A DNA stretch of 64,000 bases from Deltaproteobacteria bacterium (GTDB taxonomy: Bacteria; Desulfobacterota; Binatia; HRBIN30; JACQVA1): NCBI GenBank assembly GCA_016178705.1, contig JACOST010000006.1:62001-126000 (forward strand), written 5' to 3'. The translations under genes and the position numbers were made by a program. The notes under the pieces are model-generated. The model searched no databases and was not told where the DNA came from. It worked only from the letters and a program-made list of their open reading frames with translations. How positions within the stretch are numbered: position 1 is the stretch's first letter; every line of letters starts with the position of its first letter. Below, piece after piece: positions 1 to 64,000 of this stretch.

Positions 1-257
1 TGGGTCAGCACATCACGAGCGAAGTCTTCGGCGGTGTCGATCACACCAGCGTCGCGTTGGATGCTCGTGCCGGCGGCCGGGATGGCCCCATCGCTGAGCG
101 CGGTGTTGCCGCCCGCAACCTTGGCGCGTTCCCACACGACGATCTTGAGACCGGGTTGGGCGGCGGCGAGCGCGGCGGTCAGGCCGCAGCCGCCGGCGCC
201 GACAATGCCGATGTCCACATGATCGTGCCACCGCGTATCTGTCGAAACCGTTGGCAT
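1..257 (-). CDS. FAD-dependent oxidoreductase, N-terminal part (cut by window edge)
   Basis: Only the first 85 codons are present; the gene runs off the left edge. The start chosen is the ATG at 257. The translation has a dinucleotide-binding fold with Gly20, Gly22 and Gly25 in the motif GIVGAGGCG and an acidic residue (Glu43, in VVWERA) where FAD ribose is bound. It is followed by GGNTALSDGAIPAAGT, which is typical of the succinate dehydrogenase/fumarate reductase-type FAD_binding_2 family (flavocytochrome c and ketosteroid dehydrogenases). There is no signal peptide, so it is probably cytoplasmic. The substrate cannot be told from this fragment. It lies downstream of and on the same strand as the LeuD-like gene, with 261 bases between them in which I see no gene. 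Confidence 0.8.
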   Translation of the reverse strand, partial: MPTVSTDTRWHDHVDIGIVGAGGCGLTAALAAAQPGLKIVVWERAKVAGGNTALSDGAIPAAGTSIQRDAGVIDTAEDFARDVLT

Positions 258-518
258 AGGCGGCGCACGATAGCAGATCGGAACCGGCGCGCGCTACTGC
301 GGTCCAATGTCCTCTCTAATGTCCGGTGGTTTGTCTTGGTCACCCGTGTTCGAGCGACACCAACTCGTGTCGCGTTTCACAATCAGGTTTACAGATTGGC
401 TGATGCAAAACTGAGAGGGCGAGGCTCATGCCGAGCCGCACGGTGCAAGTCGAACGGCTCGCCAGGAGGCTCGCCCTCCCTCCTCGGATCTCCGCAAAGG
501 CTTTTCTGAGACACTACA

Positions 519-1055
519 CTAGCGTTCGCGCTGGTGGCGGGTGTAAGCACTCAACCCGCCGGCGCGCAACACTTCGACCGACTCTTCGGTCAGGTTGCGG
601 ATGATGTAGCGGTCGCCGGAGCTGAGGTTGGCAATCTTGCGGCTTTCGATGTCGACGCGCAGGCGGTCGCCGGGCTTGATCGCGCCGGTCTCTTCGATCG
701 CCAGCGCCGGCAATCCGATGTTGGTCGCAGCTTGCAAAAAAGTGCGGCCGAACGAGCGGGCGATGACCGCGGCGATGCCGGCTGTGTAGACGGCTTGCGC
801 CGTGATCGTGCGAGCGGTGCCGGTTGCAAACTCAAGTCCGGCGACAATGAAATCCCCCGCCTCGATCGCGCGCGCGAACGTGGGATCGACGCCGGCCATC
901 ACGAAGGCACCGGCCTCGCTCGGCGACCGATCGTGGTGAGCGGGTGGAAGGATCACGTCGGCCGCGATGTGATCGCCGAAGACCCACGCGTGTCCGCGCA
1001 GCGCCGGCAGTTCGTCCAGGTGATCGTTGACGAGGTCGTCGGATGCATCAGTCAC
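519..1055 (-). CDS. LeuD-like aconitase-swivel protein (3-isopropylmalate dehydratase small subunit family)
   Basis: A 178-residue protein of the size of archaeal-type LeuD/HacB. The N-terminal motif AWVFGDHIAADVILP (about residues 24-38) corresponds to the family signature around the swivel-domain core, and the C-terminal half has the family's GDRLRVD and IIRNLTEESVEVLRAGG strands. In this family the protein pairs with a [4Fe-4S] large subunit to isomerise isopropylmalate or a related hydroxyacid. Here the usual glycine-serine-serine-arginine-glutamate loop reads ATGTARTI (about residue 78), so the active-site contribution may be changed. No large subunit lies in the visible neighbourhood. 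The family assignment is firm; leucine biosynthesis as the role is not. Confidence 0.75.
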   Translation of the reverse strand: MTDASDDLVNDHLDELPALRGHAWVFGDHIAADVILPPAHHDRSPSEAGAFVMAGVDPTFARAIEAGDFIVAGLEFATGTARTITAQAVYTAGIAAVIARSFGRTFLQAATNIGLPALAIEETGAIKPGDRLRVDIESRKIANLSSGDRYIIRNLTEESVEVLRAGGLSAYTRHQRER

Positions 1056-1322
1056 GCGGCGTGTATATCGCGCTATCGAGCGCGGCGCACGAGTCGTTGC
1101 GACTCCACCGACGTAGCAATAAATTCGTGGACGGCCGACGGCGGACGCGCTACCCTTTCGCTTGTGCTGGTCCGAGCATCACAGGCTCTAGGCTCTGCGC
1201 GGTTCATAGGGAGCCGCGGTGGGCGGACCAGGCCGGGGGCCGGCAATCGGCGGTTGATTCCCGGCGGCGAGGCTTGGGCTCGCTCGCGTGATGGGCACGC
1301 CGAGAAAGGAGGTGATCCAGCA

Positions 1323-1364
1323 ATGTATTCCCCTACGGTGAGCTGTGAGGTGGTGGCCCCTTAG
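1323..1364 (+). CDS. Possible 13-residue peptide ORF inside the structured RNA
   Basis: ATG at 1323 lies 10 bases after GGAGG of an extended, perfect Shine-Dalgarno sequence. The frame reads MYSPTVSCEVVAP and stops at TAG. The stop sits in the first hairpin (1354-1368). It is too short for similarity-based recognition. It could be a leader peptide or a small effector, or the ribosome-binding segment could serve the RNA rather than translation. Confidence 0.3.
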   Translation: MYSPTVSCEVVAP

Positions 1365-1533
1365 GCCAACCCACAAGGTGAGGGGCAACGCCTGCGGAGG
1401 CGACGAACGCACGACCGCTAGCTTCACGGCGGGTGGTCAACGTGCGTTGCAGTCGGCCGCGGCTCGTGTTCAGTGCGACCCACGGGTCACACACACTGAG
1501 TGGATCACGCCTGGGAACCCAGGCACCACGACA

Positions 1534-1600
1534 CCCCGGTAGCTCCCGCGTAAACTCACCCGCGGGGCGGCACACGCCGCAGCAGCTACCGGGGTTTTTT
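1534..1600 (+). terminator. Rho-independent terminator ending the structured RNA
   Basis: CCCCGGTAGCT (1534-1544) pairs perfectly with AGCTACCGGGG (1584-1594), followed directly by six T (1595-1600). The loop itself folds into two hairpins, around 1545-1566 and 1568-1580 (GCGGC ACAC GCCGC). Confidence 0.85.
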
Positions 1601-1675
1601 GTAGTGAATCGTGAAGCGTGAGTCGTGTTTGTGACTCGTGCTCGTGCGAGCAGGTAATGCCGGGCGCGTACGTCC

Positions 1676-2059
1676 TTACCGCTCGATGCGCTCGACGTAG
1701 ATGTACTGAATCCTGCCGCTGTCGCTGACGAAGGCGCTGAGGGCGAGGCTGAAGACGCTCAGCAGCAACGCACCGAACACGGCCGACCAGAAGCCGTGGA
1801 CCTCGAACCCCTTGACGACCTCGGAAGTCAACCACAGCATGAAGCCGTTGATCACGAAGGTGAACAGCCCGAGCGTCAGCAAGTTGATCGGCAATGTAAA
1901 GATCAGGACCAGCGGGCGCAGAAAGGCGTTGAAGATGCCGAGGACGACGGCGGCGACGAACACCGCCCCCATGCGGTGAAACTGGATGCCGCTGACGACC
2001 AGGCTCGTCAGCCAGAGAGCGAACGCCGTCACCAACCAGCGAATCACCAACCCGCGCAT
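1676..2059 (-). CDS. YvlD-like / phage-holin-family small membrane protein
   Basis: A 127-residue protein starting at the ATG at 2059, preceded by an AAAGAG-type ribosome site. It has four hydrophobic segments (about residues 6-24, 33-50, 56-78 and 90-112), which is the pattern of the Phage_holin_4_2/YvlD family. The motif NAFLRPLVLIFTLPINLLTLG between segments 2 and 3 is the family hallmark. These are chromosomal inner-membrane proteins of unknown function and the name does not imply a prophage. It is convergent with the structured RNA and divergent from the lipoprotein gene at 2176. Confidence 0.85.
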   Translation of the reverse strand: MRGLVIRWLVTAFALWLTSLVVSGIQFHRMGAVFVAAVVLGIFNAFLRPLVLIFTLPINLLTLGLFTFVINGFMLWLTSEVVKGFEVHGFWSAVFGALLLSVFSLALSAFVSDSGRIQYIYVERIER

Positions 2060-2175
2060 GACTCGCTCTTTGCACGGACGGCGGCGCGGCTCAAGGCCTC
2101 GGCTGCTCGCTTCGTGTGCGGCCAACTCACTGGCCCGCGATTGTCGCCGGGCAGGCGAGCCGGTATCGTGCAGCG

Positions 2176-2583
2176 ATGTTCCGCCGCGTGGTGCTGCTGC
2201 TGACCCTGAGTGCCCTATCGGCCTGTGTATGGCGCAGCTACGAGTCGATCGTTGAAGTGCACCTCACCGTGCTGCTGCAGATGACCGACAAACTGTGCGG
2301 CATCGGTGAGGATGCGCATGTGCCAGCGGCGGCCGATATGGCGGAGTTCACCTACCCGGCGCAGCGTGGCCGGCAGTTCTTGCGTCAGTTTCAACGCTAC
2401 GCCGAGCGCTCATCGTACAAGGACTTCGGCGAGTTTCTCGATCACTACGAAGCGATGCTCAAGCGCGTCGACGCGGCGCGAGTGAACCCGGAGTCGTGGC
2501 ACGCCGAGCGGCCGCTGCAGCTCCGCGATCGTGCGCTGCTGTCGCACTTGGCCGCGACCATCCGGCGCGATCTCAAAGGATGA
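2176..2583 (+). CDS. Small lipoprotein of unknown function
   Basis: A 135-residue protein with an N-terminal lipoprotein signal: MFRRVVLLLTLSALSAC, lipobox LSAC with Cys17. The remainder is charged and largely helical (for example RQFLRQFQRYAERSSYKDFGEFLDHY), with no family I recognise. The start chosen at 2176 gives a proper signal peptide; the frame is open further upstream but would bury it. The stop overlaps the start of the next gene (ATGA), so the two are probably cotranscribed. Confidence 0.7.
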   Translation: MFRRVVLLLTLSALSACVWRSYESIVEVHLTVLLQMTDKLCGIGEDAHVPAAADMAEFTYPAQRGRQFLRQFQRYAERSSYKDFGEFLDHYEAMLKRVDAARVNPESWHAERPLQLRDRALLSHLAATIRRDLKG

Positions 2584-3155
2584 CGGCGGCGACGGGGATG
2601 GCGAGGGCCTTTCCGCGGCACGCGGGTGATGTGCTGACCACGCTGCGCTTGGCCGGCACGCCGCTGTTCGTCGCCTTGGTGTGGCGCGCGCCGCATCACA
2701 TCGGCGCGGGTTGGCTAGCAGCCGGGCTGTTCTACGCGATCACGGCGAGCGATTTCTTCGATGGCCGGTTGGCGCGCCGCGCGGGCGAGACCAGTGCGAT
2801 CGGACGCGTGCTCGATCACGGCGCGGATATCGTGTTCATCCTTAGCGCGCTCACCACCTACGTCGCGCTTGGCGTCGTGCCGTGGTGGGTGCCGGCGGCG
2901 ATCGCGGCGTCATTCGCGACCTACGTCTACGATTCGGCGCGCGGCACCGTCGCGGCCGCACCGCAGTTGCGTCCCAGCCGCATCGGCCACCTCGGCGGCT
3001 GGCTGAACTACGTGCTCGTCGGCGTGGTGGTGTGCAATGAGAGCACCGGCTTGCGTGTGTTACCCGCGCCGCTGCTGACGCTGCTCTACGCCCTGGTTCC
3101 GCTGTACTCGGGCGCTGCGATTGCGGAGCGGGTGCGGATGCGGCTGGTGCGTTAA
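2580..3155 (+). CDS. CDP-alcohol phosphatidyltransferase family membrane enzyme
   Basis: A 191-residue integral membrane protein. It carries the complete catalytic signature of the family, D-x2-D-G-x2-A-R-x8-G-x3-D-x3-D, read here as DFFDGRLARRAGETSAIG followed by RVLDHGADI (residues about 58-85). Family members transfer a phosphoalcohol from a CDP-activated lipid or alcohol in the inner membrane (phospholipid head-group synthesis). The acceptor cannot be told from sequence. The start overlaps the preceding lipoprotein stop by four bases, suggesting translational coupling. Confidence 0.85.
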   Translation: MTAATGMARAFPRHAGDVLTTLRLAGTPLFVALVWRAPHHIGAGWLAAGLFYAITASDFFDGRLARRAGETSAIGRVLDHGADIVFILSALTTYVALGVVPWWVPAAIAASFATYVYDSARGTVAAAPQLRPSRIGHLGGWLNYVLVGVVVCNESTGLRVLPAPLLTLLYALVPLYSGAAIAERVRMRLVR

Positions 3156-3251
3156 AAACAGTTGCCGGTGTCGCGGCACGCGGTGTAGGGTGCCGCAAAT
3201 GAACCGCCGGCCCCGTTCATGGTTGGCTGTGTTGAGAACCCGGAGGCGACG

Positions 3252-4541
3252 ATGAAACGGAACATGCTGACTGCCTTGAGCCTCGTGACCCTGCTGAGTT
3301 CAGGACTGGCGCCAGCGTGGGCGGCGTTCGGGCCGATCACTCAGATCAGCCTCGGGCTCGCCGGTGCGCAACCGAACTCAGATAGCTCGAGCCCCGTCGT
3401 TAACGCCGACGGATCAGCCATCGCCTTCATCTCGAGCGCCGACAACCTCGTTGACAACGACACCAACAGTGCCGCGGACGTGTTCATCGTCGATCGCCAT
3501 GAGGGCACGACCACGCGCATCGTCGGACCCGATGGCGAGTTCTCGGCCGATAGTGAAGCGCCCGCCATCAGTGACGACGGTCGTTTGGTCGCCTTCGTCA
3601 ATGACGGCCAGCTCAAGGTGTTCAACCGGGACTTCGGCGTGGTGCAAGACATCGTCGACCTCGTCAACGAGCCGTATGCCTTCAGTGGCAACGGTCGCTT
3701 CTTGGCGATCGCCGCCGAAGACGAGCAGGAGCTGGCGGCCGACGATCAGAACGGAGTCACGGACGTGTACATCTACGACCGCCTCACCCAGCACTTCGAT
3801 CGGGTGAGTCGGCCCGTCGCTGGCGGGGAGGCCGATGCGCGCAGCGTGTCGCCGGCGATCACCCCCGATGGCCGCTACGTGGCCTTCGTGTCGAGCGCAA
3901 CCAATCTCGTCGCGCAGGACGACGGGCGCGACACCGTGTTCGTGTTCGATCGCATCGACCGCAAGATGGAAGCGATCAGCGGATTCGGTGCGAGCGAAGG
4001 GAGCCTTCTCGACGCGACCATCCCCCCGGCTATCAGTAGTGATGGCCGCTTCGTGAGCTATCTCGGCCAAGACAATACCGGCACCGCCGGTGTCTACGTG
4101 CGCGACCGCACGCAACAGACCACCATGAAGCTCGGGATTTCCGGCCCGTCGACCCCCCCGGACATTTCCACCAACAGCGGCGTGACGATGAGCGGCGACG
4201 CGCGCCGAGTGGTGTTCGGCCTGCTCGGTGTTTTTTTCGAGGACGTGTATCTATTCGATCTCAATAGCGCGACGACGATCGTCGTCAGCGCCGCCGTCGG
4301 CGGTGGGGCGGCGGACGGCGACAGCGTCGGTGCGCGCATCAGCAGCAACGGCCGCGCCGTGGTGTTCGCGTCTGACGCGCAGAACGTGGTGTCGTCCGGT
4401 CCCGATGGGTTCACGATGAACGTGTTCCTCGCCACGCCAACGGCCCCGGTGTGTCAGCCAGGCGACGTCAACGGTGACGGCGTCGTCGATGCGGCGGACA
4501 TTCCGGCGCTGATTCAACTGATCTTCGGCAGCGGAGCGTGA
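3252..4541 (+). CDS. Secreted TolB/PD40-type beta-propeller protein with dockerin-like C-terminus
   Basis: A 429-residue protein with a signal peptide (MKRNMLTALSLVTLLSSG, cleaved near PAWA). The body repeats a blade motif of the form ISSDGRFVSY, ITPDGRYVAF, ISDDGRLVAF and ISSNGRAVVF, each followed by a segment ending in a YDR- or FDR-type motif; this is the PD40/TolB-like propeller signature. The last 30 residues, after Cys409, contain PGDVNGDGVVDAADIPAL, a single dockerin type I EF-hand-like repeat with D-x-N-x-D-x-x-D. The start was set at the ATG at 3252 behind GGAGGCG. The product is probably exported or surface-displayed; its ligand is unknown. Confidence 0.8.
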   Translation: MKRNMLTALSLVTLLSSGLAPAWAAFGPITQISLGLAGAQPNSDSSSPVVNADGSAIAFISSADNLVDNDTNSAADVFIVDRHEGTTTRIVGPDGEFSADSEAPAISDDGRLVAFVNDGQLKVFNRDFGVVQDIVDLVNEPYAFSGNGRFLAIAAEDEQELAADDQNGVTDVYIYDRLTQHFDRVSRPVAGGEADARSVSPAITPDGRYVAFVSSATNLVAQDDGRDTVFVFDRIDRKMEAISGFGASEGSLLDATIPPAISSDGRFVSYLGQDNTGTAGVYVRDRTQQTTMKLGISGPSTPPDISTNSGVTMSGDARRVVFGLLGVFFEDVYLFDLNSATTIVVSAAVGGGAADGDSVGARISSNGRAVVFASDAQNVVSSGPDGFTMNVFLATPTAPVCQPGDVNGDGVVDAADIPALIQLIFGSGA

Positions 4542-4614
4542 AGCGAAAGCAAGCTCGCCCATCTGCCGTTCACCTATCTTGACGCCGCCCTCACCGTTCG
4601 AGTACAAGCAACGC

Positions 4615-4785
4615 GCGATCAGGTTCCCCGAGCGCGCTCGGGGCGAAGAGGGAAGGGGGTGTGAAGCCCCCGCTGCCCCGCAACTGTAAGGGGGGACAAC
4701 GGCTGCGAATGGCCACTGTCTGGGAAGCCAGACGGGAAGGCGCGGCCCGCGGATGATCCCCAAGTCAGGAGACCTGCCTGATCGG
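4615..4785 (+). promoter_or_regulatory. Cobalamin (AdoCbl-type) riboswitch
   Basis: The consensus elements are present in order: AGGTTCCCCG at 4621, GAAGAGGGAAGGGGGTGTGA at 4645, GCTGCCCCGCAACTGTAAGG at 4672, the B12 box GCCACTG at 4712, GGGAAGGCGCGG at 4734, and AGTCAGGAGACCTGCCTGAT at 4763. It precedes a TonB-BtuB-BtuF-BtuC-BtuD gene set on the same strand, so it most likely represses B12 uptake when cobalamin is plentiful. The terminator at 4871 suggests transcriptional control. Confidence 0.95.
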
Positions 4786-4870
4786 ACAGGCCGATGTCAC
4801 CGGCGCTTCGCGCGCGGGTGATGCTCCCGAGGGGGGACGGCGGCTGTGACCGATCACTCGTGATCCCGTC

Positions 4871-4909
4871 AACGCCTCGATCCCGTGAGGGAGCCGAGGC
4901 GTTTCTTTA
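4871..4909 (+). terminator. Terminator downstream of the cobalamin riboswitch
   Basis: AACGCCTCG (4871-4879) pairs with CGAGGCGTT (4895-4903) and is followed by TCTTTAT. It sits between the riboswitch aptamer and the tonB start at 4909, where the expression platform is expected. Confidence 0.75.
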
Positions 4910-5619
4910 TGCGGCGACGGGACGTGCGAGACGTGATTGATCCTCTGCTTCATGTGAGACCGCCTACAGGTTGGCCGACGGCCGTGTCTTTCGTCCTGGC
5001 GCTGGCGCTGCACACCGCGTTGCTGGCATTGAGTCGCACGCACCAACTAGCGGGCGACGCTCCGCTCCAATTGATTCGCGTGACGCTGCAATCCGGCGGC
5101 GCCTCAGCATCGCTGGCGAACACGGCGAGCGCGCCGGCAACGCATGTGGTGGCAAATGCACAGCCGGTACGCGAGCAGCGCGTGCAGCTTGCGCGCCACA
5201 CCTATCGATCGCCAGCCGCGATCGTGGATGGCGCCGGGTCGCAGTTGGCGAACGCGGAAGTCGGCAGCGAGTTGGCTGGGTCGGGCGCGTTGGTTAGCGG
5301 AACGGGCGCGGGCATCGGAATGGGAACCGGCGACGGCGCAGACCAGCGCGCCGCGTGTATCTCTTGCCCCGCGCCGCGCTATCCGCTGGTCGCGCGCGCG
5401 CGGGGTTGGGCGGGCACCGTCCACGTCGGCTTGTCGGTGCTCGCCGATGGCAGCGTCGAGGACGCCAGCGTGCGGCGCTCCTCGGGCTACGGTGTGCTCG
5501 ACGAAGCCGCGATGACGGTGGCGCGCCGCAGCCGCTTCACACCGCCAGAGACGCGTGGCCTGCCGGCGCCGCTGCACGGCCGCATCGAGTACCGATTCGA
5601 ACTTTCAGTGGCAGAATGA
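4909..5619 (+). CDS. tonB: TonB family energy-transducing protein
   Basis: A 236-residue protein with an N-terminal membrane anchor (about residues 21-41), a low-complexity periplasmic stretch rich in Ala, Gly and Ser, and a C-terminal TonB domain (about residues 145-236). The TonB domain shows YPLVARARGWAGTVHVGLSV, then DGSVEDASVRRSSGYGVLDEA and RFTPP. The linker is short and lacks the long Pro-Lys repeat of enterobacterial TonB. The start was set at the ATG at 4909; an upstream GTG at 4885 would lie inside the terminator stem. It is the first gene after the riboswitch and is followed directly by the receptor it presumably energises. Exclusive service to B12 uptake is inferred from context. 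Confidence 0.85.
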   Translation: MRRRDVRDVIDPLLHVRPPTGWPTAVSFVLALALHTALLALSRTHQLAGDAPLQLIRVTLQSGGASASLANTASAPATHVVANAQPVREQRVQLARHTYRSPAAIVDGAGSQLANAEVGSELAGSGALVSGTGAGIGMGTGDGADQRAACISCPAPRYPLVARARGWAGTVHVGLSVLADGSVEDASVRRSSGYGVLDEAAMTVARRSRFTPPETRGLPAPLHGRIEYRFELSVAE

Positions 5620-5630
5620 AGGAGGGAAGG

Positions 5631-7622
5631 ATGATGATGAGGAGGATGGTCGGCGTTGTCGCCGCACTGATGCTGATGCAGCGAGTCGCGTGGGCGGCGG
5701 AAGAGGAGCAGGCTGAGAAGTCGCTCGGTACGGTGGTAGTCACGGCGACCCGGACCGAGCAACCGATCGAGGCGGCCACCAATTCCGTCTCGGTCATCTC
5801 GGCGCAAGACATCGCCAATCGACAGACGCAAACCGTGAGCGACGCGCTGCGCGACACGCCGGGGGTTGACGTCGTGCAGCCGGGGTCGACGGGAACTGCC
5901 GCGGGCGTCTTCATTCGCGGCGCCGACACTGATCAGACGCTGATCTTGGTCGATGGCGTCGAGGTCAACAGTGCGACGCTGGGCGGATTCAACTTCGGCA
6001 ACATCATGACCGATGACGTCGGGCGCATCGAAGTGCTGCGCGGCAGCGGCGGCACGTTGTACGGTTCCGAAGCCATGGCCGGAGTCATCAACATCCTCAG
6101 CGCGAAGGGCGCCGGGGCACCGCACTTCTCGCTCGCCAGCGGCGGCGGCAACATCGGAACCTCGTCGTCACTCGGTGCCTTCGGCGGCGAGCGGGGCATC
6201 GTCGCCTTCACCGGGTCGCTCGGTTACTTCACCACCGCCGGGTTTCGCGCGACCAACAATGACTTCTCGAACTTGACCAGTGCGCTGCGCGTTGACGTCA
6301 CCCCGATCGAACACGGCACGTTGCGCGGTTTCTGGCGCTCGGCGAATTCGAGTCTCGGTCTGGCCGACAACAACATCGGCAACGGCTATGGCGACTTCAT
6401 CGATCCCAACGCGCGCCAGAGCGATACCTTCTACCTTGGCAAGGGCGAGTGGGAACACACGCCGACGGAGAATCTGACGTACCGGATCTCGGGTGCGTAC
6501 AACTACACACTCAACGTGCTCTCCGATAGCGTCGATACCGAGGTCATCCCTCCGCCGTTTCCGCCCTTCTTTCTCTCCTATTTCCGCGTGCCGAATACGA
6601 ACACGGTGGCGGATGCACAGACCGACTACACCGAAGGCACCCTGGGCGTGACCACAGTGGGATTCGAATTCAAAGAACAGACCGGCGCGCTGAAATCGGT
6701 GTCCGGCAGTGGGGACGTTGTCCGGTTCGACGCCAGCCGCAATAACTACGCCGGCTACGTGCAGCAGCAACTGCGCTTCCTCGATGACCGCCTGAGCATC
6801 GTTGGCGGCTTCCGTACCGACGGCAATCAGGACTTCGGAAGCGAGACCAGCGCGGCGTGGTCCGTCGGCTACCTGGAAGATTGGGGACAGCACGACCGCT
6901 GGAGCACGCACGTGAAGAGCAGCTACGCGGAAGGATTTCGTGCGCCGACGTTCAACGAGCTGTTCTTTCCGAAGTCGGGCAACCAGAACCTCGCCGCCGA
7001 AACCTCGAGCGAGTACGACGTTGGCGCGGCGCAACACCTCGGCTTCGAGTGGCTGACTGCCGAGGCGACCTACTTCACGCGGCGTACTTCGAACTTGATC
7101 CAGTTCACGTCAGTCGCGCAATGTCCGGGTGCGGTGGTTGAGCCGGGGGCGACGTTCACGCCGTGCAACCTCGGGCGTGCCGACGTGCAAGGCGTCGAGA
7201 CGGTGGTGGGAGCGGGTCCGATCCACGGCGTGTCGCTGCGGGGCACGTACACCTATCTTGATTGGAACCTCCTCGGTGGCAAGCAACTGCTGCGGCGGCC
7301 ACACAATCGGATGTCCGCCACGCTCAACTATGATCGCGGGCAGGTGTTGCGGCCCGCCGACCGTTTCAACGCCAATCTCAACGTACTCTTTGTCGGCGAG
7401 CGCACCGACATCGATCCGCAGACCTTCACCAACACCGCCAATCAGACCTACACCCGCGTCGATCTGGCGATGCGCTACGACATGCCGCTGCCCGGACGCG
7501 AGACCAGCACGGTCGGCGTCTTCGCGCGCGTGCAGAATCTGTTTGATCGCAACTACGACGAAGCGCTCGGCTTCAAGTCGCCGCCGATCAACGTGTTGGC
7601 CGGCGGGCGCGTATCGTTTTGA
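5631..7622 (+). CDS. btuB: TonB-dependent outer-membrane receptor, BtuB-like
   Basis: A 663-residue receptor. The signal peptide is MMMRRMVGVVAALMLMQRVA. The TonB box region is GTVVVTATRTEQPIE, followed by a plug domain (RDTPGVDVVQPGSTGTAAGVFIRG begins it; VDGVEV and GGTLYGSEAMAGVINI are plug signatures). The rest is a beta-barrel ending in phenylalanine (ARVQNLFDRNYDEALGF near the end, last residues GGRVSF). The start at 5631 follows GGAGGGAAGG; an in-frame ATG at 5616 overlaps the tonB stop and is possible. Position after the cobalamin riboswitch and before BtuFCD-type genes supports B12 or another corrinoid as the ligand. Confidence 0.85.
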   Translation: MMMRRMVGVVAALMLMQRVAWAAEEEQAEKSLGTVVVTATRTEQPIEAATNSVSVISAQDIANRQTQTVSDALRDTPGVDVVQPGSTGTAAGVFIRGADTDQTLILVDGVEVNSATLGGFNFGNIMTDDVGRIEVLRGSGGTLYGSEAMAGVINILSAKGAGAPHFSLASGGGNIGTSSSLGAFGGERGIVAFTGSLGYFTTAGFRATNNDFSNLTSALRVDVTPIEHGTLRGFWRSANSSLGLADNNIGNGYGDFIDPNARQSDTFYLGKGEWEHTPTENLTYRISGAYNYTLNVLSDSVDTEVIPPPFPPFFLSYFRVPNTNTVADAQTDYTEGTLGVTTVGFEFKEQTGALKSVSGSGDVVRFDASRNNYAGYVQQQLRFLDDRLSIVGGFRTDGNQDFGSETSAAWSVGYLEDWGQHDRWSTHVKSSYAEGFRAPTFNELFFPKSGNQNLAAETSSEYDVGAAQHLGFEWLTAEATYFTRRTSNLIQFTSVAQCPGAVVEPGATFTPCNLGRADVQGVETVVGAGPIHGVSLRGTYTYLDWNLLGGKQLLRRPHNRMSATLNYDRGQVLRPADRFNANLNVLFVGERTDIDPQTFTNTANQTYTRVDLAMRYDMPLPGRETSTVGVFARVQNLFDRNYDEALGFKSPPINVLAGGRVSF

Positions 7623-7625
7623 AGG

Positions 7626-7665
7626 CGTGAGTCGTGACGCGTGAATCGTGAGTCGTGAATCGTGA
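7626..7665. repeat. Degenerate direct repeat CGTGAGTCGTGAATCGTGAG
   Basis: Four to five imperfect copies of the octamer-like unit (A/G)(A/C)GTCGTGA / GAATCGTGA fill the gap between the receptor gene and btuF, and the likely GTG start of btuF lies in the last unit. A related stretch occurs at 1604-1650 after the structured RNA. Confidence 0.7.
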
Positions 7666-8570
7666 GTGGTCGGAACACACTGCGGTGGTTTGCGCTGCGG
7701 ACTTGGCTGCCGACTGCCCACTGCCGACTGCCCGCTGCCATCTTCCTGCTGCCGACTGCCCTCTGCCTACTGCCTACTGCCGCCGCGGCGGAACCACAGC
7801 GCATCATTTCACTGGCGCCGTCGGTGACCGAGACGATCTTTGCGCTCGGTTTGGGCGAGCGACTCGTCGGCGTGTCGGTCTACTGCGACTATCCGCCGGA
7901 AGCCGAACGCATCGAACGGGTCGGCACGTTTCTCACGCCGAATGTCGAAGCGATTGTCGCCCAGCGGCCGGATCTGATCATCGCGGTGCCGAGTCCGGGC
8001 AATCAGAGCGGAGTCGAGTCGCTCCGTCGACTCGGAATGAAGGTCGTGTTGGTGAATCCGAACACGGTGGTGGAGATCGAGGAATCGATCGTGACGATCG
8101 CGCGCGAGCTGAGTCACGAAACCGATGGGCGCGCCCTGGTGCGGCGCATCGAAGAAGGAATGGCGGCGGTGCGTGCGCGTCTGGCCGACGCGCCTGCGCG
8201 CAAAGTGCTGATGGTGGTGGGGCACACGCCGTTGATCGCGGTCGGCAGTGGTACGTTTCAAGACGAGTTGATCGCGATGGCGCATGGCATCAACGTGGCG
8301 GCGCAAGCTGGCGGCGCTTGGCCGCATCTGAGTCTCGAATTCGCGATCGCGGCGGCGCCCGAGGTCATCATCGACACCACGATGGGTAACGAAGAGCAGC
8401 CTGGGGCGGACGCCGCGCTCGAATTTTGGCGCGCCTTTCCGACCATCCCCGCGGTGAAGGCGGATCGCGTCTCCGGATACAAGGCCTATCAACTGCTGCG
8501 GCCAGGCCCGCGGCTCGCGGATGCGTTCGCAGCGATCGCGCGGTGCGTGCACCCGGAGCGGTTCAAATGA
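7662..8570 (+). CDS. btuF: Periplasmic vitamin B12-binding protein of ABC transporter
   Basis: A 302-residue substrate-binding protein of the BtuF/FhuD helical-backbone class. The mature part begins near AEPQRIISLAPSVTETIFALG, a textbook BtuF start. It is followed by GERLVGVSVYCDYPPEAERIERVG, NVEAIVAQRPDLIIA and a C-terminal lobe with KADRVSGY. The signal peptide region (residues 1-42) is odd: it is encoded by repetitive CTGCCGACTGCC units and reads as repeated LPTA motifs. The start is taken as the GTG at 7662, but there is no good ribosome site and it remains uncertain. The gene belongs to the riboswitch-controlled operon. Confidence 0.85.
   Translation: MSGRNTLRWFALRTWLPTAHCRLPAAIFLLPTALCLLPTAAAAEPQRIISLAPSVTETIFALGLGERLVGVSVYCDYPPEAERIERVGTFLTPNVEAIVAQRPDLIIAVPSPGNQSGVESLRRLGMKVVLVNPNTVVEIEESIVTIARELSHETDGRALVRRIEEGMAAVRARLADAPARKVLMVVGHTPLIAVGSGTFQDELIAMAHGINVAAQAGGAWPHLSLEFAIAAAPEVIIDTTMGNEEQPGADAALEFWRAFPTIPAVKADRVSGYKAYQLLRPGPRLADAFAAIARCVHPERFK
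7708..7790. repeat. CTGCCGACTGCC-type tandem repeat inside the btuF signal sequence
   Basis: About nine degenerate copies of the unit (G)ACTGCC(G/C) run in frame through codons about 16-43 of btuF, giving the repeated peptide motifs LPTA and LLPTA. No spacers of constant length are present, so this is a simple or mobile repeat rather than a CRISPR. Confidence 0.75.
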
Positions 8571-8580
8571 CAACGCATAT

Positions 8581-8697
8581 ATCCCTCGATACACAGCCCT
8601 CGATACGCTGCCTGCGGCAGCTACTCGGGCTGCTACTCGGGAAAGCGGAGAGAGAACCCGCCTCCCCGAGGAGGACGCGGAGTGGCCGCATCGAGGG
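8581..8697. repeat. Dispersed palindromic element, family A, copy 1 (diverged)
   Basis: It begins with CCCTCGATAC and ends with GCATCGAGGGG, with an inner pair CTACTCGGG / CCCCGAG and the sequence GAGAGAACCCGCCTCCCCGAG in its right half. The same layout recurs at 50833, 53131 and 58251. This copy fills the gap between btuF and btuC. Confidence 0.7.
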
Positions 8698-8702
8698 GTG
8701 CC

Positions 8703-8783
8703 AGCCCAAAGTCCAATGTCCAAGGTCGAAAGTCTGAATGTTGGCTCCTTGACCTTGGACGTTGGACCTTAGACTTTGGACTC
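8703..8783. repeat. Inverted low-complexity repeat (AAAGTCCAATGTCCAAGG type)
   Basis: The left arm contains AAAGTCCAATGTCCAAGGTC and the right arm GACCTTGGACGTTGGACC followed by AGACTTTGGACT, so the stretch can fold into one long hairpin immediately before the btuC start. A short relative (AAAGTCCAAAGTCGAAAG) is at 58171-58190. Confidence 0.75.
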
Positions 8784-9794
8784 ATGCATCTTACCTTCCG
8801 CCGTTTTGTAGTCGTCAACGCGCTGCTGATCGTCGTCCTGTTCGCGTCCATCGTGTTGGCGTCGACGATCGGCAGCGTCCACGTCGATCTCGCGCGCGCG
8901 TTGACGGCGGGCATTGCCGACAACACGGATCGGGTGATCCTGTTCGAGACGCGGTTGCCGCGCGTGCTGTTGGCCGCCATCGTTGGCGGTGCGTTGGCGA
9001 GTGCGGGCGTCGCATTGCAGGGCTTGCTGCGCAATCCGCTCGCCGAGCCGCACTTGATCGGGGTTTCGGGCGGCGCCGCGCTGGGTGCAGTGATCACAGT
9101 GATCATTGTCGGTCGCAGTGCGTTCAGCGAGACGGCGCTGCTGCCGATCGGTGCGTCAGCGGGAGCGCTGGTGTCGATGGCGGTGATCTATCGGCTGGCG
9201 TTGGTGCACGGCCGGCTGCAGCCGTACGTGCTGCTGCTGGCGGGCGTGGTCTACAACGCGTTCGCCGGCGCGCTCATCATGTGCGTGAACGCGGTCGCCG
9301 ACTTCTATCAGGCGCAGGGCATCCTCTATTGGCTGATGGGCAACTTAGCGGCGCAGAGCTATCGGCTGGTCGGCGCGATCGGACTCTATACTGCCGTCGG
9401 CTTCGTCTGGCTGCTGCTGCACGCGCGGCAACTCAACGTACTGACCCTGGGTGAGGAGTCGGCCCTGCAACTCGGCGTCGCCGTCGACCGCACGCGGCGC
9501 GCGATGTTTCTCGGCGCGTCGTTTCTGGTTGGTGCGGTGGTCTCGGTCAGCGGCATGATCGGCTTCGTCGGCTTGATCGTGCCGCACGTGATGCGGCTGA
9601 TCCTCGGCGCCGATCATCGGTTGCTGTTGCCGGCATCGTTGCTGGCGGGTGCCACGTTCTTGGTGTGGGCCGACACGATCGCGCGCAGCGCGCTCGGCGT
9701 CGTCGAGATTCCCGTCGGCGTGGTCACCGCACTGTGCGGCGGGCCGTTTTTCGTCTACTTGCTCAAGCGCGAAGGGAGGAAAGTGTTTGGCTGA
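8784..9794 (+). CDS. btuC: Vitamin B12 ABC transporter permease
   Basis: A 336-residue polytopic permease of the FecCD/BtuC family with about ten membrane helices. Family motifs visible: RLPRVLLAAIVGGALASAGV with QGLLRNPLAEPHLIGVSGGA (residues about 53-95), and SGMIGFVGLIVPHVMRLILG near residue 260, which includes the coupling region that contacts BtuD. The start is the ATG at 8784; the frame extends upstream only through repeat sequence. Its 3' end overlaps the start of btuD by eight bases. Confidence 0.9.
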   Translation: MHLTFRRFVVVNALLIVVLFASIVLASTIGSVHVDLARALTAGIADNTDRVILFETRLPRVLLAAIVGGALASAGVALQGLLRNPLAEPHLIGVSGGAALGAVITVIIVGRSAFSETALLPIGASAGALVSMAVIYRLALVHGRLQPYVLLLAGVVYNAFAGALIMCVNAVADFYQAQGILYWLMGNLAAQSYRLVGAIGLYTAVGFVWLLLHARQLNVLTLGEESALQLGVAVDRTRRAMFLGASFLVGAVVSVSGMIGFVGLIVPHVMRLILGADHRLLLPASLLAGATFLVWADTIARSALGVVEIPVGVVTALCGGPFFVYLLKREGRKVFG

Positions 9795-10590
9795 GCCGAT
9801 CGAAGCCAGCGGCCTGCGCTTCAGCTACGGCCGCGAGCCGGTGATTGACGACGTGTCCCTGACCCTCGTCGCGGGCGAGATGCTGGGCGTCATCGGACCC
9901 AACGGCTCGGGGAAGTCGACGCTGCTGCGGCTGCTCAGCGGCGTGTTGCATCCCGACCGCGGCGAAATCCGGATTCATGGGCGCGCCCTCAGCGAGTATT
10001 CGCGACGGGAGCTGGGTCGGACCATCGCCGTGGTGCCACAAGACACCGCCATCGAGTTCCCGTTCTCGGTCACCGAGGTCGTGCTGATGGGGCGCTCGCC
10101 GCATCTGAGCGGCTTCGCCTTCGAGAGCGCGCACGACGTAGCGGTGGCGCGCGAAGCCATGCGGCGCACCGACGTACTGCCCTTGGCGGACCGGTCGATT
10201 CACGAGCTGAGCGGCGGCGAACGCCAACGCGTCGTGCTTGCGCGCGCGTTGGCGCAGGATGCGAGCGTCCTGCTGCTCGACGAGCCGGGAGCCTTTCTCG
10301 ACATTCGACACGAAGTCGAGATCTACGATTTGCTCCGCGATCTGCAGCACGAAGGGCGGAGCGTGATCTCCGTCCTGCACGATCTCAACCTGGCGGCGCT
10401 GTACTGCGATCGGGTTGCGTTGCTCAAAGCCGGGCGCCTGGTGCAGCTCGGCCCGCCGGCGGAAGTGATCACGTACAAGAATCTGACCGACGTGTACGAG
10501 ACCGAAGTCTACGTCGACGTGAACGCCATCACCGGCGCGGTGAACGTGCTGCCGTTGAGCCGCAAGTATCGCGACAAACTCCGCTCGTGA
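9787..10590 (+). CDS. btuD: Vitamin B12 ABC transporter ATPase
   Basis: A 267-residue ABC ATPase with Walker A GPNGSGKST (about residues 38-46), Q-loop VVPQDT, signature LSGGERQR, Walker B VLLLDEPGAFLD and switch His in SVLHDLN. The best start is the TTG at 9787, seven bases after GGGAGGA and overlapping the end of btuC; no ATG lies near. It completes the BtuF-C-D importer, delivering cobalamin from periplasm to cytoplasm. Confidence 0.9.
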   Translation: MAEPIEASGLRFSYGREPVIDDVSLTLVAGEMLGVIGPNGSGKSTLLRLLSGVLHPDRGEIRIHGRALSEYSRRELGRTIAVVPQDTAIEFPFSVTEVVLMGRSPHLSGFAFESAHDVAVAREAMRRTDVLPLADRSIHELSGGERQRVVLARALAQDASVLLLDEPGAFLDIRHEVEIYDLLRDLQHEGRSVISVLHDLNLAALYCDRVALLKAGRLVQLGPPAEVITYKNLTDVYETEVYVDVNAITGAVNVLPLSRKYRDKLRS

Positions 10591-10704
10591 GTTCGCCGTT
10601 CGCTCGCTTGACTCGCGGATTACGCGCGGTCTATCTGCAACGCCTGTGCGTGTCCGAATCACAACCCACGACTCGGCAATCAGCAATCGCGTCCCGAAGG
10701 AGCG

Positions 10705-12558
10705 ATGAGCGCTGAGGAGAGCACGAGCCTGCAGCGTCTCCTGCGCCCGCGGCTGGCGACTGCGTTGCTCGAATCGTTTGCCGCGCTGGCGCCCGATCTC
10801 GGTTTGGCGGTGCTGCGATCCGACCGGCGACCGCTCGCCAGTGCCGGGAGCTGGCCGGACGGATCGTTGAGCGAGGTGTCGGCCGGCGACGACTCGGCGA
10901 ACCACCGATCCTATCCGTTGCTTGCTGGCGCGCGGGCGGTGGGGACGTTGATCGCGCGCGGCCCCGTGTCCGGCATCGCGAGCGTTACCGAGCGTGTTCT
11001 GCACGACACGTTGTCCGCCTTGCTCGCGCAGGCGATCGAGAAGCGCGACATCACCGCGGAAGCGCTGCAGGGGTACCGCGAGGTCAACCTGTTGTATCGC
11101 GTCGGCGAGACGATCGGGCGCTCCCTCGACCCCAACGTCATTCCGGAACTGATGCTGCAAGAAAGCAAGCTCATCACCGCTGATGCCGGGTTCGTGCTGC
11201 TGGGCGATGTGGCGGCGAGCTACGGTGAAGCCGATGACGTGTCAGCGCTGAACGAGGCCGTGCAGGTGGTGATCGATTCGCTCTGGCAGAGCGAGCGCCC
11301 GGCGATTCTGACCGACATCCCCGGCGCCGGTTCGCGATGGAGCGCGATCCTGTGGGCGCCGCTGCGCGGCAGCGATCGGGTCCTCGGTGGCATTGCGCTC
11401 GGCCGCCGTGCCGGGCAGCCGGTGTTCGCGGCAAACGAGGAGAAGCTGCTCATGGCGCTGGCGGCGCCGTCGGCGCTGGCGTTGCAGAACGCCCACTTGT
11501 TCGCCGACCTCGAACAGACGCTCAACAGCACGCTCGAAATCAAGACGTTGATGGACAACGTCCTGGCGTCGATCGCCTCGGGTGTGCTCACCACCGACCT
11601 GCACCGGCAGATCACGCTGTGCAACGAGGCTGCGGCGCGCATCTTGGGTCTGACTCGTAACGCGATTGTCGGTCGGCCGCTGGCGCGGGCGTTGCCGGCG
11701 CCGTTCTCGCGATTGAGCGCCATCATCGCCGGCACGGCCGAACGCGGCACCGCGACTCCGGCAGGCAACCTCTCGGTCACAATGCCCGGGCGCGGCCCGC
11801 TGCACTTGTTCGTCTCGTGCACTCCCCTTCGTGATGCACAAGGCGAGCGCAGCGGGGCGGCCGTGGTCATCAACGACTTCTCCGAGCAACGCGAGGTCGA
11901 AGCCGACCGCGATCGCATCCACCAGACCTTCGGACGTGTGGTGGCGCCGCGCGTGCGTGATCGCTTGCTCTCCGATGCGAGTCACCTTCGACTCGACGGC
12001 GATCGCCACACCATCACGGTGCTGTTCGCCGACTTGCACAACTTCACACCGTTCAGCGAGCGCACCGAGCCGGAGAAGCTGTTCAAGGTGTTGAACTCGT
12101 ATCTGTCGCTGGCGGCGCAGGCGGTGCTGAACGAAGAGGGCACGCTCGATAAATTCCTCGGCGATGCGGTGATGGCGTTCTGGAACGCGCCCGACGCGCA
12201 GCCGGACCACGCGTTGCGGGCGACGCGCGCGGCCATCGCCATGCAGCGCGCGGTCGAGGCGCATCGCGGCGCCGTGGAAGAGCAGTACCACCTGCACTTC
12301 AGCATCGGCATCACCACGGGCGCCGCGATTGTCGGCAACGTCGGCACCAGCGAGCTGTTCAACTACACCGCGATCGGCGACACTGTGAACCTGGCGCAGC
12401 GCTTGGAGAGCCTCGCCGAGCCCGGGCAAATCTTCCTGTCGGAAGCGACACATCGTGAGGTGTCGGCGCACGTCACCGCGACGGAGCGTCCGCCGGTGCA
12501 GGTCAAGGGCCGCCAGCAACCGGTGGTGGTGTACGAGCTGAAGAGTCTCGCCCCTTAG
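10705..12558 (+). CDS. GAF-PAS class III adenylate cyclase
   Basis: A 617-residue soluble signalling enzyme: an N-terminal region (1-120), a GAF-like domain (about 125-255), a PAS domain (about 285-400) and a class III nucleotide cyclase domain (about 425-610). Catalytic residues are present: metal-binding Asp443 in FADLHNFTPFS and Asp487 in DKFLGDAVMAFW, adenine-specifying Lys483 and Thr555 (NYTAIGDTVN), and the transition-state Asn/Arg in TVNLAQRLE. Lys plus Thr is the class IIIb adenylate cyclase pattern, so cAMP is the expected product. The start ATG follows AAGGAG. A possible cAMP reader, the MscS-CNBD protein, lies at 44641. Confidence 0.88.
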   Translation: MSAEESTSLQRLLRPRLATALLESFAALAPDLGLAVLRSDRRPLASAGSWPDGSLSEVSAGDDSANHRSYPLLAGARAVGTLIARGPVSGIASVTERVLHDTLSALLAQAIEKRDITAEALQGYREVNLLYRVGETIGRSLDPNVIPELMLQESKLITADAGFVLLGDVAASYGEADDVSALNEAVQVVIDSLWQSERPAILTDIPGAGSRWSAILWAPLRGSDRVLGGIALGRRAGQPVFAANEEKLLMALAAPSALALQNAHLFADLEQTLNSTLEIKTLMDNVLASIASGVLTTDLHRQITLCNEAAARILGLTRNAIVGRPLARALPAPFSRLSAIIAGTAERGTATPAGNLSVTMPGRGPLHLFVSCTPLRDAQGERSGAAVVINDFSEQREVEADRDRIHQTFGRVVAPRVRDRLLSDASHLRLDGDRHTITVLFADLHNFTPFSERTEPEKLFKVLNSYLSLAAQAVLNEEGTLDKFLGDAVMAFWNAPDAQPDHALRATRAAIAMQRAVEAHRGAVEEQYHLHFSIGITTGAAIVGNVGTSELFNYTAIGDTVNLAQRLESLAEPGQIFLSEATHREVSAHVTATERPPVQVKGRQQPVVVYELKSLAP

Positions 12559-13034
12559 GATTTGATCGTGTCCGACAACTCCCGCACCGATTCCGTCGCC
12601 CCGAAGGGGCGCAATCCATCAGCCCAGGGCAACGCCCTGGGCATGTGCTCATCCTGAAACGTGAGCCGCCGGTGATGTTGTTCCTGCTGCTGGATATAGC
12701 GAACTACGGCCGATGCCTGCGACTCGCCAACGGAGAACGCGCCGTAGCCCGCCTGCCAGGCAAAGGCGCGAACGCCGCGCCTCTTGATCCACTTCGAGGA
12801 GCTGGTCTTGATCTGCTCGACGACGTTAGCGAGCGTGACGGTCCGCCCCAACGAGCACAGCACATGAACATGATCGGCCGTGCCGCCGACCTGCAGCGCG
12901 GGGCAGCCGAGGTTGACCAGGATGCCACCGAGGTAGGCGTGCAGCTCGAGCCGGATTGCGGTTGGGATTGTGGGTTCCCGCTTTTTGGTGCTGAAGATGA
13001 GGTGCACCAGAATCTTGGCCAGGGATTGTGCCAT
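12555..13034 (-). CDS. REP-associated Y1 transposase (RAYT), copy 1, C-terminus replaced
   Basis: A 159-residue IS200/IS605-type HUH transposase. It shows the HUH histidines in TADHVHVLCSLGR and the Y1 motif in VVRYIQQQEQHH, with the conserved KRRGVRAFAWQAGYGAFSV between. Compared with the second copy at 17750 it matches through FQDE and then diverges: its last 30 residues are translated from REP hairpins rather than the family ending (RHG.TYDDRYVW). It is flanked by inverted REP sequences (12597-12642 and 13049-13135). It is probably immobile or altered in function. No TnpB partner is present. Confidence 0.85.
   Translation of the reverse strand: MAQSLAKILVHLIFSTKKREPTIPTAIRLELHAYLGGILVNLGCPALQVGGTADHVHVLCSLGRTVTLANVVEQIKTSSSKWIKRRGVRAFAWQAGYGAFSVGESQASAVVRYIQQQEQHHRRLTFQDEHMPRALPWADGLRPFGATESVRELSDTIKS
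12597..12642. repeat. REP element, right of RAYT copy 1 (3' side)
   Basis: Two adjacent hairpins: CGCCCCGAAGGGGCG (12597-12611) and GCCCAGGGCAACGCCCTGGGC's stem (12622-12642). It lies within the 3' coding end of the transposase. Confidence 0.85.
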
Positions 13035-13048
13035 GGTGCATTGGGTTA

Positions 13049-13135
13049 CGCCCTTTCAGGGCTCGGTGTCTATGATGGGCACCTAGACCCAGGGCGATGC
13101 CCTGGGCTGATGGATGGCCGCCCCTCCGGGGCTGC
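13049..13135. repeat. REP element, 5' side of RAYT copy 1
   Basis: Three hairpins: GCCCTTTCAGGGC (13050-13062), CCCAGGGCGATGCCCTGGG (13088-13106) and GCCCCTCCGGGGC (13120-13132). In opposite orientation to the element at 12597, as expected for a RAYT-mobilised unit. Confidence 0.85.
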
Positions 13136-13224
13136 GCAACGACCACCGCTTTCGATCGTCGGTGGAGAACTCGGGTCGCGCTGCGTCCCCGCTGGCATTC
13201 GCGAGAAATTTCCGAGGAGGGATC

Positions 13225-13602
13225 ATGGCAACCAAAATTCTGATCGTCGATGATGAAGCGCACATTCGTTCCCTCATCCAGCAAACGTTGGAGGAGCTGG
13301 AAGACGAAGGTGTCGAGCTGCTGACTGCCGGGGACGGGCAGACGGCGCTCGAACTGATCAAAGCCGAGCAGCCGCGGCTGGTGTTCCTCGACGTGATGAT
13401 GCCGAAGATGAACGGCTTCGACGTCTGCCGCGCCGTCAAGAAGGATCTCGGGCTCGGCGGAGTACACATCGTCTTACTCACCGCGAAGGGCCAGGAGATC
13501 GATCGCCAGAAGGGCGACGAGGTCGGCGCCGACGTCTACATGACCAAGCCGTTCGATCCGGACGCGCTGCTGGCGCATGCGCGGCAGGTGCTGGGGCTGT
13601 AG
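13225..13602 (+). CDS. Single-domain response regulator (CheY-like receiver)
   Basis: A 125-residue stand-alone receiver domain with acidic pair VDDE (Asp9, Asp10), phosphoacceptor Asp56 in FLDVMMPKMNGFDV, the Thr of LLTAKG and the Lys of TKPFDPDALL. There is no output domain. The start ATG follows GAGGAGGGATC. It sits 60 bases upstream of the first of five histidine kinases and is the only free-standing receiver in the island, so it is the natural candidate for a shared phosphoacceptor (inference). Confidence 0.9.
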   Translation: MATKILIVDDEAHIRSLIQQTLEELEDEGVELLTAGDGQTALELIKAEQPRLVFLDVMMPKMNGFDVCRAVKKDLGLGGVHIVLLTAKGQEIDRQKGDEVGADVYMTKPFDPDALLAHARQVLGL

Positions 13603-13662
13603 GACGGTGCTGAGCGCCGATTTGGATCGGCGCGACGCATCGTTTAACCGCAGGAGCATCGC

Positions 13663-15216
13663 ATGAATCCCTACGCGCTGCCGTCGATCATCACCGTCAT
13701 CCCATACGTCATCCTTGCCCTGACGGTTCTGTTGCTCAATCCGCGCGACCGCACGACCCGCTGGCTGGGGTACATGCTGCTGGGGTTTGCCGCCAGTGGA
13801 GCAGCGATTGCCTATTTCCATCTGGCGACGACGCGAGAGCAGGCGGTCTTTCGGAACCGCGTGCCGTACTTGGTTGTCCTGCCGAGTGTCTTTGTGTTCG
13901 TCGAATACGCCTGTGTGTGGTTCGGGGGAGCTGAACGGTTGCGGGAGCTTCTGCTCGGCATCCCGGTGGCGACGCACCGCTGGATTGCAGCCGCGGTCTT
14001 GGCCGTCGCCTGGTTGGTGACGCTGTCCAACGACTGGATCGTTGCCCCTCCGATCTACAATGAGACCACGGGTTGGGAACATACATACGGCCCCGGCTAC
14101 CCGGTCTTCCTACTGGGCAACGGCTACGTCCTCACTTTCGTCGCGTACGTGCTGTGGCGGGGCATCAACGCCGCGCACGAACCAGTGGAGCGCCGGTACA
14201 GACGCCTCGGCTTCGTGGCGTTGGTGGGTGGGTTGCCGGTCGGCGCGGGGTTGCTCGGATTTGTCTTCCCGTGGGTTCCGGGCTGGCCGACCCACGCGTT
14301 TTCGATGCTGCCCACGCTCTTCGGCTTGTTCCTGCTGACATACGCCCAGATGCGGTACCAGCTCGAAACCATCGGCGAGTTCAGTCGCAAGCTCGAAGAG
14401 AAGGTGGCCGTGCGGACCGCTGAGTTGGCGCAGGCGAACCTCAATCTTCAGCAGGCAAAGGAAGCGGCCGACGAAGCCAACCGAGCCAAGAGCGCGTTCC
14501 TCAACACCGTCAGCCATGAGCTGCGCACGCCGCTGACCTCGGTGGTCGGCTTTGCGAAGCTGATCAAGAAGCGGCTCACCGACGTGATGCTGCCGGCGCT
14601 GGCCGGCGCGGATGCGAAGGTGGAGCGGGCCTCGCGCCAGGTGAGCGACAATGTCGATATCATCGTGGCCGAGGGCGAGCGGCTGACGACGCTGATCAAC
14701 GACGTGCTCGATCTCGCCAAGATCGAGTCGGGTAAGGTCGAGTGGCACATGCAGCCGGTAGCGGTCGGCGAGATCATCCAACGCGCGATCGCCGCGACGA
14801 CATCGTTGAGTGGCGCGAAGGGTTTGGCGGTGCACACCGAGATCGGTGAGCTACCGACCGTCGTCGGCGACCCCGATCGACTGATCCAGGTGGTCATCAA
14901 CCTGCTGTCGAACGCGATCAAGTTCACCGACCACGGCGCAATCACCTGTCGCGCGCGCCGCGTCGACGGCGCCATTGAAGTCGGGGTCACCGACACGGGC
15001 ACGGGCATCGCGCCCGAGGATCAGCCGAAGGTGTTCGAGCAATTCGTGCAAGTGGGCGACACGCTCACCGGCAAACCGACCGGCACGGGACTCGGCCTGC
15101 CCATTTGCAAGCAGATCGTCGAGCACCACGGCGGTCGCATCTGGGTGGAGAGCCAGATCGGTCGTGGCAGCACGTTTGCGTTCACGCTGCCGAGCAATGG
15201 CGCGGCGGAAGGCTAG
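13663..15216 (+). CDS. Membrane sensor histidine kinase 1 of tandem array
   Basis: A 517-residue kinase. Residues 1-235 form about seven membrane helices, then a coiled-coil linker (KLEEKVAVRTAELAQANLNLQQAKE), a HisKA domain with phosphoaccepting His285 in [20 protein letters not shown], and an HATPase_c domain with N-box [14 protein letters not shown]1 DTGTGIAP and G2 GTGLGLPI. Unlike the four kinases that follow it has no PAS domains and its N-terminus is not of the [11 protein letters not shown] type. The kinase core is nearly identical to theirs, including the [16 protein letters not shown] segment, which points to recent duplication or gene conversion. Confidence 0.9.
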   Translation: MNPYALPSIITVIPYVILALTVLLLNPRDRTTRWLGYMLLGFAASGAAIAYFHLATTREQAVFRNRVPYLVVLPSVFVFVEYACVWFGGAERLRELLLGIPVATHRWIAAAVLAVAWLVTLSNDWIVAPPIYNETTGWEHTYGPGYPVFLLGNGYVLTFVAYVLWRGINAAHEPVERRYRRLGFVALVGGLPVGAGLLGFVFPWVPGWPTHAFSMLPTLFGLFLLTYAQMRYQLETIGEFSRKLEEKVAVRTAELAQANLNLQQAKEAADEANRAKSAFLNTVSHELRTPLTSVVGFAKLIKKRLTDVMLPALAGADAKVERASRQVSDNVDIIVAEGERLTTLINDVLDLAKIESGKVEWHMQPVAVGEIIQRAIAATTSLSGAKGLAVHTEIGELPTVVGDPDRLIQVVINLLSNAIKFTDHGAITCRARRVDGAIEVGVTDTGTGIAPEDQPKVFEQFVQVGDTLTGKPTGTGLGLPICKQIVEHHGGRIWVESQIGRGSTFAFTLPSNGAAEG

Positions 15217-15223
15217 GAACGGA

Positions 15224-15467
15224 TGATCTCGCGCAAAGACGCCAAGGCTCCAAGTCGGCGGGCTGAAGATCCGAGGCAGAGAAGGATCTCCCACTCGTCA
15301 TTCCGGCCAAAGCCGGAATCCAGTCTCGATCCCAACCCCCACGCCTGGATAGCGGCTTCCGCCGGTATGACGGACCCACTGTCGAGATTTCTTGCGCAGA
15401 GCCCGGTGAACACGCGTGCTCTTGCCCGTCGCATTCTTCGCGGCTTGGCGTCTTGGCGCGAGCGTTC
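15224..15467. repeat. Composite inverted repeat between kinases 1 and 2
   Basis: The outer arms are CTCGCGCAAAGACGCCAAGG (15230 onward) and CGGCTTGGCGTCTTGGCGCG (15441-15460), family C. Nested inside is a family B palindrome at 15297-15372, TCATTCCGGCCAAAGCCGG on the left and GCGGCTTCCGCCGGTATGA on the right. There is no gene in this 278-base gap. Confidence 0.75.
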
Positions 15468-15494
15468 CTTCTGTTCCACCAGGGCTGAGCGACG

Positions 15495-17732
15495 ATGACC
15501 CTCCAGTACACCCCGGTAATCCTCCCGCTGCTGCTGAGTGCCGCCATCACGAGTGGGCTGGGAGTCTACGCCTGGCGCCATCGCCGCGGAAGCGAGGGTG
15601 TAGTCGCTTTTGCGCTCTTGAACTTTTCCGGCGCGCTCTGGGCGCTGGGCGAGGCACTGCAGTGGGCCAGTGCCGATCCCGCTGGACAGTACTTCTGGCT
15701 GCGGTTCTATTGGCTAGGGGTCGAGGCACTCCCGTTCTTCTGGTTCGTCTTCGCCGCTCAGTACACCGGCTGGGCTGGGTGGCTGAATCGCCGAAGTCTG
15801 GCTTTGCTGTCTGCGGTTCCGATCGGCGGAGTTCTGCTGACGTGGACGAACGAATGGCACCACCTGGTCTGGTCCGGCATGCACCTGTCGGATTCGCACG
15901 GAGCGGCGTGGGTCGACATGGAGCGTGGTTCCTGGTGGCCCCCGCTGGTCTTTTGCAACTATGTCTTCATGCTGAGCGGCACGGGCCGGATCGTTGTGTC
16001 GCTGGTACGGTCGCCCGAGCGCTATCGCGGTCAGATGTTCGCTCTGCTGGTTGCCGTGGCGAGCCCGTTTGCCGTCAATGTCTTTTTTGTCCTGCGCCCG
16101 TCGCCCGTGGATCCAACGCCAATTGCGATGACGATCAGCGGAGCGGTGGTTGCGTGGGCCATCTTTCGCCACCGCCTGCTCGACATGCTCCCGGCGGCGC
16201 GTCACACGATCATCGAGAACATGAGCGATGCGATGGTGGTGCTCGATCAGGACCACAGGATAGTCGATCTCAATCCGGCGACCAAGCGAATCATCGGCCG
16301 TTCGGGGACCACGGCGATCGGTACACACATCGCCGAAGTCGTGCCGGCGTGGGCTGAGTTGCTGGGCGCGGACGGCGACGGCGCGACGCTGCGCGAAGCC
16401 GAGGTGGCGCTCGACGGCCGCGACTACGAGCTGCGCATCTCGCCTGTACGGAATAAGGACGGCGCGGTGACCGGGCGTGTCGTGCTGCTGCACGACATCA
16501 CCGAGCAGAAGCAGACGCGGGAGAGGTTGCGGCAGAGCGTCGAGACTTCGCGGGTGATCCTCGAGAGCATCGAGGACGGCTATTACGAGATTGATCTCTA
16601 CGGGAAAATGATTGCGACGACGGACGTCACGGCCCGGCTAGGCGGCCTGGCGAACAAGGAGGAAGCGGTCGGCCGGAACTTCGCCGAGTTCACCGACGAA
16701 GCCAGCGCGAAGCGCTTGCTCGGCACGTTCAATCGCATCTATCGGACCGGGGAGGCGATGAACGAGATCGAGTACCCGTTCACCACGCCCGACGGAGTGA
16801 GGAAATCGATCGAGATGTCGGCGAGCTTGAAACGCGATGCGACCGGCAAGCCGATCGGCTTCCGCGGCATGCTCCGCGACGTCACCGAGCGCAAGCGTGC
16901 CGCGGAAGAACTCGCACGTGCCAAGCGGACGGCCGAAGAGGCGAGCCAGGCGAAGGGCGCCTTCCTGGCCACGGTGAGCCACGAGCTGCGCACGCCGCTG
17001 ACCTCCGTGCTCGGCTTCGCCAAGCTGATCAAGCGGCGCATGGGCGAGACGGTCCGCCCAGGGATGGCCGCGGCCGAGCCCAAGGTGCAACGGGCGCTGA
17101 CGCAGGTGAGCGAGAACGTCGACGTCATCGTCATTGAAGGTGAGCGGCTGACGACGCTGATCAACGATGTGCTCGATCTCGCCAAGATCGAGTCAGGCAA
17201 GGTCGAGTGGCACATGCAGCCGGTGGCGGTCGGCGAGATCATCGCACGAGCGATCGCGGCCACGACGTCGTTGAGCGAGGCGAAGGGCCTTTCGATGCAC
17301 ACTGAAATCGAAGACGCTCTACCCACCGTCGTCGGCGACCCGGACCGGCTGACCCAGGTCGTGATCAACCTACTGTCGAACGCGATCAAGTTCACCGAGC
17401 ACGGCACCATCACCTGCCGCGCCCGCCGAGTGGATGTGGCAATCGAGGTCAGCGTCACCGACACGGGCACCGGCATTGCGCCGGAGGATCAAGGCAAGGT
17501 GTTCGAGCAGTTCGTGCAGGTCGGCGACACGCTCACCGACAAGCCAACCGGAACCGGCCTCGGCCTGCCGATCTGCAAGCAGATCGTCGAGCATCACGGC
17601 GGCCGCATCTGGGTGGAGAGTGAGATCGGCAGGGGGAGCACGTTTGCGTTCACCTTGCCGTGCCCCGAAGGGGCTCAACTCGATAGCCCAGGGCATCGCC
17701 CTGGGAACGGGCAGTCGGTGCGCAAGCCCTGA
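15495..17732 (+). CDS. 7TM-PAS-PAS sensor histidine kinase 2, 3' end rewritten by a REP
   Basis: A 745-residue kinase: seven-helix N-terminal domain (1-225) with the family motif [13 protein letters not shown] domain 1 (about 230-340), PAS domain 2 (about 345-470), HisKA with His496, and HATPase_c (N-box about residue 623, [18 protein letters not shown] near the end). The catalytic domain ends normally at FAFTLP, after which 23 residues are translated from the REP element at 17662-17738, and the stop codon lies in a REP hairpin. The original 3' end was therefore probably replaced when the RAYT unit arrived. The start ATGACCCTCCAGTACA is shared with kinases 3 and 5. Confidence 0.9.
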
Positions 17733-17738
17733 AAGGGC
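17662..17738. repeat. REP element, 5' side of RAYT copy 2, overlapping kinase 2
   Basis: Three hairpins: GCCCCGAAGGGGC (17662-17674), GCCCAGGGCATCGCCCTGGG (17686-17705) and GCCCTGAAAGGGC (17726-17738). Same modules as at 12597 and 13049. Confidence 0.88.
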
Positions 17739-17749
17739 GAAACTCGAAG

Positions 17750-18196
17750 ATGCCTCAGTCGCTGGCAAGTGTCCTGGTTCATCTCATCTTCGGCACCAAG
17801 AACCGTGAGCCCAAGATTCCACGCGAACTCCTGCCGCAACTCCATGCCTACATGGTGGGAATCTTCGACAACCTGCAATGTCCTTCGGTTCGCACTGGCG
17901 GCATCGCGGATCATGTCCACAGCCTGTTCTCGCTGAGCCGCACGGCAACCATTGCCGCCGTAGTCGAAGCGGTGAAGACAGGTTCTTCGAAATGGATGAA
18001 GCAGCGCGGCGTGAAGCATTTCGCGTGGCAGGCCGGCTACGCAGCCTTTTCGGTCAGTGAGTCGCAGAAGGCCGCCGTGATGAGGTACATCGAACGACAA
18101 GAGGAACGTCACAAGAGGCAGACCTTCCAAGATGAGGTTCGCACGTTTCTCACACGGCATGGGGTGACCTACGATGATCGGTACGTTTGGGACTAG
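17750..18196 (+). CDS. REP-associated Y1 transposase (RAYT), copy 2, full length
   Basis: A 148-residue HUH/Y1 transposase: GTKNREPKIP near the start, HUH motif GIADHVHSLFSLSR, KQRGVKHFAWQAGYAAFSVSES, catalytic Tyr in VMRYIERQEERHK, and the complete family ending VTYDDRYVWD. It appears intact. RAYTs of this class act on REP hairpins, and here REPs flank the gene in inverted orientation at 17662-17738 and 18211-18292. It starts 12 bases after the REP and sits between two kinase genes. Confidence 0.9.
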   Translation: MPQSLASVLVHLIFGTKNREPKIPRELLPQLHAYMVGIFDNLQCPSVRTGGIADHVHSLFSLSRTATIAAVVEAVKTGSSKWMKQRGVKHFAWQAGYAAFSVSESQKAAVMRYIERQEERHKRQTFQDEVRTFLTRHGVTYDDRYVWD

Positions 18197-18210
18197 CCCG
18201 TCTGGGTTAC

Positions 18211-18292
18211 TCCCCTTCAGGGCTAGGATGACGGGAACCCCATCGGACCCAGGGCGATGCCCTGGGCTATTGAGTTACGCCCCTTCGGGGCA
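18211..18292. repeat. REP element, 3' side of RAYT copy 2
   Basis: CCCCTTCAGGG (about 18212-18222), CCCAGGGCGATGCCCTGGGC (18248-18267) and GCCCCTTCGGGGC (18279-18291), inverted relative to 17662-17738. Confidence 0.88.
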
Positions 18293-18389
18293 ACGGCGGA
18301 TGCGGCAACGCTGCGAACCTCCTCTGGCCCCTCTGTGGCCAAGAGGGGAAGCCAAGCGGCGCAATACAGAACGAGCAACCTGAGCGACG

Positions 18390-21272
18390 ATGACCCTCCA
18401 GTACACCCCGGTGATTCTGCCGTATCTGTTGAGCGTCTTCCTCACGGGCGGGCTCAGTCTTTATGCGTGGTGGCATCGTCGCGGGCGCGCGGGCGTGCTG
18501 ACCTTCGCGCTCTTCGGCTTTTCCGCTGCGTTCTTCGCGCTGCGTGAAGCGCTGATATGGGCAAGCGCCGATCTGAGCTGGCAGTACTTCTGGCTGCGGT
18601 TGGGCCGGCCGAGTGCCGAAGCTATTCCGCTCCTGTGGCTCGCGTTCGTTGTCCAATACACGGGCGTGTTGCTGAATCGTCGGAGACTCATCCTCCTATC
18701 TGCGGTCCCGGTCGCGGCTGGCCTGCTGGGGTGGACGAACCAAGTTCACCACCTGATCTGGTCAGGCGTGAGCCAATCGGATTGGCACGGACTGGCGGGT
18801 CTCGATGTACAGCGCGGTTCGTTGTGGCTTCCGCTCCTCCTCTATCAGTGGGCTCAGATGCTCACCGGGGCGGCGCTTGTCGTCGCGGCGTTGGTGCGGG
18901 CGCCGGAGCGGTATCGCGACCAGGCGGTGCCGTTGCTGGTCGCGATCGCGATCCCGCTAGCAGCGGCCATCTTCTACGCGGTGCGTCCGTCGCCACTGGA
19001 TCCAAGTCCGCTGGCGCTGGCAATCAGCGCAGCGGCCTTCGCCTGGGCCATCTTTCGCCACGGGATGCTCAACATGATCCCGGCGGCGCGCCACACGATC
19101 ATCGAGAACATGAGCGACGCGATGGTGGTGCTCGATCAGAGCGACCGCGTCGTTGATCTCAATCCGGCGGCGAAGCGCATCATCGGACCTTCGGGGGGCA
19201 CGGCGATCGGGACGCCCATCACGGAGGTAGTGCCGGCATGGGCTGAGGTGCTGCGTGCGGACGGCGACGGCGCGGCGGTGCGCGAGGCAGAAGTTGCCCT
19301 CGATGGCCGCGACTACGAGCTGCGCATCTCCGCCGTGCAGGGCAACGACGGTGCGGTCACCGGCCGCGTCGTCCTGCTGCACGACATCACCGAGCAGAAG
19401 CAGGCGCGCGAAACGCTGCGCCAGAGCCAAGAGACCTCGCAGCTCATTTTGGAGAGCATCGAGGACGGCTACTACGAGATCGACTTGCAGGGGACATTTA
19501 CGAAGGCGACCGAGGCCACTGCGCAGGTCATCGGGCTGCCGCGCGCGCAGGTGGTCGGCGCCAATTTCACCCAGCTCGGCGACGCGGCCACGGCCACGCG
19601 GCTGCTCGATATCTATCGCGAGGTGTACCGCACGGGGACGGGCATCAAGCAGCTCGAATACGCCATCACCACCCGCGACGGCAGCACCAAACACCTCGAG
19701 GCGTCGGCGTCGTTGATTCGTGATGCGGCGGGCAAACCCACCGGCTTCCGCGGCATCGTGCGCGACACCACCGAGCGCAAACGTGCCGAAGAGGAATTGG
19801 AACGAGCCAAGCGCGCCGCCGAAGAAGCGAGCCAAGCGAAGGGTGCGTTCCTGGCCACGGTCAGCCACGAGCTGCGCACGCCGCTGACCTCGGTGCTCGG
19901 ATTTGCCAAGCTGATCAAGCGGCGACTCGGAGAGACGATCCGTCCGGCGGCGGCAACGGCCGATCAAAAGGTGCAGCGGGCGTTGGCCCAGGTGGCGGAG
20001 AACGTCGACGTCATCATTGTCGAGGGCGAGCGGCTTACCACGCTGATCAACGAGGTGCTCGATCTCGCCAAGATCGAGTCGGGCAAAGTCGAGTGGCACA
20101 TGCAGCCGGTGGTGATCGGCGAGATTATTCAACGCGCGATCACGGCAACGTCGTCGCTCAGCGGGGCGAAGGGACTGGCGGTCCACACGGAGGTCGCAGA
20201 CTCGTTGCCCACCGTCGTTGGCGATCCGGATCGGCTGATCCAAGTCGTGATCAACCTGCTCTCGAATGCGATCAAGTTCACCGACCACGGTGCGATTACG
20301 TGTCGAACCCACCGTGTCGACGGCGCGATCGAGGTCCGCGTCACCGACACGGGCACCGGCATCGCGCCGGAGGATCAACCGAAGGTGTTCGAGCAGTTCG
20401 TGCAGGTGGGCGACACACTCACCAGCAAACCTACTGGCACCGGACTCGGCCTGCCGATCTGCAAGCAGATCGTCGAGCACCACGGCGGCCGCATCTGGGT
20501 GGAGAGCGAGCTGGGCCGCGGGAGCACCTTCGCGTTCACGCTGCCCATCGAGCGCGTGGCAGCCGAAGAGCGCGCCACACTGGCAGCGCCGCGGCGCGTC
20601 GAGTTGGGCCTACTGGTCGAGCAACTGCGGCAACGCATCGCCACCCTCGAACCGATCAACGGCGAAGCCCGCAGTGTGCTCATCGTCGACGACGACCCGA
20701 GCATTCGTTCGCTGCTGCGCCAGGAGCTGGAGGCGTCCGGACATCACGTACGCGAGGCACACACCGGTGAGGAGGCGTTGGCTGCGGTGAAGCAGAAACG
20801 CCCGGGCGTGATCATTCTCGACGTGATCATGCCCGGCCTGAGCGGATTCGACGTCGCCGCGGCGCTACGCACCGATCCGCAGACGCTGAACATCCCGGTC
20901 ATCATTCTATCCGTCGTTCACGATCGTGAACGCGGGCTGCGGCTGGGTGTGGAGCAGTACTTCACCAAACCGGTGAGCACCGAGGCGTTGCTGCACGAAG
21001 TCGATGCCCTCCTGGCGCGCGGACCTGCCGAGAAGAAGGTGTTGGTGGTGGACGAAGATGCGGCCACGGTGCGGACGCTCAGCGACGCATTGCAGGCTCA
21101 AGGGTACCGGGTAACGAGCGCTGCCAGCGGGCCCGACGGCATTGCGCGGGCGCTGGCGGATCAACCCGATCTGGTGCTAGTGCGCGCGCACCTGGCGGAA
21201 CAGCACAGCGTCGTGCAGACGATACGGTCGCACAAGGAGACGGAGGCGGTCTCGTTCCTCCTGTTCGAGTGA
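18390..21272 (+). CDS. 7TM-PAS-PAS hybrid sensor histidine kinase 3 with two receiver domains
   Basis: A 960-residue hybrid kinase: seven-helix domain with [10 protein letters not shown] (1-225), two PAS domains (about 230-470), HisKA with His493, HATPase_c (to about 730), receiver 1 (about 765-870; VDDDPS, Asp811 in [14 protein letters not shown], Lys in FTKPVS) and receiver 2 (about 880-960). Receiver 2 keeps the acidic pair (VDED) but the phosphoacceptor position reads [11 protein letters not shown] with no Asp, and it ends before the last strands, so it cannot be phosphorylated normally. The gene follows the RAYT unit and has the same start context as kinases 2 and 5. Confidence 0.9.
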
Positions 21273-21311
21273 CGCCGTGAGACCGGGACGCAACGAGCGA
21301 GGCTAAATCCA

Positions 21312-23531
21312 ATGGTGGTTCAGTACACGCCCTTGATCCTTCCGCTGCTGCTTGCCGCTGGGGTTACCGGTGCGCTCGGCGTCTATGCCTGGCGACATCG
21401 TCGTGGCCGCGGTGGGGTCGTGCCCTTCGCGTTGCTGATGTTCGGCACGACCTGGTGGACGATCTGCGGTACCTTGCAGTGGGCGAGCGCGAACCTGGCG
21501 GCACAGTACCTGTGGCTGCAGTGCTCGTGGCTCGCAATCCCCGCAGTGCCGGTGGTGTGGCTGACGTTCGCGGTTGACTACACACGCCGTCGCCGGCTGG
21601 ATCGGCGCACCATCGCGCTCCTGTGTGTGATCCCGGCGATCTCGACGGTGCTAGCCTTGACGAACGACTGGCACCATTTGCTATGGCGCAGCGTGGAGTC
21701 AGCGGGCGGCGGGAGCTCTGTGTTTAGGCTCAGCGCACTGCACGGCCCGTGGTACGTCTATCACCTGGCGTATTCCTATCTCTTGATGCTCGTCGGTACC
21801 GTGCTGATCCTGTCGGCGCTGGTACGCTCGCCCGAGCGCTACCGCGGACAGGCCACGGGGTTGATCGTAGCGGTGGTGGCGCCCTGGGCGATGAACGTGG
21901 TCTTCCAGACGGGCCTCGTCTCCACCGGGAACATAGACCCGACACCCTTCGCCTTCACAATCACCGGGGCGGCGATGGCGTGGAGCATCTTTCGCTACCG
22001 CCTGTTGAACATCGTGCCGCTGGCACACGACGCCGTGGTTCGCAGCTTGCGCGATCCGGTGATCGTCCTCGACGCACGCCAGCACGTCGCCGACATCAAC
22101 CCATCGGCGGCGCGTTTGCTCGGACGCACTGTGGACGAAGTCGTCGACGAGCTCGGCAAGACCGTCCTCTTTGAGTGGCCGGACGTCGTCGCCCAACTCA
22201 CCGGCGGCACCGATGGGGAAACCGAGGTGAGCCTGCCCTCCGATGGGTCATCGCGCCCGTACACGTTGCGGCTCTCGACGCTGCTGGACCGCAGCGGCCG
22301 TCCCAGCGGCCGGCTCCTGCACCTGCAGGACATTGAGAAACACAAGCAGACCGAAGCCGCCCTGCACGAAACCGAGGAAAGCTTCTACGCCATCGTCGAG
22401 AGCATGCGCGCCGACGCGTACTTCGAATCGAATCGCGCGGGCATCATTGGCTACGCCAACCGCGCGTTCTGTGATGCGATTGGATATCCCAAGGCGGAAG
22501 TGGTCGGCGCGCACTTCGCGAAGTTCATTGCGCCGGAGTCAGCCGAGGCGCTGGCGCAGTATTTTCGTTCTGCCTACCACGGCAACGCGACGCAACAGCC
22601 GCACGAGTACCAATTTCGCCGCCGCGACGGCAGCCTCGGGGTCGGCGAGGTGACGATTTCGCTGGTGCAAGTGAAGGACGGACACCCGGTCGGGGCGCGC
22701 GGCATCGTGCGCGACGTTACGCAGCGCAAGCGCGCAGAGGAGGCGTTGCAGAGGGCCAAGGACGCGGCCGAGGAGGCGAGCCAGGCCAAGAGCACGTTTC
22801 TCACCAACGTCAGTCACGAGCTGCGCACGCCGCTGACGTCGGTGCTGGGTTTCGCCAAGGTCATTCAGAAGCGATTCGCCGAGCAGATCACCCCGAACGT
22901 GAACGTGCAGGACCCCAAGACTGAGCGCGCCGTGCGCCAGGTGACGGAGAACCTCGCTGTCGTTGTGACCGAGGGCGAACGGCTGACGAGACTGATCAAC
23001 GACGTGCTCGACCTGTCGAAGATCGAATCGGGTCAGGTCGAGTGGCAGCGGCAGTCGGTGGTGGTGGCTGAGCTGATCGAGCGCGCCCGCGCCGCGATCG
23101 TTCCGGCGAGCGAGCAAAAGGGTGTGCGGCTGACGATCGACATCGAGCCGGCGCTACCGAGCCTCGTGGGCGACCCGGAACGGCTGACGCAAGCGCTGGT
23201 CAACTTGCTGTCCAACGCCGTGAAGTTCACCGCGCCGGGCGGCTCGATCACCTGTACGGCGCGGCGCGCGAGCGACGAGATCGTGTTGAGCGTCAGCGAC
23301 ACCGGCATCGGCATCGCGCCAGCGGATTGCGCCAAGGTGTTCGAACACTTCGTGCAAGTCGGCGACACGCTCACCGACAAACCGACGGGGACGGGTTTGG
23401 GGTTGCCGATCTGCAAGCAGATCATCGAGCACCATGGCGGGCGGATCTGGGTGGAGAGCGCGATCGGGAAGGGCAGCACGTTTGCGTTCACGCTGCCGAT
23501 CAATGGCGCAGCGAAGGGTGGAGGTCGATGA
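21312..23531 (+). CDS. 7TM-PAS-PAS sensor histidine kinase 4
   Basis: A 739-residue kinase with the same layout as its neighbours: seven-helix domain with LTNDWHHLLW, two PAS domains (about 235-470; the second contains YFESNRAGIIGYANRAF), HisKA with His502 in [16 protein letters not shown], and HATPase_c with LVNLLSNAVKFT and [18 protein letters not shown]. It is the most diverged of the four long kinases: it starts MVVQYTPLILP and its core reads KIESGQVEWQRQSVVV. It begins 40 bases after kinase 3. Confidence 0.9.
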   Translation: MVVQYTPLILPLLLAAGVTGALGVYAWRHRRGRGGVVPFALLMFGTTWWTICGTLQWASANLAAQYLWLQCSWLAIPAVPVVWLTFAVDYTRRRRLDRRTIALLCVIPAISTVLALTNDWHHLLWRSVESAGGGSSVFRLSALHGPWYVYHLAYSYLLMLVGTVLILSALVRSPERYRGQATGLIVAVVAPWAMNVVFQTGLVSTGNIDPTPFAFTITGAAMAWSIFRYRLLNIVPLAHDAVVRSLRDPVIVLDARQHVADINPSAARLLGRTVDEVVDELGKTVLFEWPDVVAQLTGGTDGETEVSLPSDGSSRPYTLRLSTLLDRSGRPSGRLLHLQDIEKHKQTEAALHETEESFYAIVESMRADAYFESNRAGIIGYANRAFCDAIGYPKAEVVGAHFAKFIAPESAEALAQYFRSAYHGNATQQPHEYQFRRRDGSLGVGEVTISLVQVKDGHPVGARGIVRDVTQRKRAEEALQRAKDAAEEASQAKSTFLTNVSHELRTPLTSVLGFAKVIQKRFAEQITPNVNVQDPKTERAVRQVTENLAVVVTEGERLTRLINDVLDLSKIESGQVEWQRQSVVVAELIERARAAIVPASEQKGVRLTIDIEPALPSLVGDPERLTQALVNLLSNAVKFTAPGGSITCTARRASDEIVLSVSDTGIGIAPADCAKVFEHFVQVGDTLTDKPTGTGLGLPICKQIIEHHGGRIWVESAIGKGSTFAFTLPINGAAKGGGR

Positions 23532-23582
23532 CGCCGACCCCACGAATAGCGCTTCGTCCCCGAGCCGTGGTAGAAGCGCGCC

Positions 23583-23825
23583 ATGGCTATCAACGTGAGT
23601 CGCGATCTCGAAGCCGAGGTTGAAGCACGTGTCCGACGTGGCGAATACAACTCCGCCGAAGAGCTCCTCCGCGACGCGCTCCGGCTCGTCGATGAGCGCG
23701 ACCGGTTGCGCGTTGCCATCGAGCAGGGCGCAGCCGAGGCTGACCGCGACGAGCTGCTCGACGGCGCCGGCGTGGTGGCCGAGGTGCGTGCGCGCATCCG
23801 CGAGCGACGTGCCGGCGGCGCATGA
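23583..23825 (+). CDS. parD: ParD-type antitoxin
   Basis: An 80-residue protein: MAINVSRDLEAEVEARVRRG followed by EYNSAEELLRDALRLVDERD, the ribbon-helix-helix ParD/CC2985 pattern (DNA binding in the N-terminal half), then a charged helical C-terminus that would bind toxin. Its stop overlaps the start of the toxin gene by four bases. ParD proteins repress their own operon and neutralise ParE. Confidence 0.88.
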   Translation: MAINVSRDLEAEVEARVRRGEYNSAEELLRDALRLVDERDRLRVAIEQGAAEADRDELLDGAGVVAEVRARIRERRAGGA

Positions 23826-24115
23826 GCGCGCGCTACCGCTTCACCAAGAGTGCTCGCCAGGACCTGCTCGAAATCGCCGATTACATCTCGGACGACGACC
23901 CCGCTGCGGCGGAGCGAGTTGTCGACCAGATCGTCGAGGCCATCGAACGGCTCTGCCAGTTCCCGGCGATGGGGCACGTGGATATCAAACTCGCCGGGCC
24001 ACGACACCGACTCTGGCCGGTCAGCCGCTATCTGCTGATCTACCGCCCCGACACCGACCCCTTGCAGATCGTTCGCATCTGGGACCCCGCCCGCGGGAAG
24101 CCGAGGCTGCGCTGA
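23822..24115 (+). CDS. parE: ParE/RelE-family toxin
   Basis: A 97-residue protein with the family pattern: YRFTKSARQDLLEIADYI at the start, DQIVEAIERLCQFPAMGH in the middle, and YLLIYRPDTDPLQIVRIW at the end. It is translationally coupled to parD. The pair is inserted between kinases 4 and 5 of the array. Gyrase as target is the ParE precedent, not shown by this sequence. Confidence 0.88.
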   Translation: MSARYRFTKSARQDLLEIADYISDDDPAAAERVVDQIVEAIERLCQFPAMGHVDIKLAGPRHRLWPVSRYLLIYRPDTDPLQIVRIWDPARGKPRLR

Positions 24116-24197
24116 GCTGGCTCGCGCCGGCTTACCTCGTGGAGTTCTCGCGCCAAGACACCACGGCGCAGAGTAGCCGGAGCGTTCACCATGGCGA

Positions 24198-24252
24198 CTT
24201 CGTGGTGAAGTCTTCGTCCGCCTTTGCGTGCTTGGCGTCTTGGCGCAAGCTT
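24198..24252. repeat. Dispersed repeat family C, upstream of kinase 5
   Basis: GACTTCGTGGTGAAGTCTTC followed by GTGCTTGGCGTCTTGGCGCAAG. It is the same composite as the right arms at 15431-15467 and 26582-26635, so the kinase genes appear to have been copied with this upstream sequence. Confidence 0.7.
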
Positions 24253-24281
24253 TCTTTCCGTTCGATCAGAACTGAGCGACG

Positions 24282-26459
24282 ATGACCCTCCAGTACATCC
24301 CGGTGATCCTGCCGCTGCTACTGAGCGCTGCCATATCGAGTGGGCTCGGGGTCTATGCCTGGCGGCATCGCCACGGACGCGAGAGTGTGCCGGCCTTCGC
24401 GTTCCTATGTTTCTCTGCGGCGCTTTGGGGATTGGGCGACGCGCTGGGCTTTTCGAACGCCGAGCCACATTGGCAGTACTTCTGGCAACTGTTTCGAACT
24501 CCGGGTGTTACAGGGGCACCGCTCGCCTGGCTTGTGTTCGCCGCCCAGTACACAGGTTTTGGTGAGCGGTTGACTCGCCGCACGATCCTGCTGCTGTCCG
24601 TGGTGCCGCTTTTCAGTACTCTGCTCACCTGGACGAACCAATGGCACCACCTGATCTGGGCAGGAGTGCGCCAATCGGATTGGGATGGGGCGAGAGTCCT
24701 GCTCTTCGACCATGGCCGTGTATGGCACTCGCTGCTTTTCTATACGTATGCAGAGCTCCTCGGCGGTGCGGTACTCATTGTCGGCTCGTTGGTGCGGTCG
24801 CCGGCGCGGTATCGCGGCCAAGGGTGGGCACTCCTCGTAGCGGTCGCCAGCCCGGTGATCGTGAGTGTTCCCTACGCCCTGAGCCCATCCCCGCTTGATC
24901 CAACTCCCATCGCGATGACCATGAGCGGTGCCGCGTTTGCGTGGGCGATCTTCCGCCATGGCTTCCTCGACGTGATCCCGGCGGCGCGCCACACGATCAT
25001 CGAGAACATGAGCGATGCGATGGTGGTGCTCGACCAGAGCCACCGCCTCGTCGATCTCAATCCCGCCGCGCGGCGGCTGCTCGGGCGTGAGCGCACCGCC
25101 GCGATCGGCCTGCCCGTTGCCGAGGTCGTGCCGGCGTGGGCGCAGTTGCTGGGCGCAGACGACGCGGAGTTGCGCGAAGCCGAGGTCGCACTCGATGGCC
25201 GGGACTACGAGCTGCGCATCTCGCCGGTGCGCAACAATGACGGCGCCGTGACCGGCCGCGTCGTCCTGCTGCACGACATCACCGAGCAGAAGCAGACGCG
25301 CGAGACCCTACACCGCAACGAGGAGACCATCCGCGCCATCTTGGAGAACATCGAGGACGGTTACTTCGAGATGGATCTGGCCGGGATCTTCACCAACATG
25401 ACCGATGTGACGGCGCGCCTCGGCGGCCTCGCCAGTCGCGAAGAGGGCATCGGCGGCAGCATCGCCGCCATCACCGATGCCGAGAGCGCCGAACGGCTGC
25501 GCGGTATTTTCGCGCGCGTGCGCGAGACCGGCGAAGCGGCGCGCGATATCGAGTACGCGATCACCGCGCGCGACGGCGTGCGGCGCTGGCTGGAAGCGTC
25601 GGCGACGTTGATGCGCGACGCGAGCGGCACGCCGATCGGCTTCCGCGGCATCGTGCGCGACTCGACCGAGCGCAAACGCGCCGCCGAAGCGTTGGAAGAA
25701 GCGAAGCGCATCGCCGAGGAAGCGAGCCGCGCCAAGGGCGCCTTCCTCGCGACCGTGAGCCACGAACTGCGCACGCCGCTCACCTCGGTGGTCGGTTTCG
25801 CCAAGCTGATCAAGAAGCGGCTTGTTGAAGTGATGCTGCCGGCGCTGGCGGGCGCCGATGCGAAGGTCGAGCGCGCCTCGCGGCAAGTGAGCGAGAACGT
25901 CGATATCATCGTGATGGAGGGCGAGCGCCTGACGACGCTGATCAACGACGTGCTCGACTTGGCCAAGATCGAGTCGGGCAAGGTCGAATGGCACATGCAG
26001 CCGGTGGCAGTAGGGGAGATCATTCAACGCGCCATCGCGGCGACGACGTCACTCAGCGGCGCCAAAGGTCTCGATGTGCGTACGCAGATCGACGACCTAC
26101 CGATCGTCGTCGGCGATCCCGATCGACTGATCCAGGTCGTCATCAATTTGTTGTCCAATGCGATCAAGTTTACGGCGACCGGGTCCATCACCTGCCGAGC
26201 GCATCGCCTCGACGGTGCGATCCAGGTCAGGGTCACCGATACCGGCACGGGCATCGCACCGGAGGATCAGCCGAAGGTGTTCGAGCAATTCGTCCAGGTC
26301 GGCGACACGTTGACCGGCAAGCCCACCGGCACCGGCCTCGGCCTGCCGATTTGCAAGCAGATCATCGAGCACCATGGCGGGCGCATCTGGGTGGAGAGCG
26401 AGATCGGGAAGGGCAGTACGTTTGCGTTCACACTTCCCATTGAGGCGAGGAACGGATGA
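24282..26459 (+). CDS. 7TM-PAS-PAS sensor histidine kinase 5
   Basis: A 725-residue kinase: seven-helix domain with [10 protein letters not shown] (1-225), PAS 1 ([20 protein letters not shown] onward), PAS 2 (about 345-465, [16 protein letters not shown]), HisKA with His494, and HATPase_c with [13 protein letters not shown] and [18 protein letters not shown]. Its kinase core is closer to kinase 1 ([20 protein letters not shown]) than to kinases 2 and 3, while its sensor and start context match kinases 2 and 3, which suggests recombination among array members. The downstream gap carries an inverted repeat. Confidence 0.9.
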
Positions 26460-26460
26460 C

Positions 26461-26635
26461 CTCGCGCAAAGCCGCCAAGGCGCCAAGAAGAGGCAGACGT
26501 TCACCACGAAGGCACGAAGAACACGAAGGATGGACGTCGGAGATCCTCCCAAGGCAGGTTGTCGGATTCTCATTGACGATGGACTTCGTGGTGAAGTCCT
26601 TGTCTGCCTTCGCGGCTTGGCGCCTTGGCGCGAGC
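26461..26635. repeat. Long imperfect inverted repeat, family C
   Basis: The left arm has CTCGCGCAAAGCCGCCAAGG and TTCACCACGAAGGCACGAAG (26461-26530). The right arm has GACTTCGTGGTGAAGTCCTT and CGGCTTGGCGCCTTGGCGCG (26582-26635). The arms are roughly complementary, so the 239-base gap between kinase 5 and the sulfotransferase gene is essentially one large hairpin. Confidence 0.8.
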
Positions 26636-26698
26636 CATGTCTCGTCTTCCAGGGCTGAACGGCGACCGCGCACGCTACGCGCGCCGCTGCCGGTACAG

Positions 26699-27247
26699 TC
26701 ACGGGTCGATTGCATTGGCCATGGCCGCCAGGCTGAGACCGTCGGGAAGCAACCCGTCGAGCAGCCGCACCACCTCGCCGGGCTGATCGACGGCGGCTCG
26801 GTAGTTCACATACCGCACACCGATGTTGGGCTGCGCCGCTAGCCACTGGTGAACCTCTGCGAGGTGATGTTCGAACGCCACCATCGTCGCGGCAGCATCG
26901 TCGCTGGTGGTCTCGCCACGCCGGTGCAGCATCGCGCGCTGCGACGCCATGACTTCGGCGAGGTCGCGCTGCATGAACACCACCGAGTAATGATGCACGG
27001 GCGGCAGGTAGCGCAGCAGTGGCGAGACGACTTTCACCGCTTTGCCGCGCGCGAGGTACAACCAGGAGGTGTCTTCTTTGATCCGCTTCACCGGTCCGTA
27101 TTCGTAGTACCCGTGCGGATTGTCGACGTTGGCGACTCGCTCGTCATCCACGAGCAGCGGCACGCCGCCGCCGGCGAGCATTTGCATCATCATTGACGTC
27201 CCCGACCGCGGCAGACCCGAAACGACGACGATGGTGTCGCGATCCAC
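26699..27247 (-). CDS. Sulfotransferase-family protein
   Basis: A 182-residue protein with the PAPS 5'-phosphosulfate loop VVSGLPRSGTSMMMQML (about residues 8-24) and the downstream region VVFMQRDLAEVMASQRAML that in sulfotransferases binds the 3'-phosphate (Arg and Ser). It is short for the family but appears complete. It would transfer sulfate from PAPS to an unknown acceptor. It is divergent from the nuo cluster, with about 157 bases between starts. Confidence 0.78.
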   Translation of the reverse strand: MDRDTIVVVSGLPRSGTSMMMQMLAGGGVPLLVDDERVANVDNPHGYYEYGPVKRIKEDTSWLYLARGKAVKVVSPLLRYLPPVHHYSVVFMQRDLAEVMASQRAMLHRRGETTSDDAAATMVAFEHHLAEVHQWLAAQPNIGVRYVNYRAAVDQPGEVVRLLDGLLPDGLSLAAMANAIDP

Positions 27248-27404
27248 GCGGCCGTGTTAGCAGCAGTGGACGAGGTTGCCAAAGCGCGGCTGCGGCAGCG
27301 CAATCCGCGCCAACTCGTCGCGAATACTCCCTTCGCGTTGACTCGCTAGGGACCCTGTGTTAGCCGACCAAGCGGGAGTCCCAAGCAAGGTTTGCAAGGT
27401 TTGT

Positions 27405-27839
27405 ATGTTGTTTCACTTCGCCAACGTGTTGGTCTTCTTCGGCCTCGCGGTCGTGTTCGTGGGCGGCATGTTGGCGCTCAGCAGCTTGTTGCGGCCGTTC
27501 AATCCGGAGCCGATGAAACTCACCACCTACGAGTGCGGTGAGCCGCCGACCGGCAGTGCGTGGATCAATTTCAACATCCGCTTCTACTTGGTGGCGTTGA
27601 TCTTCGTCATCTTCGACGTGGAAATTGCGTTCATCTATCCGGTGACGGTCGTGTACCGCGACTGGGTGCTCAAGGGGAACGGGCTGTTCGCGCTGGCGGA
27701 GATCTTGGTCTTCCTCGGCATCCTGTTCGTCGGGTTGGTCTACGTCTGGGTGAAGGGCGACCTCGAGTGGATCAAGCGCATACCCGCGCAGGCTGAGAAG
27801 CCGTCGAGTGACGCCGACTCCCTGCGTGCCGCAGCGTGA
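27405..27839 (+). CDS. nuoA: NADH-quinone oxidoreductase subunit A
   Basis: A 144-residue protein with three membrane helices (about 5-27, 60-80 and 88-110). The hallmark TTYECGEPPTGSAW followed by NFNIRFYLVALIFVIFDVE is intact. The ATG at 27405 was chosen; the frame is open upstream to a GTG at 27357 but the extra residues are not family-like. It is the first gene of an 11-gene complex I cluster and part of the membrane arm at the quinone-site junction. Confidence 0.93.
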   Translation: MLFHFANVLVFFGLAVVFVGGMLALSSLLRPFNPEPMKLTTYECGEPPTGSAWINFNIRFYLVALIFVIFDVEIAFIYPVTVVYRDWVLKGNGLFALAEILVFLGILFVGLVYVWVKGDLEWIKRIPAQAEKPSSDADSLRAAA

Positions 27840-27867
27840 CGGTCGCTAGAGTAAGGACGAATCGCCG

Positions 27868-28368
27868 ATGTCGTTGATCAATTCGATGCCCGAGATGGTG
27901 ATCACCACCAAGGCGGATCAATTTCTCAATTGGACGCGCAAGTCGTCGGTGTGGTGGATGCTCTTCGGACTCGCCTGCTGCGCGATTGAGATGATGCAGA
28001 CGCAAGGGCCGCGCGCCGATGTCGACCGTTTTGGGACCGCGCCGCGATCGTCGCCGCGCCAATCGGATCTGATGATCGTGGCAGGCACGTTGACGCTCAA
28101 GATGTCGCTGCGTACCAAGTTGCTCTACGAGCAGATGCCGGAGCCGCGCTACGTGATCTCGATGGGGAGCTGCGCCAATTGCGGCGGCTTGTTCCAGCTT
28201 GCGTACTCGGTGTGCGACGGCGTCGACAAGGTCATTCCCGTCGATGTGTACATCCCCGGCTGTCCGCCGCGGCCGGAGGCGCTCACCGAAGGCATCCTCA
28301 AGTTGCAAGAGAAGATGATGCACGAGAAGTGGCTCGTCCGCCGCGCCGCCGGGTCGGTGGCGGCCTGA
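27868..28368 (+). CDS. nuoB: NADH-quinone oxidoreductase subunit B (N2 cluster)
   Basis: A 166-residue protein. [4Fe-4S] cluster N2 ligands are visible: Cys37 and Cys38 in [11 protein letters not shown], Cys102 in GSCANCGG, and Cys132 in [12 protein letters not shown]. It passes electrons to quinone at the interface with NuoD and NuoH. Confidence 0.95.
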
Positions 28369-28387
28369 TCCGACGCATCCAATCCAA

Positions 28388-28882
28388 ATGGACGCCGCGG
28401 CGATTCATCAGCGCCTCAAAGCCCGCTTTGGGGACCAGGTGGGCGACTGCGATCTGCAGGGGCACGACCCGGCGATCCGCGTTGTGCCCGCCGCGATTGC
28501 GGATGTCAGCCGTTTTCTGCGTGACGAGTCGGATCTGCGTTTCGACTCGCTGTCGAATGAAACCGGCGTCGACTACAAGGCCCGCAACGCCATCGAGGTC
28601 GTCTATCATTTGTATTCGTACAAACACCGGCATGCGATCGTGTTGAAGGTGGACGCCGTGCGCGACAACCCCCTGGTACCGACGGTCGAACATGTATGGA
28701 AGGCGGCGAACTGGCTGGAACGCGAGATCTACGACTTGCTGGGCGTGACGTTCGAGGGCCACACCGATCTGCGCCGGCTGTTGATGCCGGAAGACTGGGT
28801 CGGGTATCCGTTGCGAAAGGATTTCGTCGAGCCGGAGATGTATCACGGGATCAGTACGCGCCGAGAGAGTTTGCTGAAGTAG
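28388..28882 (+). CDS. nuoC: NADH-quinone oxidoreductase subunit C
   Basis: A 164-residue protein with the 30-kDa subunit signature [19 protein letters not shown] followed by [20 protein letters not shown]. It is a separate gene from nuoD (not fused as in enterobacteria), 38 bases upstream of it. Confidence 0.94.
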
Positions 28883-28920
28883 GCGCGGCGGCGTCGGGGA
28901 AGAAGGCGGACCCACAACAG

Positions 28921-30081
28921 ATGAGCCTCACAGGCTTCGAAGTCGAGGTTGAACGGGCACCGGGAACGGGCCTGGCGACCGAAGAGATGACCCTCAACAT
29001 GGGTCCGCAGCACCCGAGCACCCACGGGGTGCTGCGTTTCGTGGTCAAGGCCGACGGCGAGGTGATGATCCAGGCGATCCCCGACGTCGGCTACCTGCAC
29101 CGCTCGATCGAGAAAATCTCCGAGAAGGTCGGCTACCACGGCTTCATGCCGTACACCGATCGCGTCGACTATGTGGCCGCGATGTTCTGCAACCAAGGCT
29201 GGGGCATGGTGTGCGAGAAGCTCGGCGGCATCGAAGTCCCCAAACGCGGCGAGTACTGCCGCGTGATCGCGGCTGAGTTCAACCGCATCGCCAGTCATTT
29301 GCTGTCGGTCGGCACGATGGTGCTCGACATCGGCGCCGCCACGCCGTTCTTTCATGCTTTCCGCGAGCGCGAGAAGATCAACGATCTGCTTGAAGAGCTG
29401 TGCGGCGCACGCTTGACCTACAACTACATGCGCATCGGCGGCGTGGCGTGGGATCTGCCGCCGGAGTTCGCTGAGAAGTGCCTCCACTTCCTCGCGGGTC
29501 TTGAGCCGATGATGGCCGAGTACAACGACCTGATCACGGTGAATAAGCTCTACCTCGAGCGCTGCGCCGACGTCGCGGTGATCTCGGCCGCCGAGGCGAT
29601 CAACTACAACTTGGTTGGCCCCAATCTGCGCGCGTCAGGGGTCAAGTACGACGTGCGGCGCGATCTGCCGTACTCGGTGTATCCGGAGCTGGAGTTCGAC
29701 GTGCCGATCGGACGCGGTGAAGAAGGCACGACTGGCGATTCGTTTGATCGCTACATCTGCCGCATCCGTGAGATCCAAGAGAGCATCAAGATCCTGCGGC
29801 AGTGCTTCAAGCAGATTCCCGACGGTCCGGTGATCGCCAAGGTGCCGCGCAAGTTCAAGCCACCCGCCGGCGACGCCTACGTTCGCGTCGAAAGCGCCCG
29901 CGGCGACATGGGGTGGTACGCCGTGAGCGACGGCACCGAGTTCCCCTACCGCTGTAAGATTCGCACTGGCTCGTTCGCGGCGATGGCCATCATTGATAAC
30001 GTGAGCCGCGGCTTGATGCTGGCCGACCTCGTCACCGTGATCGCCAGTCTCGACATCGTGGCGCCCGAGGTGGACCGGTAA
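28921..30081 (+). CDS. nuoD: NADH-quinone oxidoreductase subunit D
   Basis: A 386-residue 49-kDa subunit. The motif [13 protein letters not shown] contains the His that, by precedent, lies in the quinone pocket, and [25 protein letters not shown]-type sequence follows. The C-terminus ends with DIVAPEVDR, the family's typical end. The ATG at 28921 was chosen because the upstream frame overlaps nuoC out of register. Confidence 0.95.
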
Positions 30082-30085
30082 TCCG

Positions 30086-31273
30086 ATGCAAGAACTGCTC
30101 GATAGCTGGATGGCGCAAGGCTATTTCGCCGGCATCCCCTACGACGTTGTGTACGCGTTGGGCATGCTGGTGTTCGGGCTGATCGTCGTGCTCGGGTTTA
30201 TTCTGAACGTCTCGGGTGTGACCACCTTCATCGAGCGCCGGGTGTGGGCGCGGATTCAGTCGCGCGTCGGTCCCAACCGTGTCGGGCCGCAGGGAATCCT
30301 GCAGTGGCTCGTCGACGGCATCAAGCTGCTAATGAAGGAAGACGTGATTCCGAGCGAGGCCGACCCGCGCCTGTTCCGCATGGCGCCCTACGTTGTGGTG
30401 ATGGGGTTTGTGACGACCTTCGTCGTGCTGCCGTTCAGCAGCGCGCTGGTGGTGGCCGACATGAATGTCGGGGTCATCTACATCACGGCGGTCACCGCCT
30501 TGATCGTCGTCGGTATCTTGATGGCGGGCTGGGCGTCGAACAACAAGTGGTCGCTCATCGGTGGCATTCGCTCGGCGGCGCAAATCGTTAGCTACGAGAT
30601 TCCCGCCGGGCTGTCGATCTTCCCGATCGTGCTGATCACCGGCTCGCTCAGCATGCAGGAGATCATCAAGGCGCAGAGCTGGGCGCCGCACACCTGGTTC
30701 GTCTTTCACAGCCCGTTTACGTTCGTCGCCTTCTTCATCCTGTTCACTTCAGCGCTCGCCGAAGGCAACCGGACGCCATTCGATTTGCCCGAAGCCGAAT
30801 CGGAATTGGTCGCCGGCTTCGTCACCGAATATTCGGGCGTGCGCTACTTGATGTTCTTCTTGGTCGAGTGGGGCAATCTCTACGTGATCGGCGGCTTGCT
30901 GACGACGCTGTTCCTCGGCGGCTGGCAAGTGCCCCCCGTTAGCGACAACGTGGTGGTGATGAACGTGCTGCAGTTCGTCACGTTCTTCGTGAAGTCATAC
31001 TTCTGGGTGCTGGTGGCGATGTGGATTCGCGCGACGTTGCCGCGCATTCGCGTCGACCAGTTGATGACCACGTGCTGGAAGTACCTGGTGCCGATGTCGT
31101 TCATCAATCTGATCGGCCAAGCGGTCTGGACCCTCATCTTTCCGCACGGCAGCCGCCTCGCCGAGGCGGCGCTGACGCTGCTCGGCTTTGTGATTGTTGG
31201 CTACTTCTTCTCGCGCGTGGCCTTCCACCTCCGGCGCGCTCGGCCGCAGATGCAGTGGAGCCCGCTGTCTTGA
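30086..31273 (+). CDS. nuoH: NADH-quinone oxidoreductase subunit H
   Basis: A 395-residue membrane subunit with about eight helices. The conserved cytoplasmic loop ERRVWARIQSRVGPNRVGPQ (about residues 49-68), the EGNRTPFDLPEAESELVAGF loop and the YSGVRYLMFFL segment are all present. It forms much of the quinone channel. It starts four bases after the nuoD stop. Confidence 0.95.
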   Translation: MQELLDSWMAQGYFAGIPYDVVYALGMLVFGLIVVLGFILNVSGVTTFIERRVWARIQSRVGPNRVGPQGILQWLVDGIKLLMKEDVIPSEADPRLFRMAPYVVVMGFVTTFVVLPFSSALVVADMNVGVIYITAVTALIVVGILMAGWASNNKWSLIGGIRSAAQIVSYEIPAGLSIFPIVLITGSLSMQEIIKAQSWAPHTWFVFHSPFTFVAFFILFTSALAEGNRTPFDLPEAESELVAGFVTEYSGVRYLMFFLVEWGNLYVIGGLLTTLFLGGWQVPPVSDNVVVMNVLQFVTFFVKSYFWVLVAMWIRATLPRIRVDQLMTTCWKYLVPMSFINLIGQAVWTLIFPHGSRLAEAALTLLGFVIVGYFFSRVAFHLRRARPQMQWSPLS

Positions 31274-31280
31274 GGACCCG

Positions 31281-31844
31281 ATGAAGAAGCGCACCTACCT
31301 CGGCAACATCGTCGAAACCGCCAGCACGGTTTTCGAAGGGTTGGCGGTGACGTTCTCGCACTTCGTGCGTAAGCCGTTCACCATTCAGTACCCCGATCGC
31401 ATGGACGTGCGCGTGCAGGACACGCTGCCGTTTCGCTATCGAGGCATCCTCGAAGTCGATCTGGAAATCTGCACCGGCTGCTTGGCGTGCGAGCGGGCGT
31501 GCCCGATCGATTGTATCGTCATCGACTCGAAGAAGGATCCGCAGACCAAGGCAATGGTGCTGACCCGCTTCGACATCGATATGGCGAAGTGCATGTACTG
31601 CGGGCTCTGCAGCGAGCCGTGTCCGACTGGTTCCATCCATCACACGCCCGAGTTCGAAGGGTCGGACTTCTCTCTCGAGAGTTTGGTGCGCCGCTTCGTG
31701 AAGGATCCGGTGATTGCCTATAAGCCGAAGAAGGGTCCGGAGGACGATCCGGAGATCAAGCCGCTGCTTGATCGCGGCCTGCGCTACGTCGGCGAGTTCG
31801 CGGCGCCCGAAGGGGCGACGCCGGGCGAGACGGAACCGCAGTAA
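31281..31844 (+). CDS. nuoI: NADH-quinone oxidoreductase subunit I (two [4Fe-4S] ferredoxin domain)
   Basis: A 187-residue protein with two complete CxxCxxCxxxC motifs: CTGCLACERACPIDCI and CMYCGLCSEPCPTGSI. These bind clusters N6a and N6b. The C-terminal extension (after residue 140) is hydrophilic. In a complex lacking NuoEFG this subunit would be the outermost electron entry point (inference). Confidence 0.95.
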   Translation: MKKRTYLGNIVETASTVFEGLAVTFSHFVRKPFTIQYPDRMDVRVQDTLPFRYRGILEVDLEICTGCLACERACPIDCIVIDSKKDPQTKAMVLTRFDIDMAKCMYCGLCSEPCPTGSIHHTPEFEGSDFSLESLVRRFVKDPVIAYKPKKGPEDDPEIKPLLDRGLRYVGEFAAPEGATPGETEPQ

Positions 31845-31865
31845 CGCGACGGGTTGATTCGCACG

Positions 31866-32363
31866 ATGAGCGCGTTGGTCTTCTATCTGATTGCCGCCAT
31901 CACCGTCGGCTCTGCCGTCGGCGTTGCTTTTTCGCGCAACATTGTTTACTCGGCCTTCGCCCTCATGGGTACGTTCATGGGGGCCGCGGGCTTGTTCGTG
32001 ATGCTCGGGGCCGATTTCATCGCGGTGGTGCAGGTGCTGGTCTACGTCGGGGGAATCTTGGTGCTGATGCTGTTCGCCGTGATGCTGACGCATCGGATCG
32101 CCGACGTGCGGGTCTCGAATCGCTCGGTCGGTACGCTGCCGGCGCTCGTCATCCTAAGCGGGATCGGCGCAGTGATGGCCAAGGCGATCCTCGGCGGTGG
32201 GTGGCATACGGTCGAAGCCGGCACACCGCAGCCGACTACCTACGCCATCGGCGATGGATTTCTCACCACCTACTTGCTGCCGTTCGAACTGGCGTCGATG
32301 GTGTTGCTCGCGGCCTTGATCGGGGCCGTAGTGCTGTCGCGCAAAGAACTTAAAGTCGACTGA
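31866..32363 (+). CDS. nuoJ: NADH-quinone oxidoreductase subunit J
   Basis: A 165-residue protein with five hydrophobic helices. It has the family segment NIVYSAFALMGTFMGAAGLF followed by FIAVVQVLVYVGGILVLMLF (the pi-bulge helix region). The ATG at 31866 is preferred over a TTG at 31854. Its TGA stop shares one base with the nuoK start. Confidence 0.93.
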   Translation: MSALVFYLIAAITVGSAVGVAFSRNIVYSAFALMGTFMGAAGLFVMLGADFIAVVQVLVYVGGILVLMLFAVMLTHRIADVRVSNRSVGTLPALVILSGIGAVMAKAILGGGWHTVEAGTPQPTTYAIGDGFLTTYLLPFELASMVLLAALIGAVVLSRKELKVD

Positions 32364-32671
32364 TGACGATCGGCTTGACCCACTACCTGATTGTCAGTCT
32401 GCTGGTGTTTTCGCTCGGCCTCTTCTGCGTGCTGACGCGGCGCAATGCGATCGGCGTGCTGATGGGCGTCGAATTGGTGCTGAATTCGGCGAACATCAAC
32501 TACCTCGCCTTTGCGCGGTTCAGCTCGGGCGGGTACGACGGTCAGGTGTTCGCGATCTTCGTCATCATGCTAGCTGCAGCCGAGGCCGCCATCGGACTGG
32601 CCATCGTGCTCGGCATTTACCAGACGTTTCAAACCATCGACCTGGAGGCCACCGAGACCCTGCGCGGATAG
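32363..32671 (+). CDS. nuoK: NADH-quinone oxidoreductase subunit K
   Basis: A 102-residue protein with three helices. The family's membrane glutamates are present in MGVELVLNSANINYLAF and in MLAAAEAAIGLAIVL, which take part in proton translocation in characterised complexes. Confidence 0.95.
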   Translation: MTIGLTHYLIVSLLVFSLGLFCVLTRRNAIGVLMGVELVLNSANINYLAFARFSSGGYDGQVFAIFVIMLAAAEAAIGLAIVLGIYQTFQTIDLEATETLRG

Positions 32672-32681
32672 CCCGGGGTCT

Positions 32682-32776
32682 CTGGTTCGTGGTTTGTGGT
32701 TTCTGGTTGAGGAGAAGACCAAAGGCCACAAACCACGGACCAGAGACCACAAACCAGAGACCACAAACCAGAAACC
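32682..32776. repeat. Inverted low-complexity repeat (family D) between nuoK and nuoL
   Basis: The left part reads GGTTCGTGGTTTGTGGTTTC and the right part is a run of ACCAGAGACCACAAACCAGA-type units ending exactly at the nuoL start codon. The two halves are complementary, so the transcript would form a large hairpin directly over the nuoL ribosome site. Confidence 0.8.
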
Positions 32777-34822
32777 ATGAAGCCGGTAAACGTCGACTAC
32801 TTACGCTGGATCGTGTTCCTCCCGTTGCTGGGCGCGTTCCTCAACGGCGTGCCGGGCGCGGCGATTCAGCGCGTGGCCGGCAGGAAGGCGATTAGCCTGA
32901 TTGCCTGCACGCCGCTGCTGATCGCGTTCGCCATCTCGGTGCGCGCGTTCGTGCAGTTGATGCAGTTGCCGGCGGAGAACCGACTGTTGCTTGATCATCT
33001 CTGGACCTGGATCAGCGTCGGTTCGCTGCGGGTCAACGTTGCCTTCCAGGTCGATCCGCTGTCGGCAGTGATGATCCTGGTCGTCACCGGAGTTGGTGGC
33101 CTGATTCACATCTACTCGACCGGCTATATGCACGACGAGAAATCCTACTGGCGCTACTTCGCGTTCCTGAATTTGTTCACCTTCGCGATGCTGACGCTGG
33201 CGCTGGCCGACAACCTGCTCCTGATGTTCGTCGGCTGGGAAGGCGTCGGGCTGTGCTCGTACGCCCTGATCGGGTTCTGGTACACCGACATCAACAATGC
33301 GAGCGCCGGGAGCAAGGCATTCATCGTCAACCGCATCGGCGATTTTGGTTTCACGCTCGGCGCCTTCTTGTTGTTCTGGACGCTCAACAACCTCGGCCAC
33401 GGGACGCTCACCTTTCGGGAGTTGCAGGAGCACGCGCACCTCCTCGATGGGCAGATGATCGGCTCGATGAGCGTGGCGACGGCGGTGACGCTGTTGTTCT
33501 TCGTCGGGGCCACCGGCAAGTCGGCGCAGATTCCGTTGTACGTGTGGCTGCCCGACGCCATGGCGGGTCCGACTCCTGTGAGCGCACTGATCCATGCTGC
33601 GACCATGGTGACCGCCGGTGTCTACATGATCGGCCGCACCAATTTTTTGTTCTCGATGGCGCCGACGACGTTGCACGTGGTGGCCTGGATTGGGGCGCTC
33701 ACCGCATTCTTCGCGGCCACCATTGGCCTGACGCAGACCGACATCAAACGCGTGCTGGCGTATTCCACCGTGAGTCAGCTCGGCTACATGTTCCTGGCGA
33801 TGGGCGTCGGCGCGTACGCCGCCGGCATCTTTCACTTGGTGACTCACGCCTTCTTCAAAGCCTGTCTGTTCCTGGGTTCGGGCAGCGTGATCCATTCGAT
33901 GCATGGCGAACAGGACATGCGCAAGATGGGTGGCTTGAAGAAATGGATGCCGATCACGCACTGGACGTTCGTGCTCTCCACGCTCGCCATCGCCGGCTTC
34001 CCGCTAACGTCGGGATTTTGTTCGAAGGATGAAATCTTGTGGAAGGCGTTCTCGAGCGAGCACGGCAGCACGCCGCTGTGGCTGGTGGGGTTCGCTGGCG
34101 CCGGGATGACGGCATTCTACATGTCGCGCCAAGTCATCATGACCTTCTACGGCGAGTGCCACGCGGATCATCACACGCAAGAACATCTGCACGAGTCGCC
34201 GCCGTCGATGGCCTACCCGCTGGTGGTCCTCGCGGGCCTCGCGTTGTTTGGCGGCTTGCTGGGATGGCCGACGGCGCTCGGCGGCGGCAATCGCTTCGAG
34301 CACTGGTTGGAACCGCTGTTCAGTCATGGTGGTCATGGCGGCCATGCCGAACACGGCAGCGCGTCGATGGAGTACCTGCTGATGGCCGCGTCGGTCGGCT
34401 GCGCCGCCGTGGGCTTTCTGCTCGCGCGCGCGATGTATCTCACTAAGACGCTGCCGGTCGATACGTTCGCGAACCTCGCCAACGGCACGCTCTATCGCTG
34501 GTCGTACAATAAGTACTACGTCGATGAATTCTATGCGGCAACGGTGATCGCCTTCACCATGTTCTTGTCGCGCGTGTCCTCGGCTTTCGATACGTACGTC
34601 GTCGACTTCCTCGTCAACGGCGCCGCGACGGTGGTCCGCACCGGGTCGTGGCTCAATGGGTTGTTCGACACCTATGTGATCGACGGGACGGTCGACGGGC
34701 TAGCGACGGTGACGCTCGGCGTCGGATCACGGGTACGGCAGCTGCAGTCCGGCAGCATCAACGGCTACCTCTATGTGATCGCCGTGGCGACGGTGGTGAT
34801 TCTGCTCTATCGCGTCATGTGA
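32777..34822 (+). CDS. nuoL: NADH-quinone oxidoreductase subunit L
   Basis: A 681-residue antiporter-like subunit with about 15 membrane helices. Conserved motifs: FVGWEGVGLCSYALIGFWY (essential Glu), ATGKSAQIPLYVWLPDAMAG followed by PTPVSALIHAATMVTAGVY, and the C-terminal lateral helix region with WSYNKYYVDEFYAATVI. A His-rich stretch, SHGGHGGHAEHGS, occurs near residue 520. There is no normal ribosome site because the repeat directly precedes the ATG. Confidence 0.95.
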   Translation: MKPVNVDYLRWIVFLPLLGAFLNGVPGAAIQRVAGRKAISLIACTPLLIAFAISVRAFVQLMQLPAENRLLLDHLWTWISVGSLRVNVAFQVDPLSAVMILVVTGVGGLIHIYSTGYMHDEKSYWRYFAFLNLFTFAMLTLALADNLLLMFVGWEGVGLCSYALIGFWYTDINNASAGSKAFIVNRIGDFGFTLGAFLLFWTLNNLGHGTLTFRELQEHAHLLDGQMIGSMSVATAVTLLFFVGATGKSAQIPLYVWLPDAMAGPTPVSALIHAATMVTAGVYMIGRTNFLFSMAPTTLHVVAWIGALTAFFAATIGLTQTDIKRVLAYSTVSQLGYMFLAMGVGAYAAGIFHLVTHAFFKACLFLGSGSVIHSMHGEQDMRKMGGLKKWMPITHWTFVLSTLAIAGFPLTSGFCSKDEILWKAFSSEHGSTPLWLVGFAGAGMTAFYMSRQVIMTFYGECHADHHTQEHLHESPPSMAYPLVVLAGLALFGGLLGWPTALGGGNRFEHWLEPLFSHGGHGGHAEHGSASMEYLLMAASVGCAAVGFLLARAMYLTKTLPVDTFANLANGTLYRWSYNKYYVDEFYAATVIAFTMFLSRVSSAFDTYVVDFLVNGAATVVRTGSWLNGLFDTYVIDGTVDGLATVTLGVGSRVRQLQSGSINGYLYVIAVATVVILLYRVM

Positions 34823-34848
34823 CGGGGAACAGTTCGAAGGTGTGAACC

Positions 34849-36342
34849 ATGGCGAATATTCTGACTTACATGACCTTCATCCCAGTCGCCGGTATGGCGG
34901 TCGTGCTGTGCTTGCCGAATCATCGGCACAACTTGATCAAGTGGACGGCGGCGATTGCCACGGTGCCGCCATTGCTGATGGCGGTCTGGCTGTTCGCCAA
35001 CTTCGATCGTTCGCAGGCGGGCTTCCAACTCATGCAGCGCGCCACCTGGATCGAGTTCGGGTCGTTCAAGGCGGAGTATCTCATCGGCGTCGATGGCATC
35101 AGCGTCACCATGGTGTTGCTCACCGCGCTGCTCAGCTTCATTTGCATTTTCGCGTCGTGGGGGATCGACAAAGCGGTCAAAGGATACTTTGCGCTCTTCC
35201 TCCTGCTCGATGCGGGGATGATGGGGGTATTCGTCGCGCTCGACTTCCTGCTGTTCTTCGTCTTTTGGGAAGTCATGCTACTGCCGATGTACTTCCTCAT
35301 CGGCATCTGGGGCGGCCCGCGACGCGAGTACGCCGCGATCAAATTCTTCCTCTACACGCTGGTGGGCAGCGCTCTGATGTTGCTGGCGATCCTGGCGTTG
35401 TACTTCTACAACGATCCGCACACGCTCGACATGACCAAGCTGATCGCCAACAACGGCACGTACAGCCGCGAGTTCCAGACCATCGCCTGGCTTGCGTTCT
35501 TCGTCGGCTTTGCGATCAAGATTCCGGCCTTCCCGTTCCACACCTGGTTGCCTGACGCGCACGTCGAGGCGCCGACGGCGATTTCGGTCATTCTCGCCGG
35601 CGTGCTGCTGAAGATGGGCACCTATGGCATCCTGCGCGTCAACTTTGCGATTTTGCCGCTCGCCACTGCCGACCTTGCGTACTACTTCCTCGGCGCGCTT
35701 GGGACTTGGAACATCGTCTACGGCGCGCTCTGCGCGATGGCGCAGAAGGACCTCAAGAAGCTGGTCGCCTACTCCAGCATCAGCCACATGGGCTACGTGA
35801 TGCTGGGCATGGCCTCGTTCACGCAGCTCGGCATCAACGGCGCGGTGCTCCAAATGTTCAACCACGGCACGGTCACCGCCATGCTCTTCTTGCTCGTCGG
35901 CGTGATCTACGACCGCGCGCATCATCGGCAGATCGAAGGCTTCGGCGGGCTGGCGACGACGATGCCGCTGTACACCGGCGTCACCGCGCTGGCGTTCTTC
36001 GCCGCGATGGGGTTGCCGGGTCTCTCGGCGTTCATCTCCGAAGTGCTGGTGCTCCTCGGTGCCTGGCAAGCGTCGCCAGGGCTGACGGTGATCGCCGCGA
36101 CCGCGGTGGTGCTGACGGCGGGCTACATGCTGTGGACGATGCAGCGCATGTACTTCGGTAAGGTGAACGAGAAGTACGCCGATTTGCCGGAGATCAACGG
36201 ACGTGAATTGTTCACGCTCATCCCGCTGGGCGTCATCGTGATCATCCTGGGCGTCTATCCCGCCCCCGTGCTCGATCTGATGACCCAATCGTTGCAGAAC
36301 CTCAACGAGATCGTTGCGCACGCCGTAGCGGTGAGCGGGTGA
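34849..36342 (+). CDS. nuoM: NADH-quinone oxidoreductase subunit M
   Basis: A 497-residue antiporter-like subunit with about 14 helices. Motifs: FFVFWEVMLLPMYFLIGIWG (membrane Glu), FAIKIPAFPFHTWLPDAHVE followed by APTAISVILAGVLLKMG, and LKKLVAYSSISHMGYVMLG. Twenty-six bases separate it from nuoL. Confidence 0.95.
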   Translation: MANILTYMTFIPVAGMAVVLCLPNHRHNLIKWTAAIATVPPLLMAVWLFANFDRSQAGFQLMQRATWIEFGSFKAEYLIGVDGISVTMVLLTALLSFICIFASWGIDKAVKGYFALFLLLDAGMMGVFVALDFLLFFVFWEVMLLPMYFLIGIWGGPRREYAAIKFFLYTLVGSALMLLAILALYFYNDPHTLDMTKLIANNGTYSREFQTIAWLAFFVGFAIKIPAFPFHTWLPDAHVEAPTAISVILAGVLLKMGTYGILRVNFAILPLATADLAYYFLGALGTWNIVYGALCAMAQKDLKKLVAYSSISHMGYVMLGMASFTQLGINGAVLQMFNHGTVTAMLFLLVGVIYDRAHHRQIEGFGGLATTMPLYTGVTALAFFAAMGLPGLSAFISEVLVLLGAWQASPGLTVIAATAVVLTAGYMLWTMQRMYFGKVNEKYADLPEINGRELFTLIPLGVIVIILGVYPAPVLDLMTQSLQNLNEIVAHAVAVSG

Positions 36343-36373
36343 GTTGTCTCTCCGGAGATCGGCCGACTGCGCG

Positions 36374-37852
36374 ATGAGCCTCGATAACGTACAGAGCCTG
36401 GCGTACCTTGTGCCGGAGCTGGTGCTGGCCACCACGATCCTGGTGGTGTTCATCGGCGACCTGGTGCTGAAGGCCAAGGAACGGCTGGGCGAAATCGCGT
36501 TGGTCGGTACCGCGGTGGCGCTCGTGGCGGTGGCGCGCGTATCGGGCTCGGCGGATACGTGGCTGTTCAATCGCATGATCGTCCACGATCAGTTCGCGAT
36601 CTTCTTCAAGGTGGTGTTCTCGTTGGCGACGATCACGACGATCTTGATGTCGCTGTCGTCGCGCGAAGTGCAGCGGTCGAGCCAGGGCGAGTACTACGGC
36701 ATCCTGTTGTCGAGCCTGCTCGGCCTGTTCTTCATGGCATCGGCGTCGAATCTGTTGATGGCGTACCTGTCGCTCGAGTTTGTCAGCCTGACGTCGTACG
36801 TCCTCACCGGAATCATCAAACACAGCCGGCGCTCGGGCGAGGCGGCACTGAAGTATCTCATCTACGGCGGCGTCGCCTCCGGCACGATGATCTACGGCAT
36901 GAGTTGGATCTTCGGTTTGGCCGGCAGCATGGACTACGCGCAGATCAACGCCGCGCTCAGCCACAGCACCGGCAATCAGCTCGCGCTGTTCGTCGCCTTG
37001 GTGCTGACGTTCGCCGGCTTCGGCTACAAGATCGCCGCCGCGCCGTTCCACATGTGGGCGCCGGACGTTTACCAAGGCGCGCCGATTCCGATCACCGCAT
37101 TTCTCTCGGTCGGTTCGAAGGCCGGCGGATTCGCGCTGCTGATCCGCTTCTTCTATCCGGCGATCTCGCAGTTGGGACCGAACGGCGCGTGGACTGCGCT
37201 CCCCGGCATCGAATGGCCGCAACTCGTCCTGGTGTTCTCGATGATCACGATGACACTCGGCAACCTCGCCGCGCTGTCGCAGACGAATCTCAAACGCCTG
37301 CTGGCCTATTCGAGCATCGCGCACGCGGGCTACATCCTCATGGGCTTCGTCGTGGTCAGCAACGAGGGGTTGCGCGCGATGTTGTTCTACCTGATCGCCT
37401 ACTATCTGATGAACATCGGCGCGTTCCTGGTGGTGATGATCGTAGCGAACAGCACCGGGCGCGAAGACATCGACGGCTACCGCGGCCTCGCCTGGCGCGG
37501 CGGCTCGCTCCCGGCCGTGGCGATGGCGATCTTTCTGTTCTCGCTCGCGGGGCTGCCGCCGATGGGTGGGTTCATCGGCAAGTTCTATCTCTTCGCCGCC
37601 GTCATCCAGCAGCACTTCTACGCGCTGGCGGTGGTCGGCGTGGTCAACAGTGTGGTGTCGCTCTACTACTACGCGCGCATCGTGCGAGCGATGTTCCTCG
37701 ATCAGCCAACGGGCGACGAAGGGGCGGTGACGGTTGGTGTGCAAGACGGCGTGGTGCTCGGGCTCCTCGCCGGCGCCACGTTGACTCTGGGCGTTTACTG
37801 GAGCCCGGTGATGGGTTTCGTCGAACGGTCGTTGCACTTTTTCGTCGGCTGA
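36374..37852 (+). CDS. nuoN: NADH-quinone oxidoreductase subunit N
   Basis: A 492-residue antiporter-like subunit. Motifs: YLSLEFVSLTSYVLTGIIKH (membrane Glu), GYKIAAAPFHMWAPDVYQGA, and NLKRLLAYSSIAHAGYILMG. The ATG at 36374 was chosen; the frame extends to 36344 but without family-like residues. It is the last gene of the cluster; no nuoE, nuoF or nuoG is present before or after it. Confidence 0.94.
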   Translation: MSLDNVQSLAYLVPELVLATTILVVFIGDLVLKAKERLGEIALVGTAVALVAVARVSGSADTWLFNRMIVHDQFAIFFKVVFSLATITTILMSLSSREVQRSSQGEYYGILLSSLLGLFFMASASNLLMAYLSLEFVSLTSYVLTGIIKHSRRSGEAALKYLIYGGVASGTMIYGMSWIFGLAGSMDYAQINAALSHSTGNQLALFVALVLTFAGFGYKIAAAPFHMWAPDVYQGAPIPITAFLSVGSKAGGFALLIRFFYPAISQLGPNGAWTALPGIEWPQLVLVFSMITMTLGNLAALSQTNLKRLLAYSSIAHAGYILMGFVVVSNEGLRAMLFYLIAYYLMNIGAFLVVMIVANSTGREDIDGYRGLAWRGGSLPAVAMAIFLFSLAGLPPMGGFIGKFYLFAAVIQQHFYALAVVGVVNSVVSLYYYARIVRAMFLDQPTGDEGAVTVGVQDGVVLGLLAGATLTLGVYWSPVMGFVERSLHFFVG

Positions 37853-37878
37853 CCCGTTCCCCCCCCCCGCATTTCCGG

Positions 37879-37907
37879 TTGACAACCCTCTCGTCCGGAC
37901 GTAGTTC
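37879..37907 (+). promoter_or_regulatory. Possible sigma-70-like promoter for the secreted-protein cluster
   Basis: TTGACA at 37879-37884, a 17-base spacer, then TAGTTC at 37902-37907. The -35 is perfect and the -10 weak. It lies 58 bases upstream of the next start codon. Confidence 0.4.
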
Positions 37908-37964
37908 CGGTATCTAGAGCGGCATGGTAACCGCTCTCGCGCAGCGGGTCGAAGTTCAGAACCA

Positions 37965-39077
37965 ATGCTCACGCGGAAAACACATCGAACAGTTGGCTTG
38001 GCGATAGCGATCGTCGCCGCGTGCGCGGCGCAAGCCGTTGCGCTAATGGACCAGCAGTTCTTTGTTTCGGACAACAACAAGCTCTACTACGTCGTCAAGA
38101 TCGATGCCGGTTCGGGCATCGGCGCGCAGGTCACCAGCATCATGTTGACCACCGGCTCGGCCAATTCGCTCAACGAGACCGTCAGTCTCACCGATCCGGT
38201 GCTCACTTCGGTTTCGCTGGCATCGAGCGGCGTCACGTTGCCCGACGGGATGTTGAGCAAGATCAAACGCACGCAGATTCTGACCGGTTTCTCGTCGAAT
38301 GACGTCGCGCTCTCGAATTTCGACAGCTCGGCTAACAGCGGCAACGGCATCCTGACGCTGCCCGACGGTGTTCGCTCCGTGACTTTCGACGGATCCTCGG
38401 GCGAACCGTTGCAGGCGATCACGACATCGAGCGGGTCCGGAGCAACCTTCGTCCCGGCTGCAGCCAAGGTCACCGTGAGCCGCCGCCTCGGCGGGACGAC
38501 GTCGATCGGTGTGCAGGCGATCGTGTTCCCGAATCCGGTGGGCTCGCCGACGACTTCCGCAGGAGCCACGTGTGGCGGGGGCTCGTGCGCTGCCGGCATT
38601 CCGTGCGACTCGGCGAACAATGGCGGTGCCGACACTGGTGCGTGCGGCGCATGTAGCGGAACCTGTTCGAACGCCGGCGGCGAGGTGCTGACACAGAATG
38701 TGACCCTGGACGATACGAAGAACACGCGTGTCGGCAACGACGGCGGCGGAGCGACTCAAGCCAGCGCCGTCGACGGCTTCCTACTGCACAACACCTCCGA
38801 CATCATCGTGTTTGTCGTCGAGGGCATGCAGGCGTTCGGTCTCAGCGCCTCCGGGTTCTCGGTGACGGGCACCTGCGTCGGTGGGACCAACGATACACAC
38901 GCGTGCTCGGGCGGTGATTGCGACGGCGGCACGTGCACGGCGGGTCTCAGCGCCCGCACGGTGCTTGACACCACCGGCGACGCCGACACCGGATTCTTCA
39001 ACAATCAACCGGCGCCACAGCCGACGCCGACGTGCCCCGCGGTGACCGGTATCTTGCGGAGCCTGCCTCGACGATGA
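37965..39077 (+). CDS. Secreted protein of unknown function with cysteine-rich segments
   Basis: A 370-residue protein with a signal peptide (MLTRKTHRTVGLAIAIVAAC, cleaved around residue 26). The first 190 residues are Ser/Thr/Gly-rich beta-type sequence; two compact Cys clusters follow (CGGGSCAAGIPC through CGACSGTC, and CVGGTNDTHACSGGDCDGGTC). It ends GILRSLPRR, resembling the GIVNSLLRHQR ends of two small proteins in this cluster. Its stop overlaps the next start (ATGA). It is not similar to any family I know; an extracellular role is inferred. Confidence 0.7.
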   Translation: MLTRKTHRTVGLAIAIVAACAAQAVALMDQQFFVSDNNKLYYVVKIDAGSGIGAQVTSIMLTTGSANSLNETVSLTDPVLTSVSLASSGVTLPDGMLSKIKRTQILTGFSSNDVALSNFDSSANSGNGILTLPDGVRSVTFDGSSGEPLQAITTSSGSGATFVPAAAKVTVSRRLGGTTSIGVQAIVFPNPVGSPTTSAGATCGGGSCAAGIPCDSANNGGADTGACGACSGTCSNAGGEVLTQNVTLDDTKNTRVGNDGGGATQASAVDGFLLHNTSDIIVFVVEGMQAFGLSASGFSVTGTCVGGTNDTHACSGGDCDGGTCTAGLSARTVLDTTGDADTGFFNNQPAPQPTPTCPAVTGILRSLPRR

Positions 39078-40207
39078 GCGACCAGCGTCGACATGCACGA
39101 TGGTTCGCACCCACGCTGGTGCTGATGGCACTGCTCGGTGTCGCTTCGGCAACTCGCGCCGATATCACCTCCGACCAGCCGGCCGCAATTCTCGTCTTTC
39201 CAATGATCGCAGTGTCGGGGGACGATTGTCTCGACACATTGATTCAGGTGAGCAACACCTCGAACCAGCCGGTGAACGTGCGCTGCTTCTATGTCAACGC
39301 CAACAGTCATTGCACGAACAGCGGCCGCGTCTGCTCCAGCGGTGCCGAATGCGGTGGGGGCTTGTGCTTGCCGGACTGGAACGAGACGGATTTCCGCATT
39401 CGCATTACCCCGCGGCAACCACTCGCATGGGTGGCCTCGAAAGGGCTGCGGCGCTGCGCTCCGAACGAAATCCCCAGCGATATCTGTATCCCACTCGATG
39501 GCCGCATCCGCCGCGGCCCGGGCGGGCAGAGCAACGTGCCGACTCACGTACCGCCGGTGGCGGAAGACCCATTCGTCGGCGAGCTCAAGTGCATCGCCGT
39601 TGATGATGAAGACCATCCGGTCGAGCGCAACGTGCTGGTCGGTTCGACGACGACCGAGGAAGTCTGTCAGCGTGGATGCCTCGACGTGACCCGGCACAAT
39701 GCGATCGGCATCCTAGCGATCCCCGGCGCCAACAACGGTGACAATCGCTTGGTCCTTGGTGAGGAGTACAACGCGTGCCCCAACACGCTCATCCTCAACC
39801 ACTTCTTCGACGGCGCGGTGGACCCTGTTACCAACGACCCCATCGAGGGTTTGCTCGCGCTGGTACCGTGCAGCGAGGACTTCGTGTTGCAAGACCAGAA
39901 TCTAGCCAAAGTCATCGCGCAATTCTTAGTGTTCAACGAGTTCGAGCAGCGATTCTCCACCAGCACCACAGTGCAGTGCTTCTTGTCGCTGCCGTTGTCC
40001 AGCATCGACACCACGCAGCCGAATCGGTCGATCTTCAGTGTCGGCGTCTCCGGCACATTGGTCGGACAGACCCGCATCCATGGCGTCGGTGCTGCAGGTC
40101 ACGGACTGCTTGGCGTCTTCTTTGACTCGCACGGCAATCGCAGCACCGCGGCGAATCTGCATTTCCAAGGCGTGAGCGATCACGTCGACATCATCAATCT
40201 TCCGTAG
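39074..40207 (+). CDS. Secreted cysteine-containing protein, large paralogue 1
   Basis: A 377-residue protein with a signal peptide (hydrophobic stretch APTLVLMALLGVASATRA). The mature part begins DITSDQPAAILVFPMI. A knottin-like segment follows: CFYVNANSHCTNSGRVC, then CGGGLCLPDWNETDF. Further motifs: RRGPGGQSNV, FSTSTTVQCF and GQTRIHGVGAAGHGLLG. It is clearly paralogous over its full length to the protein at 40643. The function is unknown. The start at 39074 overlaps the previous stop. Confidence 0.75.
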   Translation: MSDQRRHARWFAPTLVLMALLGVASATRADITSDQPAAILVFPMIAVSGDDCLDTLIQVSNTSNQPVNVRCFYVNANSHCTNSGRVCSSGAECGGGLCLPDWNETDFRIRITPRQPLAWVASKGLRRCAPNEIPSDICIPLDGRIRRGPGGQSNVPTHVPPVAEDPFVGELKCIAVDDEDHPVERNVLVGSTTTEEVCQRGCLDVTRHNAIGILAIPGANNGDNRLVLGEEYNACPNTLILNHFFDGAVDPVTNDPIEGLLALVPCSEDFVLQDQNLAKVIAQFLVFNEFEQRFSTSTTVQCFLSLPLSSIDTTQPNRSIFSVGVSGTLVGQTRIHGVGAAGHGLLGVFFDSHGNRSTAANLHFQGVSDHVDIINLP

Positions 40208-40233
40208 GCCCGCGGGCTGGGCAGTGTTTCGGC

Positions 40234-40262
40234 TTGACTTCCGGCGCTGGCCGTCGAAAATA
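40234..40262 (+). promoter_or_regulatory. Promoter upstream of small secreted protein 1
   Basis: TTGACT (40234-40239), 17-base spacer, AAAATA (40257-40262). The same arrangement and a similar leader (GCGCTGAAGGAGG-type) precede the small paralogue at 42449. Confidence 0.5.
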
Positions 40263-40286
40263 GCCGACGCTGAAGGAGGGGGGCGA

Positions 40287-40607
40287 ATGGTGGCCATCAA
40301 TCGAGTGCGGATGTCTGGTCTTGTAGGGCTGATCGCAGTGGGGCTGGTAACGTTAGCCTCGCCCGCGGCCATTGGCGCCTTCACGTGTGACATAGTGAAC
40401 AACTTCTCGACCGGTGGTGCCGCCGACATTTGCGGCGGTAGCTGTCCTGAGGGACAGACGTGCAAGCTCGCCGAGTTGCCCTGCGCCGGAGGTCTCTCAG
40501 GCACCGATGGCGCGGCCAGCGGCCAATGCAGCGCGGACGTGACCTGCGAATGCGTCGACGATCTGGCCCCCGGCATCGTCAATAGCCTGCTCAGACACCA
40601 ACGGTGA
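40287..40607 (+). CDS. Small secreted cysteine-rich protein 1
   Basis: A 106-residue protein starting MVAINRVRMSG behind GAAGGAGGGGGG. The signal peptide ends near residue 34, and the mature part begins FTCDIVNNFS. It has eight to nine Cys in the pattern FTC, CGGSC, GQTC, LPC, CSADVTCEC, and ends APGIVNSLLRHQR. It aligns over its whole length with the protein at 42449; the last 12 residues are identical. Disulfide-bonded export product by inference; no known family. The large paralogue 2 starts 35 bases downstream, so they are likely cotranscribed. Confidence 0.75.
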   Translation: MVAINRVRMSGLVGLIAVGLVTLASPAAIGAFTCDIVNNFSTGGAADICGGSCPEGQTCKLAELPCAGGLSGTDGAASGQCSADVTCECVDDLAPGIVNSLLRHQR

Positions 40608-40642
40608 GTGCGGTGATGGTACGGGTACGGAGGAGGGGAACG

Positions 40643-41737
40643 ATGACGTTGCGCCGAGCCTTATTGATGATCATCTGCGTGTTGGCGGCCCCCGCGGCCA
40701 AGGCGCAGATCGCGTCCGATCAGCCCGCGGCCTTGGTGGTGTATCCGCTGATCTTCGTGGACGACCAGACTCCCACCGACACTCTCATTCAGTTGAGCAA
40801 CACCTCGAAAGACCCGGTGTCGGCGCGTTGCTTCTACGTCAACGCCAACGGTCACTGTTCGAACAGTGGTGACGCGTGCTCCAGCGGCGCCGAGTGCCGC
40901 GGTGGGTTGTGCCTGCCGGGGTGGAACGAGACCGACTTCCGCGTGCAGCTCACCGCACGCCAGCCGATCGCATGGGTCGCCTCCGATGGCTTGGTCGTGT
41001 GCCAGCCGGATCAGATGTCCGACGATGACTGTGCTCCGCTCGATGGTCGCACCCGGCGCGGCCCTGGCGGCCAGAGCAACGTCGGCACGCGTATCCCGCC
41101 GGTGAGTGAGATTCCCTTTGTCGGCGAACTGCGCTGCGTCGTGGTCGACGATCAGGACCGTCCGAGCGACCGCAACGTCTTGGTCGGTTCCGCCACCACG
41201 GTTCAGCCCGGTCGAAATCTGCTCGACGTGACCCGTGACAATGCCGTGGGCATTCCCGCGGTGACGGGAGCCAACAACGGCGACAACACCCTACGGTTGG
41301 GCGAGGAGTATGCGGCCTGTCCCAACACGCTGATCGTCAACCACCTCTTCGATGGCGCGATGATCGAGGGGAACCCGGTGCAGAGCGTGATCGTGTTGAC
41401 CCCCTGCGCTGCCGACTACAACCTGCAGGTGCCGGCCAGCATCATTGCGCAGATGCTGGTGTTCAACGAATTCGAGCAACGCTTCTCGACCAGCACCACC
41501 GTGCAGTGCTTCGCGATGCGCGCGCTGTCGCGCCTCGACACGACGCAACCCGAACGGTCCATCTTCAACGTCGGCATCGCCGGAACGATGAGCGGGCAGA
41601 CCCGCATTCACGGCATCGCCGCCGGGGGTCACGGATTGCTGGGCACTTTGTACGAAGCGTATCCCGAAGCGAGCGCGGCGGTGAACGTCCATTACCAGGG
41701 CATCAGCGACCGCGTCGATGTCATCCAGCTCCCCTGA
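40643..41737 (+). CDS. Secreted cysteine-containing protein, large paralogue 2
   Basis: A 364-residue protein with signal peptide MTLRRALLMIICVLAAPAAK. Mature sequence IASDQPAALVVYPLIFVDDQ; the Cys segment is CFYVNANGHCSNSGDAC then CRGGLCLPGWNETDF; C-terminal motifs FSTSTTVQCF, GQTRIHGIAAGGHGLLG and a final DRVDVIQLP. It is parallel in every block to the protein at 39074, so the [large-small] gene pair looks duplicated. The start ATG lies after GGAGGGG. Function unknown. Confidence 0.75.
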   Translation: MTLRRALLMIICVLAAPAAKAQIASDQPAALVVYPLIFVDDQTPTDTLIQLSNTSKDPVSARCFYVNANGHCSNSGDACSSGAECRGGLCLPGWNETDFRVQLTARQPIAWVASDGLVVCQPDQMSDDDCAPLDGRTRRGPGGQSNVGTRIPPVSEIPFVGELRCVVVDDQDRPSDRNVLVGSATTVQPGRNLLDVTRDNAVGIPAVTGANNGDNTLRLGEEYAACPNTLIVNHLFDGAMIEGNPVQSVIVLTPCAADYNLQVPASIIAQMLVFNEFEQRFSTSTTVQCFAMRALSRLDTTQPERSIFNVGIAGTMSGQTRIHGIAAGGHGLLGTLYEAYPEASAAVNVHYQGISDRVDVIQLP

Positions 41738-41832
41738 ACTGGGGCGTTGACCCGGTGTCGGGCGCGGATCAGACTATGCGCGTGTGAGTGGTGGTGAGCG
41801 GGCGACTGTAATCGTCCGGAAAGGAGTCCGTC

Positions 41833-42360
41833 ATGGCCTTGGTCAGTGGCGAAACTCTCGGCGGTCGCTCTCAAGGCGAGACCGTTGCAACCTCCACCGT
41901 CGATCAACAAGGCATTGTCGCCGGCTTGCTCGGCGCCGCCACCATCGCCCTGTGGTTTCTCCTGCTCGATAGCCTCAGCGGCCGGCCGCTGTACACGCCG
42001 ACCGTGCTCGGCATCTGGGTGTTCCGCCACGGTGCAGGTCTCACCTCCCCCGACACGCTTGCCCCGTCCTTCGAGATGGCGATGTTGTTCACCTGGATTC
42101 ACGCGCTGGTATTTCTCGGTATCGGCTTTGCGGTTTCTCGGCTGTTGCGGGTCGCTGAACTTCACCCCAATCTTGGCTTCGGCATTCTCCTCCTCTTCGT
42201 CGTGTTCGAGTCCGGCTTCGTGGTGCTGACGATGACGGTCGCGCAAGATGTCGTGAGCGCGCTGGCGTGGCCCGCCGTGCTGTTCGGCAACCTCCTCGCC
42301 GCGGCGGCGATGGGCGCGTACTTCTGGCGCCATCATCCGAATCTGCGCATCGAGCCGTGA
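41833..42360 (+). CDS. Four-helix membrane protein of unknown function
   Basis: A 175-residue protein with a polar N-terminus (about 25 residues) and four membrane helices (about 28-46, 83-105, 114-135 and 143-162). GIVAGLLGAATIALWFLLLD opens the first helix. No catalytic motif or family recognised. It follows AAAGGAG and lies between the large paralogue 2 and the small paralogue 2 on the same strand, so it may belong to the same unit. Confidence 0.65.
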   Translation: MALVSGETLGGRSQGETVATSTVDQQGIVAGLLGAATIALWFLLLDSLSGRPLYTPTVLGIWVFRHGAGLTSPDTLAPSFEMAMLFTWIHALVFLGIGFAVSRLLRVAELHPNLGFGILLLFVVFESGFVVLTMTVAQDVVSALAWPAVLFGNLLAAAAMGAYFWRHHPNLRIEP

Positions 42361-42396
42361 GCATCATACGATCGGTCTCGAGCTCGCAGTCTCGCC

Positions 42397-42425
42397 TTGA
42401 CATGCGGCGCCGGTTGTTCGAACGT
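42397..42425 (+). promoter_or_regulatory. Promoter upstream of small secreted protein 2
   Basis: TTGACA (42397-42402), 17-base spacer, GAACGT (42420-42425). Layout matches the promoter at 40234. The -10 is weak. Confidence 0.4.
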
Positions 42426-42448
42426 ATCGGCGCTGAAGGAGGAGGCGA

Positions 42449-42763
42449 ATGGTGGCCGTCAACAACGTGCGAATCGTACTGGTAGCCGGGGCACTGATTC
42501 TCGCCGCGTTGCTGGCGAGCACCCCGCGCAGCGTCGCGCAGCAGTTCACGTGTGATATCGACGAGCTCTCGACCAACGGTCCGGCGACGCAATGCAGCGG
42601 CACCTGTCCTATCGGCCAAACGTGCCAGTCCGTCGAGTCGCCGTGTCCTCTCCTTGAATCGGGGACCGCGGGCGCGGCCGGCTGCGCTGCGGAAATCCGG
42701 TTCACCTGTGCGTGCCTCGTCGATCCCGGCATCGTCAACAGTCTGCTCCGGCACCAACGTTGA
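42449..42763 (+). CDS. Small secreted cysteine-rich protein 2
   Basis: A 104-residue protein, MVAVNNVRIVLVAGALILAA signal peptide, mature QFTCDIDELSTNG. The Cys pattern FTC, CSGTC, GQTC, SPC, GC, FTCAC mirrors small protein 1, and it ends DPGIVNSLLRHQR. The conserved 12-residue C-terminal end in two otherwise about half-identical proteins suggests that the end itself is functional (recognition, sorting or binding). It follows GAAGGAGGAG. Confidence 0.75.
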   Translation: MVAVNNVRIVLVAGALILAALLASTPRSVAQQFTCDIDELSTNGPATQCSGTCPIGQTCQSVESPCPLLESGTAGAAGCAAEIRFTCACLVDPGIVNSLLRHQR

Positions 42764-42832
42764 GAGCGACGTTCCGCATTTCGACGCACCACCGCTTGAC
42801 GTTGGCGCGGCGCCCTGAGCAGAATCGGCGCT

Positions 42833-43774
42833 GTGCCTGATCCGTTCCCGATCGCCATCGCCCAAATCGCACCTCGGCTGGGTGACCTCGCTGCCAACCT
42901 CGGCGTGTACGAGGCGCAGCTCAAGGCGGCGCGCGGACTCGGCGTCGATCTGGTCGTCTTCCCCGAGTTGTCGCTCACCGGCTACTTTCTCAAGGACATG
43001 GTGTCGACGGTGGCGCTGCGGCTCGACAGCCGCGAGGTCGGCAAGCTGCGCGCGCTCAGCCGCCGCACCGCCTTCGTCGCCGGCTTGGTCGAGGAGACGC
43101 CTGACTTCAAGTTCTACAACAGCGCGGTCTACTTCGAAGACGGTGACATTCGCCACGTGCATCGCAAAGTCTATCTCCCGACGTACGGCCTGTTCGACGA
43201 AGGCCGCTACTTTGCCCGCGGTGACCGCATCCGGACCTTCCCTTCGAAGTTCGGCCAGCTCGCCCTACTGATCTGCGAGGACATGTGGCATCCGTCGACG
43301 GTGTACGTGAGCGCTCTCGATCACGCGGTCATGGTGTTGTGTCCCTCGACCAGTCCGCTGCGCGGCATCAGTGACGGTTGCGAGCAGGACGACAACGCTC
43401 GCTATTGGGAAGGCCTCAATCGCACCTACGCACAGATGTTTTCGCTCTTCGTCGTCTACGCCAACCGGGTCGGGTTCGAAGACGGCGTCGGCTTTTGGGG
43501 CGGCTCGGAGATCATCGATCCCAGTGGCCAGCCGCTGGCGAAAGCCCACTACTACGAGCCTGATCTGATTGTCACCACCATCAATCTCAAACGCGCGCGG
43601 CAGCGGCGGGTAGTATCACCGATGTTGCGCGACGAGGATGTCGACCTGACGATCAACGAGCTGCTGCGAATTCGCGACCGTCGTACCGAGGCCGCACTGA
43701 TCGCGGCCCGCACGCCGCGCGAAGCCACTCGTCGTGCTGCCCGCCCGGCGCGGGTACGGAGGACCACGCGGTGA
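42833..43774 (+). CDS. Nitrilase-superfamily amidase, glutaminase partner of NAD synthetase
   Basis: A 313-residue carbon-nitrogen hydrolase with the full catalytic triad: Glu45 in FPELSLTGY, Lys112 in [18 protein letters not shown] and Cys148 in LICEDMWHP. The FDEGRYF element is typical of the glutaminase half of glutamine-dependent NAD synthetase, and its stop overlaps the start of a synthetase gene by four bases, so it most likely supplies ammonia to it. GTG start. The C-terminal 25 residues are Arg/Ala-rich. Confidence 0.85.
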
Positions 43775-44637
43775 CCGTGGAGGCCTTGCGCAAACCGCAC
43801 GCAGCGGTGTCGGCGCGCGTCGCGATCCCCACCAATCCGCCGCTGTTGCGGCGGATCTTGACCGCGTTCATTCGCGACGAAGTGCGCAAGGTCGGCATCG
43901 AGCGCGTCGTCATCGGCTTGTCGGGCGGTGTCGACTCGAGCGTCAGTGCGCTGCTCGCGGTCGAGGCCCTCGGTGCGGACAACGTGCTCGCCATCAAGAT
44001 GCCGTACAAGGCGTCGAGCGTGGAGAGCGTTGAACACGCCGATGCGCTGGCGGCCGTCGGCGGCTTCCAACTCATGCAGGTAGAGATCACCGCGCAGATC
44101 GACGCCTACTTCGCCGGCTTCCCCGACGCCGACAATATGCGCCGCGGCAACAAGATGGCGCGCGAACGCATGACGATCCTCTACGATCACTCGGCGCGCT
44201 GGAAAGCCCTGGTGCTCGGCACCAGCAACAAGACCGAGCTGCTGCTCGGCTACGGCACTCTGCACGGCGACATGGCGTCGGCGCTCAACCCGATCGGCGA
44301 TCTCTACAAGACCCAAGTGTGGGCGCTCGCGCGGGAGATCGGTGTGCCCCGCAGCATCATCGACAAGCAGCCGTCCGCCGACCTGTGGGCCGGACAGACC
44401 GACGAGGCGGAGCTCGGTTTCAGCTACCGCGAGGTCGATGCGCTGCTCTACCACATGGTCGACCTGCGCTATGCGCGTGAAGAACTGAGCGCGGCCGGAT
44501 TTGCGGACCAGTTCGTCCAACGAGTCAGCGACATGGTGCGCCACTCGCAATTCAAGCGCCGGCTGCCGGTGATCGCCAAGGTATCCAATCGCACCATCGA
44601 TCGCGACTTCCGCTACGCGCGCGATTGGGGCCGCTAG
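43771..44637 (+). CDS. nadE: NAD+ synthetase (ammonia-using catalytic domain)
   Basis: A 288-residue N-type ATP pyrophosphatase: the PP-loop [18 protein letters not shown] (about residues 50-67), [20 protein letters not shown] (substrate-binding region) and [20 protein letters not shown]. It converts nicotinic acid adenine dinucleotide to NAD+. In many bacteria this domain is fused to a glutaminase; here the two halves are adjacent overlapping genes. GTG start. Confidence 0.92.
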
Positions 44638-44640
44638 TCC

Positions 44641-46170
44641 GTGACGACTCGCATGGATCTTCTCAACAACTGGCTCGCGTTCGTCACCTCGCATCCGTTG
44701 CTCAGCGCCGGGGCGTTTGTGCTCGGGGTGCTCGCGCTCGCGGTGGTGCGCCCGCTGCTTCACCGCACGCGCGTGCGCGCCCATCTCGACGCCTCGCTCA
44801 CCCTCATCAGCGTGGGTTTCGTATTCGGAGCCTTGTCAGCATTGGGCGGCGGCAGTGCCGGCGGTGTGGTGTTCCTCGATGCCTACGCCGTGTTCGTCGC
44901 CGCCGTCGCCATCGGAATTGTGCGCACGGTGCTGGTGCTGTTCGTCGACTTCTACATGCGCGAGCGCAAGGGCGCGGCGATCTCGACGATCTTCCGCGAT
45001 GTCGCCAGCGTCATCACGTACTTCATCATCATCTTGCTGGTGCTCCGCTACACGCTCGACATCAACGTCACCTCGCTGATCACCACGTCCGCGGTGTTGA
45101 CCGCCATCGTCGGTCTCGCGCTGCAAGATGTTCTTGGTGGCGTGATCAGTGGTCTGGTGATCGAGATGGAGTCGCCGTTCGGCCGCTCCGATTGGATTCG
45201 CGTCGGTGCCTTCGAAGGGCAAGTCGTCGAGACCGGTTGGCGGACCACCAAGATCCGCACGCGCGTGAACGAAGTGATCACGCTGCCGAACACGTACCTG
45301 TCGCGCGAGCCGGTGGTGAATTATTCGCGTCCCGACCCGCGGTATGGGGATACGCTGCACTTCGACGCCGCGTACGAAGCCACGCCGGACGAGGTGAAGC
45401 GGACGGTGATGGCGGTGTTGACGGAAGAGCGAGCCGTGTTGACGGACCCGGCACCGGAAGTGCGCACGCTGCGCTTCAAAGATTTTGCGATCGAGTATGC
45501 GGTCCGCTACTGGCTCGACCAATTTGGCGAGCTCGATCGCATTCGCGACCGGCTTACCACCAGTCTGTGGTACGCGTTGCGGCGGGCTAACGTGCGCATC
45601 CCGTTCCCGGCGCGCGAGAGCTATCTCGTGCGCGAGCAACCGGTCGCCAAGCTCGACCGCGGCGATGCCGTTGCTACCCTGGCGGCGGTGCCGCTGTTTG
45701 CGGCCGTGGGCGCCGACAATCTGACAACCTTGGCCACGCACGCGCGGCGACTGATCTTCGGGCGCGGCGAGCGGATCGTGCGCGAAGGTGATCCGGGCGA
45801 TTCGTTCTACGTCATCGAGCATGGCTCGGTGGCGGTGGTCATCGGCGGGCGCGATGGCATACCGGAACGCACGATTGCGGAACTGCACACCGGCAACTTC
45901 TTTGGTGAGATGTCGCTGCTGGCGGGTGAGGCTCGGTCTGCCACCGTGGTGGCGCAAGAGGACGTGGCGGTCCTCGAAGTCGGTCGCGCCTGCTTTCAGA
46001 AAATTCTGATCGCCGATCCCGCCGTGCTCGAACCGATCAGCCAGATCGCCGCGCGCCGCCTGGACGAGCAGCGCGAGCATCGCAATAGCCGACAAGCGAT
46101 GCCTGCCTTCGACAACGACCCAGCTGCGCAGCGTCTGCTGGAACGCATCAAATCATTCTTTCGCCTTTGA
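44641..46170 (+). CDS. MscS-type mechanosensitive channel with cyclic-nucleotide-binding domain
   Basis: A 509-residue protein: about four to five N-terminal helices (residues 15-165), the MscS pore/beta domain (GLALQDVLGGVISGLVIEME then ITLPNTYLSREPVVNYS; about 140-320) and a C-terminal CNBD (about 345-475). The CNBD has GDSFYVIEHGSVAVV and the phosphate-binding cassette FFGEMSLLAGEARSATVVA, with the Glu and Arg that hold the cyclic nucleotide. It may therefore be gated or modulated by cAMP, as in bCNG/MscS-CNG proteins. It starts (GTG 44641, or ATG 44653) four bases after nadE. Confidence 0.88.
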   Translation: MTTRMDLLNNWLAFVTSHPLLSAGAFVLGVLALAVVRPLLHRTRVRAHLDASLTLISVGFVFGALSALGGGSAGGVVFLDAYAVFVAAVAIGIVRTVLVLFVDFYMRERKGAAISTIFRDVASVITYFIIILLVLRYTLDINVTSLITTSAVLTAIVGLALQDVLGGVISGLVIEMESPFGRSDWIRVGAFEGQVVETGWRTTKIRTRVNEVITLPNTYLSREPVVNYSRPDPRYGDTLHFDAAYEATPDEVKRTVMAVLTEERAVLTDPAPEVRTLRFKDFAIEYAVRYWLDQFGELDRIRDRLTTSLWYALRRANVRIPFPARESYLVREQPVAKLDRGDAVATLAAVPLFAAVGADNLTTLATHARRLIFGRGERIVREGDPGDSFYVIEHGSVAVVIGGRDGIPERTIAELHTGNFFGEMSLLAGEARSATVVAQEDVAVLEVGRACFQKILIADPAVLEPISQIAARRLDEQREHRNSRQAMPAFDNDPAAQRLLERIKSFFRL

Positions 46171-46259
46171 GCCCGCGTTCAACGATCGGCGAAAGCCGCG
46201 GCTTGTCGCGTGCGACAGGATCGTGGTAGCGTCCGCGCCGCTTGCTGAAGGACCAATTG

Positions 46260-46355
46260 ATGCGGAACGCCAATCCCAACTACATCGTCGCGCTCTTCCC
46301 GCTCTTGCCCATGGGCAATGGTAGTAGAAGAGATATCGCGCGTGTCCGCATCTGA
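46260..46355 (+). CDS. Possible 31-residue leader peptide upstream of the MATE gene
   Basis: ATG at 46260, eight bases after AAGGA; begins MRNANPNYIVALFPLLPMG, so it has a Leu/Pro cluster, then an Arg-rich end; TGA at 46353. It is followed 25 bases later by a strong terminator hairpin and then the MATE start. The arrangement is that of an attenuator. No database family recognised. Confidence 0.4.
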   Translation: MRNANPNYIVALFPLLPMGNGSRRDIARVRI

Positions 46356-46380
46356 CGACGAATCAGAAAGAGGCCCTATA

Positions 46381-46426
46381 CCGGAGGCCGCGGACGCGTG
46401 AAGCGTTCGCGGCCTCCGGCGTTTTG
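46381..46426 (+). terminator. Terminator/attenuator hairpin before the MATE gene
   Basis: CCGGAGGCCGCGGACGC (46381-46397) pairs with GCGTTCGCGGCCTCCGG (46403-46419) with one G-T pair and a five-base loop, followed by CGTTTTG. It ends about 12-18 bases before the MATE start codon. GCGTCCGCG at 46229-46237 and GTCCGC at 46344-46349 could pair with its left arm as alternative partners. Confidence 0.65.
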
Positions 46427-46437
46427 GGGGAACTCTT

Positions 46438-47808
46438 ATGGCAACCAGAGCAGAAGTTTTAGACCCGAGTGAATCGATCCGACTGCCCGGCGGAGTCGTG
46501 GAGTTGGCACTGCTCGCCTACCCCGTGGTGCTGCAGCAGATGTCGGACACGGCGATGCGCGTGGTGGACACCGCGATCGTCGGCCATCTCGGTGTCACCG
46601 AACTCGGTGCCGTCGGTTTTGGCGGCGTGTGGCTGTGGACTTTGACCTGCGGTTTTGTCGGCGTCGCCACCGGCGTGCAAACATTCGTGGCACAAGCTTT
46701 CGGTGCCGGCCACTTTAGAGAGTGCGGCGGGTGGATCTGGCAGGCATTGTATGCCCTGTGGCCACCGGCGCTCCTGTGGATCGCCGCGTTGGCGCTCGCG
46801 TTTACCCCGTTGCTGAACATGCTCGGGCCGTCCCCGGAACTCGGCGCGATGGCCGCGCGCTACGTTCACGCCAGTTTGTTCGGCGCACCCGCGATCGTCG
46901 TCGCGGTCGTCTTCACCTCGTTCTTTCGCGGCATCGGCGATACGCGTACGCCGCTCATCGGCGCGATCGTCGCCAACCTCCTCAATGCGGTGCTCGCGGT
47001 CGGCTTGGTGTTCGGGCGCTTCGGCTTGCCGATGTGGGGCGTCGCTGGCGCCGGCATCGCGACGTCAATCAGTAACTGGAGCTACGCGATCATGATGCTG
47101 CTCGCGGCGCGTCGGGCACGGACCGCGCGCCGCTATGCGACCGCGATGGTGCGCCCGCAGCTTGCAGCGATGTGGCGATTCACCCGCACCGGGGCGCCGA
47201 TCGGCGGCCAGTGGGTACTCGAAATGATCTCCTTCGCGCTGTTTTCGACCATCATCGCGCGCATGGGCGATACGTCGATGGCGGCGAGCCAGGCGATGAT
47301 TCAACTGCTGTCGCTGTCGTTCATGCAAGCCTTCGGGTTGTCGATCGCGACCGGCGCGCTGGTCGGGCGCTACATCGGCGCGAAGGATTTGGAGGCGGCC
47401 GAGCGCAGTCATTGGTCGGCGCTCAAGCTGGGCGTGGCCTTCGCGCTGGCGGTCACTGTCGTGTTCTTGGCCGTGCCGGAGGTGCTGCTGGGTCTCTTCA
47501 GCAACGATCCGGAAGTGCTGCGGCTCGGCCGGCCGCTGCTGGCGCTGGGCGCGCTGTTTCAATTGATCGATGCGGTGGGCATCGTTGCCAGCGGTTCATT
47601 GCGCGGCGCCGGCGACACCCGCTGGCCGTTCATGGTGCAGACCGCGCTTGCGTGGCTCGTGCGTTTGCCGGTGGTGTACGTGCTCGCGGTCGTACTGGAG
47701 CGCGGCGTCATTGGTGCCTGGTTCGGCGAACTGATCTTCGTGACCATCCTGTCGTTCGTGTGGATCATGCGCTTTCGAGCCGGCGCCTGGCGATCGATCC
47801 GCATCTGA
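46438..47808 (+). CDS. MATE-family multidrug/metabolite exporter
   Basis: A 456-residue, twelve-helix transporter with two homologous halves. Family signatures: PVVLQQMSDTAMRVVDTAIVG in helix 1, FRGIGDTRTPLIGAIVANLLNAVL, and in the second half LRGAGDTRWPFMVQTALAW. It is DinF/NorM-like; the cargo is unknown, and Na+ or H+ coupling cannot be told. It lies behind a possible leader peptide and terminator, which suggests inducible expression. It is convergent with the propeller gene, the stops being adjacent. Confidence 0.9.
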   Translation: MATRAEVLDPSESIRLPGGVVELALLAYPVVLQQMSDTAMRVVDTAIVGHLGVTELGAVGFGGVWLWTLTCGFVGVATGVQTFVAQAFGAGHFRECGGWIWQALYALWPPALLWIAALALAFTPLLNMLGPSPELGAMAARYVHASLFGAPAIVVAVVFTSFFRGIGDTRTPLIGAIVANLLNAVLAVGLVFGRFGLPMWGVAGAGIATSISNWSYAIMMLLAARRARTARRYATAMVRPQLAAMWRFTRTGAPIGGQWVLEMISFALFSTIIARMGDTSMAASQAMIQLLSLSFMQAFGLSIATGALVGRYIGAKDLEAAERSHWSALKLGVAFALAVTVVFLAVPEVLLGLFSNDPEVLRLGRPLLALGALFQLIDAVGIVASGSLRGAGDTRWPFMVQTALAWLVRLPVVYVLAVVLERGVIGAWFGELIFVTILSFVWIMRFRAGAWRSIRI

Positions 47809-48933
47809 CTAGGGCGCAAGCTGCAGCAACGCGGTCAGCGGCAGCTTGGCGATGCGGATATCGGAACGCACCAGCATGCCGACGATCCACGGATAGTCGC
47901 GTCGAATGTTGCTGGTGTAATAGCTCGCGTACAAGCAGCCATCGCGCAGGACGACTCCCGCGTACGAGGTGTCGCTCGCGCTGGGAAAATCGGAGAGGTA
48001 GACGAGTCGATCCGCTTCGACCGCGAACAGCGCTGTGCGCTTGCGGCTGAAGACCCCGCCGAGTTGGGTGTAGCGCCCGCGTCGGCCGGGTTGATAGCGC
48101 GCCACCGCGAAGAGTCGGCCGGCGTGTGCGAACAACGCCGGGCCGTCGAGTCGTGTCACTTGACTCTTTGCGTAGTGCCACTCGGTGTACGGCGGCGCGG
48201 CGACGGCGATTAGCGTCGATGCATCCGGGTTGCCCCACGGATTGTCGGGCGTCACTTCCAATCGTGCGGTGGCGAGCAGGCGCCCATCGGGCAAGAACTC
48301 GATGTCGGTTTCGTCGTTGCCTTCGCCATCGTTGATCTGCGACACGATCGTCCAGTGCACGCCGTCGGTTGACGTGAGCAGGATCGACTTGCCGTGCCGA
48401 TGCCAGTATGCGGCGACGTACCAACGCACGCCGTCGCGCGTCTTCGGCCGCCAGAACAGCCAGCCGGGGTGATCGATCGTCTCGAACGGGCTCCAGCGCA
48501 CGCCATCGTCGCTGATAGAATAGACGGTGCCGTACGGGAGCGCGCGTAGTCCCTTGTTGGGCAACGCGTAGAGGAACAAGCGGTCACCGATCAGCGCGAA
48601 CTTCGGATCGCGAATATCTTCGCCGGGAATGTTCAGCTCCGCCAGCTTCTCCCACGTGCGCGCGTCGCGCGAGCGTCGCACCACCAGCGTGCAGCGCGTA
48701 CTGCCCATGTGGAACGGCGAGGCGGCATGGATCAGGTAGAAATGATCGCGCCACCAGATCATGTCGGTGTTCGAGTTGTGCAGGCCGTCGGCAACGGCAT
48801 CCCAGGTCTCGATCTCCAACTGCGGGTCGACGCGTGACCGATTCGGTCGCAGCAGCCAGTACGCGAGCAACGCCACAGGCGGCGCTGCAATCGCGCCCAA
48901 TCCCACCATCAGAAGTTTCAATCCGTTTAGCAC
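47809..48933 (-). CDS. Membrane-anchored Asp-box (sialidase-fold-like) beta-propeller protein
   Basis: A 374-residue protein with an N-terminal membrane anchor or uncleaved signal (about residues 5-28). The body contains Asp-box-like repeats: SRDARTWEKL, SDDGVRWSPF and STDGVHWTIV, with other strands such as NTDMIWWRDHFYLIHAA and IRDPKFALIGDRLFLYA. That pattern belongs to six- or five-bladed glycosidase/sialidase-type propellers. Whether it hydrolyses a glycan is not established, and no clear triple-Arg site was identified. It probably faces the periplasm. Confidence 0.65.
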   Translation of the reverse strand: MLNGLKLLMVGLGAIAAPPVALLAYWLLRPNRSRVDPQLEIETWDAVADGLHNSNTDMIWWRDHFYLIHAASPFHMGSTRCTLVVRRSRDARTWEKLAELNIPGEDIRDPKFALIGDRLFLYALPNKGLRALPYGTVYSISDDGVRWSPFETIDHPGWLFWRPKTRDGVRWYVAAYWHRHGKSILLTSTDGVHWTIVSQINDGEGNDETDIEFLPDGRLLATARLEVTPDNPWGNPDASTLIAVAAPPYTEWHYAKSQVTRLDGPALFAHAGRLFAVARYQPGRRGRYTQLGGVFSRKRTALFAVEADRLVYLSDFPSASDTSYAGVVLRDGCLYASYYTSNIRRDYPWIVGMLVRSDIRIAKLPLTALLQLAP

Positions 48934-48963
48934 GCGCAGCGCGCCTCAAGATGACAATGGGAA

Positions 48964-49043
48964 TTCACCACGAAGGCACGAAGGCCACGAAGCACGGACT
49001 CTTCGCTCCCATTTTCGTGCGCTTCGTGTCTTCGTGGTGAAGG
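48964..49043. repeat. Inverted repeat, family C (CACGAAG type)
   Basis: TTCACCACGAAGGCACGAAG (48964 onward) is complementary to CTTCGTGTCTTCGTGGTGAA (49022-49041), with the inner arms also pairing. The element occupies most of the gap between the propeller and rhodanese genes. Confidence 0.85.
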
Positions 49044-49059
49044 CTTTGGCCGATCAAGA

Positions 49060-49431
49060 TTAGTCTTTCGTAACCGGCAAGCCGGCCTCGGTCCAGCCGC
49101 GCCAGCCGCCGTCCATCGAGACTACATTGGTGTAGCCCATCTTCTGGAGATTGTCGGCGGCCAGCGCGGAACGAAAACCGCCGCCGCAGTACAGCACGAT
49201 CGGCGCGGCATGATCGGTGATCGCGGCTTCGATATCGCGCTCGATGATCCCTTTGCACAGATGCTGGGCGCGCGGCAGGTGGCCGTTGGCCCACTCGCTC
49301 GCTTCGCGCACGTCCACGAGGTGGAACGGCTCATCGCGATCGAGCATGGCCCTGACATCAGTGATGGTGACTTCGCGGATGCGCTGCTTGGTGTCTTCGA
49401 CCAAGCGCAGAAAACCCGGTGCGTGTTTCAT
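49060..49431 (-). CDS. Rhodanese-domain protein
   Basis: A 123-residue single rhodanese domain: FHLVDVREASEWANGHLPRA, active-site Cys82 in VLYCGGGFRSALAADNL, and DGGWRGWTEAGLP at the end. The active loop CGGGFRS fits a sulfurtransferase (thiosulfate or persulfide carrier). The gene lies 10 bases downstream of the histidine kinase at 49442 on the same strand, so the two may form an operon. Confidence 0.9.
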   Translation of the reverse strand: MKHAPGFLRLVEDTKQRIREVTITDVRAMLDRDEPFHLVDVREASEWANGHLPRAQHLCKGIIERDIEAAITDHAAPIVLYCGGGFRSALAADNLQKMGYTNVVSMDGGWRGWTEAGLPVTKD

Positions 49432-49441
49432 TGCGACTCCT

Positions 49442-50752
49442 TTATGGCCGTGGATCGGGCGGCGGGGCGTGGAGTGGCAGGCTCAGGGTGAAACGCGTGC
49501 CGCGACCTGGCTGACTGTCCACGGCGACGGTTCCACCGAGTGCTTCAGTGAGTCGGCGAACGATGTAGAGGCCGAGACCGACTCCGCCACCGCGCGGCGC
49601 TTGGGTGGCGGCTTGGCGAAACATTTCGAAAATCTGCGACAACTCGTCGGCGGAGATCCCAGTGCCGGTGTCATTCACGGTGAACACTACGCTGTTGCCT
49701 GTCGGTTCGCGTGCGGCGGTGATCGTGACCGCGCCTTCGTCGGTATATTTCAGCGCGTTGTGAATCAAGTTGCGCAAGACCATTTCGAGCTTGCGACGAT
49801 CGCTGCGCAGCTGCAGATCATCGTTCAACTCCCACTGCAGGCGGACCCTTGGCTTATACCAGTCGGCGGGCAGGTTCTCTTCCAGGCTGGCGAAGATATC
49901 GGCGAGGCCAAAGCTGCTGAGCTGCAACTGAAGAACGCCAGCCTCGATGCGGTTGATGTCGAGCATCGACTGGATCAGATCGAGCAGTTGCAGCGCATGC
50001 TGGCGGACCCGCCGCAGGGCATCCTGCGATTCGGCCGGCTCAGTCAGCACGCCATCGAGGAGGAGATCGACGAAGCCGATGATCACGGTGAGCGGCGTGC
50101 GGATTTCGTGCGAGACGGTGGCGAGGAATTCCGACTTGGCGCTGTTGGCGCGTTCGGAATCGATGGCGTGACGATACGCCGCGAAGCGGTAGGTATCGAT
50201 CAGATGCGCCCCGAGAGTCGTGAGCGCCGCGTTCATGGTCAGGATCGCGATGCCGTACGGCATCGGCAACATCAGTGTCGCCCCGCCGCGCAATACGAGC
50301 AAGTAGCCGAGCAGGCTGCCGACGCTGACCAACCCCTGCACGCGCCAGCCCCACGGGAACATCAGCACCAGCCCGGTGAGGAAAATCATCTGCCCCATCA
50401 CGCACAACTCGCCCAGACCGTGGACGCGCACGAAGTAGAGACAGAACGCGAAGCTGAGCGCGGTGTTGGCCAGCCCGGTGATCGGGCGCGCGCGGTCGGG
50501 CATGGTGCGCACCAAGCGAATGTTCGCGCCGGCCACGAACAGCGCCGTGACGCACATCACGATGATGGCCGTCGAGCGTTCCGGAAAGTAGAGCCAACCG
50601 AGCACGCAGGCGAACCCGAGAAATCCGAGCAGCAGCGCCCACGCCAACGGCACGCGGCTGGCCACCAGCGCGCGCATCTCGTCGCGGTAGGTTTCTTCGA
50701 GTGTCCGACTCGTCTCCGTCGCGCTTCCGCCTGGTGTTGCCACCCGCATCAT
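49442..50752 (-). CDS. Membrane sensor histidine kinase
   Basis: A 436-residue kinase: five to six N-terminal helices (about residues 32-185), HisKA with His215 in [20 protein letters not shown], and HATPase_c with VLRNLIHNALKYT, NDTGTGISADE and GVGLGLYIVRRL. No PAS domain. It is different in sequence from the five-kinase array. No response regulator adjoins it; the downstream neighbour is a rhodanese. Confidence 0.88.
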   Translation of the reverse strand: MMRVATPGGSATETSRTLEETYRDEMRALVASRVPLAWALLLGFLGFACVLGWLYFPERSTAIIVMCVTALFVAGANIRLVRTMPDRARPITGLANTALSFAFCLYFVRVHGLGELCVMGQMIFLTGLVLMFPWGWRVQGLVSVGSLLGYLLVLRGGATLMLPMPYGIAILTMNAALTTLGAHLIDTYRFAAYRHAIDSERANSAKSEFLATVSHEIRTPLTVIIGFVDLLLDGVLTEPAESQDALRRVRQHALQLLDLIQSMLDINRIEAGVLQLQLSSFGLADIFASLEENLPADWYKPRVRLQWELNDDLQLRSDRRKLEMVLRNLIHNALKYTDEGAVTITAAREPTGNSVVFTVNDTGTGISADELSQIFEMFRQAATQAPRGGGVGLGLYIVRRLTEALGGTVAVDSQPGRGTRFTLSLPLHAPPPDPRP

Positions 50753-50832
50753 GCCGGAGCAACCCTAGCATTTTGATTGGAGGCGGGCGAAGAGAGCGGG
50801 GGCTCGTGACCTGCGGGGCTTTGCGCAAGAAG

Positions 50833-50967
50833 GCCCTCGATACGTTCGCGTCGCTCACTACTCGGGCAAACGGATTGTGGCAGAAAGTGAAGGAGAACCG
50901 CTTCCCCGAGTAGCAGGTCCGATAAGAAGCCGAAGGCTTCGTATCGAGGGCTGCGTATCGAGGGGCT
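50833..50967. repeat. Dispersed palindromic element, family A, copy 2
   Basis: CCCTCGATACGTTCGCG at the left; CTACTCGGGCAAACGG, GAGAACCGCTTCCCCGAGTAG and GAAGCCGAAGGCTTCGTATCGAGG's core inside; CGTATCGAGGGG at the right. The outer arms CCCTCGATACG / CGTATCGAGGG and inner arms CTACTCGGG / CCCGAGTAG are complementary. It fills the 320-base gap at 50753-51072, in which I see no gene. Confidence 0.85.
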
Positions 50968-51072
50968 CACTTCTTGCGCACTGCGACATCCGAGTGAGCT
51001 ATCGAGCGCCACTCAACCGGGGCTTGCGTCGCGGCGGTCTTCGGATAGCCTCACGGAAGCGGAGGAACAGGC

Positions 51073-51705
51073 ATGATCGATCTCTACACCTGGACGACAC
51101 CGAACGGCCGCAAGGTTTCCATCATGCTCGAAGAGACCGGGCTGGCGTACAATGTGTTTCCGGTGAGCTTGCCCGAGCGGAAACAGTTCGAGCCGGCATT
51201 CACCGCGCTCAATCCGAATCAGCGCATCCCTGTGCTGGTCGACCACGATCTACCCGACGGCCCGCTCGCCATCATCGAGTCGGGGGCGATTTTGATTCAT
51301 CTCGCCGAGAAGACCGGAAAATGTCTGCCGCGCGACGTACGCGGCCGCAGCGAGGTATTGCAGTGGCTGATGTTCCAGATGGGCGGCATCGGCCCGATGA
51401 TGGGGCAAGCGGGTTACTTCGCCAATACCGCCGAAGAGAAGATCCCGTTCGCGATTCAACGCTACATCAATGAGTCGGTACGATTGATCGGCGTCCTCAA
51501 CACCCGCCTCGCCGACCGCAACTATCTCGGCGGCGAGTACTCGATCGCCGACATGGCGACGTATCCCTGGGTCGCCGCCGGCTGGGGCATCTTCAAGACG
51601 ATGATGCCGGAACAAATCGGCAAGCTCGGCCACGTGCAGCGCTGGCTCGACGCGGTCGCGGCGCGACCCGCAGTGCAACGCGGCATGGCCGTTCCGGTGG
51701 CCTAA
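51073..51705 (+). CDS. Glutathione S-transferase family protein (YfcG/YghU-like)
   Basis: A 210-residue protein. The N-terminal thioredoxin-fold domain begins MIDLYTWTTPNGRKVSIMLE, where TPNGRKVS matches the glutathione-binding turn of the Nu-class disulfide-bond oxidoreductases. LNPNQRIPVLVDHD and IIESGAILIHLAEKTG follow. The helical C-terminal domain includes YLGGEYSIADMATYPWV. A role in thiol/disulfide or detoxification chemistry is inferred from the family. It is convergent with the acyl-CoA dehydrogenase gene, six bases apart. Confidence 0.88.
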   Translation: MIDLYTWTTPNGRKVSIMLEETGLAYNVFPVSLPERKQFEPAFTALNPNQRIPVLVDHDLPDGPLAIIESGAILIHLAEKTGKCLPRDVRGRSEVLQWLMFQMGGIGPMMGQAGYFANTAEEKIPFAIQRYINESVRLIGVLNTRLADRNYLGGEYSIADMATYPWVAAGWGIFKTMMPEQIGKLGHVQRWLDAVAARPAVQRGMAVPVA

Positions 51706-51711
51706 ACCGGT

Positions 51712-52938
51712 TTACTGCGCCAGCAAACTGCGCGCGATTTGCGAGATCTGGATCTCGTCGGTGCCGGCATAGATCTGCAGCACCTTGGCGTCGCGGCAGA
51801 GTTGCTCGACTTGAAACTCGGCCATGTAGCCGTTGCCGCCGAAGAGCTGCACGGCTTCCAGCGCCACTTCCATCGCCGCCTGCGCCGAGTACAGCTTGCA
51901 CGCCGAGGCTTCGGCGAAACTCATGCCCTTGCCGTGCTCGGCCATCTCGATCTGGCGGAACACCATGTTCTGGATGTTCATGCGCGCCACTTCCATCTTG
52001 GCCAGCTTGAGCTGAATGAGTTGGAATTCGCCGATCGGACGACCAAAGGCCACGCGCGTGCGCGCGTAGTCGATGCATAGTTCGAGGCACTGCTGCACGA
52101 TGCCCAGCGCCATCGCCGCGACGCCGGTGCGCTCCATCGAGAATGTATCCTTCGCACCCGAGCGCGCACGCACGTCCTCGGTCTCGCCGATCAGACGGTC
52201 TTTGCCGACCTGCACGTCTTCGAGAAACAACTCGCCGGTCGGCGACGAGTGCAGACCCATCTTGCGCATCGGCTTCGACTGCGTGAGGCCGGGCATGCCC
52301 TTGTCGAGGACGAAGTTGAGTATCTTGCGATCCTTCGCATCGTTGCCTTCGTCGAGCTTGCAGATGAACACGATCGTATCGGCATACGGACCGTTGGTGA
52401 TGAACGTCTTGCTGCCATTCAGCACGTAGCCGTCGCCGTTACGCCGCGCGCTGGCCTTCATGCCACCGAAGGCGTCGGAGCCTGAGCCGGGTTCGGTGAT
52501 CGCCCACGCGCCGATCTTTTCCAGCGTGAGCAGAGGCAACCCCCAGCGCTCCTTCTGCCGCAGCGAGCCCTTGGACATGATCGCCGCGGCGGTCAGACCG
52601 ACGCTGACTCCCATCGCCGTCACCATCCCGGGGCAGTAGCGGCAGAGTTCGATGATCGGGATGATCGACATGCCGACGGCTTCGCCGCCGCCTTGCGAGG
52701 CTTTCGCTGCGTCGGCCACCGATTCGCCGCGCTCGCGCGCCTTGTCGCGCGCGATCTGGCGTTCGAAGCGCGCGCGCGCCACTTGGTCGAGCCCGAAGGT
52801 CGCCATCATCTTGCGCAGAATGTCATACGGCGGCAGATCGCCATGTTCGAGCGCTTCGAGGTTTGGCTTGATCTCCGCCTCGATGAAGCGACGCACGGCG
52901 TCGCGGATCATCTGGTGTTGCTCACTCCACTCAATCAT
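51712..52938 (-). CDS. Acyl-CoA dehydrogenase
   Basis: A 408-residue flavoenzyme, full family length. Signature 1 AWAITEPGSGSDAFGGMKAS (about residues 141-160); signature 2 near the C-terminus, QLFGGNGYMAEFQVEQLCRD then YAGTDEIQISQIARSLL. The mid-region ERTGVAAMALGIVQQCLELC and YARTRVAFGRPIGEFQLIQ is standard. An insertion at residues 55-90 (KARERGESVADAAKAS) is unusual. It oxidises an acyl-CoA to the 2-enoyl-CoA with FAD; chain specificity is unknown. The start was set at the ATG at 52938, after GGAG; upstream sequence is repeat. Confidence 0.92.
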   Translation of the reverse strand: MIEWSEQHQMIRDAVRRFIEAEIKPNLEALEHGDLPPYDILRKMMATFGLDQVARARFERQIARDKARERGESVADAAKASQGGGEAVGMSIIPIIELCRYCPGMVTAMGVSVGLTAAAIMSKGSLRQKERWGLPLLTLEKIGAWAITEPGSGSDAFGGMKASARRNGDGYVLNGSKTFITNGPYADTIVFICKLDEGNDAKDRKILNFVLDKGMPGLTQSKPMRKMGLHSSPTGELFLEDVQVGKDRLIGETEDVRARSGAKDTFSMERTGVAAMALGIVQQCLELCIDYARTRVAFGRPIGEFQLIQLKLAKMEVARMNIQNMVFRQIEMAEHGKGMSFAEASACKLYSAQAAMEVALEAVQLFGGNGYMAEFQVEQLCRDAKVLQIYAGTDEIQISQIARSLLAQ

Positions 52939-53054
52939 TGCTGGGGACTCCTTCGATGCGAATGCTGCCCAAGGACATACGCGATGTACGCGCGACGGTA
53001 AACCAGCTTCCTGTAAATCGGGCGGTCTTGCACAAAAGCTCCCAGCAGTGGCTC

Positions 53055-53130
53055 CGTCATACCGGCGAAAGCCGGTATCCAGGCGGAGCGTGGAGCGCGA
53101 TCCTGGATTCCGGCTTTCGCCGGAATGACG
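53055..53130. repeat. Dispersed palindrome, family B (CGTCATACCGGCGAAAGCCGG)
   Basis: The left arm GTCATACCGGCGAAAGCCGG is complementary to the right arm CCGGCTTTCGCCGGAATGAC. Related copy at 15297-15372. It is followed directly by family A copy 3. Together they fill the 357-base gap 52939-53295. Confidence 0.85.
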
Positions 53131-53222
53131 AATGGAGAGAGCGTGAAAGAGAACCGCTTCCCCGAGTGCCTCACCGAGTAGAAGCCGAAGGCTTCGTATC
53201 GAGGAGCGGCGTATCGAGGGGC
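53131..53222. repeat. Dispersed palindromic element, family A, copy 3 (right half only)
   Basis: GAGAACCGCTTCCCCGAGTG, GAAGCCGAAGGCTTCGTATC and CGTATCGAGGGG are present; the left half with CCCTCGATACG is missing and replaced by the family B palindrome. Confidence 0.8.
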
Positions 53223-53295
53223 GACACCTCGCACCGCCACCCTCTAGCCGCGAGCCCCCAAAGCGCGCTACAAGCGGCGCACGCGAGGAGAACCA

Positions 53296-53715
53296 ATGAG
53301 CACACCGAGCCGAGCCGAAGTCGAAGCCGCATTCAAGCACTATCTCAAAGTCGGCGCCGAGCAACACGACTGGAACGCGTGGGCGGATCTGTTCACCGAA
53401 GACGCACTCTACGTCGAGGTGCAGTACGGCACCTTCCACGGCCGCGAAGCGATCCGCAAGTGGATCACCGAGGTCATGGCGACTGTACCCGACATGTATT
53501 TCCCGCCGCCCGATTGGTACGCCATCGATGGCGATCGGGTCATCTTCTATTTGCAAAACGTGCTGCCGAACCCCGATCCGAAGGGCCAGCCGTTCGGGTT
53601 TTCGAACGTGACCATCCTGCGCTACCGCGACGGCCTGTGGTCGTACGAGGAGGACATCTACGACGTGCGCGCCAGCATGCGCGTGAAGGAGTTGTTCAAG
53701 GCGGCGAAGAAATAG
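53296..53715 (+). CDS. SnoaL-like (NTF2-fold) protein
   Basis: A 139-residue protein: FKHYLKVGAEQHDWNAWADL, FTEDALYVEVQYGTFHGREA and IRKWITEVMATVPDMYFPPP give the cone-shaped alpha+beta fold of SnoaL/ketosteroid-isomerase-like proteins, with the helix-1 WNAWADLFTEDA motif. Substrate unknown. It lies beside acyl-CoA dehydrogenase and P450 genes, as is common in lipid/steroid-type catabolic neighbourhoods (inference). Confidence 0.82.
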   Translation: MSTPSRAEVEAAFKHYLKVGAEQHDWNAWADLFTEDALYVEVQYGTFHGREAIRKWITEVMATVPDMYFPPPDWYAIDGDRVIFYLQNVLPNPDPKGQPFGFSNVTILRYRDGLWSYEEDIYDVRASMRVKELFKAAKK

Positions 53716-53782
53716 TTCGTGGTCTCTAGTTTGTGGTCTGTGGTTAGAGAACTAGGGACCAGGGACTAGGGACCAGGAACCA
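53716..53782. repeat. Low-complexity inverted repeat, family D
   Basis: GTGGTCTCTAGTTTGTGGTC on the left, ACTAGGGACCAGGGACTAGG on the right. It runs into the 3' end of the P450 gene, whose last residues (ELVPGP) are encoded by it. Confidence 0.7.
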
Positions 53783-54974
53783 GTTCGACCGGAATCCGCG
53801 TGAAGCTGCGGAAGATGAAACTCGGGTGCAACGGTAGGGGCTCTTCGTCGGCGCGGTGAAAGTCTTTTGTGTGACGCACCAGCGCGCCGATCGCGACTTG
53901 CGCTTCGAGGCGCGCGAGGTTGTTGCCGAGACAGAAGTGCGGACCGAAGCCGAAGGCGAGATGGCGATTGTCGTCACGCGCGATGTCGAAGGCGTTGGGG
54001 CGATCGAATACCGACTCGTCGCGGTTCGCCGATCCGAGCCAGACCAGCGCGTTCTGCTCCGCCTCGATCGTCGTGCCCGCAACGTCCATCCGCCGGGTCG
54101 CGCGGCGCACGGTCACTTGCACCGGCGAGGAGAAGCGCAGGACTTCGTCGATCGCGCTCGCAAGCAATTCGGGCTGCGCGCGCAAGCGCGCGAGCTGATC
54201 GGGATGGCGCATCAGCTCGATCGCCGCGTTGCCGATCAGTGTCGTCGTGGTTTCATTACCGGCGACCAGCAGCAGGGTCAGCATCTGCAGCATCTCGTCG
54301 AAACTGAGCCGTGACCCTTCGATCTCGGCGGCGACCAGTCCGCTGAGCAAATCTTCGCGCGGCATCCGGCGACGCTCATCGACGAGCCGCGAGAAGTAGG
54401 CCCGCATCTCGTCGAGGATTGCCAGCTCACGAGCGATGATATCGGGCGGCTCCGGACCCATGATGCCGAGGCCGAGATTTTCCACCAAGCCGTCGGACCA
54501 GTGCTTGAATTGCTCGCGATCCTCCAACGGCACACCGATCATCTCGGCGATGACGATCACCGGCAGCGGATAGGTGAGCGCTTGCACCAGATCGACGCGC
54601 CGCTTGTCGAGCGCGTCGGCGAGCAACTCGTCGGCGATCGCTTCCATGCGCTGCTCCAAGCGCCGGATCATCCGCGGCGTAAAGGCTTGGTTGACGAGGC
54701 CACGCAGCCGCGTGTGTTCCGGCGGGTCTTGCATCAACATGCTCGGTGGTAAGTCTTTGCGCACCTCAACGCCAGGCGGCGGCGGGAAGATGCTGGACCA
54801 CGCGGTCGGATCTTTGAGAATCGCTTGAATGTCGTCGTAGCGGAACACCGAGAACAGCGGCAGTCCTTCGTGCGCGAACACCGGAAACTCGCGTCGCCCG
54901 CGCGCGTACAACGGAAACGGATTCGCCCGTACGTCGGGATCGAACGGATTGAAGGAGAAGGGTTCCTGGTCCAT
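53766..54974 (-). CDS. Cytochrome P450
   Basis: A 402-residue soluble bacterial class I P450. I-helix AGNETTTTLIG, K-helix ExxR in IDEVLRF, and the haem-binding loop FGFGPHFCLGNNLAR with Cys348. The acid-alcohol pair reads E-T in GNET. The N-terminus is PFDPDVRANPFPLY, usual for CYP families acting on terpenoid, steroid or fatty substrates. It requires ferredoxin and reductase partners not present here. Repeats flank both ends. Confidence 0.93.
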   Translation of the reverse strand: MDQEPFSFNPFDPDVRANPFPLYARGRREFPVFAHEGLPLFSVFRYDDIQAILKDPTAWSSIFPPPPGVEVRKDLPPSMLMQDPPEHTRLRGLVNQAFTPRMIRRLEQRMEAIADELLADALDKRRVDLVQALTYPLPVIVIAEMIGVPLEDREQFKHWSDGLVENLGLGIMGPEPPDIIARELAILDEMRAYFSRLVDERRRMPREDLLSGLVAAEIEGSRLSFDEMLQMLTLLLVAGNETTTTLIGNAAIELMRHPDQLARLRAQPELLASAIDEVLRFSSPVQVTVRRATRRMDVAGTTIEAEQNALVWLGSANRDESVFDRPNAFDIARDDNRHLAFGFGPHFCLGNNLARLEAQVAIGALVRHTKDFHRADEEPLPLHPSFIFRSFTRIPVELVPGP

Positions 54975-55018
54975 GGTTTGTAGTCTCTGGTTTCTGGTCT
55001 CTGGTTTGCGGTTTGTGG
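54973..55018. repeat. Family D repeat, 3' side of the four-helix-bundle gene
   Basis: TGGTTTGTAGTCTCTGGTTT and CTGGTCTCTGGTTTGCGG units. It is in opposite orientation to the copy at 55438-55490, so the intervening gene is bracketed by inverted repeats. Confidence 0.75.
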
Positions 55019-55022
55019 GTGG

Positions 55023-55412
55023 TTACTTGAACTTCGTGCCGCGCAGGTTGGAGGTCTTCAGGTACTTCATGAATCCCGCGATCAGTCTTTTGGTCGATTG
55101 GCAGAGCTCGGACAAGCGATCGAATTGTTCCTGACTCACATAGGTCTGGTCCAGGGCCACGTAGAGTTGCGCCTCGACTTCACCGGTGGAGCCCTTCGCC
55201 ACCGCTAGAAACTGTCCGAATTCCGCGGAGCCGCTGCGTTCGAATCCTTCCGCGATGTTCGACATGATGGAAATGGCGGCGCGCCGCATCTGATCCCGCA
55301 GCGCGAAGTCCTTCGCGAACCGCCCTTCGGCGGAGAGTGCGTACACCGCCCGCGTCAGCTCGCGTGCCTTCTGCCACGCTTCGATGTCCTCAAACCGCCG
55401 AATGGTGGCCAT
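55023..55412 (-). CDS. Four-helix-bundle protein (23S rRNA-intervening-sequence / S23 family)
   Basis: A 129-residue all-helical protein: MATIRRFEDIEAWQKARELT, then FALRDQMRRAAISIMSNIAE and GFERSGSAEFGQFLAVAKGS followed by EVEAQLYVA. This is the diagnostic pattern of the S23/IVP-type family, whose members form oligomeric barrels; one branch (Avd) serves diversity-generating retroelements. No reverse transcriptase is nearby. The start follows GAGAGGAGGG. It is flanked on both sides by family D repeats in inverted orientation. Cellular role unknown. Confidence 0.9.
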   Translation of the reverse strand: MATIRRFEDIEAWQKARELTRAVYALSAEGRFAKDFALRDQMRRAAISIMSNIAEGFERSGSAEFGQFLAVAKGSTGEVEAQLYVALDQTYVSQEQFDRLSELCQSTKRLIAGFMKYLKTSNLRGTKFK

Positions 55413-55437
55413 ATCATCCCTCCTCTCAGAGCGCTTT

Positions 55438-55490
55438 GCAGCGAACCAAAACCAGAGACCAGAGACCACGAACCAGAGACCAGAGACTAA
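55438..55490. repeat. Family D repeat, 5' side of the four-helix-bundle gene
   Basis: AACCAAAACCAGAGACCAGA and GACCACGAACCAGAGACCAG units; complementary in sense to the copy at 54973-55018. Confidence 0.75.
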
Positions 55491-56671
55491 ACCCGCGCGC
55501 CGACGAGCGCCTGCAACGCCTGCGTGAGGCCATCGACGCTGAGGTGGAACATCGGGAAGAGTTTGCGCACGAGTTGCACGGTCTGCACGTTCCAGTACGG
55601 CGTATCTTCGGGATTGAGCCATACGGCGCGATCGAAGTGCTGGGCGATACGGTGCAGCCAGACCACGCCCGGCGTCCGCGTCGTACGGCGCGGATCGATG
55701 TTGCCGAACGGTTCCAGCATCTCGGCGGGGTGCATCGCGGCATCGCCGACGATCACCACCTTCCAGCGCTCGTCGAGTCGCCGCAACACATCGCCGGTCG
55801 GGATGGCGTCGGCGTGCAGCATCCGCGCTTTGTTGAAGACGTGGTCGTAGACGCAGTTGTGAAAGTAGTAGGGCTGGAACTCGCGCAGGCTGTGATCCTC
55901 GTGCAATGCGGTGAGCAACTGACTGACCGGCTCGTAGTACGGCTCCATCGTGCCACCGACGTCCATCAGCAACAGCACACGCACGTCGTTGCGGCGCGGT
56001 GCGCGGAACACCAATTCGATCTCGCCGGCGTTCTTGCATGTTTCGTCGATGGTTTCGTCGAGATCCAACTCCGTCGCGACGCCGGTGCGCGTGAGCTGGC
56101 GCAGGCGACGCAGCGCGACTTTCATCGAACGCAGGTCGAGCGACGCGTCAGTGCGATAGTCTTTGAAGCGGCGCTCTTCGGCGACCTTCATCGCCGAACG
56201 GCTCTTCGCCGGTCCGCCGACGCGAATGCCGGTCGGATGTTGGCCGCCGTGGCCGTACGGTGACTTGCCACCGGTCCCCACCCACTTGTCGCCACCGTCG
56301 TGGCGGCCGTCCTGCTTCTCCAGCGTTTCGAGGAAGCGGCGCATCAACTCGTCGGCGTTGAGCTGTTCGAGCTTGGCGAGATCTTCTGGCGACAGGTTGG
56401 GAAAATTCGTCGGATCGCGTAGCCACTCCATCACTTGCTCGGCGACGTCGTCGAGCGCGCCCTCGACGCCTTTGAACACGCGGCCGAAGACGCGATCGTA
56501 AGCGTCGAAGTAGGTCTCGCTCTTGATCAGGCACGAGCGTCCGAGATGGTAGAAGCGCAGCAGACTCGATCCGTGCAGGCCTTCTTCCAGCGCGCGCAGA
56601 AACGTCTGCCACTCTTGAATCGCGACCGGCACCCCTTCGTCGCGCAATCCGTAATACAGAGGGAGAAACAT
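55487..56671 (-). CDS. VWA-domain (CoxE-like) protein
   Basis: A 394-residue protein. The N-terminal half has FLPLYYGLRDEGVPVAIQEW and FLRALEEGL, typical of the CoxE/YehP-type proteins that pair with MoxR AAA+ ATPases. A flexible Gly-rich stretch (about 125-160) follows. The VWA domain (about 225-394) has the MIDAS-like DVGGTMEPY in place of DxSxS, so metal binding may be altered. No MoxR gene adjoins it in this window. The last codons overlap the family D repeat. Confidence 0.82.
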   Translation of the reverse strand: MFLPLYYGLRDEGVPVAIQEWQTFLRALEEGLHGSSLLRFYHLGRSCLIKSETYFDAYDRVFGRVFKGVEGALDDVAEQVMEWLRDPTNFPNLSPEDLAKLEQLNADELMRRFLETLEKQDGRHDGGDKWVGTGGKSPYGHGGQHPTGIRVGGPAKSRSAMKVAEERRFKDYRTDASLDLRSMKVALRRLRQLTRTGVATELDLDETIDETCKNAGEIELVFRAPRRNDVRVLLLMDVGGTMEPYYEPVSQLLTALHEDHSLREFQPYYFHNCVYDHVFNKARMLHADAIPTGDVLRRLDERWKVVIVGDAAMHPAEMLEPFGNIDPRRTTRTPGVVWLHRIAQHFDRAVWLNPEDTPYWNVQTVQLVRKLFPMFHLSVDGLTQALQALVGARV

Positions 56672-56766
56672 TGGCTTCGCTCACGATCCCTTCACCTGGG
56701 CGGCTACCATGTTTGCCGCGCTACGGAAAGACGTGCGGAGCAAGCCAAAGTGGATGCCCGATCCCT

Positions 56767-56847
56767 GTAGGGGCGACGCATGCGTCGCCCGCGAACCGAC
56801 GTGCCCACTGCGGAGAAGACGGAGGGCGATGCATGCATCGCCCCTAC
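56767..56847. repeat. Pair of near-perfect palindromes (GGGCGACGCATGCGTCGCCC type)
   Basis: GGGCGACGCATGCGTCGCCC (56771-56790) and GGGCGATGCATGCATCGCCC (56824-56843), with complementary outer GTAGG / CCTAC ends. A third copy is at 63648-63667. They lie between the VWA and hydrolase genes. Confidence 0.88.
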
Positions 56848-56883
56848 GCTTCAGAGAAGATCGCACATTTTCCCGCCGCATTA

Positions 56884-58134
56884 CTACGGTGCAGGGCCGG
56901 CAAGCAATGCGTTCACTGTCGCTGACACCTCGGCGCTGCTCAGAATGCTGAAGTGACTTTCTTTGAAGCCATACACCTTCTTCGCGGCGTGTTGCGCGGG
57001 CTGGGCGAGTTCACTCGATAGCGCGACCGTGCCGTCGTTCGGTTCGCGCAGCAGCAACGAGTGTCCATCGTAGCTGAACAGCAGGTAGTACGGGCAGGGC
57101 AGCGGAGTGCCGAATAGCTCGCTCAGAAACGGGCTGCCGGGCGCCATATCGGTCCACATGGGCATGACGACCGGAGAATGCTCGGCACCCGCCGCCGCCG
57201 CGGCATAGCCGTTCCACGGGCTGGAGATGCTGATGAACTCGGCGACGAGGTCGCCGCTACCGTTGGCCACCAGCCCGTTGATGGTGGCGCGCGAAACCAA
57301 ACCGCCCATGCTGTGCGCGACGATAGCGATGCGCTGGAACCCGTAGCGCACGGTGAGCGTGTTCAGCCAGCGGGCGGCCCCCCGCGCCGTCACGTCGAGA
57401 TCAATCCCCGACGGGTAGTAGAGAACCCAAGGCTGGAACTTCGAACGATCGAGATGGGCGATGAGGTAGCGCCAATCAGTCGGAGTGCCGCCCGCGCCGT
57501 GTACGAACAAGACGGGAATCTTGTGCGGATCGAACGGTTCGAGAAAGTAGAAACCGGCGCCGACTTCGAATAGGAACTCCACGGGTTGCCACAAGCCGAG
57601 ATTGCCGTTGTCGGCTGTGAAACGCGGATCATCGAGGCTGACCACCTCGCCGAGCGATACCGGTGGAAGCTGAGTCCCGCGCTTGCCGAGAGCGGGAACC
57701 GCGAGCGGAACACTCGGCCGCAAGTGCGACTCGGACCCGATCGACACGTCGAGGCCCTTGATCGTTTGGCCCGCGTCGACGCGCACATCCGTGGGCTCTC
57801 CGTAAGAGGCCGCGAGTTCCTCCGGCTCGTAGGTGAAGTTGCGGTTGCGATCGACGAACGCCACGATCTGATACGTGCCCGGCGGCACGGCAAAGAAGTA
57901 GGCGCCCGAGCGTTCGAGCACGAACGAGTCGACGACTTTGTCCGGCTGCGTGGTCGAGAGCGCCACCACAATCGGTGCGTCGTCATCGTGCGGGCGGGTC
58001 ACGTGCCCGCCGATGAATCCGAATTCTTCGATGCGCTCAACGTCCTTGCGCAGCTTCCGCAGCGCGCAGCCGTCCACCAGCAGCGTGGTTGCGATCATCG
58101 CCGCGAGTAGCATTCTGCAGCATGCGTGGTTCAC
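56884..58134 (-). CDS. Lipoprotein alpha/beta-hydrolase (lipase/PGAP1-like)
   Basis: A 416-residue protein starting at the GTG at 58134, which follows GAGGT; an internal ATG at 58113 has no ribosome site. The signal ends in a lipobox-like LLVDGC. An N-terminal beta domain (about 25-190, carboxypeptidase-regulatory-like: SGAYFFAVPPGTYQIVAFVD) precedes the hydrolase domain. The hydrolase domain has oxyanion motif PVLFVHGAGGTPTDWR, nucleophile Ser275 in IVAHSMGGLVSR, and late His in GFKESHFSIL. It probably acts on esters at the envelope; the substrate is unknown. Confidence 0.82.
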   Translation of the reverse strand: MNHACCRMLLAAMIATTLLVDGCALRKLRKDVERIEEFGFIGGHVTRPHDDDAPIVVALSTTQPDKVVDSFVLERSGAYFFAVPPGTYQIVAFVDRNRNFTYEPEELAASYGEPTDVRVDAGQTIKGLDVSIGSESHLRPSVPLAVPALGKRGTQLPPVSLGEVVSLDDPRFTADNGNLGLWQPVEFLFEVGAGFYFLEPFDPHKIPVLFVHGAGGTPTDWRYLIAHLDRSKFQPWVLYYPSGIDLDVTARGAARWLNTLTVRYGFQRIAIVAHSMGGLVSRATINGLVANGSGDLVAEFISISSPWNGYAAAAAGAEHSPVVMPMWTDMAPGSPFLSELFGTPLPCPYYLLFSYDGHSLLLREPNDGTVALSSELAQPAQHAAKKVYGFKESHFSILSSAEVSATVNALLAGPAP

Positions 58135-58250
58135 GGCTGACCTCACAGGGCGGGCTTCGCCCCGCAGGTCAAAGTGAAAGTCCAAAGTCGAAAGCGGCTG
58201 ACAAGATTCTTCGCGTGACGCGGCGCCTTCGCAGCGGTTTGGAAACTGGC

Positions 58251-58386
58251 CCTCGATACGGTCGCTTCGCGATCTACTCGGGCAAACGGGTCTTGACCCT
58301 CTGCGAGCCGGAACAACCGCTTCCCCGAGTAGCGGCACTGAGTAGAAGCCGGAGGCTTCGTATCGAAGGGACGCGTATCGAGGGGC
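58251..58386. repeat. Dispersed palindromic element, family A, copy 4
   Basis: CCCTCGATACGGTCGCTTCG, CTACTCGGGCAAACGG, AACCGCTTCCCCGAGTAG, GAAGCCGGAGGCTTCGTATC and CGTATCGAGGGG, in the same order and spacing as copy 2. It occupies the gap between the hydrolase and DUF4410 genes. Confidence 0.85.
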
Positions 58387-58406
58387 TACCTGAGCTGCAA
58401 AGCCTA

Positions 58407-59156
58407 TCACAACAGAGGTTTCTTGATTTTGTCGGGAGATATCCAACCTTCGCGGGCGAAGAACTCCGACAAGTATTGCGCCGCTTTGTCGGCGCTGCGG
58501 CCCGCCATCGCGTCGATCGCGGTGCGATACGCCTTCACCCCACCGATGCCGGCATTGGCGACCGCCATTCCAGCGGTGACGCCGCCTTGAGCCGCGGCCC
58601 CGGCGCCCATGGTCACTGCAGCTCCCGGCATCTCGCCGCTGTCCGCGTGGGTTTTGAATTCCATCAGCGTGCGGTAGCCGTCCCCCGATGGCGAGAGGAC
58701 TTGCACCTGGGTGTCGATCTTGGACTGTCCCGCGCCGAGCCCGATCACCAGCCGCCGTAACTGATTGCCTTCGTCGATATCGATGAAGTGCCCGGTGATC
58801 ACCAGCGCATTCGACGGCACGGAAGTATTCTGATCCGCGCGGTGCGCCGGCAGTCCGAGCTCGGTGATCTGTTTCACCAGTTCGTCGGCCAGCCGGTCGG
58901 ACACTTGCTGCGCGATCTCCTCGTTTTGCTCGGTTTTGTTCGTGCTCTCGGCGGCATCGTAGGCCTTTTGGAACAGCCCTTGGTTCGCGCTGACCTCGTT
59001 CAAATTCACGGCGAACTTGTACACCAACACGATCCCGGGCGGCGGCAGATTCGTCGCGAAGGTCTCTTGGATCGGCGTCACGTTGGTCGTGGCGCAGCCC
59101 GCCAAGGCGACCACGATTCCGATTGTTCCCAGGGCTTGTTGTCCTCGCGTCATCAT
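58407..59156 (-). CDS. DUF4410-type lipoprotein
   Basis: A 249-residue protein with signal MMTRGQQALGTIGIVVALAG and lipobox LAGC (Cys21). The conserved core includes VITGHFIDIDEGNQLRRLVI then GLGAGQSKIDTQVQVLSPSG, the pattern of DUF4410, followed by Gly/Ala-rich hydrophobic sequence (about 185-215) and a charged C-terminus with KAAQYLSEFFAREGW. Probably anchored in the outer membrane, facing the periplasm. Function unknown for the family. Confidence 0.8.
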   Translation of the reverse strand: MMTRGQQALGTIGIVVALAGCATTNVTPIQETFATNLPPPGIVLVYKFAVNLNEVSANQGLFQKAYDAAESTNKTEQNEEIAQQVSDRLADELVKQITELGLPAHRADQNTSVPSNALVITGHFIDIDEGNQLRRLVIGLGAGQSKIDTQVQVLSPSGDGYRTLMEFKTHADSGEMPGAAVTMGAGAAAQGGVTAGMAVANAGIGGVKAYRTAIDAMAGRSADKAAQYLSEFFAREGWISPDKIKKPLL

Positions 59157-59384
59157 TCGTCCTCCTACGCAGCGGACTCAGTTCGAGCGCACTATCCAAC
59201 ATCATCAGCGGGCCACGCAAGGCCTGGCGGGCGAGACGGCAGGTGCACCGCGGTCGGACTTTCGAGGGTGACGCCACGCATCCGCAGCGGGATCGCAGAT
59301 CCTCCATTGGCTCGTGCGTGGAGGTGTGTTACGAATTTGTGCTTGGAGCAACGAATCGGGCAAATCGAAAAGGAGGAACTGTCG

Positions 59385-61022
59385 ATGAAGAGACGATTTC
59401 ACCTACATGCGATCGCCGGCATCTCGGCGGCGCTGGCCGCGTTCATCGGAGCCACTACTCCGGTGATGGCAGCGGACAAACCCAACATCATCGTCATCAT
59501 GGGAGACGACATCGGTATGTGGAACATCGGCGCCTACCATCGTGGCATGATGGCCGGCAAGACGCCGAACCTCGACAAGATCGCCAAAGAGGGCATGTTG
59601 TTCACCGACTACTACGCCGAGGCGAGTTGTACGGCGGGTCGCGCGAACTTCATCACCGGCGAACTGCCGATCCGCACCGGCATGACCACGGTCGGCCAGG
59701 CGGGCGCGTCGGTTGGCCTGCCTGCCGAGGCGGTGACCATTGCCACGGCGCTCAAGGACATGGGGTATGCCACCGGCCAGTTCGGCAAGAATCACCTTGG
59801 CGACAAGAATGAGTTTCTGCCCTGCGTGCACGGCTTCGACGAATTCTTCGGCTACCTCTATCACCTCGATGCGATGGAAGACCCGGCGCATCCGAACTAC
59901 CCACAGGATCTGTTGAACGTCGTCGGCCCACGCAACATGGTTCACTGCTGGGGCGCCGACAAGGACGACCCCACCGACATGCCGCGCTGGGGCAAAATCG
60001 GCAAACAGAAGATTGAAGACGCCGGCCCGCTCTATCCCAAACGGATGGAGACGGTCGACGACGAGATTCGTGATCTCGCGCTCAAATTTATCGATAAGGC
60101 CAAGGCGGACGGCAAACCTTTCTTCGTCTGGCTCAACCCGACGCGCATGCACATCGTTACCCATCTCTCGGAGAAGTACGAGAAGATGCGCAACTCGGAG
60201 AATGGCTGGTCGGAAGAAGAAGCCGGCATGGCCCAGCTCGATGACGACATCGGCTTGGTGATGCAGAAGCTCAAAGATCTGGGTGTGGACGACAACACCA
60301 TCGTCGTCTTCACCACCGACAACGGCACCGAACTCTTCACCTGGCCCGATGGCGGCACGACGCCGTTCGCGCAGTGCAAAGGGACGGTCATGGAAGGCGG
60401 CTTCCGCGTGCCCGCGATCCTGCGCTGGCCCGGCCACGTCCCGGCGGACTCGGTGCAGAACGGCATCATGTCCGGCATGGACTGGTTCCCCACATTCGTC
60501 ACCGCGGCCGGCAATCCGAACATCACCGCAGAGTTGCTGAAAGGCAAGAAGATCGGCGACCGGACGTACAAGAACCATCTCGACGGCTACGATCAGACCG
60601 CCATGATCACCGGCAAAGGTCCGTCCACCCGCCACGAGATCTTCTATCTCGGCGAAAGCACCGTCGGCGCGGTGCGCATTGATGACTACAAGTATCGTTT
60701 CATTGACCAACCCCAAGGCTGGCTAGGCGAAAAGACCCATCCAGACGTGCCCTACCTGATCAACCTGCGCCTCGATCCGTTCGAGCGTCAGGGCTGGCCC
60801 GGCAATGGGACGAAGGACGGGGCGCAGCAATACTTCGATTGGTTCAAGTTCCAATTCTGGCGCTTTGTGTTCGTCCAGCAAGTGGTGGGCAAAGAAATCC
60901 AAACCTTCCTCGACTACCCGCCGATGCAGCGGGGCGCGAGCTTCAATCTTGACGCCGTCAAAGCGGAGATGGGCAAACGGATGGCCGAAGCGGAAGCCGC
61001 GGCTAAAGGCACCGGCCAGTAA
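59385..61022 (+). CDS. Periplasmic arylsulfatase
   Basis: A 545-residue sulfatase. Signal peptide residues 1-29 (ending PVMA). Mature start DKPNIIVIMGDDIGMWNIG provides the two metal-binding Asp. The formylglycine motif is C-T-A-G-R with Cys82 in EASCTAGRANFITGELPIRT, so an anaerobic- or FGE-type maturase is needed elsewhere. The downstream FTTDNGTE motif gives further metal ligands and GTVMEGGFRVPAILRWPGH the Lys/Arg region. It hydrolyses sulfate esters; the substrate is unknown. The start follows AAGGAGGAA. Confidence 0.92.
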   Translation: MKRRFHLHAIAGISAALAAFIGATTPVMAADKPNIIVIMGDDIGMWNIGAYHRGMMAGKTPNLDKIAKEGMLFTDYYAEASCTAGRANFITGELPIRTGMTTVGQAGASVGLPAEAVTIATALKDMGYATGQFGKNHLGDKNEFLPCVHGFDEFFGYLYHLDAMEDPAHPNYPQDLLNVVGPRNMVHCWGADKDDPTDMPRWGKIGKQKIEDAGPLYPKRMETVDDEIRDLALKFIDKAKADGKPFFVWLNPTRMHIVTHLSEKYEKMRNSENGWSEEEAGMAQLDDDIGLVMQKLKDLGVDDNTIVVFTTDNGTELFTWPDGGTTPFAQCKGTVMEGGFRVPAILRWPGHVPADSVQNGIMSGMDWFPTFVTAAGNPNITAELLKGKKIGDRTYKNHLDGYDQTAMITGKGPSTRHEIFYLGESTVGAVRIDDYKYRFIDQPQGWLGEKTHPDVPYLINLRLDPFERQGWPGNGTKDGAQQYFDWFKFQFWRFVFVQQVVGKEIQTFLDYPPMQRGASFNLDAVKAEMGKRMAEAEAAAKGTGQ

Positions 61023-61040
61023 CCGCAATGACCTTCACGG

Positions 61041-61066
61041 CGGGCGGCTCGCAAGGGTCGCCCGCT
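61041..61066 (+). terminator. Hairpin after the arylsulfatase gene
   Basis: GCGGGCG (61041-61047) pairs with CGCCCGC (61060-61066) around GCTCGCAAGGGT. It has no T-run, so it may be a processing or repeat hairpin rather than an intrinsic terminator. Confidence 0.4.
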
Positions 61067-61146
61067 CATGCTCTCTCAACGTTTCGCGATGAGCCATTGC
61101 TCCTCCGGCCCGCTTGGCGCTAAGGGAGCGGCCAGGAGGACGTGTT

Positions 61147-61587
61147 ATGAAGAAATTCGGGGGCGCTGTTTCGCTTCTGACGTTGGCTGCGTGCTTGGTG
61201 GCGCCGGTCGCGTACGCTGGATCAACGAAGTGTACGATGAAGTTCGATCTCAAAGAGTGGGCTGCGTTGTACGAGAGCGCGAAGGGCACTGGCAAGATCA
61301 CCTGCGACAACGGGCAGTCGGCGTCGGTGACGATCCAGGGGAAGGGCGGCGGGCTGGAGGTCGGGAAATTCGAGGTCAAGGACGGCCGCGGCTCGTTCAC
61401 CGACGTGTCTAGCATCGACGAGCTGTTCGGCAAGTACGTGGCTGCCGACACCAGCGCCGCGGCAAAGAAGGCGGCGGATGCTTGGGTGATGACCAAGGAC
61501 AAGGTGTCGCTCGGACTTGCTGGCACCGGCAAGGGCTGGGAACTCGGTTTCTCTATCGACGAGTTCGTCATCGAGAAGGTGAAGTAG
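61147..61587 (+). CDS. Small secreted protein of unknown function
   Basis: A 146-residue protein with signal peptide MKKFGGAVSLLTLAACLVAP cleaved near VAYA. The mature part begins GSTKCTMKFDLKEWAALYES, with two Cys (CTMKF and KITCDNGQS) that could form a disulfide. The rest is beta-rich with VTIQGKGGGLEVGKFEVKDG and a C-terminal WELGFSIDEFVIEKVK. It resembles periplasmic beta-sheet proteins of the DUF1134/EipA kind, but the similarity is not strong enough to name it. The ATG at 61147 follows GGAGGAC. Confidence 0.65.
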   Translation: MKKFGGAVSLLTLAACLVAPVAYAGSTKCTMKFDLKEWAALYESAKGTGKITCDNGQSASVTIQGKGGGLEVGKFEVKDGRGSFTDVSSIDELFGKYVAADTSAAAKKAADAWVMTKDKVSLGLAGTGKGWELGFSIDEFVIEKVK

Positions 61588-61715
61588 GAATTCGCACGGC
61601 GACGATTCGAGTCGCCTCGCGACGTGTTGGGGCTCAACGCGGAAAACTTTTCTCGAGGACGGCACCGGTCTCGGTCGGGATTGCCGTCTCAGATCGTCTT
61701 GGTCATGTTGGTTAC

Positions 61716-61998
61716 ATGAGAAAAACGTCGCTCCGCGGACGCGAAAGCGCAGCTCTCGACTCTGGTGAGCGAGGTGCAGCACAAGCACCGACGCGTCATC
61801 ATCGTCCGCCATGGAAAACCTTGCGTTGCGATCGTACCCGTCGATGTTGCCGCGGCTGCGTCCCGCACGGCAAGCCGGCCGAAGGGACTCACACGTAACG
61901 AGGTTCGGCATCTGTTCCGCGCGCTGGGAAAGAAACCCAGTCGCCGCCCTCCTCGGTACTCGCCGATGACGATGGTCCTCGGGGCAGCGGCAGCGTAG
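61716..61998 (+). pseudogene. Frameshifted Phd/YefM-type antitoxin gene
   Basis: The ATG at 61716 opens MRKTSLR, the normal start of a Phd/YefM antitoxin, but the matching continuation DAKAQLSTLVSEVQHKHRRV followed by IIVRHGKPCVAIVPVDV lies in the next frame. One extra base near 61735-61738 would explain it. After the shift the frame is open to the TAG at 61996. No toxin gene (RelE, Doc or PIN) follows; 61999-62283 contains only a GGCAGGC/GCCTGCC hairpin (62132-62151) and a G-rich hairpin at 62228-62258. It could also be a sequencing error. Confidence 0.6.
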
Positions 61999-62283
61999 CT
62001 GAACCAACGCGTACCGCCGCGCCCGGACGCACCGCTGATGCGCCCATCGCAAAGGTCGTCTCAAAACTACGGCAGCCAGGGACGGCTGTCGCCACCGATC
62101 TTTGGGAGATCAGGCTAACCAAGCTGGTGGTGGCAGGCCTCTGTGCCTGCCGACTTGAGTTTTGATGCGCACTCCGCCGCGACGGGCCATGGCATCAATG
62201 GCCGAGTGATGGTAACGGAGTGTGCCGTTCCGCCGCTTTGCGGCGGGCGGGGGAACGTTCGAAACCAAATGACGAGGGGGTGC

Positions 62284-63615
62284 ATGATGATGAAGCGATC
62301 AACAGTGGTTGTCAGTCTTGTGGCTGTCCTTGGGATGTCTCTGCGTGCGAAGGCTGGAGCGGTATCCGATGGCGAATACTCGGGCGGTTTTCTCACGCGC
62401 TCGACCTTCACCGGCGACTTCAACGGTGATCGCAATTACTTGGCGGGGAAGGGCATCACCTTCGATGCGACCATGACTCAGGTGGAGCAAGGCGTCGTCT
62501 CCGGCGGTAAGAACGGCGAATGGGAGTACGGCGGGCGCGGCGATGTCATCGGCGTTCTCGATACCCAGAAGCTGGGGTTGTGGCCCGGGGGATTTCTCAC
62601 CGCCGAGCTCGAAGGCAATTGGTCCGACTCGGTGAACTTCAAGACCGGAGCACTCAGCCCACCGAACGAAAATCAACTCTTTCCCTTGCCGAGCGGTGAC
62701 AACATCGCCTTGCCCGCATTGAATTTCGCGCAGTTCCTCTCGCACTACGCCGGTGTCGTCGTTGGGAAGCTGGACGTCATGTCCGCCGACAACAACGAGT
62801 TCGCCCACGGGAAGTACGGGAAGGGAGATACGGAGTTCTTGAATACGTCATTCAACGTCAATCCGGTTGCCTTGATGGCGCCGTACTCAACGTTGGGCAC
62901 GGGGGTGATCGTCCTGCCGACCGCGGATCCCCACCAGGCCATCGTCCAGTTCTCCGTGTTGTCGGCCACTGGCAAGCCAAGCACGACCGGTTTCGACAAT
63001 TTCAAAGGGGCGATCTTTGGCAGTGAAGGTCGCGTACGCACCGATTTCTTCGGCCTCACCGGCCATCAACTCGTCGGTGGGATGTATTCAAACCGACAAT
63101 ACACGTCGATCGATCAGCGCCTCGGCTTTGTGATCGAGAACCAGGCCTTGGTGAAACACGACGGCACCTGGGCGGTCTACTACAACTTCGACCAGTTTTT
63201 GTATGAAACCGACAAGGCCGCGGGCAACGGTGTTGGCCTGTTCGGACGCTTCGGTGCGTCCGCAGGCAACCCGGTTCCGGCGCAGTACATGTATAGCCTC
63301 GGCGTCGGCGGCAAGGGCCTCATCCCTACTCGCGACCTCGATCGCTTCGGCATCGGCTACTACTACCTGAGTATCAACAACCCCACGTTGCAAACTCCGA
63401 TCGGAACCACCTCATTCTTGCGCGACGAGTGGGGGTTCGAGGCGTTCTACAACGTCGCGCTCACACCGTGGCTGTTGGTGACACCCGATGTCCAAGTCGT
63501 CGGGCCGACTCAGAAGCACCGCATCGTCACCGGTCCCCTCGGCAAGCCTGGCCTCGATCCGGAATTCATCGGCACCGCGACCGTCCTCGGCGTGCGGATC
63601 CAGTTGATTCTCTAA
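62284..63615 (+). CDS. OprB-like carbohydrate-selective outer-membrane porin
   Basis: A 443-residue protein with signal MMMKRSTVVVSLVAVLGMSL (cleaved near AKAGA). The mature part has GGFLTRSTFTGDFNGDRNYL then AGKGITFDATMTQVEQGVVS, typical of the OprB N-terminal region. Alternating beta strands follow, with late elements RFGIGYYYLSINNP and EWGFEAFYNVALTPWLLVTPDVQ characteristic of the family. It would form an outer-membrane channel for sugars or other small solutes. The start was set at 62284 after GAGGGGG. Confidence 0.85.
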   Translation: MMMKRSTVVVSLVAVLGMSLRAKAGAVSDGEYSGGFLTRSTFTGDFNGDRNYLAGKGITFDATMTQVEQGVVSGGKNGEWEYGGRGDVIGVLDTQKLGLWPGGFLTAELEGNWSDSVNFKTGALSPPNENQLFPLPSGDNIALPALNFAQFLSHYAGVVVGKLDVMSADNNEFAHGKYGKGDTEFLNTSFNVNPVALMAPYSTLGTGVIVLPTADPHQAIVQFSVLSATGKPSTTGFDNFKGAIFGSEGRVRTDFFGLTGHQLVGGMYSNRQYTSIDQRLGFVIENQALVKHDGTWAVYYNFDQFLYETDKAAGNGVGLFGRFGASAGNPVPAQYMYSLGVGGKGLIPTRDLDRFGIGYYYLSINNPTLQTPIGTTSFLRDEWGFEAFYNVALTPWLLVTPDVQVVGPTQKHRIVTGPLGKPGLDPEFIGTATVLGVRIQLIL

Positions 63616-63647
63616 CGCGAACACGGCCGATCGTCCGCTCTGTGTTG

Positions 63648-63667
63648 GGGCGACGCATGCGTCGCCC
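63648..63667. repeat. Palindrome GGGCGACGCATGCGTCGCCC
   Basis: Perfect 20-base palindrome, same as 56771-56790, just after the porin gene. Confidence 0.9.
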
Positions 63668-63714
63668 GCGCGAATTGCCGCGGCGGCTGACATCAGATGA
63701 AGGAACGAATCACG

Positions 63715-64000
63715 ATGCAAGCAACGAAGCGAGTGACGGCGATCAGTTTCCTGCTAGCCGCGACGCTGGCTGTGACCGGTTGCGCCGGCTCCAAGGGTTT
63801 CAAGGGAGCCGGCGCCTTCGAGGTCAAAGACATCGCCGAGTCGGCGTACATCTACGCCTTCCCGATGATCGGCAACTACAAGGCGATGTCCGAGTTCGCG
63901 ATCGACAAACAGTCGAGCCAGTACAAGGCGCCGTTCAACCAGATCGCGAACGAGGCGCGCGTGGCCACGCCGAAGGACACGGCAGTGGTCACTCCGAACA
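63715..64000 (+). CDS. DUF1254-type lipoprotein, N-terminal part (cut by window edge)
   Basis: 95 codons are visible. Lipoprotein signal MQATKRVTAISFLLAATLAV with lipobox VTGC (Cys23). The mature part contains IAESAYIYAFPMIGNYKAMS, then KAPFNQIANEARVATPKDTA and VVTPN, the N-terminal signature of DUF1254 proteins. The rest of the gene lies beyond the window. Function not established for the family. Confidence 0.85.
   Translation, partial: MQATKRVTAISFLLAATLAVTGCAGSKGFKGAGAFEVKDIAESAYIYAFPMIGNYKAMSEFAIDKQSSQYKAPFNQIANEARVATPKDTAVVTPN

Follow-up and report, generated by a model that had tools for sequence, protein, structure and literature searches.

Why would two cysteine-rich proteins that have drifted apart over most of their length still end in the same 11 residues, and what might such an end do? 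The question is raised by a run of genes in the window analysed here, the whole stretch being 64,000 nucleotides of a contig filed as Deltaproteobacteria bacterium (class Binatia, HRBIN30), from a lineage described in PMC8262859 as yet uncultured. The genes and sites concerned are:

37965..39077, + strand: protein X, 370 aa, 12 Cys, probably exported, C-terminal end TPTCPAVTGILRSLPRR
39074..40207, + strand: large protein 1, 377 aa, 14 Cys, probably exported
40234..40261, + strand: sigma-70-like site TTGACT-16-GAAAAT upstream of small protein 1 (consensus match, 9/12)
40287..40607, + strand: small Cys-rich protein 1, 106 aa, 8 Cys, probably exported
40572..40604, + strand: conserved tail GIVNSLLRHQR of small protein 1
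40643..41737, + strand: large protein 2, 364 aa, 12 Cys, probably exported, two predicted beta-sandwich domains
41833..42360, + strand: membrane protein (by eye), 175 aa, between large 2 and small 2
42449..42763, + strand: small Cys-rich protein 2, 104 aa, 8 Cys, probably exported
42728..42760, + strand: conserved tail GIVNSLLRHQR of small protein 2

The open reading frames for X, the two large and the two small proteins were all confirmed on the + strand, in the order X–large–small–large–membrane gene–small, and these five genes lie downstream of what appear by eye to be the last nuo genes. The repeated arrangement that the first-pass annotation had described at 39074-42763 holds, with two large paralogues (62% identical) alternating with two small ones; the stop codon of X overlaps the start of large 1 (ATGA). 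Signal-peptide-like starts without a lipobox Cys are present on X and on the large and small proteins, these starts, like the ribosome sites, having been judged by eye. Two sigma-70-like sites were found in the region, counted by consensus match only, where shuffled sequences gave 0.5 on average, and TTGACA also precedes small 2 and the small gene of a relative, G001 (by eye). The membrane gene gave no Pfam family above cut-off and is probably unrelated to the large and small genes that flank it. No known Pfam or NCBIfam family was found above cut-offs for the proteins of the locus, and no description of the large, small or X proteins was found in the portions available to us of the literature on Binatota and HRBIN30, including PMC8262859.

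The small proteins had been singled out as only moderately alike and yet identical at their ends, and alignment agrees: they are 49% identical overall; counted by position, 52/101 aligned residues match, whereas the final 13 aligned residues are all identical, an end reached in 15 of 200,000 shuffles of identical and different columns when columns are treated as independent. At the DNA level, 4 of the 11 tail codons differ synonymously between small 1 and small 2, as do the codons of 11 of the 33 identical body residues. Judged from these codons, the tail DNA appears to have diverged about as much as the rest of the small gene while the peptide was held at the protein level; the synonymous tail differences therefore argue that selection on the peptide, and not recent copying, kept the tail. 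With shared Cys excluded, identity between small 1 and small 2 is 11/11 in the tail versus 24/54 in the mature body (Fisher one-sided p=0.0005).

A single small orthologue was found in G001, the one relative of the same family among the genomes compared, which belongs to a second genus. It has 93 residues and 6 Cys and ends in GITHTLADHQR, a tail that retains G, I, L, H, Q and R (6/11 residues). In the two comparisons that involve this protein the tail again exceeds the body, at 6/11 versus 9/45 and 6/11 versus 11/47 (Fisher one-sided 0.03 and 0.05), although all three tail-versus-body comparisons share sequences and hence are not independent, the evidence comprising three genes in two genomes. 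The preferential conservation of the tail that had been looked for in orthologues is thus seen in this one, where the tail is kept better than the rest of the mature protein. When the G001 protein is aligned with small 1, no counterparts of Cys 66 and Cys 81 are present, and because both are absent, it is suggested that these two residues of small 1 pair with each other.

The same relative provides information on gene pairing. Its small gene lies 33 bases upstream of a large open reading frame, compared with 35 bases between small and large genes in the window, and the spacing of X and its large gene is either the ATGA overlap or 7 bases. The two G001 units are on separate contigs, X plus large 1 on C126 (18.6 kb) and small plus large 2 on C222 (32.1 kb), with both pairs at least 7.7 kb from the contig ends. 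The place orthologous to large 1 is G001:C126:8735-9823, adjoining the X orthologue (L067:9885-10901), which ends TPTCVGVTGVLRSLPRR. Both pairs stay together in G001 even though the neighbouring genes, examined by eye, differ between the genomes, and nothing else observed speaks as strongly for a joint role of partner and large protein as this retention of pairs amid different neighbours. Two facts count against it: small 2 is not directly followed by a large gene, and the other large open reading frames of this genome, about 19 in number, have no small gene of such kind, since the genome contains only two.

The small tail has a narrow distribution. A profile of it, searched against 15 genomes of the order, found three carriers, two in this genome (G000) and one in G001, with the next best match (E 0.28) in the noise, so that in the 13 other genomes no protein carried the tail above noise. 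The suggestion that it might be a general sorting or anchoring tag fared poorly on this count, the tail standing above noise only on three small-family members among the 15 genomes. Profiles of the entire small proteins likewise matched these three along their full length and gave only partial matches in the order's 13 other genomes, the best (E 1.5e-5, in G009) lying over the Cys module; among 118 genomes of the class, strong matches were confined to G000 and G001, with partial matches in G009, G020, G063 and G064 (E 1.5e-5 to 6e-4). A public genome collection yielded 15 pattern matches, 0 of them confirmed, in a search from which records of this genome or very near ones were possibly left out, and the small-protein profile gave three weak rows against PDB sequences (best E 0.14). 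The small family is thus known from three members in two genomes. As read from these sequences, the tail is a genuine C-terminal element under selection, and the tiny family that carries it is lineage-specific and paired with an unnamed, expanded one.

The explanation that we put first, while holding it tentatively, is that the locus represents a conserved two-gene unit of a tailed partner and a large exported protein, in which the tail serves as a partner-specific docking or folding helix. Each unit would encode an exported pair, the partner (a small Cys-rich protein or X) being followed by a large two-domain beta-sandwich protein. The small partner would fold as a disulfide-held module and its tail would form a short amphipathic helix, with I, V, L and L on one face and the invariant H-Q-R at the free end; this tail would either dock on the large partner or complete the small fold in the way that the partner needs. 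That the tail stands above noise on the small family only fits a partner-specific piece, and the helix modelled with low confidence at the end of small 1 agrees with this reading too.

It is possible, if somewhat less probable, that the tail just forms the final element of the small fold, a helix packed against the disulfide module that serves neither a partner nor sorting. Its restriction to the small family, close behind the last C-x-C, would suit this explanation, as would the AlphaFold2 model of small 1, which shows a helix at residues 95-104, albeit with low confidence (mean pLDDT 52, two sequences). However, the most constant run of the tail is the polar H-Q-R at the free end, and similar modules may need no tail. 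Short C-x-G-x-C-x-x-G-x-x-C...C-x-C modules in five Binatia open reading frames (L103, L105, L113, L117 and L202) share the Cys spacing and conserved glycines of the small proteins, but the likeness is short and, unlike the small proteins, these modules lie within longer open reading frames and lack the tail; those of L103 and L105 stop no more than 5 residues past the C-x-C. At E 0.01 neither small 1 nor small 2 was retrieved by a profile of the Cys module, which in 10 genomes found only its own source sequences. The L103 and L105 open reading frames (422 and 328 residues) end in their small-protein-like module.

We consider it unlikely that the tail directs sorting or anchoring through recognition by a protease, a sortase or an outer-membrane exporter. 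Its extreme C-terminal position, basic end and protein-level conservation would be expected of such a signal, and short conserved basic ends on probably exported proteins recall the tripartite sorting signals PEP-CTERM/exosortase, MYXO-CTERM/myxosortase and GlyGly-CTERM/rhombosortase (sorting-signal papers: PMC3237569, PMC1569441 and PMC11980579). Those signals, however, contain a transmembrane helix and have many carriers per genome, whereas the small tail belongs to one tiny family and no membrane helix was found in it, stretches free of D, E, K and R within the final 30 residues reaching at most 10, 8 and 8 in the three proteins. The genome does contain three PF09721 exosortase-like matches over cut-off, on contigs other than those of the locus genes (the control matched in 1/14 genomes), but proteins other than these, ones that have an ordinary tripartite end, are the likelier substrates of their products; beside the tail carriers, neighbours examined by eye showed no linked protease or sortase gene. 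Of the proposal that the tail is a sorting, anchoring or assembly signal, the selection on it at the protein level has stood, while a shared sorting or anchoring tag is opposed by the missing helix and the few carriers. The tail may still act in assembly or docking, and a docking or folding role is likelier than a sorting one; the finding cannot be upheld as a new sorting system.

Protein X bears on the same issue, since its end at 37965 had been grouped with that of the small proteins and since it has a short conserved basic tail where some of its paralogues have a tripartite sorting end, a point in favour of a sorting signal. In this genome GILRSLPR of X and GIVNSLLR of the small proteins agree at 5/8 positions, but in G001 GVLRSLPR and GITHTLAD agree at 2/8 (by eye), and a common tail was rejected on this fading likeness. 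The X tail is instead conserved separately: X and its G001 orthologue are identical at 16 of the last 22 residues, 10 of these 16 with different codons, and an X-tail profile placed only these two proteins above noise in the 15 genomes of the order, the next best match (E 0.005) covering only positions 4-15 of 22. Three small-tail and two X-tail carriers are thus all that rise above noise in 15 genomes, which also argues against a sorting tag. X and its orthologue have their short tail, in which no membrane helix of the known C-terminal sorting signals was found, in place of the helix of five relatives (two here, two in G001 and one in G002), whose ends run from a Pro-Thr stalk through PIPVVPSPTAPAGL-like residues and a hydrophobic helix to basic residues. 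L069:4774-8112 (G000:C28), L055 and L053 are X relatives with such a stalk, motif, helix and basic end; L057, L059 and L060 have other C-terminal ends. The stalked end is a candidate exosortase-type sorting end by its composition. Its profile found matches in 15/15 genomes of the order at E 0.01, counting matches anywhere in a protein, and in three carriers that were scanned no NCBIfam model was found above cut-off.

These ends allow a further idea, which we consider improbable, that the tails are partner-recognition peptides: the small protein and X, though unrelated, would each have acquired a short conserved basic C-terminus that replaces any membrane anchor and binds it, at the cell surface, to a large beta-sandwich partner of its own; X would then be a former exosortase substrate whose anchor was traded for a docking tail.

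Recent duplication or gene conversion, or bases that serve the start of the next gene, would scarcely account for the identical ends: the small genes are alike at the ribosome site and upstream of it if gaps are allowed (13/50 ungapped) and the ATGA overlap couples X to the gene that follows, but the synonymous differences in the small tails, on which recent gene conversion was rejected, the different codons of the X tail in G001 and the lack of a large gene after small 2 all oppose it.

The conserved small tailed protein offers a simple, testable handle on the ligand of the large family and on the way its members are held in place. This genome has 24 stretches matching the large family, which after merging amount to about 21 open reading frames, many of them in tandem, spread over seven contigs. 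Searched with large 2 at E 0.001, all 15 genomes of the order (the present one counted) contained the family, against 0/83 other genomes of the class; it also occurs in public records under the titles Bacterium HR30 (HRbin30), Candidatus Binatia bacterium and Deltaproteobacteria bacterium, among others. When 51 members were scanned with Pfam, 15 families were matched, none of them in more than two members (best E 0.0022, EB module), and a PDB sequence search with the large proteins gave no match.

An AlphaFold2 model of large 2 (51 sequences, mean pLDDT 91) predicts two beta-sandwich domains, at about 25-190 and 224-355. For domain 2 (224-355), VIA-align placed TM1070 (1nc7_B) first (Z 11.2, rmsd 3.4, 109 residues; next row Z 6.1), while the rows listed for domain 1 held no TM1070 match. 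Foldseek against the PDB gave no match for large 2 that reached E 0.001, with TM1070 third (E 0.0066, probability 1.00) behind neuropilin b1b2 and arrestin, both of lower probability. TM1070 represents the ASRAH superfamily (Anabaena sensory rhodopsin transducer, TM1070/PDB 1nc7; DUF1362), a beta-sandwich like that predicted for domain 2 when the folds are compared as wholes. In the available portions of PMC2739507, this superfamily is predicted to bind sugars, two-domain secreted versions are described, newly found members are said to escape the DUF1362 model also, and its marks are given as a near-absolute Asn that ends strand 2 with a tight turn and a well-conserved Trp that starts strand 1. 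Measured against these marks, domain 1 of large 2 has N53 as the last residue of predicted strand 45-53 and within the 90% list of the 51 sequences, and domain 2 has N275 at the end of strand 266-275, a majority residue outside that list; the strand-1 Trp is missing, large 2 (P0004) having Trp only at 94 and 111. The large family further differs from ASRAH in its several invariant Cys, its confinement to one order among the genomes tested and the lack of Pfam or PDB sequence matches, Pfam searches at E 1 having yielded no ASRT model. Based on the model, we regard the large family as ASRAH-like in fold and not a proven member. The large proteins possibly bind glycan, by analogy, because the sugar binding predicted for the ASRAH superfamily is carried over by fold only. 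They form an unnamed, order-wide and much expanded family whose fold is confidently predicted.

Two side observations concern the large family. A 4.2 kb contig filed as Patescibacteria (L134) carries large-family open reading frames with ends nearly those of a Candidatus Binatia MAG (L135), and may be misbinned or misfiled. The large-family open reading frame L077:7028-9220, of 731 aa, has an end, DRNGDGVVDLGEALRSL, that resembles an EF-hand or dockerin-type calcium loop.
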